Source: Chthoniobacterales bacterium (GTDB lineage Bacteria > Verrucomicrobiota > Verrucomicrobiia > Chthoniobacterales > DASVRZ01). Taken from it: 44,662 bases of DNA. Below, in pieces: positions 1-44,662 of this stretch. The notes under the pieces were generated by a model that made no database searches, was not told where the DNA came from, and worked only from the letters and a program-made list of their open reading frames with translations. The position numbers and the translations under genes were made by a program. Position 1 is the stretch's first letter; each line of letters starts with the position of its first letter. The DNA lies in assembly GCA_039930045.1 (NCBI GenBank), contig JBDSQB010000019.1, forward strand, positions 1-44,662, in the 5' to 3' direction.

Positions 1-814
<814 letters not shown>

Positions 815-832
815 AAATTAATTTCAGGTTGC

Positions 833-887
833 GGTTTGCCGCGGGTTCGAGTTGGTAGGGGAGTGAAAAACTAGCGGGCGGCAAACC
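833..887. promoter_or_regulatory. Inverted repeat in the gnd/moaE divergent region
   Basis: GGTTTGCCGC at 833-842 is repeated inverted as GCGGCAAACC at 878-887. The arms are 10 bp, perfect, and separated by 35 bp. The right arm ends three bases before the moaE ATG at 891, so as RNA it would occlude the translation start, and as DNA it could be an operator for either divergent gene. No strong Shine-Dalgarno is visible before moaE. The role is inferred. Confidence 0.4.
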
Positions 888-890
888 CTT

Positions 891-1289
891 ATGGCAATCG
901 ACTTTTCAAAAATTATCGTGACTCGCGACCCTCTCGCGCCGCCCGCGCCCGTGTGGTCGTCCACCGCGGGGGCGATTCTGGATTTTTATGGCGTCGTTCG
1001 CGGTCTGGAGGGAGAAAATGCCATCGCCGGACTCGAGTATGAGTCGTATCTGGCGATGGCCGAGTCGCAGTTGCGCAAGATCGCGGAGGAAACGCTGATC
1101 CATTTTGCCCTGGAGGACGTCACGTTGATTCATCGTGTCGGCTTCGTGGCCGCAGGCGAGCCGTCGCTTTTTCTGCGGGTGACCGCCGGGCATCGCGAGG
1201 AGGCGTTTGCGGGGAGTCGTGAAATCATCGAGCGCCTGAAACGGGAGGTTCCCATTTGGAAAAATCCCATCCAGAGTCAGGCATTATGA
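891..1289 (+). CDS. moaE: Molybdopterin synthase catalytic subunit MoaE
   Basis: The 132-residue protein has the MoaE fold signature: GVVRGLEGENAIAGLEYE near the N-terminus, then LIHRVGFVAAGEPSLFLRV, the HREEAF block and the C-terminal LKREVPIWK with the lysines that in E. coli MoaE contact the MoaD C-terminus. MoaE forms the dithiolene of molybdopterin from precursor Z using sulfur on MoaD thiocarboxylate, in the cytoplasm. No moaD or other moa gene is next to it in this window. Its stop overlaps the pgsA start by 4 bp (ATGA), so the two are probably co-translated. Length is slightly short of the usual 140-150 residues. Confidence 0.9.
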   Translation: MAIDFSKIIVTRDPLAPPAPVWSSTAGAILDFYGVVRGLEGENAIAGLEYESYLAMAESQLRKIAEETLIHFALEDVTLIHRVGFVAAGEPSLFLRVTAGHREEAFAGSREIIERLKREVPIWKNPIQSQAL

Positions 1290-1861
1290 ATTGGGCCAAT
1301 CGCCTCACAGTCGCCCGGTTTTTCCTCACCATCGCGTTCGTCATGGCGATGACTTCGGGCTGGACTTACACACATACCTTGGCGCTGGCGATTTTCGTGG
1401 TGGCGAGTGTGACCGATTATCTCGACGGCTGGGTGGCCCGGAAATATTCTATGCAAACTCCATTTGGCGCATTGATGGACCCGCTCGTGGACAAGATCAT
1501 GACGGCGGCTGCGTTCATTTGCCTGATTCCGCTCGGAGCCATCCCGGCGTGGGTCGCGGTGGTGATCATCAGCCGCGAATTTGTCATCACCGGGCTGCGC
1601 CTGCTGGCGAGCAGTCAGGGACGAGTGTTGGTCGCCGAATCCATCGGGAAACATAAGACGGGCTGGCAGATTGCGACGATTATTTTCTTTCTGCTCGAAT
1701 ATTCTGTGGCCGAGCTTTTTCCCAAGCTGGCGCAGAACGCCAGCGCACTTCGTCTCGCAGAGATCGGTGAATCCATCTCCCTGATCGCCGCTGTGGGACT
1801 GACGATTTACTCAGGAATCAGCTATCTTTGGCGTCACCGCGCCATCATTCAAGTCGAGTGA
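1286..1861 (+). CDS. pgsA: CDP-diacylglycerol--glycerol-3-phosphate 3-phosphatidyltransferase
   Basis: An integral-membrane CDP-alcohol phosphatidyltransferase of 191 residues. The family motif DG-x2-AR-x8-G-x3-D-x3-D is present as DYLDGWVARKYSM followed by PFGALMDPLVDK. It transfers the phosphatidyl group from CDP-diacylglycerol to glycerol 3-phosphate, the committed step to phosphatidylglycerol, at the inner membrane. The reading frame is open from 1256, but the ATG at 1286 gives the normal family start (MNWANRLTVARFFL) and overlaps the moaE stop as ATGA. Several hydrophobic helices are visible, including one at the C-terminus. It converges on the polysaccharide export gene, leaving only 7 bp between them. 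Confidence 0.93.
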   Translation: MNWANRLTVARFFLTIAFVMAMTSGWTYTHTLALAIFVVASVTDYLDGWVARKYSMQTPFGALMDPLVDKIMTAAAFICLIPLGAIPAWVAVVIISREFVITGLRLLASSQGRVLVAESIGKHKTGWQIATIIFFLLEYSVAELFPKLAQNASALRLAEIGESISLIAAVGLTIYSGISYLWRHRAIIQVE

Positions 1862-1868
1862 CGAGCGG

Positions 1869-2432
1869 TTAGAAGAACGACTGCTCGACAAAAATCTGAT
1901 CGCCGGGTTTGACCGGAATGTCGAGCGCGGGATTACTGAGAATTTTCTTGGTATCGACGACCATTAATTCCTTGCCACGGCTCAGGCGGACTTTCCGCAT
2001 ATTGGCAAATTCCGTGGGTCCACCAGCGGCGTTGATGGCGGACATGAGGGTCAGATCGGGAGTGTAAGCGACGCGGCTGGGAGCTTTGACTTCCCCACCG
2101 ACGTTCACGAAACGCCCGAGTCCCTGAGTGCTGATGGTGATAGTGGGATTAGTAAAAATCTCCGCAGCTTTGTAGGCCGACTCGATGGCATCGGCGGCCT
2201 GGGCAGCGGTTTTTCCTCCAACCGACACCTTGTTGATGTAAGCGAGGTTCACAGAGCCCTGGTTGTCCACCACATACGACGCCGTGATCTGAGAAATCTC
2301 TGAGGCTGGAACGCCACCAATTCGGATTTCAATTGTGTCACCGGAACGCAACGGTGCGTCTTGGGCGAGCAAGGCACTCGTTCCGAAGAACAAGGCGGCA
2401 AAGAAACATCTAACTGCGCTGGGGATTTTCAT
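1869..2432 (-). CDS. Polysaccharide export protein (Wza/SLBB type)
   Basis: A 187-residue exported protein with signal peptide MKIPSAVRCFFAALFFGTSALLAQ. A poly-export domain follows (LRSGDTIEIRI..., the usual start of Wza-like domains), then a soluble-ligand-binding beta-grasp segment around residues 105-185 (VNVGGEVKAPSRVAYTPDLTL... PVKPGDQIFVEQSFF). It would form the periplasmic/outer-membrane part of an exopolysaccharide export channel. It has no obvious lipobox and is shorter than E. coli Wza (about 380 residues), typical of the small forms found with BY-kinases. Its ATG overlaps the upstream tyrosine kinase stop by one base (TAATG), indicating translational coupling. Confidence 0.88.
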   Translation of the reverse strand: MKIPSAVRCFFAALFFGTSALLAQDAPLRSGDTIEIRIGGVPASEISQITASYVVDNQGSVNLAYINKVSVGGKTAAQAADAIESAYKAAEIFTNPTITISTQGLGRFVNVGGEVKAPSRVAYTPDLTLMSAINAAGGPTEFANMRKVRLSRGKELMVVDTKKILSNPALDIPVKPGDQIFVEQSFF

Positions 2433-4570
2433 TAGTAATCTTCTCCGTCGTTGCCAGAGGAAACGCTGGCGGAAGCCTTGGCCCGGCCTTTTTTGCGGGG
2501 CTTGGTTTGCACGGAATAATAGTCGTTGTAACTGGTGTAATACTGGTAGCCCTGATCGTGGCGGACATCGACGTTGTTCAAGACGACGCCGAGCAGGTTG
2601 CCGCCGACGTTGAGGACGGATTGTTTCACGCGCAGCAGCATGGAGCGCGGGAAACGGCGGTGTTGCACAACGATGACGGTCAAATCAACTTCGCTGGCGA
2701 GCACCGAGGCATCGCTGACGCCGAGGATTGGCGGCGCGTCAAAAAGCACAATGTCGTAGCGGGTTTTCACGTCGGCGATCAAATCCGACATGCGCTGGGA
2801 GTTCAAAATGCCGACCGCATCCGACGGGAGGATGCCGGAGGGCATGATGTGCAAATTCTCGATGTTCGAGGGAATGATGACGTCCTCGAGTTGCAGGTCG
2901 GTCGTCAGATAATTGCTCAAGCCGACCGCATTGCTCGTTCCGAAGACAGTGTGCTGGGTCGGGCGGCGCAAATCGGCGTCCACGATCAGGACGTTGTAAC
3001 CGCCCTGCGCACAGGTGACGGCGAGGTTGGCCAATGTGGTGGATTTGCCCTCACCCGGACCGCCGCTGACGAAGGTAATGGAGTTGTAATCGGCGCTTTT
3101 GCGGTTGAATTCAATGTTCGTGCGCAAGATGCGATAGGCCTCCGCGTCCGCCGAATCGGTCGCCTCGCGGTGGAGGAGTTTGATATTTTTCGGGATGACC
3201 GCCAGCACGGGCAGGCCGAGGAAACTCTCGACGTCGTCCAAGGTTTTCACACTGGTGTCGAGGTATTCGATGAAGAAGGCGAGTCCGATGCCAACCACCA
3301 GACCGACGACGACTCCGAGGAGAATGTTGAGTGGAATATTGGGTTTGCTCGGCGCGGTGGCAGGCTCGGCTTTGGCCCAAATCTTGGCTGGATTGCGAGG
3401 CATGCCTTTCTCGATGGTCTCCGTCTGGAGCTTGGTGGAGGCTGCCTTGAGGAGTTCCTTGGCGTTGATGTAACGATACTTCGCCTCGGCGTACTCAGAC
3501 ATCTTGACCTTGTTGGATTCAACATTGTTTTGGCTACCCCGGAGTTGAGTGCGCAGGGACTCTAGGTTGGCCTCGGCGGTTCGCAGGTTAGCAACCAAAG
3601 TGCTGCGGATGCTGGACATCTGCTTTTTGATTTGCTCGCTGAAAACGGTCATCTGCGAATCGAGCGCCTGAATCTCGGGATGCTTTTTGGCCAGTCCAGA
3701 ACTGAGCAGGCGCTCGCGCTCGGCGACGGCCGCTTGATAGCTCTGAAGTCGGGCAGAAACAATGCTGTCGGGGATATTTAACTGAGCCAGACCGCGCATG
3801 AGGTCCTCATCGGTGAGTTTGTCGATGCCGTCGATCTGGTTGCGCAGAGTATCGACGGTGCTTTCCAACTTCGTGACGTCATTGGTAATTACACCCACCG
3901 TTGTGACGTCGATGCTTCCCGGATCAGCCATGGAATCCGGTGCGGTGTCGATGATATGGTTCTCACTCCGGAGCTTGGCCACAAGTTCGTGGGCTTCGTC
4001 CACTTTGCGTTGCTGCTTGTCCACTTCGTCCTGCAACTTGGCCAATGACTTGATCGTGACCGTGTTTAGCTCATCCACACGGCGGCGCTGATACACTTCG
4101 GCGATCTTATTAGCAATGTCCGACGCCTCCTTGGGCTTGCCGCTGCTGACGATGATTTGAATCAAACTCGTATTGCGGACTTCCTGCATGTTGAGCATGC
4201 CCTTCAGCATAAAATAGAGCCGCTCGCGGGGAATCGGATCATTCGGCGACCAGGCCTTGCCCAAGTCCATTTCATCAATGACGGGATAGAGAATTTCCTT
4301 CTGCTGAATGATTTGGAACTGGGTCGCGATGAACTTCGGATCAGAGCCGGCGTAAGAGGAAGGATCGCCTGGACGAAACACGTTCATGTTCGCCGTGTCA
4401 GGCTGAATCTCCATCATCACAGCCGATTGGTACTCCTTCGGCATGAAATAAGTCGTCACCGAAGCGGTGATGACGACCAATAAAAACGCTAGTAAAATGA
4501 TGCCGGAACGAACCCGGATGACCCTCCAATAGTCGAGAAAATGGAGCTTGATTTCGCTGTTGTCAGACAT
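2432..4570 (-). CDS. Chain-length determinant / bacterial tyrosine autokinase (Wzc type)
   Basis: A 712-residue protein combining a Wzz-like membrane domain with a cytoplasmic BY-kinase. Membrane segments lie near residues 22-42 and 414-435, with a long periplasmic coiled-coil region between them. The kinase carries Walker A SGGPGEGKST (about 502-511), Walker A' VLIVDADLRRP (about 527-537) and a Walker B-like IVLFDAPP. The C-terminal tail is tyrosine-rich (GYQYYTSYNDYYS), the usual autophosphorylation cluster. It controls polymer length and export at the inner membrane. The upstream barrel gene ends 48 bp before it; a 7-bp hairpin (CTTGCGT/ACGCAAG, 4583-4604) lies in that gap. The downstream Wza-like gene is translationally coupled. 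Confidence 0.92.
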   Translation of the reverse strand: MSDNSEIKLHFLDYWRVIRVRSGIILLAFLLVVITASVTTYFMPKEYQSAVMMEIQPDTANMNVFRPGDPSSYAGSDPKFIATQFQIIQQKEILYPVIDEMDLGKAWSPNDPIPRERLYFMLKGMLNMQEVRNTSLIQIIVSSGKPKEASDIANKIAEVYQRRRVDELNTVTIKSLAKLQDEVDKQQRKVDEAHELVAKLRSENHIIDTAPDSMADPGSIDVTTVGVITNDVTKLESTVDTLRNQIDGIDKLTDEDLMRGLAQLNIPDSIVSARLQSYQAAVAERERLLSSGLAKKHPEIQALDSQMTVFSEQIKKQMSSIRSTLVANLRTAEANLESLRTQLRGSQNNVESNKVKMSEYAEAKYRYINAKELLKAASTKLQTETIEKGMPRNPAKIWAKAEPATAPSKPNIPLNILLGVVVGLVVGIGLAFFIEYLDTSVKTLDDVESFLGLPVLAVIPKNIKLLHREATDSADAEAYRILRTNIEFNRKSADYNSITFVSGGPGEGKSTTLANLAVTCAQGGYNVLIVDADLRRPTQHTVFGTSNAVGLSNYLTTDLQLEDVIIPSNIENLHIMPSGILPSDAVGILNSQRMSDLIADVKTRYDIVLFDAPPILGVSDASVLASEVDLTVIVVQHRRFPRSMLLRVKQSVLNVGGNLLGVVLNNVDVRHDQGYQYYTSYNDYYSVQTKPRKKGRAKASASVSSGNDGEDY

Positions 4571-4618
4571 ACGCGCTAAACTAGCTTGCGTCCGCTGACA
4601 CGCAAGAGGGGTTCCTTA

Positions 4619-5953
4619 CTAAAAAGTGAGAGTGGCTCCCAAATAGATGCGATTGCGGTCGTATTCGCGGAGACTGAAATCGGAGTAAACTTTCGTGTAA
4701 GTGTAACCCGTTTGCAGCGAGAGGAGGCGGTTCACGGAGTAAATTAGACCCGCATTTAAGTCCAGCGTCTGCTCACTGTCACCAAAGGCCCCGCTGTAGT
4801 CGCTCGTCGTGTAAAAGACGCCGCCGTTCGCGCTAATGCGTGAGCTAACCCGCTGATTGATTGTCAGTCCAGTGCGATAGGTTTTGCGGGTGCTGCCGAA
4901 TCCGAATTCCGATTCCTCGAATCCGTAGCGGTTCAGCCACTGAATGGAGGAGCGGTCGCCGTATTTATAGGTCAGCGTGCTTTCCACAAAGGGCGAGGTC
5001 TCGTCACCCACGTCATCCGAGCTGCGGAACTGGGCACCGGCACGAATGCTGGCGGTCAGGCGGCGGTTCAAAGTGAAATCCACACCGACCAAGGCATAAT
5101 TGGAAGTCGAATCACGGTTGGCGGCGTCATAAGTCACGATGCCGAAACGATATTCGCCGACCAGCGAAATGGTGGGTTGAATGAGGTAGCGAAGCTGGAG
5201 GCTGTAGGTTTGCTCGATGCGATTGCTGATGTCGGCGATGGAGCTTTCATCATAATAGACGCCGCCCACGGTGTAACCATAGACGACGCTGAAACGCCGG
5301 GTGAATGTCTGCGCGAGGCTGAATCCGATGTTGCCGTAGAAATAATTGCCGCTCCGGCGATTCTGGCCAAAGCCAATTTGGAAATCAGGTTCTGCCTGGT
5401 AGGCGAGATACGTGGTGATGTCGAGGCGCAGCTTGGGGCTGAAGACGTGGCTGAAATCCACATTCAGCGTGATGTCCGGGTCGAAGGAGTCGTCGCGGTC
5501 ATAATAATAGGAGCCGCCAGCGCTCAAAGCTGCCTCCAAGGACGTGCGTCCGTCGCTAAATTTCACATTGGCCCCGATCGAGCCACTGGTGAAGAAGCTG
5601 CCCTGCTTGTTGTCGTGGGTGGTATAAATATTATCGTCGTAGCCTTGGTTGAGCGAGAACGTGAAATGATAGGGACGTCTCTCGAAAATACCCGAACCGG
5701 CATCCTGAGTTGGGATGAATTTATCATCCATCCCGTTGCTGACTCCTGCGGAACTCACCGCGACAGCCGAGCGGACTTCCACATCGCTGCCTGTGCGAAA
5801 ACTGCTGGGTTTGGGAGCGGCGGCCACATCTGCCGGGCGATCCGTCGGCGCTTCCGCGCGAAAAAGGGAGGGCTTGACCTCGGCCACCGCGGCGTTGATC
5901 GCGAGAGTCGCCAGACCGGCGAAAAGAGTTTTGGATCGAATCAGGTGTTTCAT
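4619..5953 (-). CDS. Outer-membrane beta-barrel protein of exopolysaccharide cluster
   Basis: A 444-residue protein with a signal peptide (MKHLIRSKTLFAGLATLAINAAVAE). After about 85 low-complexity residues come repeated amphipathic beta-strands rich in alternating aromatic residues (YHFTFSLNQGYDDNIY, GSYYYDRDD, YFYGNIGFSLAQTF, VVYGYTVGGVYYDE), ending in the C-terminal phenylalanine typical of Bam substrates (YLGATLTF). This resembles the beta-barrel porin 2-like proteins that accompany polysaccharide export and exosortase gene sets. It is the first gene of the barrel-Wzc-Wza unit, so a role in moving polymer across the outer membrane or anchoring it is inferred. The exact family cannot be settled by eye. 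Confidence 0.75.
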   Translation of the reverse strand: MKHLIRSKTLFAGLATLAINAAVAEVKPSLFRAEAPTDRPADVAAAPKPSSFRTGSDVEVRSAVAVSSAGVSNGMDDKFIPTQDAGSGIFERRPYHFTFSLNQGYDDNIYTTHDNKQGSFFTSGSIGANVKFSDGRTSLEAALSAGGSYYYDRDDSFDPDITLNVDFSHVFSPKLRLDITTYLAYQAEPDFQIGFGQNRRSGNYFYGNIGFSLAQTFTRRFSVVYGYTVGGVYYDESSIADISNRIEQTYSLQLRYLIQPTISLVGEYRFGIVTYDAANRDSTSNYALVGVDFTLNRRLTASIRAGAQFRSSDDVGDETSPFVESTLTYKYGDRSSIQWLNRYGFEESEFGFGSTRKTYRTGLTINQRVSSRISANGGVFYTTSDYSGAFGDSEQTLDLNAGLIYSVNRLLSLQTGYTYTKVYSDFSLREYDRNRIYLGATLTF

Positions 5954-6160
5954 ACGTTTTGGGAAGGTCGGGAAATGCGGGGGAATCAGCCAGTTGCTTT
6001 GGCAGGTGCTTATAGAAGCACTTTTCCATAAACACGATATCGGCCCATCTGGCTAGGGAAAAATGCGGGTTAGGCCACTTTCAGAAACGATCACCGGCCA
6101 CCGCCCTTCGTCCCGGCAGTTCATTTGCGAAAAGAGCGATGTCTGCTAAACCTCCAAGCG

Positions 6161-6760
6161 ATGATTACTTTTATCGAGGGACGCCTCGCCGAGGCTTTGC
6201 CAACGCAGGTGACGGTCAACGTCGGCGGCGTCGGTTATCTGGCGTTGATCCCGTTTTCGACCTTCGATAAACTCCCCGCCATTGGCAGCGCGGTCCATCT
6301 CCTCACGCAACTCATCGTTCGCGAGGACGCCCATCTTCTCTACGGCTTTTATTCCTCCGCCGAGCGCGATCTTTTCCGACTCCTCATCGCCCATGTTTCC
6401 GGGGTCGGGCCCAAGATCGCCCTGGCCGTGCTCAGCGGCATGAGCATCGCGGATTTTCAAAACGCCGTCGTCCGCTCCGACATCGACTCCATTTCCCGCA
6501 TCAAAGGCATTGGGAAAAAAACTGCCGAGCGCATCGTGCTCGAACTCAAGGACAAGGTCGGAGTCGCCGCCACCTGGGAAGCATCCAGCGGGGCCAACGC
6601 CTCCCTCGACCAGCGCGCCAATGACGCCATTCTCGCCCTCATTTCTCTGGGTTATAAACAGGCCGAGGCCCAGAAGGCGGTTCAAGCTGCGAGCAAGCAA
6701 ATCGGCGTCGACGCTGCGTCCGAGGATCTTCTGCGACTCGCCTTGAAATTGCTCGCCTGA
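6161..6760 (+). CDS. ruvA: Holliday junction branch migration protein RuvA
   Basis: A 199-residue protein matching the normal RuvA length. The OB-fold N-terminal domain starts MITFIEGRLAEALPTQVTV. Two helix-hairpin-helix elements follow (HVSGVGPKIALAVLSGM and RIKGIGKKTAERIVLELKDK), then a C-terminal RuvB-binding domain (NDAILALISLGYKQAEAQKAV). RuvA tetramers hold Holliday junctions for RuvB. The frame is open from 6125, but the ATG at 6161 gives the canonical start. No ruvB or ruvC lies beside it. It is divergent from the polysaccharide cluster. Confidence 0.95.
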   Translation: MITFIEGRLAEALPTQVTVNVGGVGYLALIPFSTFDKLPAIGSAVHLLTQLIVREDAHLLYGFYSSAERDLFRLLIAHVSGVGPKIALAVLSGMSIADFQNAVVRSDIDSISRIKGIGKKTAERIVLELKDKVGVAATWEASSGANASLDQRANDAILALISLGYKQAEAQKAVQAASKQIGVDAASEDLLRLALKLLA

Positions 6761-6784
6761 GCCGCTGATAACACTGCAACTCCC

Positions 6785-8059
6785 ATGGCCACGCTTGCGC
6801 AAATCCACGACGCCCTCCCGGCGGAAGGGCTGTTTGCGGGCAAGGAATGGCTCGTCTCGCCTGAGCCGTTTCCGCTCACCGACCACGATCACGAGGAACT
6901 CGACAAGCTAGGCTACCGGCTGACGCTTTTTAACAAGGCCGCGAACCTTCTCTACCAGCAAAGCGTGAAGGCCAAGCAACCCGCCTGGATCGCCGATTAC
7001 CTCGACCGCGGCAAACCAACTGAGCTGATCGAACTTGCCCGCGGCCTGCGCAGCCAGTTGCCTGCGGTCATTCGCCCGGACATCATTCTCACGGAAACGG
7101 GCTGGACCATCGCCGAGCTCGACACCGTGCCCGGCGGCATCGGGCTCACCGGCTGGCTGAATCAAACCTACGCCAGCGCCGGTCACAACGTTCTCGGCGG
7201 CGCGAATGACATGATCGAGGGTTTTCGTTCCATTCTGCCGGACGGCGGCGAGATTCTCGTCTCCGAGGAATCCGCCACTTACCGGCCCGAAATGCAATGG
7301 CTGGCGAATCAGCTCAATGCCGCAGATACGAATGCAACTCCGCTCTGGACCGTTGGGTCGGCGGAAAATCCGACACCGGCCAGCGCGTATTACCGTTTCT
7401 TTGAGCTCTTCGATTTGCCGAATCTCCCCCATATCGATCTGACTCGAATGGCCATGACGCCTCCGCCGAAGCCGTTCATGGAGGAAAAATTGTGGTTCGC
7501 CCTCTTCTGGATGCGGCCCTTGCGCGAATTTTGGCGTCGCGAACTTTCGGAGCGTCATTTTCTGAAGCTCCAGCAAGTCATCCCTTACACTTGGATCATG
7601 GACCCGGAGCCGCTGCCGCATTTCGCGACTTTGCCCGGACTCGACATCCAGAATTGGGGCGAACTGAAAACGCTCAGCCAGAAACAGCGCGAATTTGTCT
7701 GCAAGATCAGCGGTTTCTCCGATCTCGCCTGGGGCAGCCGGGGCGTTTACGTGGCGCAGGATTTGCCGCAAAAAGAGTGGGCCGCCGTCGTGGACGAGGC
7801 GATCGAGTCGTTTCCGCATCATCCCTACATTCTCCAGCGCTTCCACAAGGGCCGGCAGGTGGCGCACCCGTATTTCGACCGCGACACGGGTGAGGAAAAA
7901 ATCATGCACGGGCGCGTCCGGCTCTGCCCGTATTATTTTGTGAGCCACGACAAAGCCCAGCTCAGCGGCGCGCTCGCGACGATCGTTCCGGCGGATAAAA
8001 AAATCCTCCATGGCATGACGGACGCGATCCTTTGCCCGGCGGCCGTGACTTCGATCTGA
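6785..8059 (+). CDS. ATP-grasp-like protein of unknown function, paired with an acyl carrier protein
   Basis: A 424-residue soluble protein with no signal peptide. The segment RPDIILTETGWTIAELDTVPGG (about 96-117) recalls the acidic/asparagine-containing loops of circularly permuted ATP-grasp or glutathionylspermidine-synthase-like proteins. The C-terminal RVRLCPYYFV and ADKKILHGMTDAI resemble the closing part of ATP-grasp folds. This assignment is by feel, not by a diagnostic motif. The gene is 24 bp after ruvA and 47 bp before a free-standing acyl carrier protein. An amide- or thioester-forming reaction on that carrier is a reasonable inference. I do not recognise a named family. Confidence 0.5.
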   Translation: MATLAQIHDALPAEGLFAGKEWLVSPEPFPLTDHDHEELDKLGYRLTLFNKAANLLYQQSVKAKQPAWIADYLDRGKPTELIELARGLRSQLPAVIRPDIILTETGWTIAELDTVPGGIGLTGWLNQTYASAGHNVLGGANDMIEGFRSILPDGGEILVSEESATYRPEMQWLANQLNAADTNATPLWTVGSAENPTPASAYYRFFELFDLPNLPHIDLTRMAMTPPPKPFMEEKLWFALFWMRPLREFWRRELSERHFLKLQQVIPYTWIMDPEPLPHFATLPGLDIQNWGELKTLSQKQREFVCKISGFSDLAWGSRGVYVAQDLPQKEWAAVVDEAIESFPHHPYILQRFHKGRQVAHPYFDRDTGEEKIMHGRVRLCPYYFVSHDKAQLSGALATIVPADKKILHGMTDAILCPAAVTSI

Positions 8060-8106
8060 CTTTCCCGCTTGCCGCCCACCGCAACCCTCTTCACATTTCC
8101 CTGAAC

Positions 8107-8379
8107 ATGCCTGACGAAATTTCCAAAAACGACATCCGCGCCATGCTCGTGAAGAGCCTTATGCTGAAAATGCCGCCCGAGGATATTAGCGACGACACGC
8201 CGCTTTTCAGCATCGACGGACTCGGACTGGACTCGATCGACGCGCTGGAACTCGTAGTCAGCATGGAGAAAAGTTTCGGCGTCGGCGTGGCCAACAGCGG
8301 CATCGCCCAAGTGGCCTTGCGCGATGTGAATTCGCTCCACGAATACATCAACGCCGAGCGCGCGAAGAAGGCTGAATAA
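8107..8379 (+). CDS. Acyl carrier protein (phosphopantetheine-binding)
   Basis: A 90-residue protein starting at the ATG at 8107 (the frame is open further upstream). The helix-2 motif GLGLDSIDALELVVSMEKSFGV contains the conserved DS[IL] serine that receives 4'-phosphopantetheine. The typical helical pattern (DDTPLFSIDGLGLDS... LRDVNSLHEYIN) spans the whole protein. It is not the housekeeping ACP context: no fabD, fabG or fabF is nearby. Its only close neighbour on the strand is the ATP-grasp-like gene, so it probably carries a specialised acyl or aminoacyl substrate. Confidence 0.88.
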   Translation: MPDEISKNDIRAMLVKSLMLKMPPEDISDDTPLFSIDGLGLDSIDALELVVSMEKSFGVGVANSGIAQVALRDVNSLHEYINAERAKKAE

Positions 8380-8433
8380 GCCGCGTTCCTAACAAGAATC
8401 TAACCTGGCCCAATTCGGGCCTGTTAACATCCA

Positions 8434-8459
8434 TTTTGCGGATTGCTCAATCGCAAAAA
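8434..8459. repeat. Hairpin downstream of the ACP gene
   Basis: TTTTGCG at about 8434-8440 is complementary to CGCAAAA at about 8453-8459 with an 11-base loop. A second small hairpin, GGCCC-AATTC-GGGCC, lies at 8407-8421, and GCCCC-CTCAAC-GGGGC lies at about 8501-8516. Together they occupy the 168-bp gap between the ACP and the next gene. They may terminate transcription, but none has a clear T-tract on the plus strand. Confidence 0.3.
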
Positions 8460-8547
8460 GGCAACCACCGCGTCGCGATGCTGCGATTCATTAATGCAAC
8501 GCCCCCTCAACGGGGCACCACATTAAACGCAACCCAAAAAACACCCT

Positions 8548-8925
8548 ATGAAGTCATCATTCGTCAAAATCGCCTGCGCCACCGCTCTCCTCGGCAGCGC
8601 CGCATTCGCGCAAGTTTCCACCTCGGAAACTAACTCCACCACCACCAGTTCTGCTGGCGGAACGGTGAGTCAATCCACCACCACCACGACCGAAGGCTCC
8701 GGCACGATCACCTCGTTTGAGCCCGGCACCTCCATCGTTCTGAAAGAAAGCTCCGGCCCTCGCACCTATCGTTACGGCAAGACTGTGACCTACGTGACCA
8801 AGAGCGGCAAAGCCATTTCGGATGACGAAGTGAAAACCCGCATCCGCGTGGGCATTCCAGTCCATGTTAGCTACGCCCAGGAAGGCGACTCCTACGTCGT
8901 CAACCGCGTCGTCGTGGACGAGTAA
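8548..8925 (+). CDS. Small exported hypothetical protein
   Basis: A 125-residue protein with signal peptide MKSSFVKIACATALLGSAAFAQ. A Ser/Thr-rich linker of about 30 residues (TSETNSTTTSSAGGTV, STTTTTEGSG) is followed by a compact beta-rich domain with a central segment RTYRYGKTVTYVTKSGK. I do not recognise the family. It is followed 20 bp later by a small lipoprotein gene on the same strand, so the two may form a cell-envelope pair. Codon usage looks native. Confidence 0.65.
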   Translation: MKSSFVKIACATALLGSAAFAQVSTSETNSTTTSSAGGTVSQSTTTTTEGSGTITSFEPGTSIVLKESSGPRTYRYGKTVTYVTKSGKAISDDEVKTRIRVGIPVHVSYAQEGDSYVVNRVVVDE

Positions 8926-8945
8926 AACCAATCATTTCTAACATT

Positions 8946-9104
8946 ATGAAAAGACTCTTACTCGCCCTGCTTTCCGTGTCCGTGATCGCGCTCGCCAGCG
9001 GTTGCTCCACCAGTGCCACTGTCGGTAATCACGACCAGCACGGTGCCGGCATGTCGGCCAAAACCGAGGGCAGCAAAAAAGGCGTTCACGCAGCGGTTTA
9101 CTAA
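8946..9104 (+). CDS. Small lipoprotein (52 residues)
   Basis: The ATG at 8946 opens a 52-residue frame ending at TAA 9102-9104. The N-terminus is a lipoprotein signal: MKRLLLALLSVSVIALASGC with the lipobox LASGC, Cys20 being the lipidated residue. The mature peptide is only 33 residues, polar, with NHDQHGAGMSAKTEG and a lysine-rich end. It resembles the entericidin-like or small envelope-stress lipoproteins in size only. A rho-independent terminator follows directly, which supports it as a real gene. Confidence 0.72.
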   Translation: MKRLLLALLSVSVIALASGCSTSATVGNHDQHGAGMSAKTEGSKKGVHAAVY

Positions 9105-9123
9105 TAGCAGTCTAACTCCCATG

Positions 9124-9156
9124 AAAAGCCGCCGGTTCACCCCAGCGGCTTTTTTA
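9124..9156. terminator. Bidirectional rho-independent terminator
   Basis: AAAAGCCGC (9124-9132) pairs with GCGGCTTTT (9145-9153) around a 12-base loop, giving a 9-bp stem with A-run and T-run flanks (further T to 9155). It lies between the plus-strand lipoprotein gene (ends 9104) and the minus-strand EamA gene (ends 9248) and can serve both. Confidence 0.75.
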
Positions 9157-9247
9157 TTGCCCGCAGGTTAGACAGCGTCTTCCCCCGACAAGGAAGACGG
9201 CTGCATCAAGGTCGTGCTGAAGCCCTAAACTGCAGAACGATCAAAGC

Positions 9248-9673
9248 TTATTTCCGCAGGAGAAATAGCCCCGCAATCGCCAGGGCCACGCCGAGCAGAC
9301 GTTGCCAGGAGGCGGGTTCGTGAAAGAACACCACCCCGGCAATCGCCATGATCGCGGCCCCGCCCGCCAGAATCACTGGCACGGCGGAAAGCGGCCCACC
9401 TTTTTGGAAAAGAAGAAAGAACGCCACCGTGCCCGCACCCACGCAGAGTCCCGTGAGACTCGAATAGAAAAACCCCTCGCTGCTCCATTTCTGCTGCCAA
9501 TGTTTTGTGAAATAGAGATACGCGAGATAGAGCAAAATCGTTAGCGCCGCCACCGTCTCCACCACCAAACCGCCGAGCCCGTCGCCGATTCGCGCCGAAG
9601 CCAGCCGGGTAAAAATCTGATGCGCGCCATAGAGAACTGCCGCGACGACTGCATACCAAAACCAGGGTGCCAT
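9248..9673 (-). CDS. EamA/DMT-family small membrane transporter
   Basis: A 141-residue integral membrane protein with about five hydrophobic helices. Segments FWYAVVAAVLYGAHQIFTRLA, a central FFYSSLTGLCVGAGTVAFFLLF and the final VIFAGG-like ILAGGAAIMAIAGVVFFHEPASWQRLLGVALAIAGLFLL are characteristic of a half-size EamA (drug/metabolite transporter) unit, including the FxEP loop. Half-size members work as dimers. The ATG at 9673 (MAPWFWYA) is chosen over the longer frame from 9709, which would overlap the multicopper oxidase end. It lies 32 bp after the copper operon and may be read through from it. Substrate unknown. Confidence 0.78.
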   Translation of the reverse strand: MAPWFWYAVVAAVLYGAHQIFTRLASARIGDGLGGLVVETVAALTILLYLAYLYFTKHWQQKWSSEGFFYSSLTGLCVGAGTVAFFLLFQKGGPLSAVPVILAGGAAIMAIAGVVFFHEPASWQRLLGVALAIAGLFLLRK

Positions 9674-9705
9674 GGGTTGTTTTGTAGCGAAGATAACTCT
9701 GGAAC

Positions 9706-11004
9706 TCAAATGCCGTCTCTTTGCAGATCGGCTGCCGCGGCCACGGTGGCCTCGGTGCCGGGCGGGTTTTCATACCAGCCGGGATCATCATAGCTGGTGA
9801 GGTTTTCGCGCACTTTCAAAATGGTGAACATTCCACCCATCGTGATGTAGTCATGCGGACCTTCGCCGCCAACCATGGGCAGGCTGTTGTTGGGAACGGC
9901 CATGCCCATGTCTCCCATATCGCCCATGCCGTCGCTGCCCATTGTCATGTAACCCGGAAGTAATTTCTGGCGCAGTTTTTTGTCGAAAGCACCGGTGTCT
10001 TCCACGCCGATGAGGTTCGGGTTGCCGTGGCCCATTTGATTCATGACATGGTGCGTCATGTGACAATGCATCGCCCAATCGCCGGGGTTGTTGGCCACAA
10101 ATTCAATCGTGCGTGTCTGGCCCACAGCGACCAAAACCGTGGTGTCGGGATGTTGCGCCGACTCGGGCACATCGCCGCCGTCCGTCGCGGTGATCCGAAA
10201 ATAATAACCATGCAAGTGGATTGGGTGATGATCCATCGCGCTCAAGTTTCCGAGGCGAATGCGGACGTGGTCGCCCTTCTTGACCACGAGCGGAGCGGTG
10301 CCGGGGAAGACGCGGGCGTTCATCGTCAGGACATTGAAATCGGTCATCTCATTCGGATCGGGCCGCGTGGTGCCGGGGACGATTTTCCATTCGCTGAGCA
10401 TGATGGCGAAGTCGCGGTCGGGCCGTTTTTCTTCCTTCGGGTGAATGACAAACATCCCCATGAGGCCGAGGCCCATCTGGGTCATTTCGTCGTGATGCGA
10501 GTGATACATCAGGGTTCCATGCTGAATCAAATCGAACTCGTATCGAAAAGTTTCCTGCGGCTGGATCGCTTTCTGGCTGAGTCCGCCCACGCCATCCATT
10601 CCGCTCGGGACGAGCACGCCATGCCAGTGAACCGTGGTCGCGGCGGGCAGTTTGTTCGTTACATAAATGCGCACGCGATCTCCCTCGACCGCCTCGATGG
10701 TCGGCCCGTGCACCATGCCATTGTAGCCCCAGCAATCGGCGACCAAACCCGGCGCAAACTCCCGGCGCACCGGCTCGGCGATGAGGTGGAAAACCTTCAC
10801 GCCATCGACCATTTTCCAGGGGAGTGACATTCCATTGGGCGTGATGACGGGGCGATACCGATCGTCCGTGTCGCTCTGGGGCGTCGCCATTTGGGAATGA
10901 TCCATCGCTTCTGCGCCGAAGACGCGTTGAGCCACGGCGATGCCTCCGGCGAGGGCGGCGGCTCCAGAGAAAAAACGGCGGCGGGTGAGTCGTGTGTCAG
11001 TCAT
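9706..11004 (-). CDS. Tat-exported multicopper oxidase (CopA/CueO-like)
   Basis: A 432-residue protein with a twin-arginine signal (TRRRFFSG, residues 7-14). All four copper-ligand blocks of multicopper oxidases are present: HWHG (126-129), HSHHD (168-172), HPIHLHG (260-266) and HCHMTHHVM (313-321), with the type-1 Cys at 315. The tail has a methionine-rich stretch (MTMGSDGMGDMGDMGM), typical of copper-resistance oxidases that hold Cu(I). It probably oxidises cuprous copper in the periplasm. It is the last clear member of the minus-strand metal operon, 6 bp after the TolC-type gene. At 432 residues it is shorter than PcoA/CopA (about 600), closer to compact two-/three-domain forms. Confidence 0.93.
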   Translation of the reverse strand: MTDTRLTRRRFFSGAAALAGGIAVAQRVFGAEAMDHSQMATPQSDTDDRYRPVITPNGMSLPWKMVDGVKVFHLIAEPVRREFAPGLVADCWGYNGMVHGPTIEAVEGDRVRIYVTNKLPAATTVHWHGVLVPSGMDGVGGLSQKAIQPQETFRYEFDLIQHGTLMYHSHHDEMTQMGLGLMGMFVIHPKEEKRPDRDFAIMLSEWKIVPGTTRPDPNEMTDFNVLTMNARVFPGTAPLVVKKGDHVRIRLGNLSAMDHHPIHLHGYYFRITATDGGDVPESAQHPDTTVLVAVGQTRTIEFVANNPGDWAMHCHMTHHVMNQMGHGNPNLIGVEDTGAFDKKLRQKLLPGYMTMGSDGMGDMGDMGMAVPNNSLPMVGGEGPHDYITMGGMFTILKVRENLTSYDDPGWYENPPGTEATVAAAADLQRDGI

Positions 11005-11010
11005 AAAATG

Positions 11011-12363
11011 TCAGTCTTTGGAATGGTCGGTGGTGAGAACATCGAGGCTGCCACCGAGAGCGGCTTCCAGTTTGCAGCGGGAAATCCAGTAATCGCGCAG
11101 GGTTTCGACGCTGCCGCGCTCGGCTTCCAATTCATCCTGCCGCGCGCGAATGAGTTCATAGAACCCCGTCAGCATGCCGTTGTATTCGAGTTGCGTGCCC
11201 TTCACGATTTCCTGTTGCTGCGGAAGCAATTCGTCGCGGTAAAACTCCGCCAGATCGCGGGCGGCGATCAAGCCATCGCGTGCCTCCCGCGCCTCGGAAC
11301 GCACGTCGATGGCGCGACCTTGCAACGCCCATTGCGCTTGCTTGAATTCAGCGCGACGACGAGCCAGTTCGGGGAGTCCATTGTTAAAAATCGGCAACTC
11401 GACTTCGATATTCGGGCCGGCCATTTGAGTTCCATCGATATCGCGCTCGTAATCCACTCCCAGCCGAATGCTCGACGGGAACATCCGCGTCTTGCCTTGA
11501 ATCCCAAGACTCGTCGCGGCAAGCGTGAGTTGAGCCCGGCCAATTTCCAGATCGGTGCGACGGGAAACGGCGACGCTTTCCACGTTTTGCAAAGGGATTT
11601 CGCGCTTCGGCAAAAGCGGGAGCTTGGCGGCTATTTTCCAATTCGTCGCGGTGCCCCAGAGTCCGAGCAGGCGATTCAGCGCCTCGCGTTTCTGGCTGAT
11701 TTCCGCCCGGCTTTGGGCCACTGCGAGACGCGATTTGGAGTGGATCGCCTGTTGCTGCACGAGGCGCAGGCGGGTGATGTTGCCCGCTTCGCGCTGTTTT
11801 TTGGCGAATTCGGCGGAAGCTTCGTTGGATTCCACGACCAGTTCTTCGTGAGCGAGGAGTTGCATCGCCGCCTGCAATTCGTAAAACGCCGTTTTCGTTT
11901 CCGAGACGAGTTTCAATACATCGTCGGCGAGGGCGAGTTGGGCTCCGTTGTAAGCGAGCGTCGCCAGTTTTTTGCGGAGAGGATTGAGAAATAAATCGGC
12001 GATGTCCTGAGAATAGGAAAACTCCAGATTGGTGTTTTTGGCCCCGCGATCGGCCCAGCGGCTTTGCGCGGTGAGCGATGGATTTTTTAAGAGCCCGGCG
12101 GCGGCAATGTCGGATTGGGAAATGCCGAGGGCTTCGTATTTTCCCTGCAACCCGGCGTTGTTCAGCAAAGCGATCTGGGCGGCGCTGTCGGGCGTGAGGG
12201 TCTCCTGCAAAAGTGAGTGGACTTTCAGTGCGATCTGCCCGTTTTCGCGGCTGGATTTGACCCAGGTGATGCGCTGGGAAAGTTTCCCCTGCAACGCCTC
12301 ATCCACGACGTCGACTGCCTGCACGGAAGACACCGCCAGCAGTGCGAGAACGATGCGTTTCAC
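11011..12363 (-). CDS. TolC-family outer-membrane efflux channel protein
   Basis: A 450-residue protein with a short signal peptide (MKRIVLALLAVSSVQA). The body is two repeats of long amphipathic helices rich in Ala, Glu, Gln and Arg, with the TolC/CusC-type elements LLNNAGLQGKYEALGISQSDIAAAGLLKNPSL, RLVQQQAIHSKSRLAVAQSRAEISQKREALNRLLGL and a second-half NNGLPELARRRAEFKQAQWAL. It would form the outer-membrane end of a tripartite metal exporter or act alone with the multicopper oxidase. No RND pump, membrane-fusion protein or P-type ATPase is visible anywhere in the window. Its start overlaps the lipoprotein stop by 4 bp. Confidence 0.88.
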   Translation of the reverse strand: MKRIVLALLAVSSVQAVDVVDEALQGKLSQRITWVKSSRENGQIALKVHSLLQETLTPDSAAQIALLNNAGLQGKYEALGISQSDIAAAGLLKNPSLTAQSRWADRGAKNTNLEFSYSQDIADLFLNPLRKKLATLAYNGAQLALADDVLKLVSETKTAFYELQAAMQLLAHEELVVESNEASAEFAKKQREAGNITRLRLVQQQAIHSKSRLAVAQSRAEISQKREALNRLLGLWGTATNWKIAAKLPLLPKREIPLQNVESVAVSRRTDLEIGRAQLTLAATSLGIQGKTRMFPSSIRLGVDYERDIDGTQMAGPNIEVELPIFNNGLPELARRRAEFKQAQWALQGRAIDVRSEAREARDGLIAARDLAEFYRDELLPQQQEIVKGTQLEYNGMLTGFYELIRARQDELEAERGSVETLRDYWISRCKLEAALGGSLDVLTTDHSKD

Positions 12364-12566
12364 ATGCCCTCCATCTTCATTTTGGAATGATCCACGGCTT
12401 CCTCCTTCGGCGCACTGGCGCGATGCTGAGTGAGATAAGGCTGGAGCGATGGCGCACTGGCGCTGGCGCTATCCGACTGGGCCGGATGCCCCGGCGGGAG
12501 CGGCGGCACGGGGATGTTGGTGGCACAGCCAGCGAGTAAGAGGCTGCTGAACAGGAGAGTTTTCAT
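12360..12566 (-). CDS. Small metal-operon lipoprotein with His/Met tail
   Basis: A 68-residue lipoprotein: signal MKTLLFSSLLLAGC with lipobox LLAGC (Cys14). A proline-rich linker (PVPPLPPGHPAQ) is followed by a C-terminal DHSKMKMEGM, a His/Met sequence like those that bind Cu(I)/Ag(I). It sits between a membrane protein gene and the TolC-type gene, with a 4-bp overlap into the latter. A copper-handling lipoprotein is inferred from the tail and the position. Confidence 0.72.
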   Translation of the reverse strand: MKTLLFSSLLLAGCATNIPVPPLPPGHPAQSDSASASAPSLQPYLTQHRASAPKEEAVDHSKMKMEGM

Positions 12567-12581
12567 AGGCGAGGCGGGCGG

Positions 12582-13055
12582 TTAGGGAAGTGTGGCAGAC
12601 TTTCGGAATTCGGGGTGACGAATCTGCCCCCCGGCGTCGGCGATATAGGCCGCGAGCCCCAGACAAACGAGGGCCGCGAGCAACGTCACGACCAGCAACG
12701 GCACGGCGCTGGAGGGAAACTTGCGAGGCAGAAACATCGCCAGCAAAGCGAAGGCCGGCGGCACGGCGAAATACCAGATCGTCTCGTCCGCCCGATCTAT
12801 GTGGGTGTCGAGCCAGTCGGAGCCTGCGTCGTCGGCGATGCCACGGATGCTTTTGTAGGCGTTTTCTCCCGTTACATAGACGGGCCAGGCGGCGGCGGAG
12901 GTAAGGATGATCAGGCAGAGGGAAATGATTTGCGCGCCTCGATTGCGAGCGAGCAGAGCGAGGAATAATCCCAGGGCAGCCACGGCCAAACCGGCGATGG
13001 GCAGATGGTTGAGGAGAAGATGCAGGTGGGCGGGGTTTTGCAGGATGGCAGGCAT
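12582..13055 (-). CDS. Membrane protein of the metal operon, four helices
   Basis: A 157-residue protein with about four transmembrane helices (LHLLLNHLPIAGLAVAALGLF, IISLCLIILTSAAAWPVYV, IWYFAVPPAFALLAMFLP, VPLLVVTLLAALVCLGLAAY). The N-terminal HLHLLLNHLPIAG pattern resembles the start of DUF2231-type membrane proteins with paired histidines that may bind heme or metal; that similarity is weak. It ends with IRHPEFRKS in the periplasm or cytoplasm. It lies inside the copper operon between the TRASH-like protein and the lipoprotein. Function unknown. Confidence 0.68.
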   Translation of the reverse strand: MPAILQNPAHLHLLLNHLPIAGLAVAALGLFLALLARNRGAQIISLCLIILTSAAAWPVYVTGENAYKSIRGIADDAGSDWLDTHIDRADETIWYFAVPPAFALLAMFLPRKFPSSAVPLLVVTLLAALVCLGLAAYIADAGGQIRHPEFRKSATLP

Positions 13056-13080
13056 AAAGTGAGTGGGATGGAACTCCGAT

Positions 13081-13109
13081 CACCGGCACGGTGGGGGTCC
13101 GTGCCGGTG
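13081..13109. promoter_or_regulatory. Perfect 11-bp hairpin inside the metal operon
   Basis: CACCGGCACGG (13081-13091) and CCGTGCCGGTG (13099-13109) form a perfect 11-bp stem with a 7-base G-rich loop. It lies in the 66-bp gap between the TRASH-like gene and the membrane-protein gene. There is no T-tract on the minus strand, so an mRNA-stabilising or attenuating structure is more likely than a simple terminator. Confidence 0.5.
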
Positions 13110-13121
13110 TGGAGTGGGGGG

Positions 13122-13418
13122 TTACTTCTTGGCCTTGGCGGCGTTGGCAGCCTCTGCGTCCTTCACCATTTTCACGTATTTGGCCGGATCTTTATCGAAG
13201 TCTTTCTTGCACATTTTGCAGCAGAGATAGACGTCGGTGCCGTTGCTGGTGACTTTGATGGGTTTGCCCATTTTGCCGCCGAGTTCATCGCCGGAAATAG
13301 GGCAGGTCTTCAATGGATACGACTCAGGGATGACCACTTTATCAGCGGCCTGGATGGGCGCGATGGCCGTCAGGAGAACCAGACTGGCTAGGGCGAGGAT
13401 GTGTTGATGGATGTTCAT
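13122..13418 (-). CDS. Exported TRASH/YHS-like metal-binding protein
   Basis: A 98-residue protein with a signal peptide (MNIHQHILALASLVLLTAIAPIQAA). The mature part carries TCPISGDELGGKMG and VYLCCKMCKKDFDKDPAKYVKM. This Cys-x2-Cys arrangement followed by F-x-DP-x-KY is the pattern of TRASH/YHS-type heavy-metal-binding domains, which sense or carry copper. It is part of the minus-strand metal operon, probably a periplasmic copper carrier. The leader upstream is A-rich on the coding strand. Confidence 0.8.
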   Translation of the reverse strand: MNIHQHILALASLVLLTAIAPIQAADKVVIPESYPLKTCPISGDELGGKMGKPIKVTSNGTDVYLCCKMCKKDFDKDPAKYVKMVKDAEAANAAKAKK

Positions 13419-13581
13419 AGTTTGCTTTCTTTTGTTTGTTTTGGTTTGGGTTTATTGGGTTTCCCGACGGAAAAATACACCGTCGAGAAGGAGAGGCTCA
13501 GGCGCACGGAGACAACCGCCGCGAGCCAAATGCGGGAAAACTGGCGGAAGCAAGCGTCGCAGAAAGGACGCGTTCCGGCAG

Positions 13582-14061
13582 TTACGCGAAAGCAGGAGGA
13601 GCGTTGCCGGGGTGGCAACGTTCGAGGACGAGACTGGTAAACTGGCACCCACCAGGCGGCGCATTGGCGAGAGGCAACGAGGCCACATTGGCAAACGCCG
13701 TCACCGTCACCGGCAGCAACGCCAGATAATCCATCGTGCCTGATTCGAGTGGCGCTTTGATCACCAAGCCGTCGGTCGCAGCCACGCTTTTGAAAATCTT
13801 GCAGCAAGTCAGATTGGAATGTTCCGAATCCGAGGGATCACCGTGTTCATGCGATTCATGCGCACAGCTCTCGCAGGTCTCTTCCGTGTGACTCGCCAGC
13901 GCCGCCACCATGCCGATGGCGCAATGGTTCGCCGCCACCATCCAGGCAGCCGCCATCACCAAAACGGTGACCCAGCGAAAGGAATTGGAAAAGCGCCACA
14001 TGCCAGAGCTTTGGAGGCGCACGGGCGCAGAATGTTCAATTTTTTCAGCGGCGATGCTCAT
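13582..14061 (-). CDS. Cys/His-rich membrane-anchored hypothetical protein of the metal operon
   Basis: A 159-residue protein starting at the ATG at 14061, 8 bp after the sigma-factor gene. A hydrophobic segment lies around residues 30-52 (VTVLVMAAAWMVAANHCAIG). It is followed by a metal-ligand-rich stretch ETCESCAHESHEHGDPSDSE and LTCCKIF, containing five Cys and four His within about 30 residues. The rest is hydrophobic and featureless. A metal-binding role in the periplasm fits the operon. I do not recognise a named family, though small Cys/His proteins of this kind recur beside copper genes. Confidence 0.68.
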   Translation of the reverse strand: MSIAAEKIEHSAPVRLQSSGMWRFSNSFRWVTVLVMAAAWMVAANHCAIGMVAALASHTEETCESCAHESHEHGDPSDSEHSNLTCCKIFKSVAATDGLVIKAPLESGTMDYLALLPVTVTAFANVASLPLANAPPGGCQFTSLVLERCHPGNAPPAFA

Positions 14062-14069
14062 GGCCGGGG

Positions 14070-14657
14070 TCAGGTGACCCAAGGGCTGAGTTTTTCGCGG
14101 AGAAACTGGCGGGCGCGGTAGAGTTTGCCTTCGATGGCTTTGGCGGAGCAGCCGAGGATGCGGGCGATCTCCAAGCTGGGGAGTGCCTCGTAGGTTTGCA
14201 AGAGGGCGGCGGTGCGCTGGTCGTCGGGCAGAGCAGCAAAGGCGGCGGCGATGGCATGGTCGAGTTCGCGATGGCCGGCTTGCTGGTCGGGCGTGGGGCC
14301 GGGGCTGGAAAGTGTGTCCTCCAGAGCGGCGCCGGGGCTGGATTCGAGTTCCAGGGATATGGCGGGGTGGCGCAGTTTCCAGCGGGCCTGGTTGCGGCAA
14401 AGGCGGGTGGCGATGGTGTAGAGCCAGGTGGAAAAGCGGGCGCGGGTATCGTATTTCGCCCGGTGCTGGTAGATGCGGACAAAAGTTTCCTGGGCGAGAT
14501 CGAGAGCGTCGGCTTCATTCTGGGTGTAGCGAAAAATGTGGCGGACGAGGGGTTGCTGCCAGCGGGCCATGAGGTCGTTGAGGGCGAGATCGTCGCCGTC
14601 GCGCAGTCGTTGCATGGCGTCGCTGTCGGCTGCGGCCAGCGCATCGGGCTCATTCAT
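14070..14657 (-). CDS. ECF-type RNA polymerase sigma factor (CnrH-like position)
   Basis: A 195-residue sigma-70 family protein. Region 2 (LVRHIFRYTQNEADALDLAQETFVRIYQH, with the DA-D-LAQETF core) is followed by RARFSTWLYTIATRLCRN. Region 4 (LPDDQRTAALLQTYEALPSLEIARILGCSAKAIEGKLYRARQFLREKL) is a typical helix-turn-helix. It lacks regions 1 and 3, as expected for the ECF group. Its start overlaps the periplasmic sensor gene by 8 bp, and a membrane anti-sigma-like gene precedes that. Gene order equals cnrY-cnrX-cnrH of Cupriavidus, so it probably drives this operon when periplasmic metal is sensed. Confidence 0.93.
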   Translation of the reverse strand: MNEPDALAAADSDAMQRLRDGDDLALNDLMARWQQPLVRHIFRYTQNEADALDLAQETFVRIYQHRAKYDTRARFSTWLYTIATRLCRNQARWKLRHPAISLELESSPGAALEDTLSSPGPTPDQQAGHRELDHAIAAAFAALPDDQRTAALLQTYEALPSLEIARILGCSAKAIEGKLYRARQFLREKLSPWVT

Positions 14658-15123
14658 GGCGGCTGGAGGTCCAGCGATGGGGCATGCCGGGTTCGAGAAT
14701 CTGCCTCTTCATCAGGCCAATGTAGCGATCGGCTTCACCGGGAGGCATAACGGCGGCGACGGCGTAGATGTGGGCGAGCATTTCTTGATGGCAGGTCGTC
14801 TGGAGCGCTGCGCTAGTCTGGAGGAGGGACGCCAGCTCCGGTGTCACCTCGCGCTGGGCAGCGATCTGACGGCTGATCTGGCTCTGGTTTTCAGAAATCT
14901 GCTGGCAATGAATAGCGCAAACCGGTGCGTAGGCGGCTTCGAGCTGGCCGATGCGTTGCGCCTGATTGTCATTGAGATGGAACTCGGATGTGAGCCAGGC
15001 CAGGGTGGGTTGGCTGGATTGGGAAAGCTCCCGGGCGGGGCGGATCATCGTCCTGTAACAAATGAAATAGGCGGACAGCCCAGCGACGATGGCCAGCAGA
15101 AGGATGCAGAGGAGACGTTTCAT
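14650..15123 (-). CDS. Periplasmic heavy-metal sensor (CnrX-like)
   Basis: A 157-residue membrane-anchored protein: one N-terminal helix (RLLCILLLAIVAGLSAYFIC), then a helical periplasmic domain. The block LTSEFHLNDNQAQRIGQLEAAY and the C-terminal CHQEMLAHIYAVAAVMPPGEADRY match the four-helix heavy-metal-resistance family of CnrX/NccX. His118 sits where CnrX has a metal-ligand histidine and Glu62 where it has a ligand glutamate, while extra cysteines at 69, 73 and 111 are unlike CnrX and may shift specificity to copper. It overlaps the anti-sigma stop by 4 bp and the sigma start by 8 bp. Alignment is from memory. Confidence 0.78.
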   Translation of the reverse strand: MKRLLCILLLAIVAGLSAYFICYRTMIRPARELSQSSQPTLAWLTSEFHLNDNQAQRIGQLEAAYAPVCAIHCQQISENQSQISRQIAAQREVTPELASLLQTSAALQTTCHQEMLAHIYAVAAVMPPGEADRYIGLMKRQILEPGMPHRWTSSRHE

Positions 15124-15455
15124 TTCCGGTCCATGCTGGCGAGATGCAGATAAGGGTCGATGGATTGCACATATTCCAGAGCCAGCTCGGCGCGGGTGCG
15201 ATCCAACTGCGAAGCGGCGGAAAGCGATCCGATGCCAGCTCCGAGTAGCATCATGACCAATGTGGCCGCGGTGGCCAGGGGCCAGACAGGAAAATCGGGA
15301 GTGAGCCAGCGCATCCAAATGGAACTCCAATGGCTGGCGCGGGCGTTTTCCCGTTGCTGAATCCGAGCCCAGACATCGGCTTGGAACCGCTGGGGAATGG
15401 CTGGCTCGACTTTCCATTCCTGAAGGGTGTGGTCGAGAAGATCGGGAGTTTGCAT
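15120..15455 (-). CDS. Membrane anti-sigma-like protein (CnrY-like position)
   Basis: A 111-residue protein chosen to start at the ATG at 15455 (MQTPDLLDHTLQEWKV). The N-terminal 50 residues are helical and cytoplasmic, with QRFQADVWARIQQRE typical of short anti-sigma domains. One transmembrane helix follows (FPVWPLATAATLVMMLLGAGIG, about 55-76), then a small periplasmic tail (LALEYVQSIDPYLHLASMDRK). It has no HxxxCxxC zinc anti-sigma motif. It is the first gene of the regulatory trio and overlaps the sensor by 4 bp. Sequestration of the ECF sigma factor at the membrane is inferred from position and topology. Confidence 0.72.
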   Translation of the reverse strand: MQTPDLLDHTLQEWKVEPAIPQRFQADVWARIQQRENARASHWSSIWMRWLTPDFPVWPLATAATLVMMLLGAGIGSLSAASQLDRTRAELALEYVQSIDPYLHLASMDRK

Positions 15456-15474
15456 GGGATGAAAATGGGGAAGA

Positions 15475-15513
15475 GGCAAAACCGGTCTGGCGTTTACCAA
15501 ACCGGTCTTTGCC
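15475..15513. promoter_or_regulatory. Inverted repeat between the first exported gene and the anti-sigma gene
   Basis: GGCAAAACCGGT (15475-15486) and ACCGGTCTTTGCC (15501-15513) are inverted copies with one bulged base, around a 14-base loop. It fills most of the 68-bp gap between the small exported protein gene and the anti-sigma gene. It may be an attenuator, an mRNA processing site, or an operator. No T-tract follows on the minus strand. Confidence 0.45.
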
Positions 15514-15523
15514 AGGGTAAGCT

Positions 15524-15784
15524 TTACTTTTTCTCGCAGGCGGTGCGGCAGGCTGGAGTGTCGGCGAGGGCTTTACTGCAGGCAACATTGGTGAAGCTGC
15601 CTTGTTTAGGAGTCGTGGTTACCGTCATGGTGGGGCAGTTGGGCTGCGTCTGGCTGACGGAATGGGTGTGTCCGGCGACGGGACGCTGAGCCGGCGTGTA
15701 GTCGTTGAAACCTGGGCGGGCTTGCAAGCCACTGAGGCTGAGGAGTCCGGCGAGGAGAGTGACGAGGGATATTGGAGTTTTCAT
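15524..15784 (-). CDS. Small exported Cys-containing protein at the head of the metal operon
   Basis: An 86-residue protein starting at the ATG at 15784 with signal peptide MKTPISLVTLLAGLLSLSGLQA. The mature part has four cysteines (PNCPTMTV, VACSKAL, PACRTACEKK) and a histidine pair (GHTHS). It is upstream of the regulatory trio on the same strand, with a hairpin between. The leader shares an A/C-rich text with that of the TRASH-like gene. A metal-related periplasmic role is plausible, family unknown. It would be the first gene read from the 260-bp divergent region shared with the glycosyltransferase gene, in which I see no convincing promoter boxes. Confidence 0.62.
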   Translation of the reverse strand: MKTPISLVTLLAGLLSLSGLQARPGFNDYTPAQRPVAGHTHSVSQTQPNCPTMTVTTTPKQGSFTNVACSKALADTPACRTACEKK

Positions 15785-16044
15785 GGGTTTTGTTTTTGTT
15801 TGTTGTTTTTGTTTGCGCAGGTGGTTTTGGAGCCTGCATCTCTTAACACCCCGCTGCGGACGAAAACCCTCGGAATTTTTTGAAGTTATTTTTCTCCAGA
15901 GATCCCGGTGACGCGTGCCATTTCGATGCGACTCGAATGAAAAGGACGCGGGGGCGGTTCCGTGCGAGGTTGGGGCCTTGCGGTTTACGGGATGAAGCGC
16001 CTCCATGCGGAGGGGGACGAAGTCTGGATTGCTCGCCTCCCTCC

Positions 16045-18324
16045 ATGACTGCACCTCAAATCAACCGTGTCGCGTTCCTCGGCGATTACATGCCCCGGCA
16101 ATGCGGCATCGCCACTTTTACCCGCGACATTTGCGAGGCGGTGGCGGCGAAATTTCCCAAGTGCGATTGTCTCGTCGGCGCGGTGAATGACCGGCCCGAG
16201 GGTTACGATTACCCGGCGCGCATCCGGTTTGAGATCGATGAAAAGGAGTTGGATTCGTATCGGCGCGCAGCGGATTTCCTAAACATCAACAACGTCGAAG
16301 TCGTCTCGGTGCAGCACGAGTTTGGCATTTATGGCGGCGCGGCGGGCAGCCATTTGCTGGCGTTTCTGCGCGATGTCCACATGCCGGTCGTGACGACGTT
16401 GCACACGGTCTTGCGCGAGCCCAGTCTCGAACAGCGCGCCGTCATGAAGCAGATCGACGAGCTTTCCAACCGCTTCATCGTCATGGCCGAGCGCGGGCGC
16501 GATCTCCTCGAGAACGTCTATGGCGTCGCTCCCGGCAAGATCGACCTCATTCCCCACGGCGTGCCCGATGTGCAATTCATCGACCCGGCGTTTCACAAGG
16601 ATCAATTCGGAGTCGAGGGCAAGACCGTCCTCCTCACGTTCGGCCTGCTTTCGCCCAACAAAGGCATCGAGCACGTCATCGAGGCGCTGCCGGCGATTCT
16701 CGCACGTAATCCCAACGTCGTTTACATCGTGCTCGGAGCGACGCATCCGAATCTCGTGGCGCACGAGGGCGAGACCTACCGCCTGAAACTGGAGCGTCTC
16801 GCCAAGGATCGCGGCGTCGGCAGAAACGTCATCTTCTACAACCGCTTCGTCACCCACGAGGAACTCTCCGATTTCATTGGCGCGGCCGACATTTACATCA
16901 CGCCCTATCTCAACGAAGCCCAGATCACCTCGGGCACGCTCGCCTACGCTTTCGGCGCGGGAAAAGCCATCGTTTCCACGCCCTACTGGCACGCGCAGGA
17001 GTTGCTGGCGGATGAAAAAGGCATCCTCGTTCCCTTTGCCAATCCCGCTGCCATCGCCGACGGCGTGAACCGGTTTCTGTCGGATGCCTCGCTGATGATC
17101 GCCACCCGCAAACGCGCCTGGAAGATGGGTCGCGAAATGATCTGGCCCGTCGTGGCGCGGCGTTACATGGAGAGTTTTCAAAAAGCCCGCGCCAGCCTGA
17201 GCGTGCCCGCGCGCAAGGCCTTTGCCGTGCGCACGCTGGAAAACCGCCCCTACGAATTGCCCAAGCTGAAGCTGGATCACCTCTTTCGGATGAGCGACAA
17301 CACGGGCATCTTCCAGCACGCGATTTTCAACGTCCCGAACTATCGCGAGGGCTATTGCACCGACGATAATGCCCGCGCTTACATCCTGACTTTGCTCCTG
17401 CCGGAAATGACGACCCAGGTCGCCCAGCGCGACGTCGAGCAACTCGCCAGCACCTACATCGCCTTCCTCTGGGACGCCTTCGATCACCAGAGCTGCCGCT
17501 TCCGAAACTTCATGAGCCACCGGCGCGAATGGCTCGAGGATTACGGCTCCGAGGACAGTCACGCCCGTGCTCTCTGGGCCGCCGGCATGGCGCTCGGCCG
17601 CTCGAAAAACGACGGCCATCGCAATCTCTGCGCTCTGCTTTTTCAAAAAGGCCTCCCGATTGTCGAGACCTTCACCTCGCCCCGTGCCTGGGCCTTTTGC
17701 CTGATCGCGATGCACGAATATCTCCGCGCCTTTTCTGGCGACCGGACTGTGAATCAACTCCGCGACGTGCTCACGAAACGTCTCCAGGACCACTTCCATC
17801 ACAATGCCGACGCGCAATGGCAGTGGTTCGAGTCCATGGCCACTTACGACAACGCCAAAATCTCCCACGCCATGATTCTGAGCGGCTACTGGACTTCCAA
17901 TGGCGAGGTCTTTGAGACGGGTTTGAAATCGCTCCGCTGGCTGGTCGAATCGCAGACCGCCGAGTCGGGCCATTTCTCCCCCATCGGCTGCAACGGCTTC
18001 TGGAACAAAGGCGAGCCGCGCGCCCGCTTCGACCAGCAACCGCTCGAAGCCTACGCCACGGTTTCCGCCTGTCTGGAGGCTTACGGCCTGACCCACGACG
18101 TCTATTGGCAGCAGGCCGCGCGACTTTGCTTCGAGTGGTTTCTCGGCCGCAACGACCTTGGGCAGCCGCTCTACGACTCCAGCACCGGCGGCTGCCGCGA
18201 CGCGCTCCATCAGGATCGCCTGAGCCAAAACCAAGGCGCCGAATCCAGCCTCGCCTTCTATCTTTCCCTTGCCGAAATGCGCCATGCCGAGACCGTCGCG
18301 CCCATTCAGCAGATAGCACTCTAA
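16045..18324 (+). CDS. Two-domain GT4 glycosyltransferase with C-terminal helical domain
   Basis: A 759-residue protein. The first 390 residues form a GT-B glycosyltransferase of family 4: FLGDYMPRQCGIATFTRDIC, VVSVQHEFGIYGG, VVTTLHTVL, IPHGVPDVQ, TFGLLSPNKGIEHVIEAL and a donor-binding loop EAQITSGTLAYAFGAGKAIVSTPYWHA. The remainder (about 400-759) is an all-helical domain beginning KLDHLFRMSDNTGIFQHA, then YCTDDNARAYIL and a final CRDALHQDRLSQNQGAESSLAFYLSL, resembling an (alpha/alpha)6 glycosidase-like fold. The upstream open frame from 15880 is judged non-coding. It lies 5 bp before a GH130 gene, so the pair probably acts on one mannose-type glycan. Confidence 0.85.
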   Translation: MTAPQINRVAFLGDYMPRQCGIATFTRDICEAVAAKFPKCDCLVGAVNDRPEGYDYPARIRFEIDEKELDSYRRAADFLNINNVEVVSVQHEFGIYGGAAGSHLLAFLRDVHMPVVTTLHTVLREPSLEQRAVMKQIDELSNRFIVMAERGRDLLENVYGVAPGKIDLIPHGVPDVQFIDPAFHKDQFGVEGKTVLLTFGLLSPNKGIEHVIEALPAILARNPNVVYIVLGATHPNLVAHEGETYRLKLERLAKDRGVGRNVIFYNRFVTHEELSDFIGAADIYITPYLNEAQITSGTLAYAFGAGKAIVSTPYWHAQELLADEKGILVPFANPAAIADGVNRFLSDASLMIATRKRAWKMGREMIWPVVARRYMESFQKARASLSVPARKAFAVRTLENRPYELPKLKLDHLFRMSDNTGIFQHAIFNVPNYREGYCTDDNARAYILTLLLPEMTTQVAQRDVEQLASTYIAFLWDAFDHQSCRFRNFMSHRREWLEDYGSEDSHARALWAAGMALGRSKNDGHRNLCALLFQKGLPIVETFTSPRAWAFCLIAMHEYLRAFSGDRTVNQLRDVLTKRLQDHFHHNADAQWQWFESMATYDNAKISHAMILSGYWTSNGEVFETGLKSLRWLVESQTAESGHFSPIGCNGFWNKGEPRARFDQQPLEAYATVSACLEAYGLTHDVYWQQAARLCFEWFLGRNDLGQPLYDSSTGGCRDALHQDRLSQNQGAESSLAFYLSLAEMRHAETVAPIQQIAL

Positions 18325-18329
18325 CTCGT

Positions 18330-19784
18330 ATGAAAATCCATCCCACCGGAGTCGAATTTCGCCCCGACAGCAGACGCGTCGTCGTCCGTTCCTTCATCTC
18401 CAGCGACCCGGTCAAAGTCGAAAACATCATCCGCCGCGCCCTGTCTCTCACCGAGGCCGAGATCGAGGCGCAACTCGCCCTCGTCCGCGCCGACTTTGGC
18501 GACCGCCACATCGATCTCGACAAAAGCTGGCTGCGCCACTTCGAAAAAGTTCGTCCGCTCGTTCCCGCCGAAGTCTGGCTTTCCGGCGACCGCCAGCTCT
18601 TCATCGGCGCGCTCTGCTCCGGCGAATACGCCCTCGAATCCGCCGCGCTTTTCAATCCCTCCATCGTCCCGCATCCGGATCAAACTCGACTGGAAACGGG
18701 CGACCTCCGCTTTATTCTCAGCCTTCGCGCCACGGGAGAGGGCCACATTTCCTCCATCGAGTTTCGCACCGGTGTCATCCATGCCGATCACTCGGTGACG
18801 ATGGAAAAAACCACCCCGTTCGTCACGCTGCCGGAGTTGGATACGAATCCGATCTTTCACAAGGCCACCTTCCTCCACAAACTCACCGAACTCGGCCTCG
18901 AAAATGACTGGGCCGCCGCCGTCATGGGTCCCTTGGAGGACGCCTTTACCCTCCAGGAACTCGAGCGCCAGCAATCGCTCGCCAGTGAAACACAACCCGA
19001 CTCCCGCGATGTCGCCCGCACCATGGAGATCATGCACTGGCTCGCGGAATCGAATTACTCGATCCATTTCAACCCGACGACCACCGTCTCGGAGCGCATC
19101 ATTTTTCCCGTGTCCTCCAATGAGAGCAACGGCATCGAGGACGCCCGGTTTGTGCGCTTCGTGGACGACAAAGATGGCAGCGTGACCTATTTCGCCACCT
19201 ACACCGCCTACAACGGTCGCGCCATTCTCCCGCAACTCATCGAGACGACGGATTTTCTGCACTTCCGCATTCGCACCTTGAATGGACGCGCTGCGCAGAA
19301 CAAAGGCATGGCGCTTTTCCCCCGGCGCATCGGCGGACGCTACGCCATGCTCTCGCGCCAGGACGACGAAAACCTCTTCCTCATGCTCTCCGACAACCGC
19401 CATTTCTGGAGCGACCCCCAGCTTATCCAGTGCCCGACCCAGCCTTGGGAAATGGTAAAGATCGGCAACTGCGGCTCGCCCATCGAGACCGAGGAAGGCT
19501 GGATCGTCATCACCCACGGCGTCGGTCCGATGCGCAAATACTGCATCGGCGCGATCCTCCTCGATCTCGACGACCCCACGAAAGTCATTGGACGCCTCGC
19601 CCAGCCGCTGCTCAAACCGGAGGGCATCGAGCGCGAGGGCTACGTGCCCAACGTCGTTTACACCTGCGGCGCACTGGCCCACGGCGGACGCATCATTCTC
19701 CCCTACGGCTTCAGCGACAGCGGCGCGACGATTGTTAGTTTCCAGATCTGTGAATTGCTCGACCAGATGCTCCCGGCGGTTTAG
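18330..19784 (+). CDS. GH130-family glycoside phosphorylase/hydrolase
   Basis: A 484-residue protein, five-bladed beta-propeller type, without signal peptide. Recognisable GH130 segments are the N-terminal ALFNPSIVPHPDQT, SNESNGIEDARFVRFVDD, ATYTAYNGRAILPQLIETTD, KGMALFPRRIGGRYAMLSRQDDEN, GNCGSPIETEEGWIVITHGVGPM and RIILPYGFSDSGATIVSFQ. The family phosphorolyses or hydrolyses beta-mannosides, releasing mannose 1-phosphate in phosphorylases; the exact linkage cannot be read here. The gene starts 5 bp after the two-domain glycosyltransferase and is co-transcribed with it. The long N-terminal extension (about 150 residues) before the propeller is present in some subfamilies. Confidence 0.88.
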   Translation: MKIHPTGVEFRPDSRRVVVRSFISSDPVKVENIIRRALSLTEAEIEAQLALVRADFGDRHIDLDKSWLRHFEKVRPLVPAEVWLSGDRQLFIGALCSGEYALESAALFNPSIVPHPDQTRLETGDLRFILSLRATGEGHISSIEFRTGVIHADHSVTMEKTTPFVTLPELDTNPIFHKATFLHKLTELGLENDWAAAVMGPLEDAFTLQELERQQSLASETQPDSRDVARTMEIMHWLAESNYSIHFNPTTTVSERIIFPVSSNESNGIEDARFVRFVDDKDGSVTYFATYTAYNGRAILPQLIETTDFLHFRIRTLNGRAAQNKGMALFPRRIGGRYAMLSRQDDENLFLMLSDNRHFWSDPQLIQCPTQPWEMVKIGNCGSPIETEEGWIVITHGVGPMRKYCIGAILLDLDDPTKVIGRLAQPLLKPEGIEREGYVPNVVYTCGALAHGGRIILPYGFSDSGATIVSFQICELLDQMLPAV

Positions 19785-19863
19785 CAACCCGACCCATCGG
19801 ACAGGGACTTGCCTGACACATCCCGCCCGGCCAAACGGTGGGCACGGGCGTTATTCGGGAATC

Positions 19864-20091
19864 ATGCACTCACCCACTGCCGATGTCTCAACAGTGAACG
19901 TCATCCACGAAGCCCGCTACCTGCGGGAAAAACTCGCCGCCAAACTCGTCCTCCTCCGCAAATGCCGCGATAACCTCGTGGAAACGACCGCCGCCACCTG
20001 CGAACTCGCCCAACTAGCCCGCCGAGTCACCGCTGCCCGCCCCGAGGTCGTGGCTCTGCGGCACGCGGCTGCATTGACCGTTGGGAACTAA
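19864..20091 (+). CDS. Small helical hypothetical protein
   Basis: A 75-residue open frame starting at ATG 19864, five bases after GGGA. The product is predicted almost entirely helical (EARYLREKLAAKLVLLRKCRD, TAATCELAQLARRV). It is 79 bp after the GH130 gene and is followed immediately by a strong terminator, which supports it being transcribed. No family recognised; it could be read as part of the same transcript. Existence is moderately likely. Confidence 0.5.
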   Translation: MHSPTADVSTVNVIHEARYLREKLAAKLVLLRKCRDNLVETTAATCELAQLARRVTAARPEVVALRHAAALTVGN

Positions 20092-20095
20092 CAGA

Positions 20096-20130
20096 AAAGG
20101 CGGGCAGCCTTTGCAGACTGCCCGCCTTTC
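20096..20130. terminator. Strong bidirectional terminator
   Basis: AAAGGCGGGCAG (20096-20107) and CTGCCCGCCTTT (20118-20129) pair perfectly over 12 bp around a 10-base loop. A-rich and T-rich ends on both strands suit two converging genes: the small plus-strand gene ending at 20091 and the fasciclin gene ending at 20159 on the minus strand. Confidence 0.85.
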
Positions 20131-20158
20131 TGATTTGAATGAAACTCGACTCTGTCGC

Positions 20159-20701
20159 TTACGGCATGAGCACGGTGTCGATGACGTGGATGACTCCGTT
20201 GGATTGGATCACGTCGGCGATGGTCACTTTCGATTTGCCGCCTTTGGCGTCGGTCAGGATGACGTCTTTGTCATCGAGGCTGGCGGTGAGTTTTTCGCCA
20301 TTGACGGTCTTGAGTGTGGCTTTGCCGTCTTCCTTTTTAATGAGGGCGACCAGCTCGGAGGCGGTGACTTTACCCGCGACGACGTGGTAGGTGAGAATGC
20401 CGGTGAGGGTCTTTTTGTTCTCGGGTTTTACGAGGGTATCGACCGTGCCGGCGGGCAGTTTGTCGAAGGCTTCATTGGTGGGCGCAAAGACGGTGAACGG
20501 CCCCTTGCTGGAGAGCGTGTCCACGAGTCCGGCGGCCTTCACCGCGGCGACGAGGGTGGTGTGGTCCTTGGAGTTGACGGCGTTTTCGACGATGTTTTTG
20601 GTTTCCAGCATCGGTGCGCCGCCGACCATGGGGTTTTCGGCAAACAACGTGGTGGTAACGAGGGCGGTGAGCGCCAGAGTGGCGAGGGTTTTCTTGATCA
20701 T
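20159..20701 (-). CDS. Exported fasciclin (FAS1) domain protein
   Basis: A 180-residue protein with signal peptide [22 protein letters not shown] and one FAS1 domain. The conserved blocks are [22 protein letters not shown] (H1 region), [20 protein letters not shown] and the end [20 protein letters not shown] (H2 region). Such single-domain exported proteins are common in aquatic and soil bacteria, with a presumed adhesion or surface role. It stands alone on the minus strand and is divergent from the next gene; a 14-bp palindrome lies upstream. Confidence 0.93.
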
Positions 20702-20742
20702 AATGGGTGTTTTCTAATGTGAGTCGCTCCCTCTCCGCGCCT

Positions 20743-20756
20743 GCTCAACGTTGAGC
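20743..20756. promoter_or_regulatory. 14-bp perfect palindrome in the FAS1 divergent region
   Basis: GCTCAACGTTGAGC is a perfect palindrome 42 bp upstream of the FAS1 start, in a 265-bp divergent intergenic region (20702-20966) that otherwise shows no gene or repeat. It is a plausible dimeric-regulator operator; no family of regulator can be named. Confidence 0.35.
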
Positions 20757-20966
20757 GGGTGGTATTTATTCGCGTGCGGGAACCACTAGCCCTTATCCGC
20801 CACTGGCCATCGGTTGGATGCGCGAGGCTTTCCGAAAAAAAGGAGCCCGCTTTTGTCTTTGTTTTTTTGGCTTGCCGCAGATCGGCGCGACTTCTACTTT
20901 CAACCCGTTCGCCGGAAAATGTCTTCGCTCGCAGGCGGCTGGCGAAGTTTTATTCACTCATCTCAC

Positions 20967-21440
20967 ATGTTAGAAAACAAACTCTCCATCACCATCACCG
21001 ACGCGCAGATTGCCGCCGCCCGCAAGGGTCTTGCCGACCTCAAAGCCGCCCTGCCTTTCCTCCTCAGCCTCAGTGCCGCCGAGCGCAAAAGCCTTCCGCA
21101 GATCAGCAGTGGCAGCGAATATTTTGTGACCGACGGACTCAACGCCGCCGCCAGCAACCCCGAGTTTATGCCTCCTTATGTGGACCTCGCGGAACTCAAT
21201 AAAGACGGCACCGCGTATGCGCAACTCGCCCCTCTCGCCGTCGAAGCCCGTCAAATCCTCGGTCTGCTCAACGACACCACCACCGCCCTCGGCAGCGAGG
21301 CTTATGTGGCCGTTCTTGCCTACTATGGCTCGGTGAAAAACGCCTCCAAACATGGCGTTGCTGGAGCCAAGCCGATCTACGACAAACTCAAGAAACGCTT
21401 CGAAAACAACGGCCCTGCCACGCCACCGGCCACTCCCTAA
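20967..21440 (+). CDS. Hypothetical cytoplasmic protein
   Basis: A 157-residue protein starting at ATG 20967 (MLENKLSITITDAQIAAARK). It is mainly helical with the segments LADLKAALPFLLSLSAAERKSLPQI, SEYFVTDGLNAAASNPEFMPPYVDLAEL and TTTALGSEAYVAVLAYYGSVKNA, and a Pro/Ala tail. There is no signal peptide or membrane helix. It looks like a conserved family of small helical proteins seen in Bacteroidetes and Verrucomicrobia, but I cannot name it. The longer frame from 20814 has atypical composition upstream. A terminator follows 28 bp downstream. Confidence 0.7.
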   Translation: MLENKLSITITDAQIAAARKGLADLKAALPFLLSLSAAERKSLPQISSGSEYFVTDGLNAAASNPEFMPPYVDLAELNKDGTAYAQLAPLAVEARQILGLLNDTTTALGSEAYVAVLAYYGSVKNASKHGVAGAKPIYDKLKKRFENNGPATPPATP

Positions 21441-21467
21441 AGCCCACTGCTCCGGCTTCTATTTTGG

Positions 21468-21500
21468 AACGCGGCGATTCCACCGGATCGCCGCGTTTTT
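21468..21500 (+). terminator. Rho-independent terminator
   Basis: AACGCGGCGAT (21468-21478) and ATCGCCGCGTT (21487-21497) form a perfect 11-bp stem with an 8-base loop, followed by T-run to 21500. It ends the transcript of the 157-residue protein and borders the 21-bp array. Confidence 0.85.
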
Positions 21501-21524
21501 GCGTCCACCGCGTTCGGCCTGTCT

Positions 21525-21763
21525 CCGCTCGCGATCCTTCCGCCATCGCTCGCAGTCAGTTTTTCACCGCTTCTGGTCCCACTTTTTTCGCTCCGGTTCG
21601 CTCGGCCAGCGCTTCAGAGCCGACTTCCATCGCACTGGAGCCCTCGTTGACCGCTCCAGAGCGACACCGCACCGCTCACCTGCCTCCGGCGACCGCTTTC
21701 GGTCCTGTTTCGTCCGCTTGAGAGCGGTTCCGAAGTGGGGTAGGGCGGCTCGGAAGGAGGGAT
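21525..21763. repeat. Degenerate tandem array with exact 21-bp period
   Basis: The pentamer YCGCT (or a one-base variant) recurs at 21525, 21546, 21567, 21588, 21609, 21630, 21651, 21672, 21693 and 21714, every step being exactly 21 bp. A cytosine at unit position 12 is invariant, and CA/GA at positions 20-21 is frequent; most other positions vary. After 21718 the motif appears inverted (GAGCGG at 21722, GGGCGG at 21743, again 21 bp apart), with the junction CCGCT-TGAG-AGCGG. Because 21 is a multiple of three, several frames stay open, but there is no start context and the minus frame is stopped, so coding is unlikely. It fills most of the 406-bp gap between two plus-strand genes. Confidence 0.85.
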
Positions 21764-21786
21764 ATTCCCCTCGTAAACGTTCTTTT

Positions 21787-21834
21787 ATGAGATTCAGTCG
21801 CATTTATTGCTTGCTTCTTGAGATTCCGTCTCAA
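21787..21834. promoter_or_regulatory. Duplicated operator-like palindrome before the flavin operon
   Basis: TGAGATTCAGTC (21788) and TGAGATTCCGTC (21819) differ by one base and are 31 bp apart, about three helical turns. The downstream copy is part of the palindrome TTGAGA-TTCCG-TCTCAA (21818-21834), the upstream copy of a weaker one. They lie 13 bp before the ATG of the barrel gene. The TGAGA/TCTCA arms resemble Fur-type boxes, but the regulator is not identified. Confidence 0.5.
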
Positions 21835-21846
21835 TAGTGTGACCTC

Positions 21847-22698
21847 ATGAAAAAACTCACCTTGTTTCTTACCTCACTCGCCGTCGGTCTGGGCGGCTTC
21901 ACCACTCCCTCTCTCCACGCCGACGAACATCTCTTCGGCTGGGTGCGCGGAGCCGAAACCCTGCCCGCTGGCCACTTCGATGCGTATCAATTCGTCACTC
22001 TCCGCACCGGCAAAGTCTCCGGGCAATACCACGCCTGGGATTACGATACCGAAGTGGAATATGGCATCACCGATCAGTTTCAGGTCGGAGTGTCGGTCAC
22101 GAACCACTACTTCAACCTCAAGAACGTCGAGGAGCTGGATAATGGAAAAAATCTCCTCTTTGGCGGCGTCGAAGCCAGCGCGAAGTATCGTTTGCTCAGC
22201 CCCTTCAAAGACGGCATCGGCCTGGCCTTGCGCATGGAGGGCGGCTATCTCGTGAAGGACGACGTCGGCGGCCTCGATCAAAAGGAATGGTTCATCAACC
22301 CTCAGATCATCCTCCATAAGAACTACCTCGACGACACGCTCATCTTCCATTTCAACACCGGAGTGCAATTCGCCTGGGGCAAAAAACCCGCCGAGGAATA
22401 CGATCACGAACTCGCGCTGGAAGCAGGCGTCGGAGCGTCGTATCGGTTTGCCCCGAACTGGTTTGCCGGAGTGGAAACGCATTTCCGCTCGGAGTATCCG
22501 AAGTTCGACATGGGGAATTTTGAGCATTGCGTGCTCTTTGCCGGGCCGAGTATCCATTACGGGGCGAAAAACTGGTGGGCCACCCTCAGTTATAGCTACC
22601 AAGTCTTCGGCAACGAGGTCGATCAAGTGACCAATGGCAAAGCTTACGCCGAGGAAGCCCGCAACGAGACCCGTCTGAAAGTGGGCTTTAACTTCTAA
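21847..22698 (+). CDS. Exported outer-membrane beta-barrel protein (DUF6662-like)
   Basis: A 283-residue protein with signal peptide (MKKLTLFLTSLAVGLGGFTTPSLHA). The mature part is a series of beta-strands (FGWVRGAETLPAGHFDAYQFVTLRTG, YHAWDYDTEVEYGITDQFQVGVSVT, FFNP-like WFINPQIILHKNYLDD, WWATLSYSYQVFG) ending with LKVGFNF, a Bam-type C-terminal phenylalanine. It heads the flavin redox operon, directly behind a duplicated operator-like site. A role in letting substrate or metal across the outer membrane is inferred. I would not name a family with certainty. Confidence 0.68.
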   Translation: MKKLTLFLTSLAVGLGGFTTPSLHADEHLFGWVRGAETLPAGHFDAYQFVTLRTGKVSGQYHAWDYDTEVEYGITDQFQVGVSVTNHYFNLKNVEELDNGKNLLFGGVEASAKYRLLSPFKDGIGLALRMEGGYLVKDDVGGLDQKEWFINPQIILHKNYLDDTLIFHFNTGVQFAWGKKPAEEYDHELALEAGVGASYRFAPNWFAGVETHFRSEYPKFDMGNFEHCVLFAGPSIHYGAKNWWATLSYSYQVFGNEVDQVTNGKAYAEEARNETRLKVGFNF

Positions 22699-22717
22699 CT
22701 CCGCCCTCTTCATCGGG

Positions 22718-23239
22718 ATGAAACTCAACACCTTTCTCATCACCCCCGTCGCGCTCATCGGCAGCGCGGTGGCGGGTCATGGCGAGATCTATCTCACCGT
22801 GGCGCAGGCGCAGCAGGCCATTTTCCCAGGAAAAACCTGCACCGCGGCCCCCATGACCCTCACGCCCGAGCAGCGCAAAGCCATTGAGGCCGCCTGCAAA
22901 GTGCGCGTGCGCCAGGCCGAAGTGCAGGCCTGGAAAGTGGCCGGCGGCGGGTGGTTTATCGTCGATGAAGTCATCGGAAAACACGAATTCATCACCTGGG
23001 CCTGCGGCATTCGGGCCGACGGCAGCGTGCAGGGCATCGAGATTATGGAATATCGCGAGACCTACGGCGGCGAGGTGCGCAACCCGAAATGGCGCGCCCA
23101 ATTCACCGGAAAAACCGTCGCCAGTCCGATCAAACTGGACTCCGATATCCAGAACATCAGCGGAGCCACGCTCTCCTCGAATCACATCACCGAGGGCGTC
23201 CGCCGGTTGCTCGCCACCAGCCATGTCGCCCTGCGTTGA
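22718..23239 (+). CDS. Exported FMN-binding domain protein
   Basis: A 173-residue protein with an N-terminal signal (MKLNTFLITPVALIGSAVAG). The FMN-binding domain shows GIRADGSVQGIEIMEYRETYGGEV, WRAQFTGKTVASPIK and the flavinylation motif SGATLSSNHIT (about 148-158). Thr151 of SGAT is expected to carry FMN through a phosphoester bond put there by ApbE. An amino-terminal heme or zinc site is not evident. The ApbE gene overlaps its end by 17 bp, so enzyme and substrate are co-expressed. Confidence 0.9.
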   Translation: MKLNTFLITPVALIGSAVAGHGEIYLTVAQAQQAIFPGKTCTAAPMTLTPEQRKAIEAACKVRVRQAEVQAWKVAGGGWFIVDEVIGKHEFITWACGIRADGSVQGIEIMEYRETYGGEVRNPKWRAQFTGKTVASPIKLDSDIQNISGATLSSNHITEGVRRLLATSHVALR

Positions 23240-24056
23240 ACATCGCCGGGCCCGTCCGCTGCTCGGGACCTTCGTCGAGATCAACGCTCGCGGAACCTGC
23301 GCCGAAGAGGCGGTCGAGGCCGCATTTGCCGAGATCGAAAAGGTCCATCGGCTGATGAGTTTTCACGATCCGGCGAGTGATGTTTCCCATTTCAATGCCA
23401 CTCCCGTGGGAAAAAAAATCCGCCTACATCCCTGGACCCATCGGGTCTTGCGCCTCGCCGCGCAGCTTTCGGAGGACAGCGGGGGCGTCTTCGACATCAC
23501 CGTGGCACCCGCATTGGCCGCGCTGGGTTTTCTCCCCCCGACTCCCCGGCACTCCGGGTCGTGGCGCGATCTGCACCTCCATTCCGATGGAACTGGAATG
23601 AAAACGCAACCGCTCACCATCGACCTGGGTGGCATTGCCAAGGGATTCGCCGTGGACGTGGCCGTGCGAAAATTGATGCGTTTCCCCGGTATCGCAGCCG
23701 GCCTGGTCAATGCCGGCGGCGATTTGCGAGCCTTCGGTAACGAGCCGTGGCCGGTCGCCATTCGCCACGCCAGCGACCCCGGACAGCGGGCGGCCATAAT
23801 TCAACTTCAGAACGCCGCCGTGGCCACCAGCGCCGGTTATTATCGAAGCCGCCAGCACGATGGCACTCGGATCACGGCCCTCATTCACGGCATTTCGCGC
23901 CAGCCACTTTCCGCCGACGGCAGCGTCTCCGTGATCGCCCCCACAGCCGCCGTCGCCGACGCCCTCACGAAAGTCATCGCCCTGGGTGCATCGCCCAGGA
24001 TTCTGCGAAAATATCGCGCCCAATCCTACGTGCAGAATCGATTGGCAGTGGCATGA
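23223..24056 (+). CDS. apbE: FAD:protein FMN transferase
   Basis: A 277-residue ApbE family protein starting at ATG 23223. Family elements are the N-terminal RRARPLLGTFVEI, EKVHRLMSFHDPASDVSHFN, DSGGVFDITVAPAL, TIDLGGIAKGFAVDVAV, LVNAGGDLRAFG and a C-terminal SVSVIAPTAAVADALTKVI with the Mg/FAD-binding aspartates and threonine. It transfers FMN from FAD onto Thr of partner proteins, here most likely the preceding FMN-binding protein. No signal peptide is obvious, so either it acts before export of its partner or the start differs. It overlaps the downstream membrane gene by 4 bp. Confidence 0.93.
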   Translation: MSPCVEHRRARPLLGTFVEINARGTCAEEAVEAAFAEIEKVHRLMSFHDPASDVSHFNATPVGKKIRLHPWTHRVLRLAAQLSEDSGGVFDITVAPALAALGFLPPTPRHSGSWRDLHLHSDGTGMKTQPLTIDLGGIAKGFAVDVAVRKLMRFPGIAAGLVNAGGDLRAFGNEPWPVAIRHASDPGQRAAIIQLQNAAVATSAGYYRSRQHDGTRITALIHGISRQPLSADGSVSVIAPTAAVADALTKVIALGASPRILRKYRAQSYVQNRLAVA

Positions 24057-24511
24057 GAGGCGGCTCCTTTAGACTCAGTCGGCGGCATCGAATCGCGCTT
24101 TACAGCGTGTTTATCGTCCTCCTGCTCACCGGAATTTTTTGGGCCGGGTTGCATCGTTATGGACAGGTCGAAGGGGAATTTGGCCCCGCTCCTCACCCGG
24201 CCGAGCCCTGGATCTTGCGAGCCCACGGCGCGGCGGCCTTTGCCATGCTCGTTCTACTGGGCACGCTCCTCCCGATTCACGTCAAACGCTCCTGGAAAGC
24301 CGGCAAAAACCAATTCACCGGCAGCGTCATGCTGACGTTTAATTTCCTGCTCGTTCTCACTGGCTACGGCCTCTATTACGCTGGCAATGAACGCCTGCGC
24401 GGCCTCACGAGCTGGCTGCATTGGTGGCTCGGCCTCACGTTTCCCGTGGCGCTGGTCTGGCATATTTACGCGGGCCGCCTCAGCCGCAAACGCCTCCGCG
24501 AAACCATCTGA
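24053..24511 (+). CDS. Four-helix membrane protein, cytochrome b-like
   Basis: A 152-residue protein with four membrane helices (RIALYSVFIVLLLTGIFWAGL, AAFAMLVLLGTLLPIHV, SVMLTFNFLLVLTGYGLYYAG, WWLGLTFPVALVWHIYAG). Histidines sit at helix ends in pairs (RAHGAAAF, LPIHVKRSW, SWLHWWLG, VWHIYAG), as in small heme b-binding DUF4405-like proteins. It is the last gene of the barrel/FMN-binding/ApbE operon, and could pass electrons from the quinone pool to the flavoprotein. Heme binding is inferred from the histidines alone. Confidence 0.72.
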   Translation: MRGGSFRLSRRHRIALYSVFIVLLLTGIFWAGLHRYGQVEGEFGPAPHPAEPWILRAHGAAAFAMLVLLGTLLPIHVKRSWKAGKNQFTGSVMLTFNFLLVLTGYGLYYAGNERLRGLTSWLHWWLGLTFPVALVWHIYAGRLSRKRLRETI

Positions 24512-24584
24512 TGCAACACGCTCAGGGTGCCGCCGCCAAGTATCGGTTTGACCGTTGGGCCGGGCGATTCGATGATGACCGTCT

Positions 24585-25400
24585 ATGATCGAAAAACCTC
24601 TCGTGCCGAAGGAAGGCTGGTATGTGCTACACCTCTTTTACCGCGTCGAGCACGGCCAATGGGAACTGCTCACACCCGAGGAAAAAATTCGCGCCAAGAC
24701 CGATCTTTCCGAGCTCGTGCAGGAGGCGCGCTCGCTGCCGCAGACGCAGTTGCTAACCTTCAGCATGATCTCGCCGAAAGCCGACCTCGGCTTCATGCTT
24801 CTAACCAACGATCTCATCGCCGCAAACGCGCTGGAAAAAAAGCTCTCGCTCTCTCTCGGTGAGGAGATTCTAACTCCGGTTTTTTCCTTTCTCTCGATGA
24901 CGGAGCGGAGCGAATACACGATGTCCGACGCGGAATACGGCGCATCCGTAACAGAGGAAAAAGGCCATGCCGCCGGATCTCCCGAACACACAGCCGCGAT
25001 GACCGATTTCACCCAGCGGATGGAGAAATACGCGAAGGACCGGTTGAATCCTAACATGCCCGACTGGCCGGTGTTTTGCTTCTACCCCATGAGCAAACGG
25101 CGCGATGCGACTAACAATTGGTATGCGCTCGATTTCGAGGCACGCAAGAAGCTCATGGCGGGTCATGCAAAGGTCGGCCGCACCTATGCGGGACGCGTGC
25201 GACAGCTCATCACGGGCTCGACCGGGCTCGACGATGCAGAGTGGGGCGTGACGTTGTTTGCGCACGATTTGTTTGAGATCAAGGCGATCGTTTACGAGAT
25301 GCGTTTCGATGAAGTGAGCGCGAAGTATGCGGAGTTTGGCGACTTCTTCATCGGTCTGCAAATGCCGCTGAACGAACTCTTTCACCAGCTACGAGTCTAA
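24585..25400 (+). CDS. hemQ: Coproheme decarboxylase (HemQ/ChdC)
   Basis: A 271-residue chlorite-dismutase-family protein. The catalytic tyrosine and lysine lie in FCFYPMSKRR (Tyr167, Lys171), followed by NNWYALDFEARKKLMAGH with the proximal heme ligand His194. C-terminal IKAIVYEMRFDEVSAKYAEFGDFFIGL is typical. It converts coproheme III to heme b by two oxidative decarboxylations, the last step of the coproporphyrin-dependent pathway. This implies that this organism uses that pathway rather than the protoporphyrin route. Its stop is 5 bp before larE. Confidence 0.92.
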   Translation: MIEKPLVPKEGWYVLHLFYRVEHGQWELLTPEEKIRAKTDLSELVQEARSLPQTQLLTFSMISPKADLGFMLLTNDLIAANALEKKLSLSLGEEILTPVFSFLSMTERSEYTMSDAEYGASVTEEKGHAAGSPEHTAAMTDFTQRMEKYAKDRLNPNMPDWPVFCFYPMSKRRDATNNWYALDFEARKKLMAGHAKVGRTYAGRVRQLITGSTGLDDAEWGVTLFAHDLFEIKAIVYEMRFDEVSAKYAEFGDFFIGLQMPLNELFHQLRV

Positions 25401-25405
25401 CTCCT

Positions 25406-26185
25406 ATGGACGCGAAGCTCGTTAAGTTAGAGGCGTATCTAGCGGCGCGGGCTCCGATGTTAGTCGCGTTTTCCGGTGGTGTGGATAGCTCATTTCTTCT
25501 GGCGGTCGCGCAGCGGGTGTTAGGTAACAATGTGACTGCGATCATCGCCGATTCGCCCAGTCTGCCGCGTGTTTCACTCGGCAAAGCCAAAAAGTTAGCA
25601 GCGGAGTTAGGTGCGAATCTGCAAGTGCTGAAAACGACCGAGCTAACACAGGAAGACTACGCCACGAATCCAGTGAATCGGTGCTACTTCTGCAAGGCTG
25701 AACTCTTCAAAAGCATGGACGCCTACGCCGCCGCCAATGGCTTTCGTTTTCTAGCTTATGGAGAAAACCTGGACGACGCCGGACACGTTCGACCCGGAGT
25801 CGTGGCGGCTCGGGAATTTTCCGTCTGCGCCCCGCTGAAAGAATGCGGTCTAACCAAGCTGGAGATCCGCCAGTTCTCTCGAGAAATCGGCTTGCCCACA
25901 GCGGACGACGCGGCACAACCGTGCCTCAGCTCCCGCATTCCCCACGGCGTGCGGGTGACTTCCAGTGCATTGCAAAAGATCGAGCTGGCCGAGGAGTATG
26001 TTAGAAGTCTCGGCTTCCAGATCTTCCGGGTGCGCCATCTTTCCGACGAGTCGGCCAAAGTCCAGATCGCCCCTTCGGAGATGAGTCGAGTTCCATCGTT
26101 ATCTGCGGCGTTGTTAGGCGGCGTTCGCGCGGTCGGCTATCGCGAGGTGGAGATCGATCCGCTGGGCTACCGTTCGCCCACCTAA
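25406..26185 (+). CDS. larE: ATP-dependent sacrificial sulfur transferase LarE
   Basis: A 259-residue PP-loop protein: VAFSGGVDSSFLLAVAQRVL (residues 20-39) is the adenylylating P-loop, NRCYFCKAELF and QPCLSSRIPHG (Cys173 as the sulfur donor position) are LarE hallmarks. LarE adds sulfur to the pyridinium dicarboxylate precursor of the nickel-pincer cofactor of lactate racemase. No larA, larB or larC is visible nearby, so its target may lie elsewhere. The extra CxxC at 93-96 leaves open a cluster-binding variant. Confidence 0.9.
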   Translation: MDAKLVKLEAYLAARAPMLVAFSGGVDSSFLLAVAQRVLGNNVTAIIADSPSLPRVSLGKAKKLAAELGANLQVLKTTELTQEDYATNPVNRCYFCKAELFKSMDAYAAANGFRFLAYGENLDDAGHVRPGVVAAREFSVCAPLKECGLTKLEIRQFSREIGLPTADDAAQPCLSSRIPHGVRVTSSALQKIELAEEYVRSLGFQIFRVRHLSDESAKVQIAPSEMSRVPSLSAALLGGVRAVGYREVEIDPLGYRSPT

Positions 26186-26187
26186 CT

Positions 26188-26793
26188 GTGAGCCCGCCCG
26201 GACTCGCGGAATATTTCCGCCAGCACAACCAGCGCGCCGTGCTTCTAGCCATCGGCTGCCTCGTTGGCAGCGTGGCGAGTTGGATCGTTATTTACGGCAT
26301 CGTGCTCTGGATGGAATTGATGGTTCTAACCACGATCCGAGGAGTCGATGCGCCTAGCACGCTCTCGGTTCGCAATCATTTTCTGATTGTCGCCGCCGTG
26401 CTGTTTTCCGTGACCTGGCTGGTGAAAAAATGGGAGCGGCAACACGAAAAATTTCATCTCGGACGCGCCCTGCTGAGTCTGCTTTCCATTCCCGTGCGGC
26501 TCACCTCGGGCGTGTGGCAAAACTTTTTTGCCCAAGTCCATCCGACTGTTAGCGAACTTGACAGCCTCTGGCGCGTGCTGGAGACGTTGCGTGTGGAAAA
26601 GAAGATCGCGCAGACGAATCTCCCGGTCCTGCTAACCTCTGATAGCAATCCAAGTCGGATCACTTATTTGCTAGCCATCGGCGGCTTGATCGACACCGAC
26701 AACTACGGCGGCGTTTACTATCATCATCTGCGAAATCAAGAAGCGGAACGGCTGGTGCGCCGCTGGTCGCGTTCGCTGCTGCTGGAAGACTAG
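26188..26793 (+). CDS. Two-helix membrane hypothetical protein
   Basis: A 201-residue protein starting with GTG two bases after the larE stop. Two transmembrane helices are clear (AVLLAIGCLVGSVASWIVIYGIVL and HFLIVAAVLFSVTWLV). A cytoplasmic helical domain follows (ELDSLWRVLETLRVEKKIAQ, SRITYLLAIGGLIDTD, LRNQEAERLVRRW). No family is recognised. It is translated in the same unit as hemQ and larE but a functional link is not evident. Confidence 0.65.
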   Translation: MSPPGLAEYFRQHNQRAVLLAIGCLVGSVASWIVIYGIVLWMELMVLTTIRGVDAPSTLSVRNHFLIVAAVLFSVTWLVKKWERQHEKFHLGRALLSLLSIPVRLTSGVWQNFFAQVHPTVSELDSLWRVLETLRVEKKIAQTNLPVLLTSDSNPSRITYLLAIGGLIDTDNYGGVYYHHLRNQEAERLVRRWSRSLLLED

Positions 26794-27048
26794 CTATTTC
26801 TTCCCGGCGATCATCCGATAGCCGAGCAGGAGAATGATCGCGCCGACGACCGAGGCGATGAATCCGGTGGGTTCGCCCTCGGCATACCAGCCCATGGCGC
26901 GGCCCGCATAACCCGCGATCATGGAGCCGGCGATGCCGATGAGCATGGTGATAATGCAGCCGCCTGGATCGCGTCCGGGAGTGAGGAATTTGGCAACGGC
27001 CCCGATGATGAGGCCGATGAAAAGCATGTAGAGAAATCCGTGGTTCAT
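26794..27048 (-). CDS. GlsB/YeaQ/YmgE-family stress membrane protein
   Basis: An 84-residue protein with three hydrophobic helices and the family text LIIGAVAKFLTPGRDPGGCIITMLIGIAGSMIAGYAGRAMGWY and a Gly-rich end VVGAIILLLGYRM. These transglycosylase-associated small membrane proteins are stress-induced in many bacteria; their biochemistry is not settled. It converges on the plus-strand gene ending at 26793 with no gap. Confidence 0.88.
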   Translation of the reverse strand: MNHGFLYMLFIGLIIGAVAKFLTPGRDPGGCIITMLIGIAGSMIAGYAGRAMGWYAEGEPTGFIASVVGAIILLLGYRMIAGKK

Positions 27049-27084
27049 ACACCATGAACGGACTAACGACAGTGCGCGGATGTA

Positions 27085-27738
27085 TTAGTTCCGCGAGTGG
27101 ACCACGCGGCGGGTCGTAAGGATGGAGAAGCGCGACGATTGGACAATGATCGGACTCGGACGTCCGCTGCGACCGCTCGTGGGCATCCCGATTTTCACTG
27201 CGCCGGCCTCCATCATTTTCAAAATGTAGAACTGCGCCTGGATGATCGAGACCTGCATCTTCACGGCGAGTAGCTGCGCGTCGGCGCCGATCTCGAGCAA
27301 CTCATGGGCACGCGCAAAAAAGGAGGCAACGATCGGGTCATCAAACTGGCAGTCGCTCTGGTTGAGGATGACCATTTTCGACGGCAGAATGAAATCCGAC
27401 TGCCGCCAGGCGATCTCGTCGGCCATGGTGACCACGGCCAGGTTTGCGCCGTCGATGGAGAGGCGGACGCGCTGGTTGATGATTTCGGCGGGCAACGGCT
27501 CGAAATGAAATTTTCCCCGCGCCGCCGCCGTGATGGCGACGAGTTTTTCGAGGATCACCGCCTCGTCCGTCACGCAGACGCCGAGGACGAAGAAGCCGCA
27601 GATAAACGACGGCATGAGGTAAATCTCCACGCTGGAGACGGGCCCGATATCACTGAAAGTCAGCCGACCATGCTGGTTGCGCAGCGTGGTCAGCAAATCT
27701 GGGAGTGGAAGTTCGGTATTACCGCCGATGATGGGCAT
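27085..27738 (-). CDS. DUF4388-like (PATAN-type) protein
   Basis: A 217-residue protein starting at the ATG at 27738 (MPIIGGNTELPLPDLLTTLRNQHGRLTFSD). This start, where a helix leads into a Leu-rich strand and a GRL[TS]-turn, is the look of DUF4388/PATAN domains that occur in signalling proteins. The rest is mixed alpha/beta with FEPLPAEIINQRVRLSIDGANLAVV and a basic C-terminus. The longer frame from 27918 adds an arginine-rich segment that overlaps the region before moxR and is not preferred. It is divergent from the MoxR operon, so it may regulate it; this is weak inference. Confidence 0.6.
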   Translation of the reverse strand: MPIIGGNTELPLPDLLTTLRNQHGRLTFSDIGPVSSVEIYLMPSFICGFFVLGVCVTDEAVILEKLVAITAAARGKFHFEPLPAEIINQRVRLSIDGANLAVVTMADEIAWRQSDFILPSKMVILNQSDCQFDDPIVASFFARAHELLEIGADAQLLAVKMQVSIIQAQFYILKMMEAGAVKIGMPTSGRSGRPSPIIVQSSRFSILTTRRVVHSRN

Positions 27739-27892
27739 GATGGTTATATTTAGAGCAGCTTCCGTTCCCAAACTGCTGCGCGAAAACAACTTGCCGCTGC
27801 CAGCGTTTCTCCATTTCCTCGGACGAGACACCGCCTGGTTTCGGAAAAATCGAACGCACGGCGGGTCAGACTGTCTCTCTATCCACGAATTT

Positions 27893-28882
27893 ATGCCCAG
27901 CGCCACCGACGAAATCACCCGCCAAGTCCAGGAACACAGCCATTGGATTGCTCCCCTTCAAAAAGAAATCGGCCGCGTCGTGGTCGGTCAGAAATATCTC
28001 ATCGACCGGCTCCTCATCGGCCTGTTGACCAACGGCCACGTGCTGCTCGAAGGCGTGCCCGGCCTGGCCAAGACGCTGACTGTGAAAACGCTGGCGTCCA
28101 CCATTCGCACGGGGTTTCAGCGGCTGCAGTTTACCCCGGATTTGCTGCCCGCAGATTTGATTGGAACTCAAATCTACAACCCGCGTGACGGGGCGTTTAC
28201 GACGAAACACGGGCCGATTTTCTCGAATCTGATCCTCGCTGACGAAATCAATCGCGCTCCTGCGAAAGTCCAGAGCGCGCTCCTCGAAGCGATGCAGGAA
28301 CGCCAGGTGACCATCGGTGAGACGACTTACAAACTGCCCGATCCATTTCTCGTCCTCGCCACCCAGAACCCGCTCGAACAGGAGGGCACATATCAGCTTC
28401 CCGAGGCGCAGCTCGACCGTTTCATGCTCAAACTTTCCGTTGGCTACCCCACCAAAGCCGAGGAACGCCGCATCCTCGACCTCATGGGAACGTCCGCTCC
28501 GAAACTCGACGTTCAAGCCATCACCGAGCCGTCTGACATCATCAAGGCCCGCGAAATCGTCAACGAAATCTACGTCGATGATCGCGTGAAAGATTACATC
28601 GTCGATGTCGTCTGGGCCACGCGCCAACCCGCGACTTACAAACTCGCGCTCGACGGTATGATCCGCTACGGCGCCAGCCCGCGCGCCACGATTGCACTCA
28701 CACTCGCCGCGAAGGCGAACGCGTTTCTCAACGGCCGCGGCTTCGTCACGCCGCAGGACATCAAAACCATTGGCACCGATGTCCTGCGTCACCGCGTCGG
28801 CATCAGCTACGAGGCCGAGGCCGAGGAAATGACCTCGGAAATGATCGTCCAGAAAGTCTTCGAGGGTCTGCCCGTTCCCTGA
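27893..28882 (+). CDS. MoxR-family AAA+ ATPase
   Basis: A 329-residue ATPase. Walker A is EGVPGLAKTLTVKTLA, Walker B LILADEINRAPAKVQSALLEAMQERQVTIG, sensor 1 region FLVLATQNPLEQEGTYQLPEAQLDRFML, and the C-terminal lid IRYGASPRATIALTLAAKA is typical of MoxR. MoxR proteins act as chaperones for VWA partners, here the DUF58, BatA and BatB products. It is the first gene of a seven- to eight-gene operon. The ATG at 27893 gives the normal family length. Confidence 0.95.
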   Translation: MPSATDEITRQVQEHSHWIAPLQKEIGRVVVGQKYLIDRLLIGLLTNGHVLLEGVPGLAKTLTVKTLASTIRTGFQRLQFTPDLLPADLIGTQIYNPRDGAFTTKHGPIFSNLILADEINRAPAKVQSALLEAMQERQVTIGETTYKLPDPFLVLATQNPLEQEGTYQLPEAQLDRFMLKLSVGYPTKAEERRILDLMGTSAPKLDVQAITEPSDIIKAREIVNEIYVDDRVKDYIVDVVWATRQPATYKLALDGMIRYGASPRATIALTLAAKANAFLNGRGFVTPQDIKTIGTDVLRHRVGISYEAEAEEMTSEMIVQKVFEGLPVP

Positions 28883-28894
28883 TTTCTCCCAAAA

Positions 28895-29782
28895 GTGGAA
28901 AGCACGAAATCGATCTTAAGCCGGATTCGCAAGCTGGAACTCCGCACGCGGCGGCTGGTGAACGAGAGTTTCGCCGGCTCGTATCATTCCGTTTTCAAGG
29001 GACGCGGGATGAATTTCGACGAGGTGCGGCAGTATCAGGCCGGCGACGAAATCCGCTCCATCGATTGGAATGTGACTGCGCGCACCGGCGAGCCGTACAT
29101 CAAGAAATTCACCGAGGAACGTGAGCTCACCGTCATGCTCGTGGTCGATGTCAGCGCATCGGGCGTCTTCGGCAGCGTGGAAAATTCCAAGCGCGATCTC
29201 TCGGCGGAAGTCGCTTCCGTGCTGGCCTTTAGCGCGATCCGCAACAACGACAAAGTCGGCTTGCTCCTCTTCAGCGAAGGCGTGGAACTCTTCATTCCGC
29301 CGAAAAAAGGCCGCACCCACACGCTGCGTTTGATCCGGGAAATCCTCTTCTTCGAGCCGAAACAACGCGGGACCGATCCGCGAGTCGCGCTGAATTACCT
29401 CAACCGCGTGCTGACCCGGCGGGCCGTCGTTTTTCTGCTCTCGGATTTTCAAACGGAGTCCTTCGAGCGCGAACTTTCCGTCACCAGCCAGCGGCACGAT
29501 CTCATCGCGCTGGCTGTGGTCGATCCGCGCGAGGAGGAATTACCCGACATCGGACGCGTCACGCTGGAGGACGCCGAAACGGGCGAACAAATCGAGGTTA
29601 ACACGTCGGATCGTCGGGTGCGCGAGGCGTTCCATTCGAATGCAACTCAAGTCTGGCGCGACTGGCAGGACATTTTTCGCGGGAAGAAAATCGACTCAAT
29701 CCGCCTGCGCACGGACAAAGATTATTTGCCCGCGCTGCGGCAGTTTTTCAAAACCCGCGAACGGAGGGCCGGCTTCCGATGA
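28895..29782 (+). CDS. DUF58-domain protein (VWA-like partner of MoxR)
   Basis: A 295-residue protein starting with GTG 12 bp after moxR. It has the DUF58 hallmark GMNFDEVRQYQAGDEIRSIDWNVTARTGEPYIKKFTEERELTVMLVVD followed by the MIDAS-like DVSAS (metal-ion adhesion) and RAVVFLLSDFQTESF. DUF58 proteins are the second member of nearly all MoxR operons. It overlaps the next ORF by 4 bp (ATGA). Confidence 0.92.
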   Translation: MESTKSILSRIRKLELRTRRLVNESFAGSYHSVFKGRGMNFDEVRQYQAGDEIRSIDWNVTARTGEPYIKKFTEERELTVMLVVDVSASGVFGSVENSKRDLSAEVASVLAFSAIRNNDKVGLLLFSEGVELFIPPKKGRTHTLRLIREILFFEPKQRGTDPRVALNYLNRVLTRRAVVFLLSDFQTESFERELSVTSQRHDLIALAVVDPREEELPDIGRVTLEDAETGEQIEVNTSDRRVREAFHSNATQVWRDWQDIFRGKKIDSIRLRTDKDYLPALRQFFKTRERRAGFR

Positions 29783-30417
29783 AATGGTCGCCTTTTCCAG
29801 GGAGCGCACGCGTCTCGCGTGTTCCCTTTTGCGTCTCGCGAAAGGGCCGGTTCTCGCCATCGGACGAGACGTCCGCAGGAACACGCGGGACGCGTGCGCT
29901 CCCGGGGATTTTTCTCGCCCAGGCCACGCTGCCGCCGGAGTTCAAGCCGTTTGCGGGGCGCTACGACATCCCGTTTCTCCCGCTCTGGGCGGTGATCGTG
30001 CTGACGGTTTTGGCGACTTTGATCGTGGTCGCACTCGTTTGGTGGCTGCGGAAACGCTGGAAACACGCCCACACGCCGCCTCCGCCGCCACGTCAGGCCG
30101 CACTCGATTCGCTCAACGCGCTCCAGCCACACATCGACACCGATGCGCCGTCGGAGTTTACCGTGGAAGTCGCCTCGGTGCTGCGCCGGTTCGTGGTGGG
30201 TCAATATGGAATCCCGGCCACGCGGCAGACGTCGCAGGAATTCCTCCAATCGCTTGCGCAATCGGCCACTTTCAGCGAGTCGGATCAGACTCTGCTGAAG
30301 TCGTTTCTTGATAAAAGCGACCTCATTGAATTTGCCAAACTCCAGGCCACCAGCGCGGATAATCGCGAACTATGGGACAAGGCGCGGCAGTTCGTCCAGG
30401 GAGGTCAAACGCCGTGA
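29779..30417 (+). CDS. DUF4381-like Bat operon protein with a repeat element in its N-terminus
   Basis: A 212-residue protein starting at ATG 29779 (overlap ATGA with the DUF58 gene). Residues 1-6 (MKWSPF) are followed by about 37 residues that are the direct translation of a palindromic repeat (29797-29905). Then comes IFLAQATLPPEFKPFAGRYDIPFLP, the normal post-signal text, a transmembrane helix (WAVIVLTVLATLIVVALVWWL) and a cytoplasmic helical domain. The normal start (MKW...) and the normal signal-end (...FLAQA) are separated by the repeat, so a signal peptide has been split in frame. Export of the N-terminal part may be impaired. Confidence 0.8.
   Translation: MKWSPFPGSARVSRVPFCVSRKGRFSPSDETSAGTRGTRALPGIFLAQATLPPEFKPFAGRYDIPFLPLWAVIVLTVLATLIVVALVWWLRKRWKHAHTPPPPPRQAALDSLNALQPHIDTDAPSEFTVEVASVLRRFVVGQYGIPATRQTSQEFLQSLAQSATFSESDQTLLKSFLDKSDLIEFAKLQATSADNRELWDKARQFVQGGQTP
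29797..29905. repeat. Palindromic repeat element A, copy 1, read in frame
   Basis: Left arm 29797-29825 and right arm 29878-29905 are inverted copies of a 28-bp text (CGCACGCGTCTCGCGTGTTCC on the left) with one mismatch and one indel. Inside lies a second palindrome CGTCTCG/CGAGACG (about 29832-29870). Copy 2 (33649-33797) shares the internal stretch CCATCGGACGAGACGT and GGAACACGCG. The element is placed inside the first codons of the DUF4381-like gene and keeps its frame. It has no transposase and looks like a REPIN/MITE-type passive element. Confidence 0.85.
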
Positions 30418-31436
30418 AACCACTGGAACTCGGCTCTGGGCTGGCCATCATCCAGCCGCTCTTTTTGCTACTCTTGCTCCTCATCCCCGTGCTCGCCTGG
30501 TTGCGTGGGAAACGTGGCGGCTCGGCGGCAGTCATTTACTCGTCCACAAACCTCGTTCGCACGCTCGGGCAAATGCGCAAGTCGCGCGCCGGAGCCTTTC
30601 TCGCGACTTTGACCGCACTCGGACTCGCCTCATTGATCATCGCGCTGGCCCGTCCGCAATGGGGCACCTCGCGCACGGAAACACAGGCGAGTGGCATCGA
30701 CATCATGCTCGCCATCGACGTTTCGCGCTCGATGTTGTCGGAGGATTTCACTATCGGCTTCAAGCGCGCCAACCGCTTGGAGGCCGTGAAGCAAGTCACG
30801 CAAAAGTTCATCACCGGACGCCCCAACGACCGCATCGGGCTCGTCGCGTTTTCGGGCAGGCCCTATCTCGTGAGCCCTCCCACACTCGACCACGACTGGC
30901 TCATCCAGAACCTCGACCGCGTCCGCATCGGTATGGTCGAAGACGGCACCGCCATCGGATCGGCCATCGCTTCGACCGCGAGCCGATTCAAAAACAAGGA
31001 CGCCAAAAGCAAGCTCATCGTCCTCCTCACCGACGGCGACAACAACGCGGGCCGCGTTTCGCCCATCACCGCCGCCGAGGCCGCCGGCACGCTCGGGATC
31101 AAGATTTACACCATCGGCGCAGGGACGAACGGGATCGTCCCGTTTCCCTTGCGCGACGGATTTGGGAACATCACCTACGCCAACGTGATGATGAAATTTG
31201 AAGAGGAGGGCCTCAAAAAAATCGCCGAGATCAGCAAGGGCGCCTACTTCCGCGCCGCCGACACGAAGTCGCTCAACGACGTTTTTGACAAGATCGACAA
31301 GCTGGAAAAGACGACCATCGAGACGAAGTTGTATCGCAATTACCGGGACCTGTTTCCGTGGTTTTTAGGGGCGGGTTTCATTCTAATCGCAGTGCCTTTC
31401 TTATTAGAGCAAACGATCTGGAGGCGCTCGCCATGA
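30414..31436 (+). CDS. VWA-domain membrane protein BatA-like
   Basis: A 340-residue protein, start GTG 30414 overlapping the previous stop (GTGA). Two N-terminal helices (IIQPLFLLLLLLIPVLAWL and FLATLTALGLASLIIALARPQWG), a VWA domain with MIDAS DVSRS (about 102-106), threonine and LTDGDNN, then FEEEGLKKIAEISKGAYF and a C-terminal helix DLFPWFLGAGFILIAVPFLLEQ. This arrangement is that of Bacteroides aerotolerance BatA. It is followed by 280 bp that contain element B rather than by the next gene. Confidence 0.92.
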   Translation: MKPLELGSGLAIIQPLFLLLLLLIPVLAWLRGKRGGSAAVIYSSTNLVRTLGQMRKSRAGAFLATLTALGLASLIIALARPQWGTSRTETQASGIDIMLAIDVSRSMLSEDFTIGFKRANRLEAVKQVTQKFITGRPNDRIGLVAFSGRPYLVSPPTLDHDWLIQNLDRVRIGMVEDGTAIGSAIASTASRFKNKDAKSKLIVLLTDGDNNAGRVSPITAAEAAGTLGIKIYTIGAGTNGIVPFPLRDGFGNITYANVMMKFEEEGLKKIAEISKGAYFRAADTKSLNDVFDKIDKLEKTTIETKLYRNYRDLFPWFLGAGFILIAVPFLLEQTIWRRSP

Positions 31437-31483
31437 TCGGGAAGATGAACCTTGAAGCCGCGAAACGGCAGATTTCCCCTCGA

Positions 31484-31635
31484 GTTGCACTTGGGAACGC
31501 ACTTGTCTGGGTAGCTGTGCTGCCGGAACGCGCAGAAGTCTTTGGGCCGTTGGGTTTAAATCGAGCTGCCACTGAAGTGCCAGCAGGCGGTGCAACTGCC
31601 GGGACAAGCCCGTTCCCAAGTGCAACTTGGGAACG
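31484..31635. repeat. Palindromic repeat element B between BatA and BatB
   Basis: GTTGCACTTGGGAACG (31484-31499) and CGTTCCCAAGTGCAAC (31611-31626) are perfect inverted copies, extended by CACTTGTC/GACAAG with mismatches. The right end is itself a palindrome, CGTTCCCAAG-TGCAA-CTTGGGAACG (31611-31635). The text just before it (CGAAACGGCAGAT) resembles CGAACCGGCAGAT inside element A copy 2. It lies in a 280-bp gap (31437-31716) that splits the otherwise tightly packed operon. No ORF here is convincing. Confidence 0.85.
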
Positions 31636-31716
31636 AGGAGGCACCATCACCGAGAGCCCGGTCGGCATGGGGAAGTCCTCTGCAATGCATTGGAACTCGA
31701 ATGAAAGGCTTGCGGC

Positions 31717-33618
31717 ATGAATTTTCCCGTCACATTTGCCACGCCGCTCTGGTTTTTTGCGTTGCTGCTCCTGCCGCTGCTCGCGGTGTTCTATTTTCTG
31801 GCCGAGAAACGCTCCGAGAAACGGCTGGCGCAACTGATTGCTCCCAAACTCCGCCCGGTGCTGCTCCAGGGCATCTCGCGGGGGAAACGGCTCGCGCGGT
31901 TTGCCCTCACTCTGCTCAGTCTGGCGGCGTTGATCGTAGCGCTGGCTCGTCCGCAAGCCGGTTTTGAAACGCAGGAGGTGAAGCGCAAAGGCCGCGATGT
32001 CGTGGTGGCGATCGACACGTCGCGCTCCATGCTGGCCGACGATGTGACTCCCAATCGACTCTCCCGCGCGAAACTGGCGGTGCAGGATTTATTGCGAATA
32101 CTCGAGGGCGACCGGGTGGCGCTGGTGGCGTTTGCCGGGACGGCGTTTTTGCAGGCACCGCTGACGATTGATTACAGCGCGGTGCAGGATTCGCTGGAGG
32201 AAATCGACACGACGATCATCCCCAAGGGCGGCACGAATCTAGCCGCAGCGATCCAGGTGAGCCTGCAAGCGTTTGGCAAGGCGGAGGGGGCAAACAAGGC
32301 GCTGGTGTTGTTTACCGATGGCGAGGAGTTGGACGCGGATGCGCTGAAAGCTGCCGCCCTGGCGAAGGCGGCGGGCGTGCGGATTTTTACGGTCGGCGTG
32401 GGGTCGAGTGCGGGGACGATGATTCCGATCCAGGAGAACGGCACGAGCACGTTTGTGCGCGATGACTCGGGGCAATTTGTGAAGACGAAGCTGGATGAAA
32501 GTCGCCTGAAGGAGATCGCGGCTGCGGCGGACGGCTTCTATGTTCACCTCGAAAACGGGTCGAATGCGGTGCAGACGCTATTGAACGACGGCATCCAAAA
32601 GCTGGAGCAGCGCGAGGGGAGCCAGTTTAGCTCGCGGCGGCCGATTGAACGCTATCAATGGCCGCTGGGTCTAGCCATTGTGTTGTTTGTGCTGGCCCAA
32701 AGTCTGAGTGATCGCAAGGTGTCGCGACGTGCCGCCGGAGTGGCATGCGCATGGCTGGCGCTGCTGCCGATGGAGAGAGCGCAGGCGGTGGAGTTTCAGT
32801 TCTTTGACCGCGATAAACGGGCGTTTAACGAGGGCTGGGAGGCTTATAAAAAGGAGAAGCCCGAGGACGCGCTGAAATCGTTTGGCAAGGCGGCCACGAG
32901 CCCGGACCGGGATGTGCGCAAAAAGGCGGAATACAACGCGGCAAATTCGTTGTTTCTAATCGGCAAAGACAAGCTGGAGAAGAATCGCACGGAGGCCATC
33001 GCGGACTGGAAGGAGGCGATATCGCATTACAATGAGGCGCTGAAGATTGACTCGAAATACGACGACGCCAAGACGAATCGTGACCTCGTGGACAAGCTGC
33101 TCAAGGAGGACGAAAAGAAAAAAGAGGAGCAGCAAAAGCGCGACGAGAAGGACAAGAAAGATCAGCAGGACCAGCAGCAGGATCAGGCCAAGAATGATCA
33201 GAAACAGGACGGCAAAGATTCCAAGGATCAGCAGAAGAAGGACGCCGACCAGAAACAAAACCAAGGCCAGCCCAAGGACGATAAAAACGGCAAGAACGGA
33301 CAGAACAAACCCGATCAAGTGCCGCAATCGGGCGATCCGAAGCAGCAGAAAAAGGACGGTGAAAAGCCCGACAAAGCCGACGCGATGCCCACCCCCGGCG
33401 AGAAAAAAGAAGGCGAGTTAAAGGCGAATCAGGGCGATGAAAAAAAGGATGAGCCGAAGGAAGGTCAGATCGGCGAGGCCGAAAAACCCGAGCAAGAGCA
33501 GGATGGCAAAATGAGCCAGCAACAAGCCCGCGCCCTCATCGAAGCGATGCAAGGCGAGGAGGAACGCGTGAATTTGCGCGAGCAAGCCAGAGAGGCTCCC
33601 GTGGCGAAAGATTGGTAA
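31717..33618 (+). CDS. Fused BatB-BatC protein: VWA plus TPR and long Lys/Gln/Asp linker
   Basis: A 633-residue protein. N-terminal helix pair (LWFFALLLLPLLAVFYFLAE and LTLLSLAALIVALARPQAG) and VWA domain with MIDAS DTSRS (100-104) and LFTDGEELDAD form the BatB half. After a helix at about 309-326 come signal-like and TPR segments (AFNEGWEAYKKEKPEDALKSFGKAA, YNAANSLFLIGKDKLEKN, AISHYNEALKID), the BatC half. The last 180 residues are a charged tail of Lys, Asp, Gln (KDKKDQQDQQQDQAKND), ending with QQARALIEAMQGEEERVN. Such BatB-BatC fusions are known in the family; the charged linker is extreme. Confidence 0.9.
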   Translation: MNFPVTFATPLWFFALLLLPLLAVFYFLAEKRSEKRLAQLIAPKLRPVLLQGISRGKRLARFALTLLSLAALIVALARPQAGFETQEVKRKGRDVVVAIDTSRSMLADDVTPNRLSRAKLAVQDLLRILEGDRVALVAFAGTAFLQAPLTIDYSAVQDSLEEIDTTIIPKGGTNLAAAIQVSLQAFGKAEGANKALVLFTDGEELDADALKAAALAKAAGVRIFTVGVGSSAGTMIPIQENGTSTFVRDDSGQFVKTKLDESRLKEIAAAADGFYVHLENGSNAVQTLLNDGIQKLEQREGSQFSSRRPIERYQWPLGLAIVLFVLAQSLSDRKVSRRAAGVACAWLALLPMERAQAVEFQFFDRDKRAFNEGWEAYKKEKPEDALKSFGKAATSPDRDVRKKAEYNAANSLFLIGKDKLEKNRTEAIADWKEAISHYNEALKIDSKYDDAKTNRDLVDKLLKEDEKKKEEQQKRDEKDKKDQQDQQQDQAKNDQKQDGKDSKDQQKKDADQKQNQGQPKDDKNGKNGQNKPDQVPQSGDPKQQKKDGEKPDKADAMPTPGEKKEGELKANQGDEKKDEPKEGQIGEAEKPEQEQDGKMSQQQARALIEAMQGEEERVNLREQAREAPVAKDW

Positions 33619-33623
33619 TTTCA

Positions 33624-35573
33624 ATGAACAGCGCAACGAACCACATTTCCCCGGCAGCGCACGCGTCTCGCGTGCTCTTTGAGGTGTCTCGCCTCAAAGC
33701 TCTTCCATACCATCGGACGAGACGTTCGCTGGAACACGCGAACCGGCAGATCGCCTCGCCAATATTTACCCACCGAGGCAAACGCGTGCGCTCCCGGATC
33801 GCCTTCCTGCTCGTGGCGCTTCTCCTATTCATCCCGTTCGTCCACGCCGAGAACGCCAGCGTCACGGCCAACGTCTCCTCCACCTCGACCACTGCGGACG
33901 AGCCGATCCGGCTCACGATCACCGTCACCGGCGCACGCAACGCCAACATTCCAGCCCACATCGAGGCCGACGGGCTCGACATTAATCTCCAGGGAAAAAG
34001 CCAGCGCTTCGAACTCAGCAGCGGCTTCGGCGCAACCATGTCCACCGTCCTGACCTATCTCGTGACCCCGCAGAAAGCCGGGAAATTCACCATTCCAGAG
34101 ATCACATTGGAGACCGGCGGCCAGAGTTACACCACGAAACCCATCGTGATCACCGTCGAAAAAGGCGCGGGCGGCAATTCCGCCAACTCGTCCAACGCAG
34201 ACGACGACGGCTCGACCACGCCGAAGATTTTCGCCGAATTGCTTCTGCCCAAGGACACGGCCTACGTCGGCGAGATCGTCCCGGTCGAGGTGCGGTTTTA
34301 CTTCGACAGCTCGATTACGTTCCAACTCAACCCTCCAGGACAATCGCCGCAGATCGACGGCGAGGGATTTTCCAAACTCCGCTTCCCGCAGGCGCGGCTC
34401 GAGCAGAAGACGATCAAGGGCCACGACTTTCGCGTGCTCATTTACCAGACCAGTCTCGTCGCGGCGAAATCGGGCGACCTCACCGTCGGTCCGTCTTCGC
34501 TCAACTTCGTCGTCGGCATGCCGCAGAAACGCCGCCAGCGCAGTCCGTTCGACGATCCATTTGGCGGCGATCCCTTTGCCAATTTCTTCGGAAACCAGCG
34601 CGTCGAACGCGAAATGACCCTCAGTTCCGACCCGAAAACGCTCCACATCAAGACGCTCCCGTCGCCGCGTCCAGCCGGGTTTGCGGGCGCTGTCGGGCAA
34701 TTCACCATGACCGCCTCGGCCAAGCCCACGACGGTGAAAATCGGCGACCCGATTACTTACAACTCCGTCATTTCCGGTCGCGGTAACTTTGATCTCGTCA
34801 CCGCGCCGACCCTCGCAAGCACCGACGGCTGGCGCACGTATCCGCCGACCGGCAAGCTCGTGCCGACCGATGAAATGGGCGTTTCCGGCGACAAAAGTTT
34901 CGACATGGCGATCATCCCCGAGCGCAAGGCAGCGCAGTTGCCGGAAACGAGTTTCGTTTATTTCGACCCGGCGCAGGAGAAATATATCACGCTGAAATCG
35001 CCGCCCATTTCCGTGCAAGTCGAGGGCCAGGCCATCGTCGCCGCGACGCCAGTTCCATCGAAATCTGCCGCACAATCGACTCCAACTCCCCTCGCTTCGA
35101 CTGCGGAATCCGATTTGCCTCCGGTGAAAACGGCGCTCGCCACCGAGATCGGGAGTTTCATTCCCCTCTGGCAGACGCGCACTTTCTGGATCTGGCAAAG
35201 CCTGCCGCTGCTCCTGCTCGGCGCGCTGGTCTGGCCGAAGATCGCCGCCGCCCTCGCGCCGGACACCACCGAGGCCACGCGCCTGCGGTTGACCAAGGAA
35301 AAAACCGCCCTCGCCACGCCATTGCGCTCGGCTGATCCCGTAGTTTTCTTCCCCGCCGCCGCGCGCCAACTCGAGATCACCGCCGCACTCGCCGGGCTGC
35401 CCCATGCGAGTTCCAGTGAAATCCTCCAGTCGCTCGGGTTTGCCAACGACGAGGCGGAGACAGTCCGGGAGATTTTTGCCCGCCGCGACGAGCTGGCTTA
35501 CGGCGGAGGGCGCGGCGGCAAAGAACTCACGACCGAGTCCCTGCGCCGTTTTCAAAACGTCCTTTCCAAATGA
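33624..35573 (+). CDS. BatD-like oxygen-tolerance protein with repeat-derived N-terminus
   Basis: From ATG 33624 the frame is 649 residues, but codons 9-58 come from element A copy 2. An in-frame GTG at 33786 gives a normal signal peptide (RSRIAFLLVALLLFIPFVHAE). The mature protein has tandem Ig-like beta domains (ASVTANVSSTSTTADEPIRLTITVTG, YVGEIVPVEVRFYFD, TVKIGDPITYNSVISGRGNFD), a transmembrane helix (FWIWQSLPLLLLGALVW) and a cytoplasmic tail. This is the BatD layout (PF13584-like). Either the repeat donated a new start or translation uses the GTG at 33786. Overlap ATGA with the next gene. Confidence 0.88.
   Translation: MNSATNHISPAAHASRVLFEVSRLKALPYHRTRRSLEHANRQIASPIFTHRGKRVRSRIAFLLVALLLFIPFVHAENASVTANVSSTSTTADEPIRLTITVTGARNANIPAHIEADGLDINLQGKSQRFELSSGFGATMSTVLTYLVTPQKAGKFTIPEITLETGGQSYTTKPIVITVEKGAGGNSANSSNADDDGSTTPKIFAELLLPKDTAYVGEIVPVEVRFYFDSSITFQLNPPGQSPQIDGEGFSKLRFPQARLEQKTIKGHDFRVLIYQTSLVAAKSGDLTVGPSSLNFVVGMPQKRRQRSPFDDPFGGDPFANFFGNQRVEREMTLSSDPKTLHIKTLPSPRPAGFAGAVGQFTMTASAKPTTVKIGDPITYNSVISGRGNFDLVTAPTLASTDGWRTYPPTGKLVPTDEMGVSGDKSFDMAIIPERKAAQLPETSFVYFDPAQEKYITLKSPPISVQVEGQAIVAATPVPSKSAAQSTPTPLASTAESDLPPVKTALATEIGSFIPLWQTRTFWIWQSLPLLLLGALVWPKIAAALAPDTTEATRLRLTKEKTALATPLRSADPVVFFPAAARQLEITAALAGLPHASSSEILQSLGFANDEAETVREIFARRDELAYGGGRGGKELTTESLRRFQNVLSK
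33649..33797. repeat. Palindromic repeat element A, copy 2
   Basis: Left arm begins about 33649 (CGGCAGCGCACGCGTCTCGCG) and the right arm ACGCGTGCGCTCCCGG ends at 33797. The internal text CCATCGGACGAGACGTTCGC and GGAACACGCG agrees with copy 1 at 29 of 31 positions. About 40 extra bases, including CGAACCGGCAGATCGCC, lie before the right arm, and this part resembles the flank of element B. As in copy 1, the element sits at the very start of a Bat gene. Confidence 0.8.
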
Positions 35574-36289
35574 ACCTGCTCCGCCTCTGCCTCGTGCTCC
35601 TGATGGGAATGCAACTCGCCTCGGCGATCACCGCCGACACTTTCGCGACCGCCAATGAAGCCTACAACAAACGCGATTTCGGCTCGGCGATCCAGACTTA
35701 CGAAACCCTCGTGCGCCGAGGCGAATATCGGCCCGAGATTTTTTACAACCTCGGTCTCGCCTACGAAAAATCCGCCAACCCGGCGCACGCCATTCTCAGC
35801 TACGAACGCGCCCTGCTGCTCGCGCCCGGGTTCGCCGACGCGCAGCTCCGGCTCGATAGCCTGAGCGGAGTTCCATCGCATTGGTGGGAACGCCTGCCGC
35901 GCCTGGGGAGCCGTCTCAGCGTGATTGCGATCGCAGTCGCCTCGTGGATTTTTCTGCTCTCGCTCGTGGCTCAATGGCGCGTGCTCGGCGGGACGCGTCA
36001 CCTCTGGAGCATGACCGCGATTCTCAGTCTGCTGGCGCTCGTCATCGCTGCGACGAGCTTCTATCTGCGCGACTGGCCGCTCGCCTCGCCGGACCGGGCG
36101 ATCGTCTTGAAAAATGAGAAACTACGCTCAAATTTCACCGCCAGCAGCCCGTCGATTCTCGCGCTCCGACCGGGGCAGGCGGTCGAGATCACAAGCGTCA
36201 ACGGCCCGTGGACTGAATGCCGGCTGCCCGACCAAACCCTCGGCTGGATTGCCAGCGAATCCCTCGAGCGCGTCGTCCCGAGAACGTAA
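35570..36289 (+). CDS. BatE-like TPR and SH3-domain protein
   Basis: A 239-residue protein with signal peptide (MNLLRLCLVLLMGMQLASA). TPR repeats (FATANEAYNKRDFGSAIQTYETLV, PEIFYNLGLAYEKSANPAHAILSYERALLL) are followed by two membrane helices (LSVIAIAVASWIFLLSLVAQW, MTAILSLLALVIAATSFYL) and a bacterial SH3-type domain (LRPGQAVEITSVNGPWTECRLPDQTLGWI). This is the BatE organisation. It closes the core Bat operon, 4-bp overlap with BatD. Confidence 0.9.
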   Translation: MNLLRLCLVLLMGMQLASAITADTFATANEAYNKRDFGSAIQTYETLVRRGEYRPEIFYNLGLAYEKSANPAHAILSYERALLLAPGFADAQLRLDSLSGVPSHWWERLPRLGSRLSVIAIAVASWIFLLSLVAQWRVLGGTRHLWSMTAILSLLALVIAATSFYLRDWPLASPDRAIVLKNEKLRSNFTASSPSILALRPGQAVEITSVNGPWTECRLPDQTLGWIASESLERVVPRT

Positions 36290-36381
36290 ATTTCCCCCGC
36301 GTCCGCTGGCGACTCGGTTTGCGTTTACTGGCTGGAAAGCGCCTCTGCCCGCCGGGTTCAATCCTTCTCAATTTTCCCTCG

Positions 36382-37191
36382 ATGATCCCGCAACTCCCTT
36401 GGAAAACCTCGCTCGTCGCGCTTTGCAGCGTGCTCGCATGGGCGTTCCCCGCTGAGGCCAAGGATACGCCTCTGCCCGCCTGGGTGGCAAAGGTGCATCC
36501 GCCGAAACCGGGCGCGTTTCCACTGCCGGTGGCCACCGAGTTGCATTACACTGGCGGCTGGTCGGGACTGGTCGCGGGGCACGTGACGATTCTTTTTTCC
36601 CACGATGACAAGCTGCAAACGCTCCACATGACCGGCGGCACAAGCGGCGTGGCGCGCAAGATGTATCCGCTCGACGCCGAGGCCACGGAACAGTGCGATG
36701 TGGAGACTTTGTTACCGGTGAAAAACCAGATTTCGGAAACGTATTCCGACGAAAAACGCCAGACGACGCTGCAATTTACCACGGATCGCGTCTCCCGGAT
36801 TCGCACAACGAAGCCCGCGCGGAGCGACGACGGCAAGCCGAAAATCCTCCGGCTGCCGAACGTATTTGACCTGCAAAGTTCGCTCCTGCTCCTCCGCAGC
36901 CAGCCGCTTCAGACCGGCGATAAAATCATTTTCCTGAGCTACGCAACGGCCTCGCCTTACGTCGCGCAAGTCACAGTGCTGGAAAAGGAAAAAATCACCG
37001 TCCGCGCGGGCACTTTTCCGGCAATCAAGCTTCATCTCGACCTCGCCGGAATGGACAAGCACCTCGCCTTGAAGCCTTACTCCAAAGCCCGGAACGTCAC
37101 CGCGTGGATTAGCGACGACGCCGACCGCAATTTCCTGAAATTCAGCGCCGACCTGCTCATCGGCTCGGTCTTTGTGGAGCTGGACAAGTGA
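36382..37191 (+). CDS. Exported DUF3108-like protein
   Basis: A 269-residue protein starting at ATG 36382 with a signal peptide (SLVALCSVLAWAFPAEA). The body has the DUF3108 look: a beta-rich start LHYTGGWSGLVAGHVTILF, then AEATEQCDVETLLPVKNQISETYSDEKRQTTLQF, DVFDLQSSLLLLRSQPLQTGD and a C-terminal TAWISDDADRNFLKFSADLLIGSVFVELD. The family is periplasmic and of unknown function. It lies 92 bp after BatE and is probably the last gene of that operon. Confidence 0.8.
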   Translation: MIPQLPWKTSLVALCSVLAWAFPAEAKDTPLPAWVAKVHPPKPGAFPLPVATELHYTGGWSGLVAGHVTILFSHDDKLQTLHMTGGTSGVARKMYPLDAEATEQCDVETLLPVKNQISETYSDEKRQTTLQFTTDRVSRIRTTKPARSDDGKPKILRLPNVFDLQSSLLLLRSQPLQTGDKIIFLSYATASPYVAQVTVLEKEKITVRAGTFPAIKLHLDLAGMDKHLALKPYSKARNVTAWISDDADRNFLKFSADLLIGSVFVELDK

Positions 37192-37242
37192 GGCCAGCGG
37201 TGAGGTTTCGTTTCCTTGTTTACTGCGAGATAGGGCTCGGCA

Positions 37243-37536
37243 GGTAATTCGGAAACGGCTGACGGCGGGTAGATTTTGTCCTACGGGATTGACGGTTGGC
37301 TGAATGGTTCGCCGACAAGTTCCGACGGTAACGACGCGTGGAGCGACGGATAACCGATATATTCCGCCGGTATTTGAAGTGGGGAGGTTCGGTCCCGGAG
37401 GAATTCCGACGGTATTGAGACTGTGACCAGCAGTTCGCCGACAAGTTCCGCCGGTATCACGAGTTGGGTCGTTAGGTAACGGACAAATCCCGACGGGATC
37501 GGCCTTGTTCCTCACGGGAAGAGTGGTTATTCCATT
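37243..37536. repeat. Degenerate tandem array with exact 42-bp period
   Basis: Units begin with GGTA or GGGAT at 37243, 37285, 37327, 37369, 37411, 37453 and 37495, every step exactly 42 bp. The strongest consensus is at the unit end, ACAAGTTCCGAC (or ATTCCGCC), and at the start GGTATT. The half-units show a weaker 21-bp repeat beginning with GG or CGG. The 348-bp intergenic region 37192-37539 is almost wholly taken up by it. Read on the minus strand it gives 14-residue repeats around NTVGI, but there is no start context or stop-free long frame with gene-like codons. Confidence 0.85.
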
Positions 37537-37539
37537 CGT

Positions 37540-37887
37540 ATGGAACTCGAATCTACCGCAGCCGCCGCCCAACCCGCCTCAGTGGCCTTAAATGAATTGA
37601 AGACGATGGCTGCGCTCGCCAATGACATTCGCTGGCAAGCGATGAAGATGATGTCCGACGGTTCCACCCTCACAATCACCGATCTGGCACAGGTGATGAA
37701 CATGGGGACCGACGGCGTGGGCAAACACCTGATCGTCCTGCGCAATGCCGGCGTGGCCGAGTTTGCCTACGGAGAAGACGCCCGGTTTAATGTCTATTCG
37801 ATTCCCAAACGGTTTCTGCGCGAACCGGGTGTCGTCGATTTCGGATTTTGCACTTTGCGGTTTCCTACTCCCAAAAAGCCTGAATGA
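37540..37887 (+). CDS. ArsR-like winged-helix transcription regulator
   Basis: A 115-residue protein: LNELKTMAALANDIRWQAMKMMSDGSTLTITDLAQVMNMGTDGVGKHLIVLRNAGVAEFA is an ArsR-type winged helix with the recognition helix around residues 56-70, followed by wing YGEDARFNVYSIP. No metal-binding cysteine pair is seen. It starts directly behind the 42-bp array, and the start codon forms part of a TGGAACTCGAAT motif. It may bind the array, but this is only positional inference. Confidence 0.82.
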   Translation: MELESTAAAAQPASVALNELKTMAALANDIRWQAMKMMSDGSTLTITDLAQVMNMGTDGVGKHLIVLRNAGVAEFAYGEDARFNVYSIPKRFLREPGVVDFGFCTLRFPTPKKPE

Positions 37888-38058
37888 AGCTCCACGAAAT
37901 TTCGAGTTTGGGATAATGGATTTCATCGCCTGAGAGTGGGATTGCACCGCGTGATCTTCGAATATGAAATGATCGAGGATGCGCGAACCATCACCTGCGT
38001 CTTCGCCGGACCTCGCAAATGGATCTACGAAGTTTTCCAAAGCAGGCTGCTGGAATAA
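37888..38058 (+). pseudogene. 5'-truncated RelE/ParE-type toxin remnant
   Basis: A frame open from 37888 to TAA 38056-38058 has no start of its own and reads HRLRVGLHRVIFEYE and TCVFAGPRKWIYEVF. This is the C-terminal beta-sheet of RelE/ParE toxins (RvGdyRviy... igpRkwaYE.f), with the front half lost. Upstream, the ArsR-like gene ends at 37887. A RelB/antitoxin gene is not visible. Confidence 0.6.
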
Positions 38059-38162
38059 ATAAGCATATCTCCGGTCACAGAGCGTGAATTGTTGTTACGC
38101 CTTGCCCGCAAATTGCGGGACGAAGACTTGCCACTAAGCCTATTTCGAATAGACTTTCAGTG

Positions 38163-38375
38163 ATGATAAAGCTCAACGCGGCAATCAAATTCGACGGCAC
38201 ATGGTTTGTGTCGCGTTGTCTCGATTTGCCGGTGACCTCACAAGGAACAACAGCGGAGGAAGCCAGGATGAACCTCGCTGAAGCCATCGAGCTCTACATC
38301 GAGACTTGGGGTTCGGATGAATTGGAAACCTCGGTCGGCGAGCCTCAGCTAGCCACGGTGGAAGTCACTGTATGA
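38163..38375 (+). CDS. HicB-type antitoxin (orphan)
   Basis: A 70-residue protein: MIKLNAAIKFDGTWFVSRCLDLPVTSQGTTAEEARMNLAEAIELYIETWG is the partial RNase H-like fold of HicB. There is no C-terminal DNA-binding domain visible. The start may also be the GTG at 38160. It overlaps the decayed hicA by 4 bp (ATGA), so it remains as an antitoxin whose toxin no longer works. Confidence 0.78.
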   Translation: MIKLNAAIKFDGTWFVSRCLDLPVTSQGTTAEEARMNLAEAIELYIETWGSDELETSVGEPQLATVEVTV

Positions 38376-38597
38376 GCCGTTTGCCAGATGTTTCTGGCGC
38401 GGAACTCGTTAAAGCTCTCGGAAGGCAGGTTTCATCATCCTTCGGCAAACGTGAAGTCACCTATCTCTGGAATAAACGGATTCCACTGGCCACGGGCGAA
38501 CGGTCATTCCCATGCATCGCGAAATCGCGCGCGAACTTTGCACGACATCCTCGAACAAACGGGATTAACACCTAAAGATTTGCGCACTCTCCTCTGA
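38372..38597 (+). pseudogene. Decayed hicA toxin gene (frameshifts and stops)
   Basis: From ATG 38372 the frame reads MSRLPDVSGAELVKALGRQ, the normal HicA start. The continuation is in another frame: GFIILRQT, stop, SHLSL, stop, then GRTVIPMHREIAR. A third frame gives TLHDILEQTGLTPKDLRTLL ending at 38597. These are the conserved HicA blocks (GSH, VPMH, TLHxILxQ) in order, split by at least two frameshifts and two in-frame stops. The toxin is therefore inactive unless sequencing errors are involved. Confidence 0.82.
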
Positions 38598-38614
38598 GTG
38601 GCAATTACTGCCAA

Positions 38615-39646
38615 ATGGATAGGAAAACACAAATCATCCACTCTTTACTAGGGACAGCTCTCGGCGACTCATTAGGGCTACCTTCGGAGGGAATGAGCCC
38701 TGCGCGCATCAGCAAGAGATGGAAATCTCCATTGGAGCAGAGATTTCTCTTCGGACATGGGATGCTAAGTGATGATACAGAGCATACAATTTTTTCCTCG
38801 CAGGCATTGCTATCATGCGGAGGTGATCCGAAGGCTTTTCAAAAGAGGCTGGCAGGGAAATTGAGATGGTGGTTCGCGGGTCTTCCCGCAGGAATTGGCC
38901 TAGCTACAGCAAAAGCTATTATTAAGCTGTGGATTGGGTTTCCTCCCGGTCGCAACGGTGTCTATTCCGCAGGCAACGGACCAATGATGAGAGCGCCGAT
39001 CCTTGGGGTGTATTTCGCCTATGACAGCCAGTTGCGTATGGCATTTGTAGAGGCTTCCACGCTTTTAACGCATACCGATTGCAAAGCGGTGGAAGCGGCG
39101 ATGATGGCTGCGGATTGTGCCGCGTTCGCCGCCGGTGGAGAGTTGCGGGCGGATGTAATTCTAGCACGCATGAAAGAGATAGGGGTGTCACAGGAATGGG
39201 ATCATCCAATGAAACAAATCCGAAAGGCTCTCGCAGAAGGATCGGAAGCGCGGCCGTTTGCAAATGGCATGGGATTTTCCAAAGGAGTCTCCGGTTATGC
39301 GGTTCATACGATGACGATGGTCCTGTTTATCTGGCTGCGGCATCGCGGAGATTTTAGTATAATTATCAGCGAGGCTATTGCATGCGGCGGAGATACCGAC
39401 AGCGTGGCCGCGATCGCAGGAGGAATTGCGGGAGCAGAAGCGGCGGCCTTCAATCCGAACTGGCTGAACAAGCTTTCTGACAGACCTTACACTGTGGACT
39501 ACATCACTCGCCTCGGTGCTGCCTTGGAAGGGTCTGAAGGTGGCAATGCACCTGCCGTTGCCAACTACCTCATCCTTCCCCGTAACCTCCTCTTTTTCGT
39601 CGTTGTGTTGTTTCACGGTTTTCGCAGAATTTTTCCACCTTACTAA
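38615..39646 (+). CDS. ADP-ribosylglycohydrolase (DraG family)
   Basis: A 343-residue protein with GTALGDSLGLPSEGMS and SDDTEHTIFSSQAL near the N-terminus and ACGGDTDSVAAIAGGIAGA near the C-terminus, the metal-binding Asp and Thr motifs of the dinuclear ADP-ribosylglycohydrolase family. It removes ADP-ribose from protein or small molecules. It precedes pnuC by 2 bp and nadR by overlap, so the released ADP-ribose or nicotinamide ribose would feed NAD salvage. GC content looks lower here than in the flanking genes, which may mean acquisition. Confidence 0.9.
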   Translation: MDRKTQIIHSLLGTALGDSLGLPSEGMSPARISKRWKSPLEQRFLFGHGMLSDDTEHTIFSSQALLSCGGDPKAFQKRLAGKLRWWFAGLPAGIGLATAKAIIKLWIGFPPGRNGVYSAGNGPMMRAPILGVYFAYDSQLRMAFVEASTLLTHTDCKAVEAAMMAADCAAFAAGGELRADVILARMKEIGVSQEWDHPMKQIRKALAEGSEARPFANGMGFSKGVSGYAVHTMTMVLFIWLRHRGDFSIIISEAIACGGDTDSVAAIAGGIAGAEAAAFNPNWLNKLSDRPYTVDYITRLGAALEGSEGGNAPAVANYLILPRNLLFFVVVLFHGFRRIFPPY

Positions 39647-39648
39647 CC

Positions 39649-40302
39649 ATGCATCCGAAGCCCAAGCGGTTTGACATAGCTCTGCTTATCCTGTCTTCAT
39701 TAGCACTGTTGTTAGTATCGTGGTTCCGGTGGGTTCCCATCGACTTCACAGAAACGTGCGGTTTTGTGACGGGTGCAGTTTGCGTCTGGCTGGTCACGCG
39801 TCAAAACATCTGGAACTGGCCGATCGGTCTCGCGAATAATCTCTTTTTCGGGTTTGTCTTCTGGCGGACGAGGCTGTTCGCGGACATGGGATTGCAGGGC
39901 GTCTACCTATTCCTCGGGATTTGGGGCTGGTGGCAGTGGTTGCACGGCGGGAGGAATCATTCGCGTCTCAAAGTTACCCGCGCGACCCGGAATGAATGGA
40001 TCGGTATCGCGGTGTTCTTGATATTCGGAACGTGGGGATTGCGGGAATTATTGACAGCTATCAATGGAGCCGCGCCGTTTTTGGACTCTCTAACCACCAC
40101 GCTCTGCCTGGCCGCGCAATATTTGCTTTGCTTGAAACGAATCGAAAACTGGTGGCTTTGGATCGCGGCGGATCTCATCTATGTGCCATTGTATTTCCAA
40201 AAACACCTACCCCTCACGGCGGTGCTTTACGCAGGCTTCATCGTGCTGTGCGTGATCGGGCTTTACCGTTGGAAAAAGGAACTACACATTTCTCCGCCAT
40301 GA
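39649..40302 (+). CDS. pnuC: Nicotinamide riboside transporter PnuC
   Basis: A 217-residue integral membrane protein with seven helices expected. The text WNWPIGLANNLFFGFVFWRTRLFADMGLQGVYLFLGIWGWWQWL, with its tryptophans and asparagine, is typical of PnuC, as is ENWWLWIAADLIYVPLYFQKHLPLTAVLY. It imports nicotinamide riboside by facilitated diffusion. Its stop overlaps nadR by 4 bp, so transport and phosphorylation of the vitamin are coupled. Confidence 0.93.
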   Translation: MHPKPKRFDIALLILSSLALLLVSWFRWVPIDFTETCGFVTGAVCVWLVTRQNIWNWPIGLANNLFFGFVFWRTRLFADMGLQGVYLFLGIWGWWQWLHGGRNHSRLKVTRATRNEWIGIAVFLIFGTWGLRELLTAINGAAPFLDSLTTTLCLAAQYLLCLKRIENWWLWIAADLIYVPLYFQKHLPLTAVLYAGFIVLCVIGLYRWKKELHISPP

Positions 40303-41327
40303 ATCCGCAAAAGGAATTCGGCCTCGGCGTGGTGATCGGAAAATTCCTGCCGCCTCATCTTGGGCACCATTTTCTCATAGATACCGCACTTTTGCGATGT
40401 GCGGTGGTGGTCGTCATTGTATGTGAAAAACCTAGCGATCCGGTTCCTGGAAATCTCCGGCAGGAATGGCTTCAGGAAATGCATCCCGCTGCCGATATCC
40501 GTCTGATCGATGACCGCTACGACGAAAACGACTCGCGTGTCTGGGCTGCAAATACAATCCGCTGGCTGGGCCGTGCGCCGGATGTGGTTTTCACTTCCGA
40601 GCAATACGGTGATGCCTACGCCGCGCACATGAACTGCCGCCATGTCATGGTCGATCACGCGCGCCAGACAGTGCCGTGCAGTGGAACGATGGTTAGGAAT
40701 AATCCGTTAGATCAGTGGGAGCATCTGTCATCGCCGGTCCGTGGCTGGTATGCGAAACGGATCGTGGTGCTCGGCGCGGAATCCACTGGCACGACAACTC
40801 TCGCTCAAGCATTGGCGGAACATTTCAAAACAACTTGGGTCGCCGAATACGGACGCGAATACAGTTTTGAAAAACAAGTGCGGGGCGAGACGGAATGGAA
40901 GACGGATGAATTTCATGAAATCGCACAAGAGCAAACATGCAGGGAAAATCTAGCGGCCCGGGAAGCAAACCGCTTCCTTTTCTGCGACACGAACGCCTTT
41001 GCCACAACTTTATGGCACCGTCGCTACATGGGCTTCCATTCGCCTTTACTGGAAGAGTTTGCACGACATGGACGGGTCGATTTGTATATTCTCACTGGCG
41101 ATGAAATCCCTTTCGTCCAAGACGGTCTGCGTGATGGAGAATTCATTCGACATGAAATGCATTGTTGGTTCGAGGATGCCCTTTCCCGGCAGTGCGCACC
41201 ATTTGAAATAGTGAGAGGATCAGTGGAAGAGCGGCTCCGTCAAACAATCGAAACCTGCCGCCGTTTATTCCAAGGTGAGGGAATAGTGACAGGTGTTTCC
41301 AATGCATTTTGGGGCGGGAAAGGTTAG
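40299..41327 (+). CDS. nadR: Bifunctional NMN adenylyltransferase / nicotinamide riboside kinase NadR
   Basis: A 342-residue protein. The N-terminal nucleotidyltransferase has GKFLPPHLGHHFLI (the HxGH motif) and the kinase has P-loop GAESTGTTTLAQALAEHF, the form with Thr in place of the usual Lys that is common in NadR. Then comes WVAEYGREYSFEK and FCDTNAFATTLWHRRYMG with catalytic residues. It converts imported nicotinamide riboside to NMN and on to NAD. It has no N-terminal DNA-binding domain, so it is not a repressor as in E. coli. Followed by remnant DNA. Confidence 0.93.
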   Translation: MNPQKEFGLGVVIGKFLPPHLGHHFLIDTALLRCAVVVVIVCEKPSDPVPGNLRQEWLQEMHPAADIRLIDDRYDENDSRVWAANTIRWLGRAPDVVFTSEQYGDAYAAHMNCRHVMVDHARQTVPCSGTMVRNNPLDQWEHLSSPVRGWYAKRIVVLGAESTGTTTLAQALAEHFKTTWVAEYGREYSFEKQVRGETEWKTDEFHEIAQEQTCRENLAAREANRFLFCDTNAFATTLWHRRYMGFHSPLLEEFARHGRVDLYILTGDEIPFVQDGLRDGEFIRHEMHCWFEDALSRQCAPFEIVRGSVEERLRQTIETCRRLFQGEGIVTGVSNAFWGGKG

Positions 41328-41382
41328 TGCGAAGTCGGGTGTCGGAGTAGATGCTGGTGTGGGATTGTGCAGTGGGTAAGAA

Positions 41383-41577
41383 TGTTTCCCAGTGTTTGAC
41401 GGGGAGGTTGGCCGAACCAACAGCGCGGAATATGAGTTGCACACGCTGGTGGCCGAGAAGGCGGAATTGCTGGAGACGGTGATTGGCAAGCAGGTCACGT
41501 AAATCGAAGCCGAGATTGCTCGGATGAAAGACGAGGAGGCGAAGCTGGAGCGGGAGATTGGGGAGTTGAGCGGGTAG
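41383..41577 (+). pseudogene. Coiled-coil coding remnant with in-frame stop
   Basis: One frame reads SAEYELHTLVAEKAELLETV up to TAA 41500-41502 and continues IEAEIARMKDEEAKLEREIG to TAG 41575-41577. The pattern is a heptad coiled coil as seen at the end of some modification or structural proteins. There is no start codon in good context. The 299-bp gap between nadR and the methyltransferase (41328-41626) has otherwise nothing recognisable. It may be the tail of a lost gene next to the methyltransferase. Confidence 0.4.
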
Positions 41578-41626
41578 GGACACTGATACCGATTGCCGGG
41601 GAAGGGAAATTTTATATCGTGCAGGT

Positions 41627-42892
41627 ATGTTGCGCGTTGAAGCCTCCATCAATGAAACGGGTGAGGCTTCAATAGGGGAATGGGCGCATCTTGCGCATTC
41701 GCTGGCTGGATTACATCGGGAACTGGCGGACTTCCATGCCTTTGGGGCGAAGACGGCGGTGACGGAAACGAGTGGCGGTGTGCCGGTTTATACGAATGAG
41801 TTTTGGACGTCGAAGCAGCGGGCGGCCCATGCGCTGCACGAGATTTCGTATCGGGCGTGTTTTAAGCCGCAGTTGCCGCGTTTTTTTATCGAGCGGCTGA
41901 CGCAGCCGGGTGAGTTGGTCTATGATCCGTTTTTGGGGCGGGGGACAACGGTGCTGGAGGCTGCTTTGCTGGGCAGAAGGGCTGCGGGGAATGATGTGAA
42001 TCCGCTCAGTCGCATTTTGGCGGAGCCACGGCTGCGTCCTCCGTCATTGGAGGCGATCCGCGAGCGGCTGGCGGCGGTGGATTGGTCGGCCCAGTCGGAG
42101 GAGGAGCCGGGGACGGAGGACTTGCTGGTTTTCTATCATCCGGGGACGTTGCAAGAGCTGATGGCGCTGCGGATTCACCTGCAAAAGCGAGTCGAGTTGC
42201 AGTCGAATGACGCGGTGGACGACTGGATTCGCATGGTGGCGACGAATCGGCTGACGGGACATTCAGCGGGATTTTTTTCGATCTATACGCTGCCGCCGAA
42301 TCAGGCGGTGAGCGCGGCACGCCAGCGGAAAATCAATGCGAATCGCAGTCAAACGCCGCCGCGTCGGGATGTGGCCGCGATCATTTTGAAGAAATCCGCG
42401 TCGCTGCTGCGCAATGGAGGCGTGCCCGAAAGAACGTCGGGACGTTTTTTCACCGGATCGGCGATGGCGCAGAGTCCACTGGAAGTCGGCTCGGTGTCGT
42501 TGGTCGTCACGTCGCCGCCATTTCTCAATATGGTGGATTACGCCGGGGATAACTGGCTGCGCTGCTGGTTTAATGGGATCGATCCGGGGCAACTGGCGCT
42601 GACGCAGAGTCGATTGAAAGTCGATTGGAGCGCTGAGATGACGCTCTGTTTCCGGGAACTCGCCCGTGTGGTCCGTCCGGGCGGGGCCATCGCCTTCGAG
42701 GTTGGGGAAATTGATCGGAGTCGCATTCAAATGGAGGATTTGGTCATCCCCGCCGCCGCTGCAGCCGGGCTCCACCCGCATCTGGTGCTGGTGAATGCCC
42801 AGGAGTTTACCAAGACGGCGAATTGCTGGGGCGTGAGCAATCAGACGAAAGGGACCAATACCAATCGCGTCGTGCTTCTCGGGAAGACCTAA
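41627..42892 (+). CDS. Orphan DNA methyltransferase (N4-cytosine/N6-adenine type)
   Basis: A 421-residue protein. Motif I is YDPFLGRGTTVLEAALLGRRAAGNDVNPLS (about 99-128) and the catalytic motif IV is VTSPPFLNMVDYAG (about 294-307); motif I precedes motif IV by about 190 residues, so the order is I-target domain-IV. TSPPF is usual for N4-cytosine or N6-adenine enzymes. There is no restriction endonuclease near. The C-terminal EFTKTANCWGVSN and NRVVLLGK match the end of that group. It could be a regulatory methylase or the survivor of a restriction-modification locus. Confidence 0.86.
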   Translation: MLRVEASINETGEASIGEWAHLAHSLAGLHRELADFHAFGAKTAVTETSGGVPVYTNEFWTSKQRAAHALHEISYRACFKPQLPRFFIERLTQPGELVYDPFLGRGTTVLEAALLGRRAAGNDVNPLSRILAEPRLRPPSLEAIRERLAAVDWSAQSEEEPGTEDLLVFYHPGTLQELMALRIHLQKRVELQSNDAVDDWIRMVATNRLTGHSAGFFSIYTLPPNQAVSAARQRKINANRSQTPPRRDVAAIILKKSASLLRNGGVPERTSGRFFTGSAMAQSPLEVGSVSLVVTSPPFLNMVDYAGDNWLRCWFNGIDPGQLALTQSRLKVDWSAEMTLCFRELARVVRPGGAIAFEVGEIDRSRIQMEDLVIPAAAAAGLHPHLVLVNAQEFTKTANCWGVSNQTKGTNTNRVVLLGKT

Positions 42893-43007
42893 TCGCAATG
42901 GAGTACTAGCACTTTTGCGGGGATTTCCCTGGGAAAACCCACGCGAAAAAATATTTCAGAAATGCACTTGCGAGGCCTTTTAGGTGTGGCATTATCTGGG
43001 CCTCACA

Positions 43008-43068
43008 AATCGCTGGTTGACCCGGCGAGGAGCGGTGAAAAAGATTTTCAAAAGAAGTTTTTGACACC
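43008..43068 (+). repeat. Direct repeat unit 1 with UP-like element
   Basis: About 61 bp (AATCGCTGGTTGACCCGGCG onward) that recur with one base insertion at 43136-43197. Each copy contains GTGAAAAAGATTTTCAAAAG followed by the -35 box TTGACA, so the duplicated unit is an rRNA promoter front. Confidence 0.85.
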
Positions 43069-43088
43069 GTGTGAGAGACGATTAAAGT
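43061..43088 (+). promoter_or_regulatory. rRNA promoter P1
   Basis: TTGACA (43061-43066), 16-bp spacer, TAAAGT (43083-43088). An A/T-rich UP-like stretch precedes the -35. It is one of two similar promoters 129 bp apart upstream of the 16S gene. Confidence 0.75.
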
Positions 43089-43135
43089 CGTCATCCCGCA
43101 GCGAGCCGGGAGTCACGAAAGTGGCGCTGCTAGCT

Positions 43136-43197
43136 AATCGCTGGTTAATCCCGGCGAGGAGCGGTGAAAAAGATTTTCAAAAGAAGTTTTTGACACC
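43136..43197 (+). repeat. Direct repeat unit 2 with UP-like element
   Basis: Second copy of the repeat at 43008-43068, identical over most of its length (CTGGTTAATCCCGGCGAGG instead of CTGGTTGACCCGGCGAGG near the left end). It ends in TTGACACC. Confidence 0.85.
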
Positions 43198-43217
43198 TTC
43201 CAAACAACGATTAAGGT
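43190..43217 (+). promoter_or_regulatory. rRNA promoter P2
   Basis: TTGACA (43190-43195), 16-bp spacer, TAAGGT (43212-43217). Same upstream element as P1. The transcript would begin just before the boxB hairpin. Confidence 0.75.
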
Positions 43218-43238
43218 AACTGCCCGACAAGCTCGGGA

Positions 43239-43270
43239 CGCTGCAAAAAGCAGCGACGTTCTTTAACTTT
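43239..43270 (+). promoter_or_regulatory. boxB/boxA rRNA antitermination site
   Basis: CGCTGC-AAAAA-GCAGCG (43239-43255) is a perfect boxB-type hairpin and GTTCTTTAACTTT (43258-43270) a boxA-like sequence, in the boxB-boxA order of E. coli rrn leaders. Nus-factor-dependent antitermination is inferred. A further hairpin CCCGA-CAAGC-TCGGG lies at about 43223-43237. Confidence 0.7.
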
Positions 43271-43659
43271 GGGACTTCAAATTGCACTCAATTTTGTCCC
43301 GGCCTAAAATGGCAAGCGTGGGTGGAATTGCTGCAAAGCAACTCTTCCAAACAATTGAAATTTAGTCCGGTGCTAAGGTTGAGTTTTTTTGTCGCCTGAT
43401 GTCTCGTGAAAGCGAGAGCTAAAGAACTTGGATATTTGATAATTTGATTCTGAAATTTTCCTGATGCGGAAATTCAGAACGGTCAATAAACAGCAAAAAT
43501 TGAATTGTGCGTTATACGTCACATTCTTTGATAATAAATATTTAGAGTCTGTCTGAAGAGGCAGGCTCGACCGAACAAACCCAAGTTATTCGTCAGCGGG
43601 TAACTTGGTTATTAATCAGGTCAGAAAATTTGTTGAGATTAGCGTCTCAACGCAAACTT
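43271..43659 (+). other. 16S rRNA leader
   Basis: About 390 A/T-richer bases with no ORF worth naming. It holds the stems CCAAGTTA/TAACTTGG (43581-43588 and 43601-43608) and GTTGAGA/TCTCAAC (43632-43638 and 43645-43651), which lie just before the 16S 5' end and are probably part of RNA processing. Confidence 0.6.

Positions 43660-44662
<1,003 letters not shown>

Follow-up and report, generated by a model that had tools for sequence, protein, structure and literature searches.

An intergenic array of phased 21-bp units in a Chthoniobacterales bacterium, one of a family with private cores, as a candidate protein-docking site

The array and its neighboring genes

The window, which is the whole 44,662-nucleotide stretch of DNA from a Chthoniobacterales bacterium that was analyzed here, carries a degenerate tandem array in the gap between two genes and a second array farther downstream. 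The features are as follows.

20967-21440, + strand: gene for a 157-aa helical protein without a Pfam domain (helical bundle in the AlphaFold2 model, pLDDT 84)
21441-21846: gap holding the array, between the 157-aa gene (20967-21440) and the DUF6662 gene (21847-22698)
21468-21500, + strand: intrinsic-terminator-like hairpin, AACGCGGCGAT-TCCACCGG-ATCGCCGCGTT followed by TTT, read directly from the sequence
21525-21734, no strand assigned: core array of ten 21-bp units, with the core YCGCTyc at unit positions 1-7 and an invariant C at position 12
21714-21727, no strand assigned: perfect dyad of the last full unit, CCGCT-TGAG-AGCGG (array dyad p = 0.037)
21735-21755, no strand assigned: degenerate eleventh unit, with GGCGG at 21744 in inverted phase
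21847-22698, + strand: DUF6662 gene, starting ~110 bp past the array
37290-37539, no strand assigned: second phased array, built of alternating 42-bp units (2 x 21) with the core TTCCGNCGGTAT and an identity of 0.59
37540-37887, + strand: gene for an ArsR-like winged-helix protein, starting directly after the second array

Ten YCGCT-like cores follow one another in the first array (21525-21734) at a spacing of exactly 21 bp, as the earlier note on this DNA had described. CGCT starts at 21526, 21547, 21568, 21589, 21610, 21652, 21673, 21694, and 21715 in nine of the units, and the tenth site, at 21631, reads CGCA and is still in the 21-bp register. The invariant C that had been claimed for unit position 12 is present in 10 of 10 units. 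When the region is compared with itself, identity reaches 0.50-0.53 for lags of 21, 42, 63, and 84 and 0.455 for a lag of 105, and at all remaining lags it is 0.37 or lower. When periods of 15-44 were scanned in the gap at 21441-21846, the best period was 21 at 5, 7, and 9 units, and none of 1000 dinucleotide-preserving shuffles of the gap matched any of the three period-21 scores, which confirms that the array is non-random. The view that the period equals two helical turns, with one site per 21 bp, also held, and no harmonic at 10/11 bp was observed. The array is absent from the list given by TRF at score 30 because its copies are only ~50% alike, and it has neither an Rfam match nor a promoter match.

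An orientation flip followed by two inverted units had also been proposed for the end of the array. The dyad in the last full unit is real, but a clean switch of orientation is not found, because half-sites also occur earlier; in-phase AGCSR half-sites lie at about +9 of the unit in the core array, e.g., AGCCG at 21618, AGCCC at 21639, and AGCGA at 21660. Downstream of 21723, only one weak unit (GGCGG, 21744) is present rather than two. What looked like a flip is therefore an imperfect dyad, repeated in register along the array.

The hairpin at 21468-21500 is terminator-like and would terminate the upstream gene ahead of the array, although it is missing from the output of a consensus scan. 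An orthologue of the DUF6662 protein in another genome (G007) is 57% identical and has no array at its locus, and thus the array is not tied to DUF6662 by descent. It accompanies instead the family of the upstream gene at 20967-21440. Two similar inverted repeats (TTGAGA-TTCCG-TCTCAA) at 21787-21803 and 21818-21834, directly 5' of the DUF6662-ApbE gene run, resemble a metal-regulator operator.

A genome-wide family of arrays and the proteins linked to it

Genome statistics were based on 1.22 Mb of stretches from the array's own genome with crude gene calls; periods of 16-60 were scanned, a mean column identity of at least 0.55 was taken to define an array, and arrays were chosen by best score. 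This unbiased scan found a period-21 array in 18 of 452 gene gaps, and at the other periods from 16 to 60 no gap reached the threshold, except at period 42 and in one gap at period 28. A restriction of the lag-21 signal to the array at 21525-21734 is not supported: the signal exists in ~4% of gaps genome-wide, and therefore the YCGCT word is private to one array and is not the point. By extrapolation, ~50-60 arrays are expected in the whole 3.5-Mb genome if this density holds. Further tandem arrays with private units were found in the same genome by searching for three CGCT at 21-bp steps. Each array has a private core of 4-11 bp, outside which its units are close to random in sequence. The cores include ATTGAAA at C17:1722, AAACGTCT at C16:124734, GCGGACGAAT at C2:173057, and TTCCAG at C2:201858, as compared with YCGCT in the array at 21525-21734. 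When 36 arrays were pooled, the excess identity was 0.34, 0.37, and 0.34 at lags of 21, 42, and 63, respectively, and at most 0.006 at all other lags, with neither decay nor a half-unit harmonic.

The types of gaps that hold arrays follow the genomic background, with all types represented. Ordinary genes flank about half of the arrays, and three arrays lie between convergent genes, where no promoter is expected. Some arrays are near-perfect and young, such as one of ten units on contig C21 with a mean column identity of 0.88. One contig end (G000:C17:210774-210914) consists of perfect 21-bp copies (GGGCAACCGACTTCCCCCAAC), so that the assembly breaks at a young array. Random samples of the order-level relatives G018, G050, G027, G014, G022, and G007 contained no convincing array, and in G014 relatives of two array-linked proteins are present elsewhere in the genome. 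An apparent 21-bp match in G007 was judged by eye to be a glycine-rich coding repeat and was rejected. A search of the open-access literature found no matching element.

About half of the arrays in the own genome adjoin genes whose products, 157-251 aa long, have no Pfam domain, and these arrays are most often situated just 5' of the gene. The protein encoded at 20967-21440, which has no match in Pfam, has relatives in 4 other genomes of the 388 searched, at 26-34% identity, and at all four of these loci a 21-bp array, unrelated in sequence, lies no more than ~1 kb away; a paralogue at C17:153530 has a degenerate 21-bp array downstream, as judged by eye. A second orphan family, composed of N-terminal helices and a fibronectin type III (FN3) domain according to AlphaFold2 and Foldseek, has a 21-bp array at 12 of 17 loci. 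The array is almost always immediately 5' of the gene or of a short ORF preceding it, and relatives from other families or classes, with 62% and 54% identity, are among the members that have one. A 21-bp array is also present at a PQLLE-family paralogue (L180). In the genome G286, 6 of 8 family loci have an array, whereas 400 kb of this genome sampled at random, with 125 gaps, contains no period-21 array (0/125; Fisher p = 4e-9). Conservation thus extends to the module but not to the sequence of the array. The orphan proteins, with their FN3 domain or helical bundle, do not have the look of DNA-binding proteins.

Short tryptophan-rich ORFs (MKPLTWD..LRWND.., MNWDNGQWDSGTWDQP) lie directly before orphan genes in several genomes (loci L158, L163, L165, L173, and L174). 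G286 also contains 22-bp arrays (C14 40180 and 92458; C46 10-360), among them a minisatellite with near-perfect copies that is found at two loci unrelated to each other. Another 22-bp array there, a degenerate one with dyads (CACCCC..GGGTGG), lies upstream of the gene for an 86-aa companion protein that has 24 matches in G286.

The neighbors of the array at 21525-21734 are the helical protein gene and the DUF6662 gene, and the second array in the window directly precedes the ArsR-like gene. The protein encoded at 37540-37887 gave a match to HTH_5 with E = 8e-4, under the curated cut-off. An alternating array with a period of 44 lies directly upstream of its homologue in G286, the only other homologue found in the DNA that the analysis covered. 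Of 368 genomes, 28 have an ArsR-like homologue, and the presence of such homologues correlates with that of the orphan proteins, as 6 of the 9 other genomes with orphan proteins have one (hypergeometric p = 7e-6). The own genome has three ArsR-like genes, including a weak and partial match. The protein encoded at 37540-37887 is a candidate array reader, and its family, which stands beside two arrays, is the sole candidate for DNA binding seen; two arrays and a co-occurrence are not proof.

Other repeats exist in the own genome. A dispersed word, ATGGAACTC(G)nnTC, occurs along with ATGGAAGTC; in the 1.22 Mb, ATGGAACTC was counted 161 times, mainly within genes, and examples in the window are at 21625-21637 (reverse) and 37540-37552. 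The word resembles a DNA-uptake-sequence or chromosome-architecture motif. One REP or MITE-like family, GGGAGCGCACGCGTCTCGCGTG.., occurs in up to 17 of 524 own-genome gaps, e.g., in the C16:203858 region, and another, GGAGTTTGGGAACGAGG, occurs in about 10.

Constraint on the units and alternative explanations

Columns were more uneven than neutral decay from identical copies permits in 21 of 29 arrays. In the array at 21525-21734, column heterogeneity was 2.5 times the neutral value (p < 0.002), and the conserved columns were clustered (p = 0.004). The likeness in variable columns was 0.361 for adjacent units and 0.366 for far units, and the absence of a neighbor effect means that recent local duplication does not explain the likeness. 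In two pairs of homologous arrays (C2:26460 versus C17:66870, and G311 versus G138), the difference in length is a single 21-bp unit exactly. Core and variable columns were also compared for changes after divergence in two homologous pairs, each with few changes: the first pair gave p = 0.03 at one cut only, and in the second the core columns were not more conserved than the variable ones (p = 0.8). The consensus core was a dyad at p ≤ 0.05 in 11 of 36 arrays, where about 2 would be expected.

These data bear on whether the arrays are simply neutral or selfish minisatellites, formed when slippage in a lineage yields 21-bp copies in long gaps that then decay, with the link to orphan genes reflecting acquired, poorly constrained loci. 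The near-perfect young arrays (on C21, and at the end of C17 with identical copies), the whole-unit indels, the occurrence of arrays in every gap type, and the ordinary 22-bp minisatellites in G286 are all consistent with such an origin. We nevertheless consider it unlikely, at odds of roughly one in five, because the period is single, the spacer columns are saturated while the core columns are conserved, adjacent units are not more alike than distant ones, and the same protein families adjoin arrays in distant genomes, as opposed to none of the random gaps in G286. Somewhat less likely still is that orphan genes are spread by a gene-cassette-like element whose recombination or mobility site, similar to an attachment site, is the array. 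The sporadic distribution of the orphan families (5 to 7 of 388 genomes), their 62% identity across classes, the high copy number in one genome (the 86-aa companion with its 24 matches in G286), and the location of arrays on either side of the gene would agree with such an element, but the arrays lack a common core and, save for one paralogous pair and dispersed repeats, have no common ends, leader, or tail; no recombinase was seen, and phages, plasmids, and viral contigs gave no match. A MITE was rejected as blastn of the flanks revealed no common ends, only that pair and the dispersed repeats, and the lack of matches among phages, plasmids, and viral contigs likewise led to the rejection of an origin from any of these.

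Intrinsic DNA curvature, in which the gap would be bent by any motif repeated every two turns, whatever its sequence, would account for both the fixed period and the free sequence, and predicted curvature was indeed slightly in excess of that of column-permuted arrays (Stouffer z 2.8). The excess is, however, due to a few arrays, with z = -0.08 for the array at 21525-21734, and a 10.5-bp harmonic is absent; we regard this explanation as improbable. Slightly more improbable is that each unit forms a hairpin in a transcribed RNA or in single-stranded DNA. Inverted repeats do exist inside many units, e.g., CCGCTTGAGAGCGG, but no Rfam match was found, and complementarity within units was 1020 of 1728 pairs versus 1027 expected from independent columns, an absence of compensatory change by which hairpins are largely refuted. 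The least probable explanation is that the arrays encode heptapeptide repeats. It draws on the fact that 21 bp correspond to seven codons, on the 161-residue frame at 21352-21837, which reads RSRSFRH RSQSVFH and onward, and on some other arrays that are open in one frame (KRLxxxx, VKLDPKV, or LEGSIDT). That frame, however, runs across the terminator of the previous gene and has no Pfam match. Moreover, no mod-3 conservation dip was detected over 29 arrays (p = 0.98), and homologous arrays differ by 4-7 synonymous versus 11-19 non-synonymous changes in every frame, without a synonymous excess, which leaves the heptapeptide reading largely refuted and supports the view that the 161-residue frame is not a protein.

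Interpretation and comparison with known systems

The data show that the arrays are not the product of chance, that they have a fixed period, a constrained private core, and a bias toward dyads, that they are non-coding and form no hairpin, and that they are linked to families of orphan proteins in distant genomes. At the 10.5 bp per turn of B-DNA, no integer length shorter than 21 bp completes whole turns. That the period is fixed at 21 while the sequence varies freely therefore suggests that helical phase is what is selected, and the dyad cores, together with the absence of compensation and of general curvature, make protein-dimer sites on one face of the DNA the most economical reading. We therefore propose, with a probability of about 0.45, that the arrays are non-coding stretches of double-stranded DNA, in phase with the helix, on which DNA-binding proteins specific to each array dock. 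The array at 21525-21734 would offer ten copies of one putative protein site, each two helical turns apart, on which bound proteins would line up, touching, on one face of the DNA; the proteins are probably dimers because many cores are dyads. The private core of each array may require a reader of its own, or one that diverges alongside the array. If iteron, centromere, and multi-operator arrays are a guide, the resulting nucleoprotein filament would most likely regulate or organize the locus to which the linked orphan gene belongs. What speaks against docking is that ~60 private cores would call for many readers, and the ArsR-like genes found are few. The arrays beside ordinary genes or between convergent ones, the match of gap types to the genomic background, the orphan proteins' lack of resemblance to DNA-binding proteins, and the homologous pair without better-conserved core columns also count against it.

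A broader proposal, which is possible but doubtful, is that the arrays represent an undescribed class of chromosomal elements: docking arrays with a fixed period of 21 bp and private cores that travel with orphan small-protein families, with array and reader diverging together to give dozens of mutually insulated addresses per genome. If the docking reading is right, ~4% of the gene gaps of one bacterial chromosome would be helically phased binding arrays, of a kind that escapes standard repeat finders, as their copies share only about half of their positions. The private arrays would then form a natural panel of DNA-binding specificities diverging without cross-talk, and they would give the first functional handle on unannotated orphan-protein families.

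Several known systems share features with the 21-bp arrays. Ordinary bacterial VNTR minisatellites also have tandem units and gain or lose whole units, but the 21-bp arrays keep a fixed period over unrelated sequences, have a constrained core, and are tied to specific gene families; rather than near-identical units under neutral decay, 21 of 29 arrays had columns that were too uneven, and no neighbor effect was seen. BrickBuilt of Porphyromonas gingivalis is a minisatellite-containing MITE with intergenic 23-nt units, conserved and variable positions, and ~19 loci per genome (PMC4596501). It resembles the present arrays in its short intergenic units, in the alternation of conserved and variable positions, and in its many loci per genome, but BrickBuilt loci have one unit, a leader, a tail, and terminal inverted repeats in common (PMC4596501), while each 21-bp array has its own unit, and blastn of the flanks found no common ends. 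CRISPR likewise alternates a short conserved segment with a variable one, but its repeats are ~23-50 bp with spacers of similar size, in contrast with a core of 4-11 bp in a unit of 21 bp.

Plasmid iteron arrays and par centromeres consist of direct repeats about two turns apart, are private to each replicon, and are often located beside the gene of their reader. The 21-bp arrays agree with them in having direct repeats at whole helical turns, with signal at lags of 21, 42, and 63 only. They differ in lying on chromosome-sized contigs, at an extrapolated 50-60 per genome, in that no Rep, TubZ, or ParM gene was noticed beside them, and in that the proteins linked to them are mostly not DNA-binding. 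TubR is an ArsR-like winged-helix protein that binds the tubC iterons, and the TubR/tubC system is the nearest in logic to the 21-bp arrays. The mechanism may be like that of iteron, centromere, or multi-operator arrays, as a candidate analogy rather than as membership of any of these groups.
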